Source: Gemmatimonadaceae bacterium
GTDB lineage: Bacteria > Gemmatimonadota > Gemmatimonadetes > Gemmatimonadales > Gemmatimonadaceae
DNA length: 35,729 nt
Direction of reading: 5' to 3'
Assembly (NCBI GenBank): GCA_025453875.1
Contig: JALOPN010000033.1
Coordinates: 1 to 35,729, forward strand
Shown here: one piece after another, positions 1 to 35,729 of the stretch
Position numbering within the stretch: position 1 is the first letter of the stretch
Layout: the number at the start of each line of letters is the position of its first letter
The notes under the pieces: model-generated
The model's input: the letters and a program-made list of their open reading frames with translations, nothing else
Databases searched by the model: none
Told to the model about the DNA's origin: nothing
Program-made: the position numbers and the translations under genes

Positions 1-69
1 CGTTCAGAGCGAACCTACGGTGACAGATGGCGGGAGTCAAGCGCTTGCGTGGCAAGCAGTTGGCTCACC

Positions 70-1203
70 TCACACGCGACTCGACCTGAGGGCGTCGAGG
101 AACTCCGCGAAGTGCAGAACGGCGTCGTGCGGACCGGGCGCCGCTTCTGGATGGTACTGCACCCCGAAGATGGGCAACGAGCGGTGCCGCAGTCCTTCGA
201 TGGTGCCATCGTTGAGATTCACGTGCGTGACCTGCAGCGCCGGCGCGCCGGTAATGCCCTCGGCCTCGGTACCCGCGACCGCGAACCCGTGATTCTGCGA
301 CGTGATGAGCACTTTGCCGGTCGCCAGATCCTTGACCGGCTGATTTCCACCGCGGTGGCCGAACGGCAGCTTCACCGTGTGCCCACCGAAGGACAATCCG
401 AGCAGCTGGTGGCCAAGGCAGATACCGAACATGGGCAGCCCGGCCTCGGCAATCGCGCGGATGTTGTCGGGCGCGTAGCGCACCGCCTCCGGATCGCCCG
501 GCCCGTTGCTCAGGAAGACGCCGTCGGGCTGCATGGCCAGCACCTCGGCCGCCGGCGTGTTGGCCGGCACGACCGTGGCGCGCACACCGTGCGCATCGAA
601 GAGACGCAGGATGTTGCGCTTGATGCCGAAGTCGTACGCGACGATGTGAAACTCGTGCTGCGCACTGCCCCACGCGTACGGCTCGCGCGTGGTCACCACC
701 GAGGCGAGATCGAGTCCCACCATGCTCGGACAGCCACCAAGCGCCGCCAGCGCCTCCGCCGAGGGCGTACTGCCGGCGGCGATCACGCCGCGCATCACGC
801 CCTGTGACCGGAGATGGCGCGTCAGGCGACGCGTATCGATCTCGGTGAGCACCGGGACGTTCGCCGCACCAAGCCACTCGGCCAGCGACCCCGAGGCACG
901 CCAGTTCGAGTGCGTACGCGACAGCTCACGCACCACCACCCCGGCGACTTGCGGTCGCGCGGACTCCGGATCTTCGGCGTTGACGCCGTAGTTGCCGATC
1001 ATGGGCGCGGTCATCACCACGATCTGCCCGTTGTACGAGGGGTCGCTGAAGACCTCCTGATAGCCGGACATGTTGGTGGTGAAGACCACTTCCGCGACGG
1101 CCGGCGCGTGCGGCCCGACGAGGCGACCACGGAAAAGGGTTCCGTCCTCGAGGAGGAGGAACCCTTCCGGCGGCACGGCGCCCGCGCCGTCAGTCGCGGT
1201 CAC
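70..1203 (-). CDS. carA: Carbamoyl-phosphate synthase small (glutaminase) subunit
   Basis: Glutamine amidotransferase subunit that hydrolyses glutamine and channels ammonia to CarB, giving carbamoyl phosphate for arginine and pyrimidine synthesis in the cytoplasm. The 377-residue length is normal. The N-terminal CPSase small-subunit domain (about 15-145) contains the TNMSGYQE and DPSYNGQ motifs. The C-terminal class I GATase domain has the nucleophile Cys262 in [10 protein letters not shown] and the His351/Glu353 pair in QYHPEA. The start is GTG, overlapping the secG stop by 4 bases (GTGA), so translation is probably coupled to secG. A Shine-Dalgarno sequence is not obvious. The partner carB is not visible; only 69 bases follow the stop before the window edge. 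Confidence 0.97.
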
Positions 1204-1568
1204 TGACCGGACGTCGAGTCGCCCGTGGCCGGCGCGGTCAGCGGCAGGGCCGGCGCGTTGGCGTCAGGCGTGACGGGCGCAGCGGCCGGCGCGGGCGCCG
1301 ACATGCGATCGAGGACCGACGTGGGCACCGCCGAACGGGCCGACATCAGCTGCAGCACGAACGCCAGAGCGAGGAAGATACCGCCGCACCACCAGGAGAG
1401 CTTGGTGAGCAGGTTGCCCGCCTGACGCGTGCCCATGATCGAGTCGGCCGATGAACTCGCTCCACCAAAGCTGGCCGCCAGCCCACCGCCCTTGCCGGCC
1501 TGCAGGAGGATCACGACGCCGAGCAGCAGCGCGTCGAGAATGAGAATGGTGAGCAGGAACGTGTACAT
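1200..1568 (-). CDS. secG: Preprotein translocase subunit SecG
   Basis: Small inner-membrane subunit of the SecYEG channel that helps SecA-driven export. The 122-residue protein has two predicted membrane helices (about 4-23 and 55-75). Between them lies the SecG cytosolic loop signature with [16 protein letters not shown], followed by [11 protein letters not shown] and NLLTK. An Ala/Pro-rich tail of about 45 residues extends past the usual bacterial length and looks disordered. The start is ATG without a clear Shine-Dalgarno sequence. The stop overlaps the carA start, and tpiA lies 139 bases upstream with a perfect 9-bp inverted repeat between them. Confidence 0.93.
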
Positions 1569-1602
1569 GGCGACAATGCAGGAGAGTCAGGAGACCGGGC
1601 AC

Positions 1603-1634
1603 CCCGGCTGAGCCTCGTAACTTCGTCAGCCGGG
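1603..1634 (-). terminator. Perfect 9-bp inverted repeat between tpiA and secG
   Basis: CCCGGCTGA (1603-1611) and TCAGCCGGG (1626-1634) form a perfect 9-bp stem with a 14-base loop, 74 bases after the tpiA stop and 35 bases before the secG start. No U-run follows on the minus strand. It may be a weak terminator or attenuator ending the long dnaB-to-tpiA train, or a structured leader of secG. Confidence 0.4.
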
Positions 1635-1707
1635 ACGCTGGACGCAAGGGCTGGGCGCCGTGCGTGACGGCCACCCAAGCCGATACGGGACAAGCGCTTG
1701 GCCGTCC

Positions 1708-2481
1708 TCAGCGCGACAGTTCGGTGCGCACGATGGCGCTCCAGCCATCGGCATCCAGACTGGCGCCGCCCACGAGCACGCCATCCACCTCGGGCGCGGC
1801 GAGCAGCTCCTGCACATTGCCCCGATTCACCGAGCCTCCGTAGAGGATCGGCACCCCGGCACCGCGCTCACCCACGCGCGACCGCAAGGCCGTGCGCAGC
1901 ACCGTGTGAATGGCCGAGGCGTCGGCCGGCGTCGCGGTGCGTCCGGTGCCGATGGCCCAGACCGGCTCGTACGCCAGCAGCACCTGCCCCACTTCTGCGT
2001 CGGTCACGGCCCCGAGGCCAGCCGCCAGCTGACGCAACACCACCGACTCCGTCTCCCCGGCCTCACGCTCGGCCAGCGTTTCGCCCACGCAGAGCATGGG
2101 CGTCAGGTGCGCGTCCAGCGCGAGCCGCACCTTGCGTCCGGTCGCCTCATCGCTTTCGCCGAACACGTGTCGCCGTTCCGAATGTCCCACGAGCACGAGG
2201 CGCGCGCCGGCGTCGCGTGCAATCGCCACGGCGTTCTCGCCGGTGTACGCGCCCGCCGGCTCGCTGTGCACATTCTGCACGCCGACGAGCACCTCCGGGC
2301 GATCGCGCAGGGCCTCCACAACCGCTGGAAGGGTCAGCGCTGGCGGAAAGAACGCGAGCGTGCGGTCATCGAACCGTGGCACCTGCGGCAGGAAACGCTG
2401 CAGGAAGGCGCGCGCGTCGCTGGGCCCGTGATTGAGCTTCCAGTTCGCGGCGAAGATGGGCGTGCGCACGGGCGGCCTCAT
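1708..2481 (-). CDS. tpiA: Triose-phosphate isomerase
   Basis: Interconverts dihydroxyacetone phosphate and glyceraldehyde 3-phosphate in glycolysis and gluconeogenesis, as a TIM-barrel enzyme. The length (257 aa) is normal. The catalytic residues are all visible: Asn13 and Lys15 in NWKLN, electrophile His100 in VGHSERR, and base Glu172 in AYEPVWAIGTG. Phosphate-gripping loop 6 and the YGGSV and VLVGGASL loops follow. The ATG overlaps the pgk stop by 4 bases (ATGA), so it is translationally coupled as the last gene of gap-pgk-tpiA. Confidence 0.97.
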   Translation of the reverse strand: MRPPVRTPIFAANWKLNHGPSDARAFLQRFLPQVPRFDDRTLAFFPPALTLPAVVEALRDRPEVLVGVQNVHSEPAGAYTGENAVAIARDAGARLVLVGHSERRHVFGESDEATGRKVRLALDAHLTPMLCVGETLAEREAGETESVVLRQLAAGLGAVTDAEVGQVLLAYEPVWAIGTGRTATPADASAIHTVLRTALRSRVGERGAGVPILYGGSVNRGNVQELLAAPEVDGVLVGGASLDADGWSAIVRTELSR

Positions 2482-3677
2482 GCCTGGTCAAGGGCGGCCA
2501 CACCGGGCAGCACCTTCCCTTCGAGAAACTCGAGCGACGCCCCGCCGCCCGTCGAAATGTGCGTCAGCTTCGCTTCGAGCCCCGCTTCGGCGACAGCCGC
2601 CGCCGAGTCACCACCACCCACGATCGTGGTGGCGCCCTGCCCCGTGGCGTGCGCCATCACCTCGGCGATCGCGCGTGTGCCCTTGTCGAACGGCGGCTTC
2701 TCGAACACGCCCATCGGACCATTCCACAGCACGGTCTTCGCCCCCGCGATTTCGCGCGCGAACGCCGTGCTCGACTCGGGTCCGATATCGAACATGGCCT
2801 GATCGGCGTGAATGTGCTCACGTGACACCACATGCGCGTGCGCTCCGGCGTCCATGGAGGGCGCGACGACTGCGTCGATGGGCAACATGAGCTTGCGGCC
2901 CGCACGTGCCATCAGGTCGCGCGCCATGTCGAGCCGATCGGGTTCCACGAGCGACGTCCCCGTCTCGAGCCCCATCGCGCGGAAGAACGTGCACGCCATC
3001 GCGCCGCCGATGAGCAGTCGATCGACCTTCGGCAACAGCGCTTCGACGACGTCGATCTTGCCGGAGATCTTGCTGCCGCCGAGCACCGCCACGAACGGCC
3101 GCTCGGGCGATTCGAGCGTTTCGCCGAGGAACGCCAGCTCGCGCTCCATGAGCAATCCGGCAACCGCCGGACGCAGATGCGACGCGACGCCGGCCGTGCT
3201 CGCGTGTGCGCGATGCGCGGCGCCGAACGCGTCGTTCACGTACACGTCACCGAGTTCGGCAAACTGGCGAGCGAGCGTGTCGTCGTTGGTTTCCTCGCCA
3301 GCGTGGAAACGCGTGTTCTCGAGGAGCAGCACGCTGCCGGGAGCGAGCGCGTGCGTCGCCGCGACCGCGTCGGGGCCGACACTCGCGGGCAGGAAATGCA
3401 CCGGCGTCGGCGCGAGTGCGTCGGCGAGACGCGCCGCGACGGGCTTGAGGGAATACTTCGGATTGGGCGCGCCCTTGGGACGGCCGAAGTGCGAGAGCAG
3501 CACCACCTTGGCGCCACGCTGCAGGAGCGCGTGCAGCGTAGGCAGCGCGGCGAGAATGCGGGTGGCGTCGGCCACGTGCCCCTGGTCATCCAGGGGCACG
3601 TTGAAGTCGACGCGCACGAGCGCTCGGCGCCCGTGCAGTTCCGCGTCGGTCAGGTGCCGAATCGTGCGCGTCGCCAT
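2478..3677 (-). CDS. pgk: Phosphoglycerate kinase
   Basis: Transfers phosphate from 1,3-bisphosphoglycerate to ADP, the first ATP-yielding step of glycolysis. The 399-residue monomer has both Rossmann-like domains. The N-terminal substrate site includes VRVDFNVPL, SHFGRPKG and LENTRFHAGEE, and FGAAHRAHAS follows. The C-terminal nucleotide domain has LGGSKISGKI, LWNGPMGVFE and the TIVGGGDS / STGGGASLE phosphate loops. The ATG lies 7 bases after the gap stop, and its own stop overlaps tpiA. Confidence 0.97.
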   Translation of the reverse strand: MATRTIRHLTDAELHGRRALVRVDFNVPLDDQGHVADATRILAALPTLHALLQRGAKVVLLSHFGRPKGAPNPKYSLKPVAARLADALAPTPVHFLPASVGPDAVAATHALAPGSVLLLENTRFHAGEETNDDTLARQFAELGDVYVNDAFGAAHRAHASTAGVASHLRPAVAGLLMERELAFLGETLESPERPFVAVLGGSKISGKIDVVEALLPKVDRLLIGGAMACTFFRAMGLETGTSLVEPDRLDMARDLMARAGRKLMLPIDAVVAPSMDAGAHAHVVSREHIHADQAMFDIGPESSTAFAREIAGAKTVLWNGPMGVFEKPPFDKGTRAIAEVMAHATGQGATTIVGGGDSAAAVAEAGLEAKLTHISTGGGASLEFLEGKVLPGVAALDQA

Positions 3678-3684
3678 CGTCGAC

Positions 3685-4695
3685 TCAGAGTCGCGCGCCG
3701 ACGAAGCGCAGCAGATCGACGCAGCGCGAGCTGTAGCCCCACTCGTTGTCGTACCAGCCGCTGACCTTCACCATCGTGCCGTCGATGACGATCGTGCTCT
3801 TCGCGTCGAGCGTGCACGAGAACGGATTGCCGATGTAGTCCACCGACACGAGCGGCACTTCGCTGTAGTCGAGCACGCCGGCGAGCGCGCCCTCGGCGGC
3901 GGCCTTGAACGCCGCGTTGACCTCGGCGGTGGTGACGGGACGCTCCACCACGCAGGTCAGGTCGGTGAGCGAGACATCGGGCGTGGGGACACGCACCGCA
4001 ACGCCGTCGATCTTGCCCTTCACTTCCGGAATCACGAGCGACGTCGCCTTCGCGGCGCCGGTCGTGGTGGGGATCATCGAGACCGCCGCCGCGCGGGCGC
4101 GACGCAGGTCCTTGTGCGGGAGATCGAGAATGCTCTGGTCGTTCGTGTAGCTGTGGATGGTGACCATCGAGCCATGCACGAAGCCGAACGCATCACGAAT
4201 GACCTTCACCATGGGCACGAGGCAGTTCGTCGTGCACGAGGCGTTCGAGATGATGTGGTGGTTGGCCGCGTCGTACTTGTCGCTGTTGACGCCCATGACG
4301 ATGGTGATGTCTTCATCGGTGGCGGGCGCCGAGATGATGACCTTCTTCGCGCCGGCTTCGCGGTGCTTGTTGGCATCGGCGGCCTTCGTGAAGCGCCCCG
4401 TGCTCTCCAGCACGATGTCGACGCCGAGCTCGCCCCAGGGCAGCTTGGCCGGGTCCTTTTCGGCGAGAATGCGAATGCGATCGCCGTCGACGGTGATGCT
4501 CTCGGCGTCGGCCGACACCTCGCCGTCGTACTTGCCGTGCACCGAGTCGTACTGGAACAGGTGCGCCAGCGTCGTCGTGTCCGTGAGGTCGTTGACGGCG
4601 ACGAAGTCGATGTCGGCGACGCCCTGCTGCTTGGCGGCGCGCAGCACCTGGCGCCCGATGCGGCCGAAGCCGTTGATACCGACGCGAATAGCCAT
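3685..4695 (-). CDS. gap: Glyceraldehyde-3-phosphate dehydrogenase, type I (NAD-type)
   Basis: Oxidises glyceraldehyde 3-phosphate to 1,3-bisphosphoglycerate with reduction of NAD+. The 336-residue protein starts with the Rossmann motif [10 protein letters not shown]. The catalytic Cys154 sits in [10 protein letters not shown], with His181 as the paired base, and the C-terminal WYDNEWGYS is present. An acidic residue in the VNDLTD strand end suggests NAD rather than NADP preference (inference from family rules). The gene sits 8 bases after comF and 7 before pgk, so it starts the glycolytic end of the long gene train. Confidence 0.97.
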
Positions 4696-4703
4696 GATGT
4701 GAT

Positions 4704-5534
4704 CTAGTCCGGATCCGAAACGTGGGCCGATCGATCGCCCGCGTCGGGCGCTCGACCGAATGTGAGATAGCTGACGAGGCGGACGCCGCGGTCGGTGAGC
4801 ACCGACGCGGCCGCGTTGAGCGTGGCAGCCGTCGTGATCACGTCGTCGACGAGCACGAGATGGGTGCCTCGCAGTCGGGCGGCGACCCCGGGATCGATGT
4901 CGAACGCCGACGAAACGTTGCGTGTCCGCTCGGAGGGTGTCAACTGCGTTTGCGTGCGGGTCGCGCGAGTGCGACGCAGTACGTCATCCCAGAGCGGGAT
5001 GCCCCAGAGACGCGCGACCACGACGGCCAGCAACCGGCTCTGGTTGAAGCCGCGCTCGCGCTCGCGGCTACGGGCAAGCGGGATGGGCACGAGCGCGGTC
5101 CGCTCGGCCACGACATCGGCGGGCCAGTCGACGCGTGCCATGCGTCGCGCCATGCCGTCGGCGACCTGCTCCCACCCATCGTACTTGAGGGCGTGCACAA
5201 TGGCGCCCGCCGTGCCGGTGTCAACGCGCGCGACGGATCGCACGGCGCGCACGGTGTGGGGCAGCCGCTCGCACCAGCGGCAGCGAGGCGATGGAGTGCT
5301 TGTGGCCTCGCCATCCGTGCCGGGGGGTGGCAACACACGGGGGTGCCCGCATCGCGCGCAGGAGGGCTCGGGAAACGCGTCGAGCCGCGCCCAGCAGGTG
5401 CCGCACACCGGATCGGGGGCGTCGGCCTCGAGCAGGCGCCGGCAGCACGCACAGGCGCGCGGCAGCAAGAGGTCGGCGAATCCGCGAGCGACGGTGCGCC
5501 AGCGGAACGCCGAGGAGGCGCGCGCCGGCGTCAT
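4704..5534 (-). CDS. comF: ComF-family phosphoribosyltransferase-like protein
   Basis: ComF family, linked in other bacteria to DNA uptake and single-stranded DNA handling; its enzymatic activity is not settled. The N-terminus carries a zinc-ribbon-like Cys cluster (ACACCRR, CGTCW, CARCGHP, CRWC within the first about 85 residues). The C-terminal type I PRTase fold has the PRPP-binding motif [13 protein letters not shown] near residues 227-239. The ORF track extends 68 codons upstream, but that segment is Arg-rich shadow of aroE. I choose the ATG at 5534 because it overlaps the aroE stop by 4 bases (ATGA) and gives a normal 276-residue protein. Confidence 0.88.
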
Positions 5535-6391
5535 GCGGGGGTCGGCTCGGGTGAGCGCGGTTCGAGCACGCGCCACATGGCGGTCACATCGGGCACCTCG
5601 CCGAACCACCAGGCGTAGGCGGCGGCGCCCTGCGCGACCAGCATGCGCAGTCCGTCCTCGGCGCGGTGTCCGAGGGCGCGCGCGTCGCGCACCCACGCCG
5701 TCTCGCCCGGGCGATACACGAGATCGAGCACGGCGCAACGCGCCGGGAGCGCGGCGAGGTCGAGCGGGACTGGGTCGTTGGCGTGCAGCCCGAGCGGGGT
5801 CGTGTTGATGACGAGTGCGCCCTCGAGGTCATGCGTTGGGGCACTCACCGCGCGCGCGCTGTGCGTGAGTGCGAGCCGCTGAATGAGCGCCTCGGCACGC
5901 TCGTGCGAGCGCGCGGACACGTGCACGCGCGCCACGCCGAGGGACTCGAGCGCGAGCAGCACCGCCGCTGCCGAACCGCCTGCGCCAAGCACGAGGGCGC
6001 TTGTGGGCACGGTGTCGTCCATCACCGCGCGAATGGCGTCGCGCGCGCCCTCGACATCGGTGTTGTGTCCGACCAGCGCACCGGACGCGTTCACCCCAAA
6101 GGTGTTCACCGCGCCCGCGCGTCGCGCGAGCGGCGTGAGCACATCACATAAGCGGGCGACGTCTTCCTTGTGCGGCACCGTGACGTTCCCCGCGATACCG
6201 GCAGCGCGCAGCGCGCGCACGGTCTCCACCAAGGCGTCCGGCGAGACGTCGCGTGCCGTGTACCGCACCCGCTTCGCGGCGGCGTCCAGCGCGGCCTGCT
6301 GAAAACGCGGGGAGAGCGAATGCGACACCGGATGACCGAGCAGGACGAGCGACGTCGGCGCCGGTCCACCCAACCACTCGTGGCTCGACAC
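5531..6391 (-). CDS. aroE: Shikimate dehydrogenase
   Basis: NADPH-dependent reduction of 3-dehydroshikimate to shikimate in the chorismate pathway. The N-terminal substrate domain has GHPVSHSLSPRFQ and NVTVPHKED with the catalytic Lys. GHNTDVEGA supplies the Asn/Asp substrate contacts. The Rossmann glycine loop is VLGAGGSAAAV, followed by ARSHERAE for the cofactor ribose/phosphate and INTTPLGL. The C-terminus has EDGLRMLVAQGAAAY. It starts at GTG, 12 bases after the phosphatase stop, and its end overlaps comF. The 286-residue length is normal. Confidence 0.95.
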   Translation of the reverse strand: MSSHEWLGGPAPTSLVLLGHPVSHSLSPRFQQAALDAAAKRVRYTARDVSPDALVETVRALRAAGIAGNVTVPHKEDVARLCDVLTPLARRAGAVNTFGVNASGALVGHNTDVEGARDAIRAVMDDTVPTSALVLGAGGSAAAVLLALESLGVARVHVSARSHERAEALIQRLALTHSARAVSAPTHDLEGALVINTTPLGLHANDPVPLDLAALPARCAVLDLVYRPGETAWVRDARALGHRAEDGLRMLVAQGAAAYAWWFGEVPDVTAMWRVLEPRSPEPTPA

Positions 6392-6403
6392 GCGCGCCGT
6401 CGC

Positions 6404-6874
6404 TCAATCGCGCGCGTTGCCCCGATCGGCCTGCAACCGATCGAGCACCCGGTGCACCAGCTCCTCCAGTTCGTCGTACGTTCGACGATAGACGTCGAGG
6501 TCGCCACCGAACGGATCGCTGATGGGCGCGTCACTCGCGCCACGCGAGGCGTAGTGCGTGAGCTGGTGGGCGCGCGCACTGCCGCCGAGCACATGCACCC
6601 GCTCGAGATGCGACGGGCCCATGGTCAGGATCAGGTCGGCCGTTTCGATCACCGACGGCGAAAGCGTGCGCGCCCGATGTGACGCGAGGTCCAGTCCATG
6701 CTCGAGTGCGACGAGCAGCGAACCGTCCGACGCCGAGGCCCCGTCCCAGGCGCTCGTGCCCGCGCTGCTCACGACGAGGTCAGACAAGCCGCGCTCGCGT
6801 GCGGCGGCGCGAGCGATCACTTCGGCCAACGGGCTGCGACAGGTATTGCCGGTGCAGACGAAGAGAACGTGCAT
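6404..6874 (-). CDS. YwlE-like low-molecular-weight protein phosphatase (probable protein-arginine phosphatase)
   Basis: LMW-PTP fold, 156 residues. The P-loop is VCTGNTCRSP, with nucleophile Cys7 and Arg13, and the general acid is Asp120 in DPFGG. The residue at P-loop position 11 is Thr. In Bacillus YwlE this Thr selects phosphoarginine, whereas tyrosine phosphatases have a bulkier residue there. The C-terminal DVYRRTYDELEEL also closely resembles YwlE. The tsaC-like gene lies 25 bases upstream, the same pairing as ywlC/ywlE in Bacillus. The ORF track extends the N-terminus by 113 codons; I choose ATG 6874 because the P-loop starts within a few residues of it in this family. Substrate specificity is inferred. 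Confidence 0.88.
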   Translation of the reverse strand: MHVLFVCTGNTCRSPLAEVIARAAARERGLSDLVVSSAGTSAWDGASASDGSLLVALEHGLDLASHRARTLSPSVIETADLILTMGPSHLERVHVLGGSARAHQLTHYASRGASDAPISDPFGGDLDVYRRTYDELEELVHRVLDRLQADRGNARD

Positions 6875-6899
6875 GCGTCGCTCGAGAAACAGGGAGAAC

Positions 6900-7571
6900 T
6901 CAGAGATTGCCGACGAGTTCCGGCACACAGGTGCGCAGCGTCGCTGCCGAATGCACCCCTGGCCGAATGACGCGCGGACGGCGACCGGTGCAATCGACCA
7001 CGGTCGACGGTGGCGAGGGTGGCAGGCGACCGCCATCGAGGACGAGCAGCAGGCCGCGCAGGATTTCATCACGCCACTGCTCGGCAATCTCGCCAGCCGA
7101 GACCGCAGGCGGAACGCCGGGACGATTGGCCGATGTGGACGTGATGGGCTCGCCGTAGGCCGCGAGGATGGCCTGCAGCCCCGGATGCGGTGTCCACCGC
7201 ACCGCGACACCACCCTCGGGACCGCGCAGACGCTCGGGCACCCGATGGTCGCCGCCAGGCAGCACGAGCGTCAGCGGCCCGGGCCAGAATCGCGCCGCGA
7301 GTCGTGAGGCCGACGGCGTGAGCACCAGCCCGAGCCGCTCCAGCATCGCGCTGCCGTTGATGAGCAGCAGGAACGGCTTGTGCGGCGGACGCCGCTTCAT
7401 GCGGACGAGCGCTTCGACCGACTCATGATCGACGGCCGTCCCGAAGCCATAGACCGTTTCGGTCGGATACGCGAGCACGCGTCGTTCGGTGAGGTGCGCG
7501 ACCACCGGCCGCACGGCGGCCTGCAGATCGGCCGGTGACCAGAACGGCGTCGTGAGTTCGGTGGACTGCAC
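6900..7571 (-). CDS. tsaC: Threonylcarbamoyl-AMP synthase (TsaC/YwlC/Sua5 family)
   Basis: Makes threonylcarbamoyl-adenylate from threonine, bicarbonate and ATP for the t6A37 modification of ANN-decoding tRNAs. The 223-residue YrdC-fold protein shows AYPTETVYGFG, KRRPPHKPFLLL, RFWPGPLTLVL, ITSTSANRPG and PSTVVDC, all parts of the substrate cavity. It lacks the extra C-terminal Sua5 domain. The start is GTG with a GAGG about 9 bases upstream, 9 bases after the ispD stop. Confidence 0.93.
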   Translation of the reverse strand: MQSTELTTPFWSPADLQAAVRPVVAHLTERRVLAYPTETVYGFGTAVDHESVEALVRMKRRPPHKPFLLLINGSAMLERLGLVLTPSASRLAARFWPGPLTLVLPGGDHRVPERLRGPEGGVAVRWTPHPGLQAILAAYGEPITSTSANRPGVPPAVSAGEIAEQWRDEILRGLLLVLDGGRLPPSPPSTVVDCTGRRPRVIRPGVHSAATLRTCVPELVGNL

Positions 7572-7580
7572 GCCGTCGCC

Positions 7581-8357
7581 TCAGTCGGTGAGCAGACTGA
7601 GCGCTTCGGCGCGCGCAAAGTCGGCTTCTTCGGTGATCTTGAGCGCGCGTTCCGATCCGCGCACTACGACCACCTCCGCGCCGATGCGTTCGCAGAGGCC
7701 GGCATCATCCGTCGCGCCCACGCGATCGTTGCGCGCAGCGAGATGCGCGCGCTCGAGCATCTCGCGTGGAAAGGCCTGCGGCGTCTGCGCACGCCAGAGA
7801 TTGCTGCGATCGACCGTGTCGGTGATGCGACCGTCGGCATCCACGCGCTTGAGCGTGTCCACGACGGGCAGCGCCGCCACCGCACCGTGGCCGCGTCGTG
7901 CTTCATCGATCACGCGCGCGATCGTCTCGTCGGTGACGAGCGGACGCGCGGCGTCGTGCACGACCACAACGCGGACCTCCTCGGGCATGTCCTCGAGTCC
8001 ATTGTACACCGACTCGTGCCGTTCGCGGCCACCGACCGACACGAGCAGTCGCTCGACATCACACTGGAACAACCAGGGCGGCGGATCCGCCGCGTACGCC
8101 TTGGGCAGCACCACGACCACGGTGGCCACATCGGGACGCGCCATGAAGGCTTGCACGCTGTGCAGCAATGCGGGCTTGCCGGTCACCCAGCGGAACTGCT
8201 TGAGCTCCTCGCCGCCCACACGCGAGCCGCTGCCGCCGGCGACGATGACGACGCCGACATCGCGCGTCACGTCGGACGTGCGCGCGGGCGCCCCATCGTC
8301 GCGCGCACGCACGATGGGGGGCGGAACGATGCGGCGCGGAGGCGTGTCACTCGTCAT
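7581..8357 (-). CDS. ispD: 2-C-methyl-D-erythritol 4-phosphate cytidylyltransferase
   Basis: Third step of the non-mevalonate (MEP) isoprenoid pathway: MEP plus CTP gives CDP-ME. The CTP-binding loop reads VAGGSGSRVGGEELKQF, a variant of the usual AAGxGxRMG...PKQ. HDAARPLVT and the terminal LKITEEADFARAE are also diagnostic. I choose ATG 8357, which gives 258 residues and an 11-base overlap with the end of radA. The longer ORF-track start lies inside radA, and the first about 30 residues are already a nonconserved Pro/Arg-rich tail. ispF is not adjacent. Confidence 0.93.
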   Translation of the reverse strand: MTSDTPPRRIVPPPIVRARDDGAPARTSDVTRDVGVVIVAGGSGSRVGGEELKQFRWVTGKPALLHSVQAFMARPDVATVVVVLPKAYAADPPPWLFQCDVERLLVSVGGRERHESVYNGLEDMPEEVRVVVVHDAARPLVTDETIARVIDEARRGHGAVAALPVVDTLKRVDADGRITDTVDRSNLWRAQTPQAFPREMLERAHLAARNDRVGATDDAGLCERIGAEVVVVRGSERALKITEEADFARAEALSLLTD

Positions 8358-9309
8358 CGGTTGACTCATCGAAGGAACGGTCATCACTTGCGGCACCGGC
8401 GAACGCCGGTCGCGCGCGTCGCGGTTCGGCACCTGCTGCGCCAGCGCGGCGTGGTCCGATGGTGCGCATCAGCACATCACCCAGGGTGCGCACGCCGTGC
8501 ACCGTCATGCCGGCTGGCACACGATGCGGCACCGCGCGCTCGGCGAGATACGCCTCGGTCATGCCGAGCTTCGCAGCTTCGGCGAGTCGCCGCTCGACCT
8601 GCGTCACGGCGCGCACTTCACCACCGAGCCCGAGCTCACCGAGGAACACCGCGCGCGCGGGGAGCGCGCGATCGGTGACGCTGCTCGCGATCGCCATCGC
8701 CACGGCCAGATCGACGGCCGGTTCCTGCACGCGCATGCCGCCCACGAGATTGCAGAACACATCGAGGTCGGCGCACGAGAAGCCCCCACGCTTGTCGAGC
8801 ACGGCGAGCAGCAGCGCGAGGCGGCGCCCGTCGATGCCGTTGGCAACGCGTTGCGGTGTGCCGAAGCCCGCGCGCGCCGCAAGTGCCTGCACCTCGACGA
8901 GCACCGGACGCGTCCCTTCCATGAGCGCACACACGGCGCTGCCGCTCGCGACGTTGTCGCGCTCCCCCATGAACAACGCGGACGGATTCGCGACGGGCTC
9001 GAGGCCACTGGGTGCCATGCGAAACACCCCGATCTCGTCGACGCTGCCGAAGCGATTCTTCGTGGCCCGCAGGATGCGGTGATCGAGCGATCCCTCGCCC
9101 TCGAAGTACAACACGGTGTCGACGATGTGCTCCAGCGTCTTCGGGCCGGCGATGCCGCCGCCCTTCGTCACGTGGCCGATCACGAACACCGTCACGTTGC
9201 GTTCCTTCGCGTACCGCATGAGTCGCGCGGCGCATTCGCGCACCTGCCCCACGTTGCCCGGCGCGCCTTCGAGCAACTCCGTGTGCACCGTCTGGATGGA
9301 GTCGATCAC
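8347..9309 (-). pseudogene. radA: RadA/Sms C-terminal fragment (frame broken)
   Basis: Larger part of a disrupted DNA repair and recombination ATPase gene (RadA is a RecA-related branch-migration helicase). This frame starts at the Walker B region (VIDSIQ) and includes GHVTKGGGIAGPKTLEH, the RadA signature KNRFG, the NPSALF region and the Lon-protease-like C-terminal domain with LLAVLDKRGG and FLGELGLGGEVR. The only in-frame initiator near its beginning is GTG 9309, overlapping the upstream stop as GTGA. About 33 residues expected between LYVSGEES and VIDSIQ are missing, so neither half is a complete ATPase. It may be a true pseudogene or an assembly/sequencing deletion. Confidence 0.85.
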
Positions 9310-9716
9310 GAGGAATTCACCTGCAGCGGTGACTCCTCACCCGACACATACAGCGTGCGATGGCCCGCGTTGTCGAGGCGTGCCGCCACCTGCAGCAGCA
9401 AGGTGCTCTTGCCGATTCCGGGCTCACCGCCCACGAGCACCATCGCGCCTGGCACGATGCCGCCGCCGAGCACAAAGTCGAACTCGTCGAGCCCGGTGCG
9501 CCAGCGGTGCGATTCACTGCCGGTGACCTCGCCGAGTCGCACCGCGGGGACCGCGAGGGCGCCCTCCGTCGCACGCGCGCGCTTCGACGCCGATGCCGGC
9601 GCGACGAGCTCCTCGGCCAACGTATTCCACGCACCGCACGCGCTGCAGCGCCCCGACCACTTCGAGTGGTCAGCGCCGCAGTCGGTGCAGCGATACACGG
9701 AACGCGCGCGCGCCAT
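9306..9716 (-). pseudogene. radA: RadA/Sms N-terminal fragment (zinc finger and Walker A)
   Basis: N-terminal part of the broken radA. It carries the C4 zinc finger (YRCTDCGADHSKWSGRC, then SACGAWN), the GLDEFDFVLGGG strand and Walker A GEPGIGKSTLL. It runs to LYVSGEESPLQV and then stops within three codons at TGA (9306-9308). The ORF track counts an extra GTG codon; ATG 9716 is preferred and lies 8 bases after the dnaB stop. The junction where homology jumps frame is at about 9309-9325, around CTGCAGGTGAATTC on the minus strand. Confidence 0.87.
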
Positions 9717-9724
9717 CACGCGGC

Positions 9725-11218
9725 TCAGTACGGCGGTTCGTCGTCGCCGCGCACAAGCCGCGGGCCGCCGAACGAGGACGACTGTCCACCGTACGCGCCC
9801 GGGCCGTCGTTGCGCGGACTGTAGTTGTCGAAACGCGTGTAGTGCTTGTGGAAGTACAGTCGCACGCTGCCGATCGGACCGTTACGCTGCTTGCCGATGA
9901 TGATCTCGGCGCGTCCTTCGAGCGACGGGTCCTTGAGCCGTCCGGTTTCGTCACGCTCCGCGTACACTTCCTGACGGAAGATGAACATGATCACGTCGGC
10001 GTCCTGCTCGATCGCGCCCGATTCGCGCAGGTCGGAGAGCTGGGGGCGTCCCTTGTCATCGCCGGTGCGCTGTTCGGGCGCACGCGACAGCTGCGAGAGC
10101 GCGATGACGGGTACGCCCAGCTCCTTCGCGAGGGCCTTGAGGCCACGCGAGATCTGCGACACTTCCTGCTGACGATTCTCCACGCCCGGTGGGCCGGTCA
10201 TGAGCTGCAGGTAGTCCACGATGATGAGGTCGAGGTTGTGCTCCGCCTTGAGCCGGCGCGCCTTCGACCGCATCTCCAGCAGCCCGATGCCGGGCGTGTC
10301 GTCGATGTAGATCGGGGCGTGGCTCAGGATGCCCGTCGCCTGCGCCAGGCGAGGCATGGCCTCCTCGAGCGCGCGTCCGCCTTTGCGGAGGGCCTGCGCG
10401 TCGATGAGTGCCTCGCTGGCGAGCAGTCGCTGCACCAGAGACTCTTTACTCATTTCGAGCGAAAAGAACGCCACCGATTTCTTGCTGGTGATAGCCGCGT
10501 GTTGCGCGATGTTCAGCGTGAACGCGGTCTTGCCCATCGACGGACGCGCGGCGACGATGATCAGGTCGGCCGGTTGGAACCCCGACAGCATCTGATCGAG
10601 GTCATTGAACCCCGACGGCACGCCCGTGACGGCGCTCTCGCGCTGCGCGAGCGCCTCGAGCTTCTCCATCGCCGGCCAGAGCAGCTCCTTGAGCCGCGCG
10701 AAGCCCGCGCGATCGCGCGTCTGCCCGAGCTGGAAGATGCGGGACTCGGCGAGGTCGAGCAGGTCGGTGGCGGGCTGTCGGGCCTCGAACGCCTCGCTCA
10801 CGATCTCGGTGGACGTCTCGATCAGCCGACGCAGGATCGCCTTCTCACGCACGATGCGCGCGTGGTACTCCACGTTCGCCACCGTGGGGACCGCATCGAC
10901 GAGGAACGAGAGATACTCGCGTCCGCCGCTCTCCTGCAGCTCACCGCGTCGCTCGAGTTCGTCGGCGAGGGTGAGCGTGTCCACCACGTTGCCGCGCTGC
11001 GTGAGCGCGAGCGCCGCACGGAAGATGCGACGATGTCCTTCGCGATAGAACATCGAATCGTCGAGCTGTTCACCCGCGCGAATGAGCGCGTCGGCGTCGA
11101 GCAGCACGGCGCCAAGCACGGCACGTTCGGCGTCTTCCGACCAGGGCGGCCGGCGATCCTTGTACGGGTCACGCGTCAGCGCGGTGGGCGCGACGGCGGC
11201 AATCGGAACCATGGTCAT
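9725..11218 (-). CDS. dnaB: Replicative DNA helicase DnaB
   Basis: Hexameric 5'-3' helicase that unwinds the chromosome at the replication fork. The 497-residue protein has the DnaB N-terminal helical domain (about 25-130, AERAVLGAVLLD) and a linker. The RecA-like ATPase carries Walker A ARPSMGKTAFTLN (about 224-236), Walker B LIIVDYLQLM, SQLSRAPEQR, and the arginine-finger region IIIGKQRNGPIG near the end. No intein interrupts the P-loop. The ATG overlaps the glycosylase stop by 4 bases. The usual rplI neighbour is absent. Confidence 0.97.
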   Translation of the reverse strand: MTMVPIAAVAPTALTRDPYKDRRPPWSEDAERAVLGAVLLDADALIRAGEQLDDSMFYREGHRRIFRAALALTQRGNVVDTLTLADELERRGELQESGGREYLSFLVDAVPTVANVEYHARIVREKAILRRLIETSTEIVSEAFEARQPATDLLDLAESRIFQLGQTRDRAGFARLKELLWPAMEKLEALAQRESAVTGVPSGFNDLDQMLSGFQPADLIIVAARPSMGKTAFTLNIAQHAAITSKKSVAFFSLEMSKESLVQRLLASEALIDAQALRKGGRALEEAMPRLAQATGILSHAPIYIDDTPGIGLLEMRSKARRLKAEHNLDLIIVDYLQLMTGPPGVENRQQEVSQISRGLKALAKELGVPVIALSQLSRAPEQRTGDDKGRPQLSDLRESGAIEQDADVIMFIFRQEVYAERDETGRLKDPSLEGRAEIIIGKQRNGPIGSVRLYFHKHYTRFDNYSPRNDGPGAYGGQSSSFGGPRLVRGDDEPPY

Positions 11219-12348
11219 GACGCGCTCGCGGCCACGGCGGCGTCATGCACGCGGCGTGCGAGTTGCACGTCGTCCCATGTGGGGCGCTTCCACGCTTCGT
11301 TGCGCAGCAACGCGGCCGGATGATAGGTGACGATCACGGGAATGCCGTGGTAGCGATGAAGGCGACCGCGCAGCGCACCGAGACTCTGGGTCGTGTTGAG
11401 CAGGGCGTGCGCCGCCGAGGTTCCGAGGGCGAGGATCACCTTGGGTTGCACGAGCGCGAGTTGCTCCTCGAGGAACGGCCGACAGGCGTGGACCTCGTCC
11501 GGCGTGGGCGTGCGGTTGCCCGGTGGCCGATGCTTCAGGACGTTGCAGATGAACACGTCCTCGCGCGCGAACTTGATGGCGCCGAGGATCTTCGTGAGCA
11601 ACTGCCCCGCGGCGCCGACGAACGGACGCCCCGTCTCGTCTTCCGTCTGTCCGGGCGCTTCGCCGACGCACACGAAGTCGGCCGCCGGATTCCCCTCGCC
11701 CGGCACGTGATGCAGCGCCGTCGAACCGAGCGCGCAGGCCGCGCAGCCGGCGATGTCGCGTTCGACATCGGCGAGCGAGCGACCGGCGCGCGGCGCGGGC
11801 AGGGCGTGTCCGACGCTCAGGCCGAGTGGCAGATCGAGCGCGAGCAGCCACGACGGCGGGGGCGACGCGGTCGGCGCGTCGGCATCGCCGAAGAGGGCTG
11901 GCGCACTGTCCGGCGTCGAAGGTGGCGGTGTCGGCGGCGTGTTGCCGGCGGATGACACGGGCGCGCTCGGCGCGGGTGGCACGCCGGGTGTGTCGAGTCC
12001 CTGCGCCCGCAGCACGGCGCGCCAGTCGCTCGACGACACCGTCGGGTCGAAGCGCGGGGTCGGCGCGGGCGGTGGCGCCACCGGCTCGCTCGGCGTCGCG
12101 GGCGCCGCGTCGTGCTCGGCGGGTTCGCGCGTGCTCGCGCCGCGCGTGGGGGCGGCTTCCGTTGCGGGGCGCGATGCCACGTCGCCAGACCGTGCGCGTG
12201 GGCGCGCGGGCGACGCGTGACCACCGCGGTTGCCCGCGCCAAGCAGCGCGAGTACGTCGTCGACGGGCAGCGCATCGAGCACAAGCTCCGACTCGCCGAG
12301 CTCACGCCGCTGCTCCAGGTAGAGCCGCAGCCGCTCTCTAGCGTCCAC
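11215..12348 (-). CDS. Family-4 type uracil-DNA glycosylase with long N-terminal extension
   Basis: Excises uracil from DNA. Of 377 residues, roughly the last 190 form the glycosylase domain. Motif A is VGEAPGQTED (228-237) and motif B is TYHPAALLRN with His343. Iron-sulfur ligands expected in this family are at Cys202/Cys205 (GCAACALG) and Cys289. The position equivalent to the third ligand in KCRPP is His273 (LKHRPPGNR), with a Cys268 five residues earlier. Residues about 45-165 are Pro/Ala/Thr-rich and probably disordered. The GTG start is supported by GGAGG six bases upstream. It heads the long train toward dnaB after a 166-base gap from rpoZ. Confidence 0.9.
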   Translation of the reverse strand: MDARERLRLYLEQRRELGESELVLDALPVDDVLALLGAGNRGGHASPARPRARSGDVASRPATEAAPTRGASTREPAEHDAAPATPSEPVAPPPAPTPRFDPTVSSSDWRAVLRAQGLDTPGVPPAPSAPVSSAGNTPPTPPPSTPDSAPALFGDADAPTASPPPSWLLALDLPLGLSVGHALPAPRAGRSLADVERDIAGCAACALGSTALHHVPGEGNPAADFVCVGEAPGQTEDETGRPFVGAAGQLLTKILGAIKFAREDVFICNVLKHRPPGNRTPTPDEVHACRPFLEEQLALVQPKVILALGTSAAHALLNTTQSLGALRGRLHRYHGIPVIVTYHPAALLRNEAWKRPTWDDVQLARRVHDAAVAASAS

Positions 12349-12514
12349 GGAATGCCTCCGGGGCGCGCAACAGGTCAGGACGGCAGCGAGGCGGCGTGTC
12401 GGCGGGGGGAGAAGACAGCACGCGCCGCGACCCGGGACGGAGCGCGGCGCGCCATCTGCGCAGAGATCACGAGCGCGGCGACCGGGCCGCGCGCCGTGGC
12501 CAGGCGGAAATCAA

Positions 12515-12724
12515 TCAGGCGCCGCCGCGCTTCCTCGGAACCACGCGATAGTCGATGCCGCCGTGCGTGAGCTCCTCGAGCGCACGCGTGGTGAGCTTCT
12601 TGTCCTTTGACGTCCGCTCGCGCGGGAACTCGTTGAGCACGCGCGCGAACTTCGCCGCGATGAGCACGCTGAGGTACTTGTTCGCCGCGTTCCCGGCGAC
12701 GTCATCGGGAGTGAAGACCTGCAT
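12515..12724 (-). CDS. rpoZ: DNA-directed RNA polymerase omega subunit
   Basis: Small RNA polymerase subunit that assists beta-prime folding and holoenzyme assembly. The 69-residue protein has the omega pattern NKYLSVLIAAKFARVLNEF near 15-33 and KLTTRALEELTHGGIDYRV near the end. It follows gmk with only 2 bases between, the classic gmk-rpoZ order. The C-terminus RKRGGA is short and basic. The ATG is the only sensible start. Confidence 0.92.
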   Translation of the reverse strand: MQVFTPDDVAGNAANKYLSVLIAAKFARVLNEFPRERTSKDKKLTTRALEELTHGGIDYRVVPRKRGGA

Positions 12725-12726
12725 GG

Positions 12727-13374
12727 CTACCCGCCTGGTTGAATGCCGTTGATCTGCCGCGCGAGCTGCGCGATCAGGGCCGCGACCTGCTCGTCGAGCG
12801 CGTGAATGCGCGCGTGACGAACCGCCTCGGCGTCGATGATCGACGCGACCCGCTCCACGGCTCGTTCGAGCTCGTCGTTCACGACTACGTAGTGATACCG
12901 CGCCACATCGGCCAACTCGGCCTTCGCGTTGCGCAGTCGCACCAGCAGTCGCTCGGTGTTCTCGCTGCCCCGCCCCGTGAGCCGCTGCAGCAGCGCCTCA
13001 CCCGACGGGGGCAACACGAACACCAGCACCGTCTCAGGGAACGCCGCCGCGAACTGGCGCGCACCCTGCACATCGATGTCCATCAAACAATGACGACCGG
13101 ACGACAGGACCCGTTCCACTTCACGCCGCAGCGTGCCGTAGTAGTGGCCGTGCACCTCCGCCCATTCCGCGAACGCCCCTGACGCCTGCTCGGCCTCGAA
13201 GGACGCTCGGGTCAGGAAGTGGTAGTCGCGCCCGTCCACCTCACCGGGGCGCTGGGCCCGCGTCGTGCACGACACAGAATAACCCAGATCGGGCCGCTGC
13301 TCCAGCAGGCGACGCGCGATCGTCGTCTTGCCGGCCCCGCTGGGCGCCGAAAGGATGATCGGAAAGGGCTTCAT
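12727..13374 (-). CDS. gmk: Guanylate kinase
   Basis: Phosphorylates GMP to GDP in purine salvage and nucleotide supply. The P-loop LSAPSGAGKTTI lies at residues 8-19. The GMP-binding region has SCTTRAQRPGEVDGRDYHF and EWAEVHGHYYGT, and LMDIDVQGAR and the lid LTGRGSENTE follow. The length (215 aa) is normal. Its ATG overlaps the yicC stop by 4 bases and rpoZ follows after 2 bases, giving yicC-gmk-rpoZ in one transcript. Confidence 0.97.
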   Translation of the reverse strand: MKPFPIILSAPSGAGKTTIARRLLEQRPDLGYSVSCTTRAQRPGEVDGRDYHFLTRASFEAEQASGAFAEWAEVHGHYYGTLRREVERVLSSGRHCLMDIDVQGARQFAAAFPETVLVFVLPPSGEALLQRLTGRGSENTERLLVRLRNAKAELADVARYHYVVVNDELERAVERVASIIDAEAVRHARIHALDEQVAALIAQLARQINGIQPGG

Positions 13375-14246
13375 TCGAGGTTCTCGACCTGTTCGCGGAG
13401 GCGCTCCAGCTCCTCCTTGATCCCGATCACGTCCTGCAGAATGGCCGCGTCGGCCGCCTTGCTGCCGGTGGTGTTCGCCTCCCGCAGCATCTCCTGCAGG
13501 AGGAAGCCGAGCCGCTTGCCCACCGGTTCCCCGCCCGTGGCCGAGAGCGCCGAGGCAAAGGCCTGCAGATGGCTGCGGAACCGGTCCTGCTCCTCGGCGA
13601 TGTCGAGGCGGTCGGCCAGCATGGCGACCTCCTGGGCGAGCCGCTGCTCGTCGATCGCCACCCCGTCGGCCAGCTCGCGCACCGACGCGCGAAGCCGGTC
13701 GCGCTGCGCGCGCAGGCGCTCCGGCGCCCGCGCGGCAATCCGGTCGAGCGCCGCGGCGATGAGGGCGAGCCGCTGCTCCAGCACGGCGACGAGCCGCCGT
13801 CCCTCGTCGGCGCGCGAGGCATCGAGCCGGTCGACCGCCGCGAGCACCACCGCCACGAGCTCCTCGGGGGTGCCCGTCAGCTCCTCGTCGCGCGTGGCGC
13901 TGATGACGTCGGGCAGTCGCAGCACCGTGGCGAGATCGACGGGGCCTTCGAGGCCGTGCGCGTCGCGCAACCGACGCAGCGTCGCGACCGCCTCCGCAAA
14001 GCGCGCATCGTCGATTCCTGCGGCCGGCCCGTCCGCGCGTTCGATGCGCACCGAGAGCGTGACGTGGCCGCGCGCCACACGCGTGCGCAACGCCTCGCGG
14101 ACCTCGGTTTCCCAGCGGCTGAAGAGCGTCGGCAGCTTGAAACTGGGCGAGAAGAATCGGTGATTGACCGTGCGGACCTCGACCTGCACGCGCGCCGTGC
14201 CCACCGATCCGTCGGCGAGCCCGAACCCCGTCATGCTGCGCACCAT
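13371..14246 (-). CDS. yicC: YicC-family endoribonuclease
   Basis: YicC/YloC family. E. coli YicC is reported to act in RNA decay, so the role here is inferred from the family. The 291-residue protein begins with the hallmark VRSMTGFG, followed by VEVRTVNHRFF. The C-terminal domain (DUF1732-type) has EVAMLADRLDIAEEQDR, HLQAF and GKRLGFLLQEMLREANTTGSK. The last 40 residues form a helical, coiled-coil-like tail. The start at ATG 14246 matches the family's two-residue lead before RSMTG. It lies 27 bases downstream of the receptor-like gene. Confidence 0.94.
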   Translation of the reverse strand: MVRSMTGFGLADGSVGTARVQVEVRTVNHRFFSPSFKLPTLFSRWETEVREALRTRVARGHVTLSVRIERADGPAAGIDDARFAEAVATLRRLRDAHGLEGPVDLATVLRLPDVISATRDEELTGTPEELVAVVLAAVDRLDASRADEGRRLVAVLEQRLALIAAALDRIAARAPERLRAQRDRLRASVRELADGVAIDEQRLAQEVAMLADRLDIAEEQDRFRSHLQAFASALSATGGEPVGKRLGFLLQEMLREANTTGSKAADAAILQDVIGIKEELERLREQVENLE

Positions 14247-14273
14247 CAGCGGCGCTCCGTCATCGCGGCGTCA

Positions 14274-16226
14274 TCAGTTGAACCACTCCCAGCGCACGCC
14301 GTACAGCTGAAATGGTGGGGGCATCGGGACACCGGGGACCGTGGCGTACTGGCCACCGTACACATTGCGGAACTGGTAGAAGATCGTCGCTCGCTGAATA
14401 CGCAGCTCGAGCATGGCGATCCCCACGTTGAAGCCCGGCGTTTGCCGGAACAGGGCGGCTGGCGTGTCGGGAGCGAGAAACGCAACGCCGCTGCGGTACT
14501 CGTGAATCAGGCGCGCGTTGATGCCGAAGTCGCCCTTCGGAAAACGCGATCGCCATTCGCTCTGCAGAATCAGACTCGCGCGCACCTGCGTCTGCGGACG
14601 ATACTCGCGCCCGCCGCTCCAGCGCAGACCGTGCAGCTCAACGCGCAGGTCCTTGTACACGGGCGTGTTCGCCTGAAACAGGATCGCCGTGCCGTTCTGT
14701 CCGAACAGCGTGGGCACGGTGTCGGCGCGAAACGGTGTGAGCTGGCGCGGAATGGTGATCGATCGTGCGCCGGTGTCCATCGCCTGTCGCAACAGGCCGA
14801 CACCAAGCCACGTGCGTCCCAATCGCACCGCACCGTCGAGACGCGTGGTGCGTTCGTTGCGGCGCAGTGAGTCGTCATCGGGTCGCAACTCGGAGTGGGC
14901 CACGCTGGCCACGAGCCACGGACGGAGCGCGACACGCGCGCTGAGGTCGGCTCGCAGACTCGAATCGCGCGCGAGTTGCTCCACGTGCAGCACGCCGCGC
15001 ACCCAGTCGCGATCGATTGACGCCTGCACACCGGGCGACATGGTCGTTTCACCATCGATGCTTCGCCAGCGCGTGAACCCGAGCACGCGCGCACCGCCCC
15101 AACCGTATCCCGCCGAGAGCACGCGCTGCGCACCACGCCGCGACGAATCGGGCACGATGGCCGTGGTGTCCTCCTCGGTGACGGGGATGCCGCTGCCACC
15201 GGTCGCGTCCTCCTCTTCGCGATCGACCGTCGTGCGCGACGTGGCGAGCGTGCCGGATGCGTACCACCCCTTCGTTGGCTGGCCCCAGGCAACACGTGCC
15301 CAGGCATCGCGCCGTCCGCCCGCGAACGCGGGCACCGCCCACGCGGCGGGATCGGCGCCGGTCGAATCACGCCGCCGGCTCGTGGACAGCAGATACGCGT
15401 CGACGCTCAGCGCACGCCACGTCCATCCCGTGCGCGCGGTGAAGCGCCGCAGATCGCCGTCGCCCGTGATACCGCCCGACGACCCCGGACCGCGGCGCGA
15501 GCGCGTGTTTTCACCCTGCTCGAACGTGAACTGCAGCAGCGCGCCGTTGTAGAAGCGACGGCCGAACACGCCGCGAAACCCGTTCGTGTTCAGATCGCCG
15601 GTGTAGACATCCGTGCGCGAATACGGCGTGACATTGCGCTCGGACCAGCTCGTGAGCCACACGCGCAGTTCGCCGGCGGTGCGTTCCACATCGACCTGTT
15701 CGAGGGCGACCAGCGAGATGTCGCTCAGGTCGAGGACGCCGTTGGCGCGGGCGTCGAGCGCGTCGAGCTCGAGGCCGTCGAGAAAGACGCGCACGCGCCG
15801 GAAGTCACCCAGATAGGCGGCGGCATGCGGCGTAGGAATCCACGATGTGCGATAGCCCGTGAGCCCAGGGACGTCCTCGAGCAGTTCGGCCACGCTGAGG
15901 GCACCCGAGGTCAACATCTCGTCGCGCGTCCACCGCAATGGACGCATTGCTTCGGTGTTGGGCGCGACCGGGTAGCGCGACAGCGGCGTCTTGATCGTAT
16001 CGGCGAGTCGTTCGGCACGCCGACGGATCGCGACGGCCATGAGCGAGTCCGCACGCAACGAATCGCGCGCCGCCTCGGCTCGGCGCACCGAGTCGGCGCG
16101 CGCGGCGGAATCGACGACGACGCGCGTGCTATCCGCGCGCCGCGTGGTGTCGACCTGCGCCGACGCGCGGCTGGGCGAGAGCCAGAGCGCGGCGACCGTC
16201 AGCAGCAGCGCACCGCCGCGCCGCAT
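14274..16226 (-). CDS. TonB-dependent receptor-like outer-membrane protein
   Basis: A 650-residue exported protein. Residues 1-24 form a signal peptide (MRRGGALLLTVAALW, cleavage after ASA). An Ala/Asp/Ser/Arg-rich helical stretch (about 27-75) follows, with repeated ADS and RDS steps. A plug-like domain (about 95-200) has SVAELLEDVPGL, VFLDGLEL and LDLSDISLVALEQVDVER. The rest alternates short beta strands and loops, ending in YGVRWEWFN as an outer-membrane barrel would. No ligand can be named. The ORF track begins 82 codons earlier inside pepA; ATG 16226 lies 2 bases after the pepA stop and starts the signal peptide. Coupling to pepA could suggest peptide-related uptake, which is inference only. 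Confidence 0.82.
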   Translation of the reverse strand: MRRGGALLLTVAALWLSPSRASAQVDTTRRADSTRVVVDSAARADSVRRAEAARDSLRADSLMAVAIRRRAERLADTIKTPLSRYPVAPNTEAMRPLRWTRDEMLTSGALSVAELLEDVPGLTGYRTSWIPTPHAAAYLGDFRRVRVFLDGLELDALDARANGVLDLSDISLVALEQVDVERTAGELRVWLTSWSERNVTPYSRTDVYTGDLNTNGFRGVFGRRFYNGALLQFTFEQGENTRSRRGPGSSGGITGDGDLRRFTARTGWTWRALSVDAYLLSTSRRRDSTGADPAAWAVPAFAGGRRDAWARVAWGQPTKGWYASGTLATSRTTVDREEEDATGGSGIPVTEEDTTAIVPDSSRRGAQRVLSAGYGWGGARVLGFTRWRSIDGETTMSPGVQASIDRDWVRGVLHVEQLARDSSLRADLSARVALRPWLVASVAHSELRPDDDSLRRNERTTRLDGAVRLGRTWLGVGLLRQAMDTGARSITIPRQLTPFRADTVPTLFGQNGTAILFQANTPVYKDLRVELHGLRWSGGREYRPQTQVRASLILQSEWRSRFPKGDFGINARLIHEYRSGVAFLAPDTPAALFRQTPGFNVGIAMLELRIQRATIFYQFRNVYGGQYATVPGVPMPPPFQLYGVRWEWFN

Positions 16227-16228
16227 GC

Positions 16229-17719
16229 TCAGCGGACGCGGCCGCGCACGAACTCCACGAAGGTACCGACCGGCGTGCCGGTCGGCCCCTTTGGCACCCA
16301 GCCGAGATCCGACTGCGAATACGCCGTACCGGCCACATCGAGGTGCACCCACGGATAGCCGTCCACGAATTCCTGGAGGAAGAGCGCCGCCGTGATCGAG
16401 CCGGCCGGCCGACCGCCGGTGTTGCGAAGATCCGCGACATCGGACTTGATCTGCTCGCGATACTCGTCCCATACCGGGAGCGGCCAGCCGGGTTCCCCGC
16501 TCTGCTCGCCCGCGGCACGCACTTCGTCCACCAAGGCGGCGTCGGGACCGAAGAGGCCGACGGCATTGTGGCCAAGGGCGAACACGATCGCGCCCGTGAG
16601 CGTCGCCGCATCAAGCACGACGGCCGGCTTGTAACGCTTCGCGAACACGAGCAGATCGGCCAGCACGAGCCGTCCTTCGGCGTCCGTGTTGATGATCTCG
16701 ATGGTCTTGCCGTTCGAGGCGCGTACCACATCGCCGGGCTTGACGGCCGTCCCCGACGGCATGTTGGTGGTGGCGCCCACGATGCCGACCACGTTGACGG
16801 GCCACTTGAGGCGCGCGATGGTCTCCATCGCGCCCATGACGCCGCCTGCCCCCGACATGTCGAACTTCATCCACTCCATGTCCGGCGCGGGCTTGATCGA
16901 GATGCCGCCCGTATCGAAGCACAGCCCCTTGCCCACCAGTACGATCGGCGGCGCGTCGGCAGCGCCACCGCGATACTCGACGGCCACGAGACGCGGTTCT
17001 TCGGGAGTCCCCTGCGCCACGCAGAGGAACGAGCCCATGCCCTCGGCGGCCATCTCGGCCCGACCAAGCACCGTGACGCCAAGTCCGTGCCGCTCGGCGA
17101 GCCCCTGCGCCGTCTCCACAAAGGTGTCCGGGGTGCACACGTTGCCGGGCATCATGCCAAGGCGTCGCGCGATCGCGTAGCCGGCCGCGAGCGCCTCGCC
17201 AAACGCGAATGCGGCGCGCGCCGCCTCGCTGTCGGCGATGAGCACCGTGGCACTCGTCACCGGCTCGCGACGCTCCGTGGCGGGCGCCGGTGTGCGGAGG
17301 TCGGGATACGTCCACGCACCGAGTGACAGCCCCACCACCAGCCCTTCGACCTGCGCCGCCTCGGCGTCTTGTGCCCAGGCCGCGATGCCTCCGCACCCGA
17401 GCTTGGCGGCAACACGCGCGGCGACCGCACCGGCTCGACGCCACTGCGCCCGTGTGCCGGGCGCCTTGCCGAGTCCGACGAGCACGACGCGCTGTGCGCC
17501 CTCGTCGGCGCCGGCGAGCACGAACGTCTCATCGCGTCCGCCGCGAAAGTCGCGACGCTGCAACGTCCGCCCCAGCGCACCGTGCAACGCCGCGTCGAGC
17601 GGGGCGAGCGCCGCGGGACAGGACAGCGGCGCACCGTTGGTCCCCGCGGGCAGGAACACGGCGAGCAAGGGCGTCTGGATCTGCGAAGGCGCCGCGTGGC
17701 TGGCGAGCAGCGAGAGCAT
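16229..17719 (-). CDS. pepA: Leucyl aminopeptidase (M17 family)
   Basis: Cytosolic hexameric metallo-aminopeptidase that releases N-terminal residues from peptides. The C-terminal catalytic domain has VGKGLCFDTGGISIKP (metal Lys/Asp), KFDMSGAGGVMG, and the M17 signature NTDAEGRL at about 344-351 with metal-binding Asp/Glu and catalytic Arg. The N-terminal macro-like domain shows VVLVGLGK. The ORF track starts at a TTG (17755). I choose ATG 17719, giving 496 residues, although neither start has a convincing ribosome site. The first gene of the pepA-receptor-yicC-gmk-rpoZ unit, it lies downstream of tRNA-Asn. Confidence 0.93.
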   Translation of the reverse strand: MLSLLASHAAPSQIQTPLLAVFLPAGTNGAPLSCPAALAPLDAALHGALGRTLQRRDFRGGRDETFVLAGADEGAQRVVLVGLGKAPGTRAQWRRAGAVAARVAAKLGCGGIAAWAQDAEAAQVEGLVVGLSLGAWTYPDLRTPAPATERREPVTSATVLIADSEAARAAFAFGEALAAGYAIARRLGMMPGNVCTPDTFVETAQGLAERHGLGVTVLGRAEMAAEGMGSFLCVAQGTPEEPRLVAVEYRGGAADAPPIVLVGKGLCFDTGGISIKPAPDMEWMKFDMSGAGGVMGAMETIARLKWPVNVVGIVGATTNMPSGTAVKPGDVVRASNGKTIEIINTDAEGRLVLADLLVFAKRYKPAVVLDAATLTGAIVFALGHNAVGLFGPDAALVDEVRAAGEQSGEPGWPLPVWDEYREQIKSDVADLRNTGGRPAGSITAALFLQEFVDGYPWVHLDVAGTAYSQSDLGWVPKGPTGTPVGTFVEFVRGRVR

Positions 17720-17815
17720 GCGAGTGGTCGGGCTGAGTGAGTCGACGATCGGCAACCTCGCAAGCTAGGACCCGTCGAGAGGGCGATCAAGCGAGAGATG
17801 CCGCGCAATGCACAA

Positions 17816-17847
17816 CGCCCGGACCGCTCGCATGAGCAATCCGGGCG
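17816..17847 (-). terminator. Hairpin directly after tRNA-Asn
   Basis: CGCCCGGA (17816-17823) pairs with TCCGGGCG (17840-17847), enclosing a second stem GCTC/GAGC around a GCAT loop. On the minus strand it begins 2 bases past the tRNA 3' end and is followed by TTGTGCATTG. The position fits a terminator or processing hairpin for the tRNA, separating it from pepA. Confidence 0.6.
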
Positions 17848-17849
17848 TA

Positions 17850-17921
17850 CTGGGGCGGGTGGACTCGAACCACCAACCACTCGATTAACAGTCGAGCGCT
17901 CTGCCATTGAGCTACACCCCA
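17850..17921 (-). tRNA. tRNA-Asn (anticodon GTT)
   Basis: The minus strand folds as a 72-base tRNA. The acceptor stem is TGGGGTG with CGCCCCA, with one T-G wobble. The D arm contains AGCTCAATGGCAGAGC. The anticodon stem CTCGA/TCGAG surrounds loop CTGTTAA with anticodon GTT. The T arm is GGTGG-TTCGAGT-CCACC and the discriminator is G. CCA is not encoded and must be added enzymatically. Confidence 0.95.
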
Positions 17922-18037
17922 TCCGACGCAGCGCGCGCTGGTCCCTTGCGCGCTGCCGTGTGCAAAACTACAGCGAGCCGATGCCGCCTCCAAGGGGGGC
18001 GTGGAACTTCCGAGGCCACCTGACACTCTCACCGCGC

Positions 18038-18661
18038 ATGTCTCTGACTCCTCGCTCACGCCGTTGGGTGCGTCTGACCGGCCTCGGCGCACTCGTCGGT
18101 GTCGCGATCGGCGTGATGCTGCCGCGCGAATCAGCGCGGGCACAGGGAACGACGCCAACGACACGCGCGATGCCGGCCGCGAGCGGTCTGGGCTACGATG
18201 TCTCCCTCGCCACCGTGCGCGGCAACGATGGCGGCTTCGGTGACGATGCGATGCAGGGACACGCGCTGCGCGTCGGGCGCGCGCAGTGGCTCGGACGATG
18301 GTTTCGACTGCGCACCGAGGCGCAGTATCACGATCTGCATCGCGCCGTGCCCGCGCAGTGCGCCACGGCGTGTCCGCCTTTCGAGCGGCGACGGCGACTC
18401 TTCGCCTCCGGCCTCGCGCTCGAATGGCACCACCGGAGCGATCGCTGGCACGTCTATCCGCTCGCCGGGCTGGGCGCGGGGTACGTGCGCTCGACGGGTG
18501 GCAGCAGTCGCTTCGGCGTGACGCGCGAGCTCGGCCTGGGCGTGGCGTGGCCCGTGCCCGGCGGCTGGCCCACCGTGGCGGCCGAAGTGCGCATGGTCCG
18601 CGTGCCGCGCGCGACGGGACACGCCTGGCACGTGCCGCTCGGTCTCGATCTGCGATTCTGA
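18038..18661 (+). CDS. Secreted outer-membrane beta-barrel-like protein, unknown function
   Basis: A 207-residue protein. Residues 1-36 look like a long signal peptide: basic MSLTPRSRRW, a hydrophobic core LGALVGVAIGVML, then ESARAQG as a plausible signal peptidase I site. The mature part alternates Gly and aromatic residues in short strands (WLGRWFRLRTEAQYHD, YPLAGLGAGYV, ELGLGVAWPV) and ends LGLDLRF with a terminal Phe, as small outer-membrane barrels often do. Two cysteines (AQCATACPP) could form a disulfide. No family is recognised. The longer ORF-track start runs through the tRNA; ATG 18038 was chosen for the signal peptide. First gene of the plus-strand block. Confidence 0.75.
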   Translation: MSLTPRSRRWVRLTGLGALVGVAIGVMLPRESARAQGTTPTTRAMPAASGLGYDVSLATVRGNDGGFGDDAMQGHALRVGRAQWLGRWFRLRTEAQYHDLHRAVPAQCATACPPFERRRRLFASGLALEWHHRSDRWHVYPLAGLGAGYVRSTGGSSRFGVTRELGLGVAWPVPGGWPTVAAEVRMVRVPRATGHAWHVPLGLDLRF

Positions 18662-18768
18662 GGGCGCGCGCTGGCCGTGCGTCGGCCCGCGCGATAGCGT
18701 TGCAACAGTTCGCGTTCGAGCCTGCTGCGCTCGTCGCGCGCGTTCCCCGCCCCTCGCCTCCCCTCCGC

Positions 18769-19152
18769 ATGGATCCCGTCACCAAGTACGCGTGGGACAG
18801 CATCCCGCTCGAAGCGCTCAATCCGCTGATCTCGCGTCGCCTCATCACAACCGAGCGCCAGATGCTGGCGCAGGTCCTGCTCGCGAAGGGCGCCATCGTG
18901 CCGGCGCACGATCACCACAACGAGCAGTTCACGTACATCCTCTCGGGATGCCTGCGCTTCTGGCTCGGCGAGCACGCCGACGCTCCCGGTGATGTCTTCG
19001 TGGACGTGAGGGCGGGCGAAGTCCTCGTGATCCCCGGCGGCATCCGGCATCGCGCCGAAGCGCTCGAGGATACGCTCGATCTCGACGTGTTCAACCCACC
19101 GCGCGCCGACTGGCTCGACGGGAGTGACGCGTATCTGCGAGCGCAGCGCTGA
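18769..19152 (+). CDS. Small cupin-domain protein
   Basis: A 127-residue single-domain cupin. Motif 1 is PAHDHHNEQFTYILSG, carrying the His/His/Glu metal ligands. Motif 2 is GEVLVIPGGIRHRAEAL, carrying the last His ligand, and DLDVFNPPRADWL follows. The fold binds a metal and may act as a dioxygenase, isomerase or sensor; the substrate cannot be told. ATG 18769 begins MDPVTKYAW; the ORF-track extension is shadow of the upstream gene. One base separates its stop from the SDR gene, so the two are almost certainly co-translated. Confidence 0.85.
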   Translation: MDPVTKYAWDSIPLEALNPLISRRLITTERQMLAQVLLAKGAIVPAHDHHNEQFTYILSGCLRFWLGEHADAPGDVFVDVRAGEVLVIPGGIRHRAEALEDTLDLDVFNPPRADWLDGSDAYLRAQR

Positions 19153-19153
19153 C

Positions 19154-19942
19154 ATGGAGCTCGGACTCGCGAACAAGGTCGTGCTGGTGTGTGGCGCCAG
19201 TCGCGGCATCGCCTACTCGGCCGCCGAGCTCTTCGCGGCGGAACGCGCCACGCTGGTCATCGTGTCACGCAATGCGACGTCACTCGAGGCCGCGAGCGCA
19301 CGGCTTCGGGCGCTTGGCGCCGCGGTCACGCCCATCGTGGCCGACCTCGCGCAGGCCGATGGTCCCGCACAGGTGATCGAGCACGTGCTGCAGTCGCATG
19401 GGCGGTGCGATGTGCTCGTGACCAACACGGGTGGCCCCGTCACGGGCAGCGCGCTCGGTCACGACTGGCACGCGTGGACCGCCGCGTCGGAACTGCTGCT
19501 GCGGAGCGCCGTCGAACTCACGCGTGGCTTTGTCCCCGGCATGCGCGAACGCGGGTGGGGACGCGTGATCGGCATCACCTCGATCGCGGTGAAGAAGCCG
19601 GTGCCCTCCCTCGTGCTCTCCAACAGCTTGCGCGCTGCGGTGACCGGCTTCTTTCGCACCCTCGCCGACGAGGTCGCCGCAGACGGCGTGACGGTGAATA
19701 CGGTGCTGCCCGGCTACACCGCCACGGAGCGCCTCGACGAACTCGCCGAGGCCACGGTACAGCGCACGGGCGCCACGCGCGACAGTGTGTTCGACCGCTG
19801 GAAGGCCGACACCCCCGCGGCGCGCCTCGGGACGCCGCAGGAAGTCGCGTCGGCGATCGTGTACCTTGCATCGGTGCCCGCCGGCTTCATCACGGGCCAG
19901 GCAGTGTGCGTCGATGGCGGCGCGTCGCGTTCGCTCCTCTGA
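19154..19942 (+). CDS. SDR-fold protein lacking the canonical Tyr/Lys catalytic pair
   Basis: A 262-residue Rossmann protein of the short-chain dehydrogenase/reductase superfamily. The cofactor loop VCGASRGIA and the end motif ITGQAVCVDGGASRSLL are typical. The classical catalytic Ser is present (ITS143), but thirteen residues on, where Tyr is expected, there is Ser156. The Lys four residues further is Arg160 (PSLVLSNSLRAA). The NNAG motif is also altered to NTGGP. It belongs to an atypical SDR subgroup with a VLSN-type active site; activity and substrate are unknown. The start ATG 19154 lies 1 base after the cupin stop; the ORF-track start is 10 codons inside the cupin. ilvE follows after 26 bases. 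Confidence 0.85.
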   Translation: MELGLANKVVLVCGASRGIAYSAAELFAAERATLVIVSRNATSLEAASARLRALGAAVTPIVADLAQADGPAQVIEHVLQSHGRCDVLVTNTGGPVTGSALGHDWHAWTAASELLLRSAVELTRGFVPGMRERGWGRVIGITSIAVKKPVPSLVLSNSLRAAVTGFFRTLADEVAADGVTVNTVLPGYTATERLDELAEATVQRTGATRDSVFDRWKADTPAARLGTPQEVASAIVYLASVPAGFITGQAVCVDGGASRSLL

Positions 19943-19968
19943 TCCTCGACCTTCATCCGAGACTTGCC

Positions 19969-20907
19969 ATGAGCTCTCTCACTCCGACGCAGTGGATCTG
20001 GCGCGACGGTGCGTTCATTCCGTGGGCTGACGCCACGCTGCACGTGCTCAGTCACTCGATGCAGTTCGGTTCGGCGGCGTTCGAAGGTATTCGCGCCTAC
20101 GCCACGCCGCAGGGGCCGGCCATCTTCCGGTTGCGCGAGCATCTGCAGCGTCTGCTCACGTCGGTGAAGATCTACCGCATGGAGCTCGACTTCACGCTCG
20201 ATCAGCTCGTCGACGCGTGTGTGCAAACCGTCGCGCGCAACGGACTCGATTCGTGCTACATCCGGCCCATGGTGGTGCGCGGCTTTGGTGCAGCGGGCAT
20301 GGTCCCGCACGGCAGCCCGATTCACGTCTTCATTCCGGTGTGGCCGTGGGGCACGTACCTCGGCGAGGGCGCGCTCGAGCGTGGCGTCGCGGCCTGCATC
20401 ACGAGTTGGCACCGTGTGGCGCCCAACACGATTCCCGCGATGGCCAAGATCGCCGGCAACTACCTGAGCGGTCAGCTCATCAAGATGGAAGCGCTGGCGG
20501 ACGGCTACGACGAGGGCATCGCCCTCAGCCCGGCCGGCACGGTGAGCGAGGGCTCCGGGCAGAACGTGTTCGCCGTCGTGGACGGCATCCTGCACACCAC
20601 GCCACTCGACGGCACGATTCTCGGTGGTATCACGCGACACACGATGATCACGATGGCGCGCGAAGCCGGACTCGAAGTCCGCGAGACCACGATCGCGCGC
20701 GAGACGCTCTACGGCGCGGACGAGCTGTTCGTGTGTGGCACCGCGTCGGAGGTCACGCCGGTCACGAGTCTCGATCGCATTCGCATCGGCAGTGGCACCG
20801 TGGGCCCCATCACGCGCCAGCTGCAGCAGCGCTACATGGCCATCGTGACCGGGCGCGAGCCCGATGTGCACGGCTGGCTCACGCACGTGCCGCGCGTCAC
20901 GACCTGA
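19969..20907 (+). CDS. ilvE: Branched-chain amino acid aminotransferase
   Basis: PLP-dependent fold-type IV transaminase for the last step of Leu, Ile and Val synthesis and the first step of their breakdown. Of 312 residues, QFGSAAFEGIRAY (32-44), the PLP lysine Lys160 in AMAKIAGNY, EGIALSPAGTVSEGSGQN, LGGITR and FVCGTASEVTPV all match IlvE closely. A D-amino acid transaminase is less likely because the EGSGQN and GTASEVTPV motifs favour the branched-chain group. The ATG 19969 lacks a strong Shine-Dalgarno sequence. Last gene of the cupin-SDR-ilvE run. Confidence 0.95.
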   Translation: MSSLTPTQWIWRDGAFIPWADATLHVLSHSMQFGSAAFEGIRAYATPQGPAIFRLREHLQRLLTSVKIYRMELDFTLDQLVDACVQTVARNGLDSCYIRPMVVRGFGAAGMVPHGSPIHVFIPVWPWGTYLGEGALERGVAACITSWHRVAPNTIPAMAKIAGNYLSGQLIKMEALADGYDEGIALSPAGTVSEGSGQNVFAVVDGILHTTPLDGTILGGITRHTMITMAREAGLEVRETTIARETLYGADELFVCGTASEVTPVTSLDRIRIGSGTVGPITRQLQQRYMAIVTGREPDVHGWLTHVPRVTT

Positions 20908-20924
20908 ACGCGCACGACGCACCG

Positions 20925-20967
20925 CGTGCGCGAGGGAGTCGGTGGGTGGACCGACTACTCGCGCACG
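20925..20967. terminator. Nested bidirectional hairpin between ilvE and a lipoprotein gene
   Basis: Outer arms CGTGCGCGAG (20925-20934) and CTCGCGCACG (20958-20967) are perfectly complementary over 10 bp. Inside them AGTCGGT (20937-20943) pairs with ACCGACT (20950-20956). The structure can stop transcripts from both convergent genes. Its right arm includes the last codons and the TAG stop of the lipoprotein gene. There is no U-run. Confidence 0.65.
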
Positions 20968-21419
20968 TAGGCGCGCGACAGATTGCCCAGGCGAAACGCC
21001 GGGCCGCCGCTCGAGCGTAACGTGTCGCCGTCGAGCACGAACGTGCGATCGGTGATGCCCGCCGCACAGCTGCCCTGCTGTGGCTGACTCGGGTTGTTGC
21101 GCGTCTGCATCTGTTGCCCCGCGAGCGTGTAGCTGAGCCACGCCGTGCACTCGCGCGCCACCACGGCGCTGCCGTGCTCACGCCAGCGATCGGTGAAGAA
21201 TCCCGTGCCGATCACGAAAAACGTGAGCGATTCGTTCACCACTTCCACGCTGTCGACGCGGCGCGGAAGCGGTTGGCCTCCGAGGCGTACCAGACGCCAG
21301 GTGCCCTCGAACGGCGACATCGGTGCCGGACCGGTCGACTCGCCGCCGCAGGCCGCGAGGAGGACGAGCGTCGCAAAAAGCGCCGTGAAGCGCGAGGCGA
21401 CGGAACGGAAAGTGCGCAT
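20955..21419 (-). CDS. Small secreted lipoprotein, unknown function
   Basis: A 154-residue protein with a lipoprotein signal peptide: basic MRTFRSVASRF, a hydrophobic stretch TALFATLVLL, then lipobox LAAC with the lipidated Cys followed by GGESTG. The mature part begins FEGTWRLVRLGGQPLP, a pattern seen in lipocalin-like or META-like small domains. It carries two further cysteines (RECTAW, QGSCAAG) that may pair. No named family is certain. The ORF-track start adds 20 codons without a signal-like sequence; ATG 21419 is preferred. Its stop lies within the hairpin shared with ilvE. Confidence 0.78.
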   Translation of the reverse strand: MRTFRSVASRFTALFATLVLLAACGGESTGPAPMSPFEGTWRLVRLGGQPLPRRVDSVEVVNESLTFFVIGTGFFTDRWREHGSAVVARECTAWLSYTLAGQQMQTRNNPSQPQQGSCAAGITDRTFVLDGDTLRSSGGPAFRLGNLSRAYVRE

Positions 21420-21444
21420 ACGGTATGGGCAGTGAGCAGACATG

Positions 21445-21460
21445 ATCGGCGAACGCCGAT
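21445..21460 (-). terminator. Short hairpin after tRNA-Leu
   Basis: ATCGGC (21445-21450) and GCCGAT (21455-21460) form a perfect 6-bp stem with a GAAC (plus-strand) tetraloop, 35 bases past the tRNA-Leu 3' end and 25 bases before the lipoprotein start. It could end the tRNA transcript or shape the lipoprotein leader; there is no U-run. Confidence 0.35.
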
Positions 21461-21495
21461 GATACCACGGCACCACCACCGCGCGTTCCCGTACA

Positions 21496-21579
21496 TACCC
21501 AGGAAGGGAATCGAACCCTTATAACCCGAAGGTTGGGGGATTTTGAGTCCCCTGCGTCTACCAGTTCCGCCACCTGGGT
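21496..21579 (-). tRNA. tRNA-Leu (anticodon CAA)
   Basis: An 84-base class II tRNA on the minus strand. Acceptor arms ACCCAGG and CCTGGGT are fully complementary, with discriminator A. The D arm TGGCGGAACTGGTAGACGCA is typical of tRNA-Leu. The anticodon stem GGGGA/TCCCC encloses loop CTCAAAA with anticodon CAA. The long variable arm AACCTTCGGGTT and T arm AAGGG-TTCGATT-CCCTT are visible. CCA is not encoded. Confidence 0.96.
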
Positions 21580-21610
21580 GCTGCGGCGCGTTTCCGGCCG
21601 CCCCGCAATC

Positions 21611-22195
21611 CTATCGCGCGCCGGCCTCGAGCGCCAGCACCGCCGCGACGACGCTATCGACCGCGGGAGGCAGCACGCCGACGTGGCGCCAGCGCAGGAC
21701 GCCCGCTCGATCGATGAGATAGCTGGCGGGGACGCCGAGCGCCGGAAAGCGCGCCTCGATCGTGCCGTCCGGATCGTGCGCCACCTCGAACGTGGCCGCA
21801 TACTCGGCAATCGTCCGCTCGACGAGTGCTCGATCGCCAGCATCGATGCTCACCGCCACGACGCGCAGCCCATCATTGGCGTGACGCGCGAGGAGCGTAT
21901 CCATGTGGGCAAACTCCTCCTTGCACGAGGCGCACCACGTCGCCCAGACGTTGAGCAGCACGACGGAGTTCGACGGGCCAATCACCAGCGAGTCGCCAGC
22001 CAGCGTGGCGACGGCGTAGTCCGGGGCGCGCTCGCCAACACGGAGCGGCGCGCGGCGCGCGGTGGTGCCACCATCGGGCGCCGCGGCGTCCTCCGAGGTT
22101 TCCTGACAACCGGCCTGAAACATCACGCAGCAGAAAGCGGCGACGAGCCATTGGCTCCGCCGCCGCCGCCCGGTACGCCGCTGCGAGGACCTCAC
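21611..22195 (-). CDS. TlpA/ResA-like thioredoxin-fold lipoprotein
   Basis: A 194-residue envelope protein with an Arg-rich N-terminus, a short hydrophobic segment and lipobox FQAGC, so probably lipid-anchored. The thioredoxin-like domain follows: RVGERAPDYAVATLAGD, then NVWATWCASCKEEF with the CxxC redox pair, SIDAGD, and the cis-Pro region FPALGVPASYLIDRAG. TlpA/ResA proteins reduce disulfides outside the cytoplasm, often for cytochrome c or stress repair. The long ORF-track extension overlaps the upstream gene; GTG 22195, 7 bases after that gene's stop, gives a signal sequence. Last gene of the sigma/anti-sigma operon. Confidence 0.82.
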   Translation of the reverse strand: MRSSQRRTGRRRRSQWLVAAFCCVMFQAGCQETSEDAAAPDGGTTARRAPLRVGERAPDYAVATLAGDSLVIGPSNSVVLLNVWATWCASCKEEFAHMDTLLARHANDGLRVVAVSIDAGDRALVERTIAEYAATFEVAHDPDGTIEARFPALGVPASYLIDRAGVLRWRHVGVLPPAVDSVVAAVLALEAGAR

Positions 22196-22202
22196 CCGCG
22201 CG

Positions 22203-22819
22203 TCAGGGACGACCCCGTCCGTCACCGTCGCGCGGGGGCCCGGAGGGGCGACCGCCGCGCGAGTTCGATCCCGTTGAGTCGCGCCGCTCGCGGATCTGCT
22301 CCATGTTGCGACGAATCTCGTCCTGCAACGCGAGGAACCGCGCGCGTTGCACCGGCGTGAGAAACTGCGACAGCTCACGCTGCTCGCGCTCCATGAGGTC
22401 GATGCCTCGACGCTCCACATCGGGCATCTGCGCGATGAGCTCCGCGACCCGTTCCTGCGATGCGCTATCGCCCTTCATGAGTTCGCGCCGCAGCGACATC
22501 CGCAGGCGATACTCCGCACCGCGCTGCGAGAACCGCTCGCGCTCGAATCGACGCGTCACCTCGGCCAACTTGTCGAGCTGGTCGTCGTTGAGCGACAGCC
22601 GCTCCTTCATGATCCCCATGATGCGACGCTGCAGATGGCGCGTCCGTCGCGACGGTTGCCCGGTGGCTGACCGCCGGTGGGCGCAACGCCGGTCGTGGGC
22701 GCAACGCGCGGTGGTCCACCCTGCGCATCGACCGCCAGCACCGGCGCCGCAATCAGTGCGCCGAGCGCGATGCCACGCGCGAGTCGCCGAACGCGCACGC
22801 GCCGTCGGTCGGTATTCAT
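22203..22819 (-). pseudogene. LTXXQ/Spy-like secreted protein with a one-base frameshift
   Basis: The N-terminal frame starts at ATG 22819, overlapping the anti-sigma stop by 4 bases. It encodes a good signal peptide (RLARGIALGALIAAPVLA, then VDAQG) and a Pro/Gly-rich linker. Near NRRDGR (about 22645) the coding signal jumps to a second frame, giving HLQRRIMGIMKERLSLNDDQ, LDKLAEVTRRFERER and FLTPVQRARFLALQDE. These are Spy/LTXXQ-like helices resembling periplasmic chaperone or metal-resistance proteins. The span is 617 bases, one short of 206 codons, so a single missing base explains it. The second frame alone has no signal peptide. A real mutation or a sequencing error are both possible. Confidence 0.75.
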
Positions 22820-23589
22820 CGGGCCACTCCAGCGCTGGTTTCATTGCTCTCGCCCGTGCCGCGTGTTGAATCGCCGCGCGACGAGTCATTGCTCGGCGGG
22901 ACCACGCCAGCGTCCGGTTCCACCGTGGGCGCGCCATCCCACGCTTCGAGACGCGCGAGCAGAAGCGCCAGCTCCTCGTCGGTGTACTCCGAGAGCTCCT
23001 GCACCGGCAACACCGACGGCGCCACCGCCACCACCGGAACGATCGGTGTGACATCGTCGGCATATGGACGCGGCGTGTCGAGATCGCTGCCATCGGCGAC
23101 GATCATGGGCGCGTCCGAGAGCACCACCGAACCTGCCGGATCCGAGATCGCCGACTGACCACGACGCGCGATCTCGAGCGACAGGCCACCGAGCGCCACC
23201 ACTGTGAGCATCGCGGCGACCCGCAGGCCCGCGCCACGGAACCAAGAGCGTGTCGCGCGGCTCGACGCCGCAGCCGGCGCATCCTGACGCCGCGACGGGC
23301 GAACAATGGACGGCGGCGGCGCTGCGGGATTGCCCGAGACCACACGCAGCGTCGGCACCTCGCGCACCGCCGACGGCGGGGTGGGCAACGCGGCCACGAT
23401 CGCGGCGACATCGATGTGCGGGACCACCGGTCGCGTCCGACGCACCGCTTCGAGGAGACGAACGTCCTCGGCGCACGCGGGGCACGACGACAGGTGCACC
23501 TCGACCATCACCCGATCCGACGCCGGCAGCAAGCCAGCGGCGAACTCGGGAAGCAGATCCTGCACATCGAGGTTGAGGCACTCACTCAT
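22816..23589 (-). CDS. Zinc-type anti-sigma factor, single-pass membrane protein
   Basis: A 257-residue protein encoded directly after the ECF sigma factor, its probable target. The N-terminal domain (about 1-50) has DVQDLLPEFAAGLLP and HLSSCPACAEDVRLL, the H-x3-C-x2-C zinc-binding anti-sigma (ZAS) motif. A Pro-rich linker, one membrane helix (about 140-158, GLRVAAMLTVVALGGLSLEI) and an acidic extracytoplasmic domain with ELSEYTDEELALLLARLEAW follow. The start ATG overlaps the sigma stop by 8 bases. Zinc and Cys ligands could make it redox-sensitive, as RsrA is, but that is inference. Confidence 0.86.
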   Translation of the reverse strand: MSECLNLDVQDLLPEFAAGLLPASDRVMVEVHLSSCPACAEDVRLLEAVRRTRPVVPHIDVAAIVAALPTPPSAVREVPTLRVVSGNPAAPPPSIVRPSRRQDAPAAASSRATRSWFRGAGLRVAAMLTVVALGGLSLEIARRGQSAISDPAGSVVLSDAPMIVADGSDLDTPRPYADDVTPIVPVVAVAPSVLPVQELSEYTDEELALLLARLEAWDGAPTVEPDAGVVPPSNDSSRGDSTRGTGESNETSAGVAR

Positions 23590-24136
23590 TGAGCCACTCC
23601 TTGACCGCGCGAAGCGCGTTGTGGTAATGCACGCGAGCTGCTCCTTCGGTGGTTCCGAGCACCTCGGCAATCTCCTTGTACGCCCGACCTTCCTGCACCC
23701 GCAGCGTGAACACCTCGCGCTGCATCGGCGATAATCGCGCCATCGCCTGCTGCACCCGCATTGCCGTCTCATCGGCCTCGAGCGCGTCCAACGCGTGAAA
23801 GCTCGTGGCCGCGTCTTCCGGCATGACTTCGACGTGCTCCGGTTGTCGTCGCGCGGCACGTCGTCGATCGAGCACGAGACGACGCTCGATGGTGAACAAC
23901 CAGGTGCGCAACGAACTGTCGGCCCGAAAGCTGTCCAGCGCGCCAAACGCGCGTACGAAGGTGTCCTGCACCAACTCGTCCAACGCGTCCCGCACGCCAA
24001 GGCTGAGCGCGAACCGCGCCAGCGCGGGAGCATGTCGCTCCACAATCGCCGTCGCGGCTCGTTGATCGCCGGCCTGCCAGCGCTCGATGAGCGTCTGGTC
24101 GAGGGCCGCGTCGGTCGCCCGCTCCGCCTCGGTCAT
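23582..24136 (-). CDS. ECF-family RNA polymerase sigma factor
   Basis: A 184-residue sigma factor with region 2 (about 25-95: ALARFALSLGVRDALDELVQDTFVRAF, FRADSSLRTWLFTI, RLVLDRRR) and region 4 (about 125-180: LSPMQREVFTLRVQEGRAYKEIAEVLGTTEGAARVHYHNA). No region 3 is present. It directs transcription of a stress regulon when released by the anti-sigma factor encoded next. The ORF track begins at GTG 24142; ATG 24136 two codons later is equally good. A TTAAC-N16-CGTC pair just upstream could be an autoregulated promoter. Confidence 0.92.
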   Translation of the reverse strand: MTEAERATDAALDQTLIERWQAGDQRAATAIVERHAPALARFALSLGVRDALDELVQDTFVRAFGALDSFRADSSLRTWLFTIERRLVLDRRRAARRQPEHVEVMPEDAATSFHALDALEADETAMRVQQAMARLSPMQREVFTLRVQEGRAYKEIAEVLGTTEGAARVHYHNALRAVKEWLNE

Positions 24137-24151
24137 CTGCACATCGGGGTG

Positions 24152-24176
24152 GACGCGTGGGGATCAGCGGCGTTAA
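24152..24176 (-). promoter_or_regulatory. Candidate ECF-type promoter of the sigma operon
   Basis: On the minus strand TTAAC (24176-24172) is followed after 16 bases by CGTC (24155-24152). The AAC core at -35, CGTC at -10 and 16-base spacing are the usual ECF promoter layout. The predicted start would lie only a few bases before the sigma-factor start codon, giving an almost leaderless mRNA. Weak evidence from one occurrence. Confidence 0.3.
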
Positions 24177-24190
24177 GGGGGGACGACACG

Positions 24191-24562
24191 TCAGGTCGGA
24201 CCCGTCGGGCCAGCCCCCGGCTCCGTGGCCGGCGGGTCACTCGGCGGCGGGGCGCTGGCGGCCGGCGGGGTGTCGCCGCCGCGCTTGCGCCACTCGGCGG
24301 CGTCACCGGCGGCCGCTTCGAGCCGGACGGCGGTCTGCTCGTGCTCGCGGAGGGCCCGCGCGAGCCGGTCAAGGGTGACCGCGTCGAGCGGCTGCCCCTG
24401 CTCCCAGGCGCGGTAGACGGCGTAGCCGAGCGCCTGCGCGGCCTGGTCGGTCGCCTGGCGCGCGCGGCGCGCATCCAGTCGAGTCTTGCCCTCGTCGATC
24501 GCCTCGGTCGCGACCTTCTCGACCTTGTCGATCCCCTGCTTCAGCTTGTCCCAGATGGCCAT
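24191..24562 (-). CDS. Hypothetical helical protein with Pro-rich tail
   Basis: A 123-residue protein of no recognised family. The N-terminal 90 residues are strongly helical and amphipathic (WDKLKQGIDKVEKVATEAID; LDRLARALREHEQTAVRLEA) and likely form a coiled coil. The last 30 are Pro/Ala/Thr-rich and disordered. No signal peptide or membrane segment is seen. ATG 24562 is supported by GGAG 7 bases upstream; the longer ORF-track version overlaps rpmA. It lies downstream of the rpmA hairpin and so probably has its own promoter. Confidence 0.72.
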   Translation of the reverse strand: MAIWDKLKQGIDKVEKVATEAIDEGKTRLDARRARQATDQAAQALGYAVYRAWEQGQPLDAVTLDRLARALREHEQTAVRLEAAAGDAAEWRKRGGDTPPAASAPPPSDPPATEPGAGPTGPT

Positions 24563-24634
24563 GCACACGCTCCGGTGAAAGGGATACGAGGGTCTACGAG
24601 GCGAAGCATCGGCAGGTGTCGGGCGCAAACGCAT

Positions 24635-24664
24635 GCGGCCCCCGTTCGCAGGAACGGGGGCCGC
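24635..24664 (-). terminator. Terminator after rpmA
   Basis: GCGGCCCCCGTTC (24635-24647) and GAACGGGGGCCGC (24652-24664) form a perfect 13-bp stem with a 4-base loop, 19 bases past the rpmA stop. On the minus strand it is followed by ATGCGTTTGCG, a weak T tract. A strong intrinsic-type hairpin closing the rplU-rpmA transcript. Confidence 0.8.
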
Positions 24665-24683
24665 CGACATGCAGGCTGATCGA

Positions 24684-24971
24684 TCAGGCCGAGACGGGCG
24701 CGACCTCGATCTCGACGTCGAACGGGACGACGGAGACCTTGTAGCGCTTCTTGTCCTTGTGCTCGAACTGCACGACGCCATCGACGAGCGAGTAGATCGT
24801 GTAGTCGGTGCCCAGACCGACGTTCTTGCCGGGGTGCCACTTCGTGCCGCACTGACGCACGATGATGTTGCCGGCGCTCACCATTTCGCCGCCGTACTTC
24901 TTGATGCCGCGATACTGCGGATTCGAATCCCGGCCGTTGCGCGACGAGCCGACGCCTTTCTTATGTGCCAT
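24684..24971 (-). CDS. rpmA: 50S ribosomal protein L27
   Basis: Large-subunit protein whose N-terminus reaches the peptidyl-transferase centre. The 95-residue protein begins [19 protein letters not shown], the standard L27 start without the Firmicutes-type cleaved extension. [21 protein letters not shown] and [15 protein letters not shown] follow. ATG 24971 is set by that N-terminus and an AGGAG close upstream; the ORF track adds two codons. It lies 42 bases after rplU. Confidence 0.97.
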
Positions 24972-25013
24972 GATCAACTCCTGCCGCGCCGCGAAGCGGC
25001 GCAGGCGCGACGG

Positions 25014-25331
25014 TTAGCCGAGGACGATGTCCCGGATGCGGACTTCGGTGAACTTCTGCCGGTGCCCCTGCTTGCGGGCGTAGTTCTTCCGGCGCTTGAA
25101 CTTGAAGACGACGATCTTGTCGTCCTTGCCATGCTTGACGATCTCCGCCGTCACGCGCGCGCCGGCGAGCGTGGGCACGCCCGTGCGCACCGACGAACCG
25201 TCAGAGCCGAGCAGCACTTCGTTGAACTCCACCGTCGCGCCGGCGTCGCCGAGCAGCGAAGGAATGCGGAGCGTCTTGCCCGGCTCGGCACGGAACTGCT
25301 TGCCACCGGTGCGGATGATCGCGTAGCTCAT
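25014..25331 (-). CDS. rplU: 50S ribosomal protein L21
   Basis: Large-subunit protein that binds 23S rRNA and contacts L20. The 105-residue protein has [19 protein letters not shown] at the start. The L21 C-terminal signature [23 protein letters not shown] is complete. It is preceded by a TTGACA promoter and a structured leader. No Shine-Dalgarno sequence is visible directly before the ATG, which suggests leader-based translational control. Confidence 0.97.
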
Positions 25332-25347
25332 GATGTCAGACTGTCGT

Positions 25348-25396
25348 GAGGGGACACCCCCTCAGTTCGAGGGCCTCCCACCCACTGGGGGAGACC
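25348..25396 (-). promoter_or_regulatory. Structured rplU leader with competing hairpins
   Basis: An 8-bp stem (25372-25379 with 25389-25396, one T-G pair, 9-base loop) lies in the leader. Next to it GAGGG-complementary CCCTC (25359-25363) can pair either with GAGGG (25369-25373) or with GAGGGG (25348-25353), so the two folds exclude each other. The stem region sits 17-65 bases before the rplU start. It may be an L21 autoregulatory leader; no known Rfam model was tested. Confidence 0.45.
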
Positions 25397-25410
25397 ATAC
25401 CAAGCCCAGT

Positions 25411-25439
25411 AACGTATCCCGACCTGGGGAACGTGTCAA
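25411..25439 (-). promoter_or_regulatory. Sigma-70-type promoter for rplU-rpmA
   Basis: On the minus strand a perfect -35 TTGACA (25439-25434) is followed, after a 17-base spacer, by TACGTT (25416-25411) as a -10 matching the consensus ends. This predicts transcription from about 25404 and a leader of about 73 bases, separating rplU-rpmA expression from rng. Confidence 0.6.
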
Positions 25440-25484
25440 CCTGCGCCAAGCCAACGGGTTGGCGAGCCGACACCCCGTCCCCCG

Positions 25485-27032
25485 TCAGGCCAGCGCGTAC
25501 TGCTGCGTCACGTCCCGTTCCGCCCCCTTCACGACCAGCCGGTACTCGTCCGGCTTGAGGAGCGGATCGTCGCGCATCTCCACCGGGAAGCCCGCCGCCT
25601 TCTCGAGCCGCCGCAGCAGATCGCGCTCCTCCTCGAGCACGTGCAGCGCGATCTCGGGGTGCATGCGCAGCACCACCGCCTCGCGCCGCCCCTCCGCGCC
25701 CATGCGCTTCACCGCCCGCTCCAGCCGGCGCACGATCGTTTCCGGCGTGAAGACGCGGCCCGTGCCCGCACACGTCGGACACGCCTCCGTCATGCTCTGG
25801 TAGTGGCTCTGCCGGACGCGCTGGCGCGTCATCTCGATCAGGCCGAGCTCGCTCACCGCAAAGGCCTTCGTGCGCGCCCGGTCCCGGCCGAGATGCGTGC
25901 GCAGCTCCTGCAGCACCCGATCGCGGTTCGACTGCGTCTCCATGTCGATGAAGTCGCACACGATGATGCCGCCGATGTCCCGCAACCGCAGCTGCCGCGC
26001 GATCTCGCGCGCCGCCTCGCTGTTCGTGCGGAAGATCGTCTTCTCCGGGTCCTTCTTGCCCGTATAGCGCCCCGAGTTCACGTCCACCGACACGAGCGCT
26101 TCGGTCTGCTCGATGATCAGGTAGCCACCGCTCGGCAGGTCGCAGCGACGCTTGAACAGATCGCGGATCTCGGTCTCGATGTCCGACTTGTCGAACAGCG
26201 GGATCGACTCCTCGTACATCACGACCCGATCCACCAGCTCGGGCGCGATGCCCGTGAGATATTCGACGATCTCGTTATAGACCTGGCGCGAATCGACCGT
26301 GAGGCGGTCGACCTTGCTCGAGAACACATCGCGCACGAGGCCGCGCGTGACATTGGTCTCGCGATGAATCAGCGCCGGTGCGCGCAGGAACTGATTCTTC
26401 CGCTTGATGCGCTTCCACGCATTGATGAGCGAGTTGAGTTCGCGCTCGAACACTTCACGCGTGGCATCCTCGCTCACCGTCCGCACGATCACGCCGCCCG
26501 CGTCCGGCGGCAGCAGCTCGGTGAGCATGGCCCGCAGTCGCTGGCGCTCCGAGCGCTCGCCGATCTTGCGGCTCACGCCCACGCGACTGGCGAACGGCAT
26601 GTAGACGAGGAAGCGACCGGCGAGCGAGACCTGCGCCGTGACGCGCGGCCCCTTCGTGCTGATCGGCTCCTTGCTGACCTGCACGACGATCTCCTGGCCG
26701 CGCTTGAGCACGTCCTGGATGGGGGGCAGCTCGCGCCGCTCGCGACGACCGCCGCCACCGGGGGTCTCGTCGTCATCGTCATCATCGGGGTCGGCGTCGG
26801 CATCCGGAACGACGATGTCGGACGCGTGCAGAAACGCGGCCTTCTCCGTCCCGATGTTCACGAACGCCGCCTGAATGCCGGGCAGCACGGCCTCGACCTT
26901 TCCGAGATACACATCGCCGACCATGCGGCGAGCGTCCGGTCGGTCGACCAGCAGCTCAACGAGGAGGTCGTCCTCGATGATCGCGACGCGCGTTTCGCGC
27001 GGCGTCGCGTTGACCAGGATTTCGCGTTTCAT
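25485..27032 (-). CDS. rng: Ribonuclease G/E family endoribonuclease
   Basis: Endonuclease for rRNA maturation and mRNA decay. The 515-residue length fits RNase G rather than the long RNase E. The N-terminal S1 domain begins MKREILVNATPRETRVA and includes GDVYLGKVEAVLPGIQAAFVN. It is interrupted at about residues 77-100 by an acidic and Gly/Arg-rich insert (DADADPDDDDDDET). The catalytic region has VSVDVNSGRYTG and CDFIDM with the two metal-binding Asp. The zinc-link is CPTCAGTGRV. ATG 27032 matches the family N-terminus; the ORF track adds 21 codons. The order rng-rplU-rpmA is common in bacteria. Confidence 0.95.
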   Translation of the reverse strand: MKREILVNATPRETRVAIIEDDLLVELLVDRPDARRMVGDVYLGKVEAVLPGIQAAFVNIGTEKAAFLHASDIVVPDADADPDDDDDDETPGGGGRRERRELPPIQDVLKRGQEIVVQVSKEPISTKGPRVTAQVSLAGRFLVYMPFASRVGVSRKIGERSERQRLRAMLTELLPPDAGGVIVRTVSEDATREVFERELNSLINAWKRIKRKNQFLRAPALIHRETNVTRGLVRDVFSSKVDRLTVDSRQVYNEIVEYLTGIAPELVDRVVMYEESIPLFDKSDIETEIRDLFKRRCDLPSGGYLIIEQTEALVSVDVNSGRYTGKKDPEKTIFRTNSEAAREIARQLRLRDIGGIIVCDFIDMETQSNRDRVLQELRTHLGRDRARTKAFAVSELGLIEMTRQRVRQSHYQSMTEACPTCAGTGRVFTPETIVRRLERAVKRMGAEGRREAVVLRMHPEIALHVLEEERDLLRRLEKAAGFPVEMRDDPLLKPDEYRLVVKGAERDVTQQYALA

Positions 27033-27532
27033 CGCGTGTCCACATCGGCCGGCGGCGCGGCGACTCCGCACCACGCCGGACCCGACGTTGGGCAAAAGGG
27101 AGGGAATGACCCGGGGGCGCAGTGCGCGCCGCTTCCGAGGACAGCGTGGGCCGCTCTCGCCACGGCGCGCGATCGGTCACGTGCGCCACGACCAGCGTCG
27201 CGGCATGCCCATCGACGCCCTCGCGCGCATCCTGGCGGAGCACACGGGCGGAGACGGCACACCACGTCCGGGCGCGCCACACGGGCGCGCTCATCGGACG
27301 GGGACGGCTGGAAGCAGACGTGGAGACGTGCGATCGAATCAAGGGCACGAAACGCGCGGGCGGACGTTCGGCGCGGTCCCGAGGGCTCGCTGGCCACTCC
27401 GGAACACCCGACGAAACGACGACGACCCGTGAGTCGCACGGGCCATCGGGACCATGAATCGGCCCGGACCGTCACTGTGACAGCCCGGGCCAACCGGAGT
27501 AACCTACGGCATCCCCCGCCCCGCCGCCAGCG
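27033..27532. other. Gene-free stretch between rng and an acyl-CoA dehydrogenase
   Basis: About 500 bases where every ORF in the track is Arg/Pro/Ala-rich and resembles no family. It must contain the rng promoter and the 3' end of the dehydrogenase transcript. The only clear structure is the nested inverted repeat at 27461-27491. Confidence 0.5.
27461..27491 (-). terminator. Nested inverted repeat after the acyl-CoA dehydrogenase gene
   Basis: GGCCCGG (27461-27467) pairs with CCGGGCC (27485-27491), and inside it GTCAC and GTGAC flank a single T. A 31-base symmetrical hairpin with a 3-by-3 internal loop, 41 bases after the stop codon. There is no U-run; likely a transcript end or an operator-like palindrome. 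Confidence 0.5.
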
Positions 27533-28750
27533 TCAGCCGGCAAGCTCCTTCACGAGATGACGCGCGATCACGATGCGCTGGATCTCGCTTGTGCCTTCGC
27601 CGATCTCGCAGATCTTCGCGTCGCGCATGTAGCGCTCCACCGGATACTCCTTGGTGTAGCCGTAGCCCCCGTGAATCTGGATGGCCTTGATCGTGGCGCG
27701 CATGGCCAGCTCCGAGCAGAAGAGCTTCGCCATCGCGGCTTCCTTGCCGAACGGCAGCCCCTGCTGCGCCAACCACGCCGCGTGGTACACGAGGTGCCGA
27801 CCGGCCTCGATTTCCGTGGCCATGTCGGAGAGCTGGAACTGCACCCCCTGGAACGACACGATCGCCTGGCCGAACTGCTTGCGCACCGAGGCATACTTGA
27901 GCGCCTCGTCCAGCGCGCCCTGCGCAATGCCGATCGACAGGGCGGCGATGCCGATGCGCCCGGCATCGAGCGTCTTCATGAAGTTGATGAAGCCGAGCCC
28001 CTCGGTCCCGAGCAGGTTCTCGGCCGGCACCTCGACGTTCTCGAACAGCAGTTCGCGCGTATCCGACGCACGCCACCCGAGCTTGTCTTCCTTCTTGCCC
28101 GCGCGGAACCCCGCCATGGGCGTCAGCGCGTCGCTGTGGCCGATGCCCAAGGCACGGCACGTCTCGAGGTCGCACGTCTCCTTCGTGAGGATGAACGACG
28201 AGATACCCTTCGAGCCGGCGGTGGGGTCGGTCACCGCCGTGACGACGAACACTTCGCCCACGCCCGCGTGCGTGATGAAGCGCTTCGATCCGTTGAGGAC
28301 GTAGTAGCCGTCCTTCTTGACGGCGGTCGTGCGCGTGCCACCGGCGTCACTGCCCGCCGACTCTTCGGTGAGGCCGAATCCGCCCAACACCTGGCCGGAC
28401 GCGAGCATCGGCACGTACCGCTCCTGCTGCGCCTTCGTGCCGAAGTACACGATGGGCGACGTGCCGAGCGTCGTGTGCGCCGAGATGGTGATGCCGTGCG
28501 ACGCATCGATGCGCGACATCTCCTCGATCGCGATCATGTACGCGATCGTGTCGAAGCCGCTGCCGCCGTGTTCCTCACCCCACGGAATGCCGAGCAAGCC
28601 GAGCTCGCCCATGCGCTTGATGTTGTCCCAGGGGAATGACGCGTCAGCGTCGTGCTTGGCGGCGACGGGGGCGACGTGTTCCTGGGCGAACGCGCGCACC
28701 ATTTCGCGCACCGCGAGGTGCGACTCGGAGAAATAGAGAGAATCGTGCAT
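27533..28750 (-). CDS. Acyl-CoA dehydrogenase
   Basis: FAD-dependent alpha,beta-dehydrogenation of an acyl-CoA, passing electrons to ETF. The 405-residue protein has the N-terminal helical domain, FGLTEESAGSDAGG (FAD contacts), YVLNGSKRFITHAG, RKQFGQAIVSFQGVQFQLSDM, and IQIHGGYGYTKEYPVERYMRDAK. The catalytic Glu lies in IGEGTSEIQR. The best resemblance is to short-chain/butyryl-CoA type enzymes, but chain length cannot be read from motifs. ATG 28750 replaces the longer ORF-track start, which covers the intergenic region. It appears monocistronic, 80 bases from the amidohydrolase gene. Confidence 0.94.
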   Translation of the reverse strand: MHDSLYFSESHLAVREMVRAFAQEHVAPVAAKHDADASFPWDNIKRMGELGLLGIPWGEEHGGSGFDTIAYMIAIEEMSRIDASHGITISAHTTLGTSPIVYFGTKAQQERYVPMLASGQVLGGFGLTEESAGSDAGGTRTTAVKKDGYYVLNGSKRFITHAGVGEVFVVTAVTDPTAGSKGISSFILTKETCDLETCRALGIGHSDALTPMAGFRAGKKEDKLGWRASDTRELLFENVEVPAENLLGTEGLGFINFMKTLDAGRIGIAALSIGIAQGALDEALKYASVRKQFGQAIVSFQGVQFQLSDMATEIEAGRHLVYHAAWLAQQGLPFGKEAAMAKLFCSELAMRATIKAIQIHGGYGYTKEYPVERYMRDAKICEIGEGTSEIQRIVIARHLVKELAG

Positions 28751-28830
28751 GCGGACGAACCTAGCGGTGGGACCAGCCGCGCGCTGCAAGCCGGTGTGTG
28801 TCGTGACATCGCGCGCGCGCGGCGCAGCCG

Positions 28831-30594
28831 TCAGCGCGGCGGGTCTACCACGGCGTGCACGACCTGTCCCCCCACGATCGTGTAACGCACGCCCTCGCGC
28901 AGCCAATCGCGGCTTGGCCCGCCCTGGAACGGGTCCCGGGTGAGTACGGTCAGATCGGCCCAGCGACCGGTCGCGATGATGCCACCGGACCGCTCGTTGA
29001 AGGTGGCCCACGCGGCCCAGCTGCTATAGGCCCGCAGCGTCTCTTCGATTGTGAGGGCCTCCGCGGGCACCAGCGCGCGCGTGCTGCGCTCCGCCGTATC
29101 GCGACGCGTGGTGGCCGCCCAGAAGCCGTACCAGGGCGACACCCCCGACCCCGGGAAGTCGCTGCCGAAGGCGAGGCGCGCGCCGGCGCGACGCAGACTG
29201 CGCCACGCGTACGCGCCCAGCACCCGCGTCTCACCCAATCGCTCGGTGACCCACGGCGCATCCTCGACGGCGTGCGGCGGCTGCATGCCCGCCACGACCT
29301 GCAGTGCATTGAACCGCGGCACGTCGGTGGGCGCGAGCACCTGCGCGTGCTCGATGCGATGGCGCAGCGACCGCGTGGCCGAGGAGCGGCGCATCACCGC
29401 TTCGAGAAAGTCGAGGACTTCGCGATTGCCGGCGTCACCGATCGCATGAATCGACGCCTGAAAGCCGGCTCGCATGAGACCCGCCACGATCGCCGTGTCG
29501 AAACCGTAGCGATCACCGCTCACACCGCGGTAGCCTGCCGAGTCGGCATAGTCGGCCAACAAGCGCGCCCCCCGCACACCGAGGGAGCCATCGTAGTAGG
29601 CCTTCACGCTGCGCACGGTGAGGTACCGTGATGTGCTCGTGTCGGGACCACGTCCCATCCACGAGCGTGCCAGCGCCGTGTCGCGCGCGCTGAGCATCGC
29701 ATAGACCCGAATGGGCAGACGCGACTGCTCGGCGAGTTGCTGGTACGCCGCGAGATGCAGCGCGTCCACGCCGGCGTCGTGCACCATGGTGTAGCCGGCG
29801 CGCGCGAGTGAATCGAGCGCCAATCGCACGTTGCGCGCCGCGTCGTTCACCGAGAGCGCGGGCACCACGGCGTCGAGTCGCGCGACCGCACGATTGCGCA
29901 CGAGCCCCGTGGGTTGGCCATTCGCGAGTCGGGCAACGCCCGTTTCCGCGGAATCGAGTGGTGTGCTGTCGGTGGGCGCCACAATGCCGGCGAGCGCAAG
30001 CACGGTGTCGTTGGCCCAGCCCCCGAAGCCGTGCAGACTGCGCAGGTAGACGAGGTGTCGAGGGAAGGCGCGCGTGAGCGCCCCCGCAGCGGGAGGACGT
30101 CGCTCGAACAAGGCATCGTCCCACCCCTGCCCCAGAATCCACGTGCCCGGCGCGGCCGTATCCGCCACGGCGCGAACCCGCGCGATGGCCTCGTCCGCAC
30201 TGCGCACCCCGACGAGATCCACCTTGCCCAACGCCGCGCCGAACTCCCCCACGTGTCCGTGCGCGTCGTGCAGGCCGGGCACCACCGTCGCGCCCTCGAG
30301 ATTCAGCACGCGCGTGTTGGCACCGCGCCACGCCATCACCCCTTCGTCGCGGCCTACCCACATGATGCGATCGCCCTTGATCGCGATGGCGGTCGCGTCG
30401 GCGCGCCAGACGCCATCACGCACGGGCGCTCGACCGTTCGGCGTGCCGTCGGGTTCGGGGTCGGGCCACGCCAACGTGTAGACGCGACCGTTGTGCAGGA
30501 TCAGATCGGCGCTTTCGGGATCGCGTGTGTTGCAGCCGGCGCCGAGGAGGGTGCCGAGCAGCAGCGTGATGAGAGTCGTGAACGCAGCGCGCAT
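28831..30594 (-). CDS. YtcJ-like amidohydrolase lipoprotein
   Basis: Metal-dependent hydrolase of the amidohydrolase superfamily, YtcJ/LAF3-like group, predicted to act in the envelope. The signal is hydrophobic TLITLLLGTLL followed by lipobox GAGC. The catalytic barrel carries the first ligand pair in PGLHDAHGHVG, VKAYYDGSLG, IHAIGDAGNREVLD, HRIEHAQVL and FGSDFPG with the last Asp. The C-terminal composite beta domain has GRWADLTVLTRDPF. Substrate unknown; the family includes N-substituted amino acid and amide hydrolases. ATG 30594 was chosen over GTG 30633, which overlaps recQ. 587 residues. Confidence 0.88.
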   Translation of the reverse strand: MRAAFTTLITLLLGTLLGAGCNTRDPESADLILHNGRVYTLAWPDPEPDGTPNGRAPVRDGVWRADATAIAIKGDRIMWVGRDEGVMAWRGANTRVLNLEGATVVPGLHDAHGHVGEFGAALGKVDLVGVRSADEAIARVRAVADTAAPGTWILGQGWDDALFERRPPAAGALTRAFPRHLVYLRSLHGFGGWANDTVLALAGIVAPTDSTPLDSAETGVARLANGQPTGLVRNRAVARLDAVVPALSVNDAARNVRLALDSLARAGYTMVHDAGVDALHLAAYQQLAEQSRLPIRVYAMLSARDTALARSWMGRGPDTSTSRYLTVRSVKAYYDGSLGVRGARLLADYADSAGYRGVSGDRYGFDTAIVAGLMRAGFQASIHAIGDAGNREVLDFLEAVMRRSSATRSLRHRIEHAQVLAPTDVPRFNALQVVAGMQPPHAVEDAPWVTERLGETRVLGAYAWRSLRRAGARLAFGSDFPGSGVSPWYGFWAATTRRDTAERSTRALVPAEALTIEETLRAYSSWAAWATFNERSGGIIATGRWADLTVLTRDPFQGGPSRDWLREGVRYTIVGGQVVHAVVDPPR

Positions 30595-30619
30595 GCGAGC
30601 GGATCGCGAAAAGGGAAAC

Positions 30620-32374
30620 TCAGGCGCGCTCACGACGGCGCCTCACGGACGGGTCCTTCGCGGTGCCGAGGCAGCGGTCGCAGGCGCCACACGCAACGCG
30701 CGCGGCGGGGTCGCCGAAGTATCGGAGCACGAAGGCGCGACGGCAACCACGGGTCTGCGCGTAGCCCTGCATCGCATCAAGCCGCGCGATGTCAACGGCG
30801 CGTCGTTGCGTGAGCTGCTCCCAGTCGATGCCGAGGTGATTGTCCACGATGGCCTGCGCCTCGAGGCGGTACCCACCGCCGGCGCGCTCGATCGTCACGA
30901 ACTGCTCCGCCTGCAATCGCTCCAGCACCGGGCGGAGCTGCGCGCCGCCACCGAGCCCCGGCGGCAGGCCGTCGAGATTGACGAAGGCACCGTCCTGCAG
31001 CTGCGGGCCGACGGCCCGCCAGAGGGCACGAAGCACTTCGCGATCAAACGCGCGCTCCCCGTCGAGTTCGGCCGCGATGCGGGCGGGCGTGGCGCGCAAC
31101 GTCACGAACACCCGCTCTGGCGACGGCGCCTCGACCGTGAGCCGTCCCGCGCGGGCCAGCGTGCGGACGGCCGCGCCGACGTGTCGCGCATCGACCTGAC
31201 GGGCGAGCTGCGTGGTGAGCCGCTCGAGGTCGACCGGGGCGAGGCCGTCGGGGGTGACCTGCGCACGCAACGTTCGCCACACCCGTTCGACCGCCGTGCG
31301 ATCCGGGTGCGCGCCGTCGATGAAGTACTCGTGCGTGAAGCGGTCGGCGTAGTTGTGCAGCAGCACGCACACACTCGGTTTGCCGTCGCGACCGGCGCGC
31401 CCCGCCTCCTGGTAGTACGACTCGAGCGTCCCGGGCATGGCGTGGTGCACGACGAGTCGCACATCAGGCTTGTCGATGCCCATGCCGAAGGCACTCGTGG
31501 CCACGATCACGCGCGCGGTCCCGTGCATGAAGGCATCCTGCGCGCGTCGCCGATGCGACTCCTCGAGCCCGGCGTGATACCCCACCGCCGACAGTCGCGC
31601 CCGCACGAGCACCTTGGTGATGCGCTCGACGGCCTTGCGGGTGGGTGCGTAGACGATGCTCGGTCCGTCGTGCGTCTCGATGGCCGTGATGGCCGCGCGA
31701 TCCTTGTCAGCCTCGCGTCGTGTGGCCACGACGTGATACGTGAGATTGGTGCGATCGAAGCCCCCCACCACCACGGCGGGATCGCGCAGCTGCAGCTGGC
31801 GAATGATGTCATCGCGCACGTCGGGCGTCGCGGTCGCCGTGAGCGCGACGGTGTGCGGCGTGCCCAGCGCCTGGCGCGCCCGCGCGAGCCGACGATAGCT
31901 GGGGCGAAAATCGTGCCCCCACTCACTGATGCAATGCGCTTCGTCCACCGCGAGCATCGTGACGCCGATGGTGCGCAACTTCTCCAACATGGCGTCCGAT
32001 TCGAGCCGCTCCGGGGCGAGATACAGCAGGCGCAGCTCACCCCGTTGCGCACGCACCAGCCGATCGGACACGGCGCTCGCGCCCAGCGTGCTGTTGATGA
32101 ACGCCGCGGGGACACCACGCCGCTCGAGCGCGTCGACCTGGTCCTTCATCAACGAGATGAGCGGCGAGATCACCACGGTCAGCCCGCCGCGGGTGAGCGC
32201 GGGCACCTGAAAGCACAGCGACTTGCCACCGCCCGTGGGGAGCACGATGAGGGCGTCGTGCCCCGCGAGCACGGCCTCGATGGCCGGCACCTGCGGTGCG
32301 CGAAACTCGGGGTAGCCGAACCAGCGCGTGAGCGTGGCGCGGGCGTCGGCGAGGGTGGGCGTCGGGGCGAGCAT
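30620..32374 (-). CDS. recQ: ATP-dependent DNA helicase RecQ
   Basis: 3'-5' superfamily 2 helicase for recombination and fork repair. The 584-residue protein has motif 0 WFGYPEFRAPQ, Walker A PTGGGKS, DEAH box LAVDEAHCISEWGHDFRP, the TATATP motif, and motif VI QEAGRAGRDG. The RQC zinc-binding cysteines lie near the C-terminus (GCRRAF and VACGACDRC). The order of the zinc and winged-helix regions is shifted to the very end, and no HRDC domain is present. ATG 32374 has AGGA 8 bases upstream and is preferred to the earlier ORF-track start. Confidence 0.94.
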   Translation of the reverse strand: MLAPTPTLADARATLTRWFGYPEFRAPQVPAIEAVLAGHDALIVLPTGGGKSLCFQVPALTRGGLTVVISPLISLMKDQVDALERRGVPAAFINSTLGASAVSDRLVRAQRGELRLLYLAPERLESDAMLEKLRTIGVTMLAVDEAHCISEWGHDFRPSYRRLARARQALGTPHTVALTATATPDVRDDIIRQLQLRDPAVVVGGFDRTNLTYHVVATRREADKDRAAITAIETHDGPSIVYAPTRKAVERITKVLVRARLSAVGYHAGLEESHRRRAQDAFMHGTARVIVATSAFGMGIDKPDVRLVVHHAMPGTLESYYQEAGRAGRDGKPSVCVLLHNYADRFTHEYFIDGAHPDRTAVERVWRTLRAQVTPDGLAPVDLERLTTQLARQVDARHVGAAVRTLARAGRLTVEAPSPERVFVTLRATPARIAAELDGERAFDREVLRALWRAVGPQLQDGAFVNLDGLPPGLGGGAQLRPVLERLQAEQFVTIERAGGGYRLEAQAIVDNHLGIDWEQLTQRRAVDIARLDAMQGYAQTRGCRRAFVLRYFGDPAARVACGACDRCLGTAKDPSVRRRRERA

Positions 32375-32430
32375 ACGTCGCATCCTACACGCGGCGCGTC
32401 CGCTCGGCGACATCAAAATCCCGCACACGA

Positions 32431-32466
32431 CATCGGGGGCGCCCCCGCGTGAGGACGCCCCCGATG
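32431..32466 (-). terminator. Terminator after katG
   Basis: CATCGGGGGCG (32431-32441) and CGCCCCCGATG (32456-32466) give a perfect 11-bp stem with a 14-base loop, 33 bases after the katG stop. On the minus strand it is followed by TCGTGTGCGGGATTTTG. The left arm also forms a self-palindrome GGGGGCGCCCCC, an alternative fold. Confidence 0.7.
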
Positions 32467-32499
32467 GTCACCGCCGAACGACGCCCGCGCTCGTGCGGA

Positions 32500-34740
<2,241 letters not shown>

Positions 34741-34842
34741 TCACTCTCCTGAATCGTGGAGCATCACCAGCCGCGCGCCGTCATCGGGGTGCTGCGGCTG
34801 TCGAGGTGGATCAGAGGTGTGCGAAATGTGGGGACCCATGCC

Positions 34843-34890
34843 ATAGCCGGCAACGGGAGTATGGCTATACAAGCCATAGCCCATTACTAT
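34843..34890. promoter_or_regulatory. OxyR-type operator in the katG-oxyR intergenic region
   Basis: Four-base elements recur every 11 bases: ATAG (34843), CGGG (34854), CTAT (34865), ATAG (34876) and CTAT (34887), with exactly 7 bases between each pair. The last four positions follow the E. coli OxyR pattern ATAG-N7-CTAT-N7-ATAG-N7-CTAT, with only the first of those four (CGGG) off consensus. The final CTAT ends 6 bases before the oxyR start, which fits autorepression, and the site faces katG for activation. Confidence 0.82.
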
Positions 34891-34896
34891 GGCACG

Positions 34897-35729
34897 ATGG
34901 ACGGGACCCTGCTTCGCAGCTTCGTCGAGACGGTGCAATCGGGCTCGCTGAGTCAGGCGGCGCGGCGACTTGGCATGTCGCAGCCGTCGCTGACGGCGCA
35001 GATCCAACGGCTCGAGAAGCAGCTGGGGGCGACGCTGTTCGTGCGGCATGGCCGCGGCGTGACGATGACGGAGGCGGGCGCCGCCCTGTTCCCGCGGGCG
35101 GTGCAGTTGCTCGATGCCGTGCGCGCCGTGGAGGAGGCCGTCCGTCGTGAGCACGCTGCGGGCGAAGGCACGGTGGTCGTGGGGGCGATTCCCACGGTCG
35201 CGCCGTATCTGCTGCCGGCGGCGTTGCAACGACTGCGCGTGCGAGACACCACGGCGCGCATCGTGCTGCACGAGGACGTGAGCGCTGCCCTCGTGCAGCA
35301 ACTGCACGCCGGCACGGTGGACGTGCTGATCGCCGCTCGGCCGTACGAGTTCGACGCTCTGCCAACCGAGACGCTCGGCACCGATTCACTCGTGGTGGCG
35401 GTACCCACCACGCATCCCGCCGCACGCGTCGGTCGCATCACCCTGGCACAACTGCACGAGGCGCCGGCCATCACGCTCGATCCGGCGCACTGTCTCGGAG
35501 CGCAGGTGGACGGCTTCTGCACCAGTCGCGGGGTCGCGCCGAGCGTGGTGTGTCGCAGCGCGCAATTGGCCACGGTGCTCGAACTCGTCGGCGCCGGCGT
35601 TGGCGTGTCGATCGTCCCGGCAATGGCGGCCGCGCGCTACAACACACCGAACTGTGCGTATGTCCCGTTGCACGAGCAGCCGCTCGAGCGCGAGATCGTG
35701 GCCGTCTGGCGACGCGGGGCGCCACGCTC
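34897..35729 (+). CDS. oxyR: Hydrogen-peroxide sensing LysR-family regulator OxyR (3' truncated by window end)
   Basis: No plus-strand line in the ORF track shows it because it runs off the window; I translated 277 codons directly. The N-terminal winged helix-turn-helix is typical LysR (SGSLSQAARRLGMSQPSLTAQI, residues 15-36). The effector domain has GAIPTVAPYLLP and LVGAGVGVSIVP. The redox pair Cys199 and Cys208 lies in AHCLGAQVDGFC, the same positions and spacing as E. coli OxyR, which form the peroxide-induced disulfide. ATG 34897 gives the standard N-terminus. It is divergent from katG, its likely target. Confidence 0.93.
   Translation, partial: MDGTLLRSFVETVQSGSLSQAARRLGMSQPSLTAQIQRLEKQLGATLFVRHGRGVTMTEAGAALFPRAVQLLDAVRAVEEAVRREHAAGEGTVVVGAIPTVAPYLLPAALQRLRVRDTTARIVLHEDVSAALVQQLHAGTVDVLIAARPYEFDALPTETLGTDSLVVAVPTTHPAARVGRITLAQLHEAPAITLDPAHCLGAQVDGFCTSRGVAPSVVCRSAQLATVLELVGAGVGVSIVPAMAAARYNTPNCAYVPLHEQPLEREIVAVWRRGAPR

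Follow-up and report, generated by a model that had tools for sequence, protein, structure and literature searches.

A predicted YwlE-type protein-arginine phosphatase in a Gemmatimonadaceae genome that also carries mcsA, mcsB and clpC

Descriptions of phosphoarginine signalling usually present it as a system of Gram-positive bacteria. On the side of its phosphatases, the systems closest to the one described here are YwlE of Bacillus subtilis (PDB 1zgg, 4kk3, 4etn) and of Geobacillus stearothermophilus (4pic), together with PtpB of Staphylococcus aureus. In YwlE, a threonine at position 11 favours phosphoarginine (pArg) and an isoleucine favours phosphotyrosine (pTyr), the exchange of Thr for Ile lowering the activity on pArg and raising that on pTyr; in PtpB, the T11I substitution leads to an approximately 6-fold higher hydrolysis of pNPP (PMC8001253). 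A redox control through Cys7 and Cys12 is also known for YwlE (PMC6429109). On the side of the kinase, McsAB has been published for Chlamydia, so its occurrence outside Firmicutes is already known, and in vitro the ClpCP2P1 of C. trachomatis degrades arginine-phosphorylated casein and not plain casein (PMC10128030). The phosphatase reported here and the McsAB/ClpC of its genome belong to this known system, in a phylum for which we found no published description: our search, mostly outside subscription literature, returned no publication on McsB in Gemmatimonadota or Planctomycetota.

The stretch of DNA analysed as a whole (the window, 35,729 nucleotides from a Gemmatimonadaceae bacterium) carries on its minus strand, at 6404..6874, an open reading frame of 156 amino acids with an ATG start, stop included, whose translation is MHVLFVCTGNTCRSPL...DPFGGDLDVYRRTYDELEEL. 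The product belongs to the low-molecular-weight protein-tyrosine phosphatase (LMW-PTP) fold family (PF01451, E=2.7e-31) and has its C(X)5R(S) P-loop, C7-T-G-N-T11-C12-R13-S14, at 6833..6856(-), with Cys7 as the nucleophile, Cys12 as the second cysteine and, at the X5 position, Thr11 as in the YwlE type (codon 6842-6844); the extended motif reads CTGNTCRSP. The DPFGG general-acid loop lies at 6503..6517(-), its D120 being the equivalent of YwlE D118. The protein aligns from end to end with B. subtilis YwlE (55 identities over 156 columns) and has in common with YwlE and PtpB, besides this full-length homology, the CTGNTCRSP motif with Thr11, the DPFGG loop, the DELEEL C-terminus, the Cys7/Cys12 pair and a tsaC/sua5 gene in the neighbourhood. 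The preliminary description of this DNA had pointed to a LMW-PTP with CTGNTCRS, Thr11 and DPFGG and to a DELEEL end shared with YwlE, all of which are confirmed. The difference from YwlE and PtpB lies in the host, which is a member of Gemmatimonadota, and in position 11, which within this phylum is Thr, Ile or Val.

We propose, with a probability of roughly 0.87, that this gene encodes a YwlE-type protein-arginine phosphatase, with its McsA-McsB writer and ClpC reader predicted in the same genome. The Pfam label (LMWPc) and the strongest NCBIfam matches, which are Wzb-like tyrosine phosphatases and all below cut-off, would rather suggest an ordinary LMW protein-tyrosine phosphatase in which Thr11 arose by chance. 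Against this, the PDB ranking places the YwlE entries at the top (E approximately 1e-23) and the first pTyr enzyme at 7.6e-18, and a quick maximum-likelihood tree of 83 sequences separates YwlE-like from pTyr-like LMW-PTPs with 100% SH-aLRT support, the window protein falling among its orthologues from Gemmatimonadota and, at a wider level, with B. subtilis YwlE, apart from the pTyr-type enzymes of the phylum. A position inside the tyrosine phosphatases, on which the first proposal would have failed, is thus not observed. The YwlE-like class of Gemmatimonadota is characterised by C[T/S]GN[T/I/V]CRSP, mostly with DP[F/Y/I]G, in an ispD-sua5-ptp-aroE context, whereas the pTyr-like class has CLGNICRSP with DPYYG or DPYFG and stands outside this context; a CLGNI/DPYYG paralogue that was tested (L033) matched best a mammalian LMW-PTP (1e-39) and only poorly YwlE (1e-10). 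The window enzyme has DP[F/Y]G and not DPYY, and Thr8 and not Leu8. In addition, Thr11 and McsB occur together, in the comparison of phyla as well as in that of Bacilli, and McsB is found in every Gemmatimonadota genome sampled (see below). On the strength of the tree and this co-occurrence we reject a chance Thr11 in a pTyr enzyme, and we regard an ordinary tyrosine phosphatase as very improbable.

The phosphatase gene is preceded on the minus strand by tsaC/sua5 (L-threonylcarbamoyladenylate synthase, 6900..7571; TIGR00057, 130.8 bits for a cut-off of 123.2; PF01300, E=1e-41), from which it is separated by 25 bp, and upstream of tsaC by ispD (7581..8432), and it is followed by aroE (shikimate dehydrogenase, 5531..6391), all three on the same strand and conserved as neighbours. 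The run dnaB, radA, ispD, sua5, ptp, aroE, comF, gapA is also present on named Gemmatimonadetes contigs, above all L209, whose proteins are approximately 51-80% identical to those of the window neighbourhood. The phosphatase had been said to sit behind a YwlC-like gene as in Bacillus: the neighbour is indeed tsaC/sua5, but in the Bacilli loci the two genes lie approximately 1.1-2.3 kb apart, leaving room for a gene between them, whereas in the window they are immediately adjacent within ispD-tsaC-ptp-aroE. In a cross-phylum scan (see below), sua5 is found nearby and on the same strand in at least 48 of the 79 Thr11 loci listed, 21 of these outside Bacillota, which indicates an ancient and shared association with tsaC. 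Elsewhere in the window, two tRNA genes were detected with Rfam on the minus strand, at 17850-17921 and 21496-21579.

The genome of the window is a 2.96-Mb draft in 410 contigs, 64% complete, and another of its contigs (G000:C183) carries mcsA, mcsB and clpC consecutively. McsB, McsA and ClpC, proposed earlier as the partners to look for, are thus all found on one contig. The best NCBIfam matches of the two proteins are McsA and McsB, yet both fall under the curated equivalog cut-offs, which were set on other lineages. McsB aligns end to end with solved protein-arginine kinases (E=4e-78), and its NEEDH, CPTN and GEGS motifs are kept there and in the sampled relatives (50 inspected). McsA has a C-x2-C-x14-C-x2-C finger, and an equal spacing has been reported for Cys87/90/105/108 of S. 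aureus McsA (PMC12467219); a mcsA with CxxC pairs adjoins mcsB in the window genome and likewise in 49 of 50 Gemmatimonadota loci. In the ClpC N-domain, both GTEH glutamates are conserved, these being the equivalents of E32 and E106, which are residues of the pArg site (PMC12583610), but they constitute weak evidence because mycobacterial ClpC1 keeps the pArg-site glutamates without a known McsB (PMC9604228).

The gene order mcsA-mcsB-clpC, the catalytic motifs of McsB, the zinc finger of McsA and the pArg-site glutamates of ClpC are as in the ctsR-mcsA-mcsB-clpC operon of Firmicutes. Chlamydia likewise is a Gram-negative host of McsAB with ClpC, although there mcsAB is separate from clpC (PMC10128030) and in Gemmatimonadota the genes are adjacent. 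Unlike the Firmicutes operon, the Gemmatimonadota locus has an ABC-transporter ATPase gene before mcsA, and no CtsR was found in 150 genomes. Unlike the Firmicutes McsB, that of the close relatives of the window genome also lacks the pArg receptor R337/D338 (B. subtilis numbering): RD is present at these positions in 0 of the 30 closest loci, the window genome having SN, in 3 of 20 more distant Gemmatimonadota and in 16 of 30 named loci, and several Planctomycetota have RN. R337/D338 is therefore not required by all McsB proteins. In B. subtilis, the double alanine mutant of these two residues has destabilised multimers (PMC8370763).

The extent of the system in the phylum was examined on 150 Gemmatimonadota genomes from 74 genera, almost all at least 90% complete. 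McsB and a LMW-PTP were each detected in 150 of 150, and the order ABC ATPase-mcsA-mcsB-clpC was observed in 47 of 50 loci. Genes, motifs, synteny, co-occurrence and phylogeny point to an arginine-phosphorylation system which, as predicted from these sequences, looks complete and phylum-wide. An orphan eraser, that is, a phosphatase left behind after loss of the kinase, was the second option offered by the preliminary description beside a phosphoarginine system. The system is the part which stands: the presence of McsB in the window genome, with mcsA and clpC next to it, refutes the orphan at the gene level, and McsB is found in all the sampled relatives and keeps its catalytic motifs in those inspected (50), so that this option is now scarcely credible. 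The search for CtsR, also proposed earlier, gave 0 of 150 Gemmatimonadota genomes while the same search detected CtsR in a Lactococcus control, which means that the repressor branch of Bacillus is missing in Gemmatimonadota. A second control, a genome named Bacillus subtilis, matched neither McsB nor CtsR and was left out of the results; B. subtilis is known to have both genes, adjoining each other, and this stretch is apparently absent from the control genome; the same McsB model matched 138 of 151 Bacilli genomes. The ABC-transporter ATPase directly before mcsA (LolD-like by eye; L001:92-838) occupies the place that ctsR has in Firmicutes.

The residue at position 11 varies within the phylum. 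The syntenic phosphatase has Thr11 in approximately 117 of the 150 genomes (105 by DNA pattern, and 12 read from loci or alternative codons, other codons or residues having escaped the pattern) and Ile or Val in 26 (approximately 17%, all with McsB), counts which leave out 7 genomes; with the pattern reversed as a control, none of the genomes listed had a match. Thr11 thus seems maintained in approximately 117 of 150 genomes, among them that of the window and almost the whole of its family, and is not a chance feature of one gene, as had been left open at first. The Ile11 forms keep Thr8, the DP[F/Y]G loop and the synteny, the catalytic motifs of McsB are intact in six checked genomes that have them, and they fall inside the YwlE-like clade, where the tree shows four changes of label, only one of them forced by the starred branches. 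Since McsB is kept in the 26 genomes with Ile or Val, either Thr is dispensable for the eraser role or this role was lost there; in the light of the YwlE and PtpB mutants, these lineages have a relaxed eraser or the Thr rule depends on the background. Such variants, which amount to at least 26 of 150 genomes with the same synteny and loop and which arose inside the YwlE-like clade, are in agreement with a phosphatase of dual or relaxed specificity, weakly selective and having pArg among its substrates, as is the absence of a second LMW-PTP match from some Gemmatimonadota genomes. The seemingly maintained Thr11 and the pArg selectivity of YwlE itself argue against it, and for the window enzyme we hold it to be unlikely.

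To evaluate the association of Thr11 with McsB more widely, GTDB species genomes were scanned, unselected, for the codons of CTGNTCRSP. The scan gave at least 80 loci, 79 of those listed being real LMW-PTPs, from Bacillota, Planctomycetota, Gemmatimonadota, Verrucomicrobiota, Zixibacteria, Elusimicrobia, Lentisphaerae and Aerophobetes among others. None of these 79 comes from Pseudomonadota, Bacteroidota or Actinomycetota, which make up a large part of the GTDB collection. A match in Microbulbifer (L222) was rejected as a 17-amino-acid frame that is not a phosphatase, in a genome without McsB. When 50 genomes of the scan were searched, McsB was present in 47 of the 49 whose Thr11 phosphatase is genuine, and in 38 of 40 outside Bacillota. 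In Bacilli (the class of Kurthia), the Thr11 P-loop is found in 131 of 138 genomes with McsB versus 1 of 13 without it (Fisher p=3e-12, not corrected for shared ancestry). The co-occurrence of the phosphatase with McsB, expected for the YwlE type, is thus found in the window genome, the phylum sample, the cross-phylum sample and Bacilli. The location outside Firmicutes emphasised at first holds for this member of Gemmatimonadota, but it is less exotic than implied, Thr11 phosphatases with McsB being found also in Planctomycetota, Verrucomicrobiota, Zixibacteria and others.

In the predicted system, the McsA-activated McsB of contig G000:C183 would be the cognate writer, phosphorylating arginines on damaged or selected proteins, and ClpC would be the reader, ClpC(P) degrading the arginine-phosphorylated proteins. 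The window phosphatase would erase pArg by the two-step LMW-PTP reaction, with a phospho-enzyme intermediate on Cys7 and Asp120 as general acid, and Thr11 would favour the smaller and polar pArg over pTyr. From the genes and their described homologues we infer this activity on pArg, the substrates, the ClpCP outcome, the direction of regulation and a control of the phosphatase by the Cys7/Cys12 redox pair. As no CtsR was found, the modification would probably be a degradation tag or act on other regulators, rather than serve the CtsR switch of Bacillus. A further proposal, which we put forward tentatively and consider possible, if somewhat doubtful, is that in this CtsR-free system pArg is purely a mark of degradation and quality control, that the kinase lost the Bacillus-type pArg receptor, and that some lineages went from Thr11 to Ile while keeping the kinase, so that the removal of pArg there either relies on another mechanism of selectivity or no longer takes place.

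A whole Gram-negative phylum with the kinase, its activator, the ClpC reader and a predicted eraser, together with a Thr11 eraser that tracks McsB across several phyla, makes it probable that the modification is far older, and far more widespread, than the literature consulted would suggest. The natural Thr and Ile variants of one syntenic orthologue, with McsB kept in all of them, constitute a panel for the single-residue rule of pArg/pTyr selectivity, which could be probed in this way outside engineered mutants. Concerning the genes themselves, three genomes of genus g51 (G054, G044, G146) have a single in-frame TAG within the McsB match, possibly a frameshift, a pseudogene or a recoding. 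The ywlE-like gene shares a contig with mcsB in more than 20 genomes of the family to which the window belongs (for example G017:C1, G037:C1, G053:C22, G078:C2 and G127:C1); approximately 93-125 kb separate the two genes, a distance that is conserved but is not that of an operon.

Follow-up and report, generated by a model that had tools for sequence, protein, structure and literature searches.

A frame-breaking gap in radA of a Gemmatimonadaceae draft genome is most likely an assembly deletion

The radA gene of the draft assembly GCA_025453875.1 is read as two frames separated by a loss of 121 bp, and this break is very probably an artefact of assembly. Among relatives the loss is confined to this one assembly, both halves of the gene are constrained, and similar losses recur in other genes of the same draft; we infer that the assembly is their cause. 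Loss of RadA in the organism is not supported. Since the break most likely does not exist in the organism, the product is best described as an ordinary RadA.

RadA is a hexameric DnaB-type helicase composed of a zinc finger, a RecA-like core with the KNRFG motif and a Lon-like domain (PMC5512693). The analysed window is one whole contig, JALOPN010000033.1 (35,729 nt). In it radA occupies two minus-strand ORFs, ORF1 and ORF2, with dnaB upstream and ispD downstream, as in congeners. The TGA stop of ORF1 (9308-9306) is overlapped by a GTG (9309-9307), so that the two frames overlap as GTGA, an arrangement described in the earlier note and recovered here. ORF1 matches positions 1-137 of the RadA model TIGR00416 (E 3.5e-45, 152 bits) and ORF2 matches positions 175-454 (E 7e-110, 371 bits). 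The ORFs thus cover consecutive parts of the profile and leave 37 positions unmatched. ORF1 carries the C4 zinc finger CTDCGADHSKWSGRCSAC, matched by Pfam Zn_ribbon_LapB, and a KaiC-type ATPase match. Together with its open frame, ORF2 supplies Walker B, KNRFG and the Lon-like domain, and all the elements of RadA/Sms, a DnaB-type branch-migration helicase, follow in the usual order. The draft copy differs from RadA/Sms in that its frame is broken and 41-42 codons are absent from the region between Walker A and Walker B. No single continuous frame scores above the curated cut-off of TIGR00416, there being no match of more than 403 bits in the draft genome, and a search with this profile revealed no second radA in the assembly.

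Table 1. Positions of the radA features in the window and of the other sharp losses in the draft
Feature	Position	Strand	Remarks
ORF1, N-terminal radA frame	9306-9719	-	137 aa, ending in LYVSGEESPLQVNSS and stop
ORF1 content	9306..9719	-	C4 zinc finger, linker, Walker A, GEESPLQV, then NSS and TGA
ORF2, C-terminal radA frame	8347-9309	-	320 aa; Walker B, KNRFG, Lon-like domain
Walker A, GEPGIGKST	9402..9428	-	read from sequence and translation of ORF1
Junction	9313..9317	-	AATTC replacing 42 codons of congeners, net -121 bp; alignment to five relatives
Walker B, LVIDS (LVIDSIQ)	ORF2 and its open frame	-	frame open from before 9312
KNRFG motif	9046..9060	-	read from ORF2 sequence
Seven non-radA losses in the draft (G000)	C240:3362, C4:21651, C280:11031, C280:13511, C280:30677, C345:325, C345:3488		39-128 bp, against congener G002

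The size of the missing stretch was determined by alignment with RadA of close relatives. Four congeners (G001-G004) have 42 codons from LQV to LVIDSIQ and a fifth relative has 41; in a wider set of some 100 relatives the spacing ranges from 35 to 43. The five bases AATTC stand where congeners carry 42 codons; relative to both G002 and G004 the net loss is 121 bp, a number not divisible by three. At the junction a Phe codon is implied directly before LVID, and relatives have none at that place. The earlier note had called the lesion more than a point frameshift, and the alignment it proposed bears this out, with a gap larger than claimed. The interval in E. coli-like RadA is about 35 codons; the figure of about 33 missing codons given earlier fits such a protein and is an underestimate for this lineage. 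Walker A of the congener RadA aligns with that of pneumococcal RadA 5LKM, and judging from alignment with the solved protein, the lost part would correspond to about two helices and one strand of the RecA-type core. As the missing stretch lies within this core, between Walker A and Walker B, neither chain as written would give a complete one.

The relatives found in the public collection are Gemmatimonas and Gemmatimonadaceae drafts. TIGR00416 matches above the cut-off as one stretch in 151 of the 179 family genomes, and 21 of the remaining ones were re-inspected. Where checked, partial matches stop no more than 2 bases from a contig end; one genome has runs of N, and the rest of the 21 are without a true radA match. 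Another ungapped internal break in radA was not found among the 179 genomes. A deletion shared with relatives was rejected: even when as many as 3 mismatches are allowed, the junction pattern is absent from radA of all other family genomes, and its sole other match is in a genome with an intact radA on a different contig. Within the genus dN/dS is 0.10-0.22 for the N-terminal part and 0.05-0.13 for the C-terminal part (omega 0.05-0.22 overall), as in intact copies. Such normal constraint in both halves means that nothing has decayed and rules out an old pseudogene. With the deletion unshared and both halves undecayed, the event is either very recent or not biological.

A seeming second split radA, in three pieces, was found in genome G185 (L138; G185:C117:4800-7400) and rejected, as its gaps are runs of N. 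One run inside radA matches the position of the present gap, between Walker A and Walker B, a weak coincidence given that the contig has several N runs. Separately, G025 (98% complete), G190 (96%) and G050 (96%), nearly complete drafts from the same order, are without a true radA match, which could reflect real absence or missing contigs.

The draft consists of 410 contigs (2.96 Mb, 64% completeness). Draft contigs that match the radA-bearing contig of a congener were compared with it, and sharp one-sided gaps of at least 30 bp were counted. Over 118.7 kb aligned with G002, eight sharp losses were detected, all in the draft and none in G002. They measure 39, 47, 79, 89, 94, 121, 128 and 128 bp, and the 40-bp flanks on each side are 72-100% identical. 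Five of the eight were also seen against the second congener, G004, and the losses therefore belong to the draft and not to G002. Three control comparisons of relatives with each other (101.6, 61.3 and 54.4 kb) yielded six indels of at least 30 bp in total. Five of these are 32-37 bp long, mostly with weak flanks; the sixth, of 116 bp, falls, by our reading of the coordinates, immediately beyond the conserved portion of radA, in the length-variable C-terminal tail. Similar losses thus affect other conserved loci of the draft, eight against zero, with nearly none in the controls.

Seven of the eight losses, including six of the seven outside radA, lie inside conserved genes whose congener copies belong to curated families: biotin carboxylase (accC type), rodA, dusB, trpD, an HU/IHF-type gene (whose congener match scores under the curated cut-off of IHF models), sdhC and radA. 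The HU/IHF-type loss removes a GFGTF motif and the sdhC loss a hydrophobic stretch. The frame is lost in five of the seven genes and kept in two (39 and 78 bp), about what is expected if the reading frame is irrelevant, as it is with artefacts. Weak matches on C12 leave room for a further biotin-carboxylase-like sequence in the draft, and for this reason the argument is not rested on essentiality of the biotin carboxylase gene.

Short gaps closed without N during assembly of the draft would explain all eight losses, and it is implausible that a living cell carries such losses at an equal rate throughout its genome. The organism would then have an ordinary continuous radA, of which the draft fused two pieces after dropping about 121 bp between them, with no Ns left. 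Closure of short scaffold gaps by false overlap, or low coverage, may have been the route. The losses resemble dropped or falsely closed gaps in drafts in being clean, up to 128 bp long, indifferent to frame, of one direction and spread over unrelated conserved genes; nothing specific on this class of artefact was found in the literature. The fault recurs about once every 15 kb in those parts of the draft that allowed comparison, a rate resting on nine contigs. As a counterpoint, elsewhere in the window the match to relatives runs through about 35 genes with no further break, and the fault is therefore not frequent in the radA contig itself. A GC or hairpin feature shared by all eight lost stretches was looked for and not found. 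In G002, folding of the radA stretch is stronger than that of about 96% of random windows and folding of the HU/IHF-type stretch stronger than that of about 93%; a hairpin or high-GC cause was rejected, as none of the other six is exceptional. A chimeric join of two organisms was also rejected, both flanks being collinear with G002 and similarly diverged.

Of the two causes offered in the earlier note, the evidence thus favours assembly deletion, backed by seven other clean short losses in the draft, over loss of the helicase. A real recent deletion that inactivated radA, leaving the two frames as a young pseudogene, is improbable. It would fit the clean edges, the collinear flanks and the normal dN/dS values, which would not yet have shifted after a very recent loss, and it would be survivable, bacterial radA having been described as dispensable (PMC9129000); if true, it would add a minor example of a dispensable recombination helicase being lost. 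However, no relative shares it, and seven similar losses in rodA, biotin carboxylase and other genes would hardly be tolerated as recent events.

Reinitiation at GTGA, also suggested earlier, is possible in principle. A working two-chain RadA, in which the internal deletion is real and translational coupling starts ORF2 at the GTG, could draw on the overlap itself, on an AGGTGA 7 nt upstream of the GTG and on the constraint seen in both halves. However, AGGTGA and GTG are codons that relatives also carry (CAG GTG AAG and the ordinary Walker B valine), both chains lack the portion of the core that lies between Walker A and Walker B, and the same pattern of loss is found elsewhere in the draft, all of which makes this arrangement very unlikely. 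Least credible of all is a mixed population in which the assembler chose the path of a deletion variant present in some cells: a fragmented, incomplete draft is compatible with a strain mixture, but eight independent minority variants would have had to win, all of them losses and none a gain.

With the assembly as the preferred cause, gene losses should not be called from GCA_025453875.1; extrapolation from 8 losses per about 119 kb to its 2.96 Mb suggests that dropped stretches could number in the order of 200.

Elsewhere in the window, a strongly conserved segment lies on the minus strand at 1203-1586, upstream of the carbamoyl-phosphate synthase small subunit gene and in another frame; judged by eye, its product appears SecG-like.
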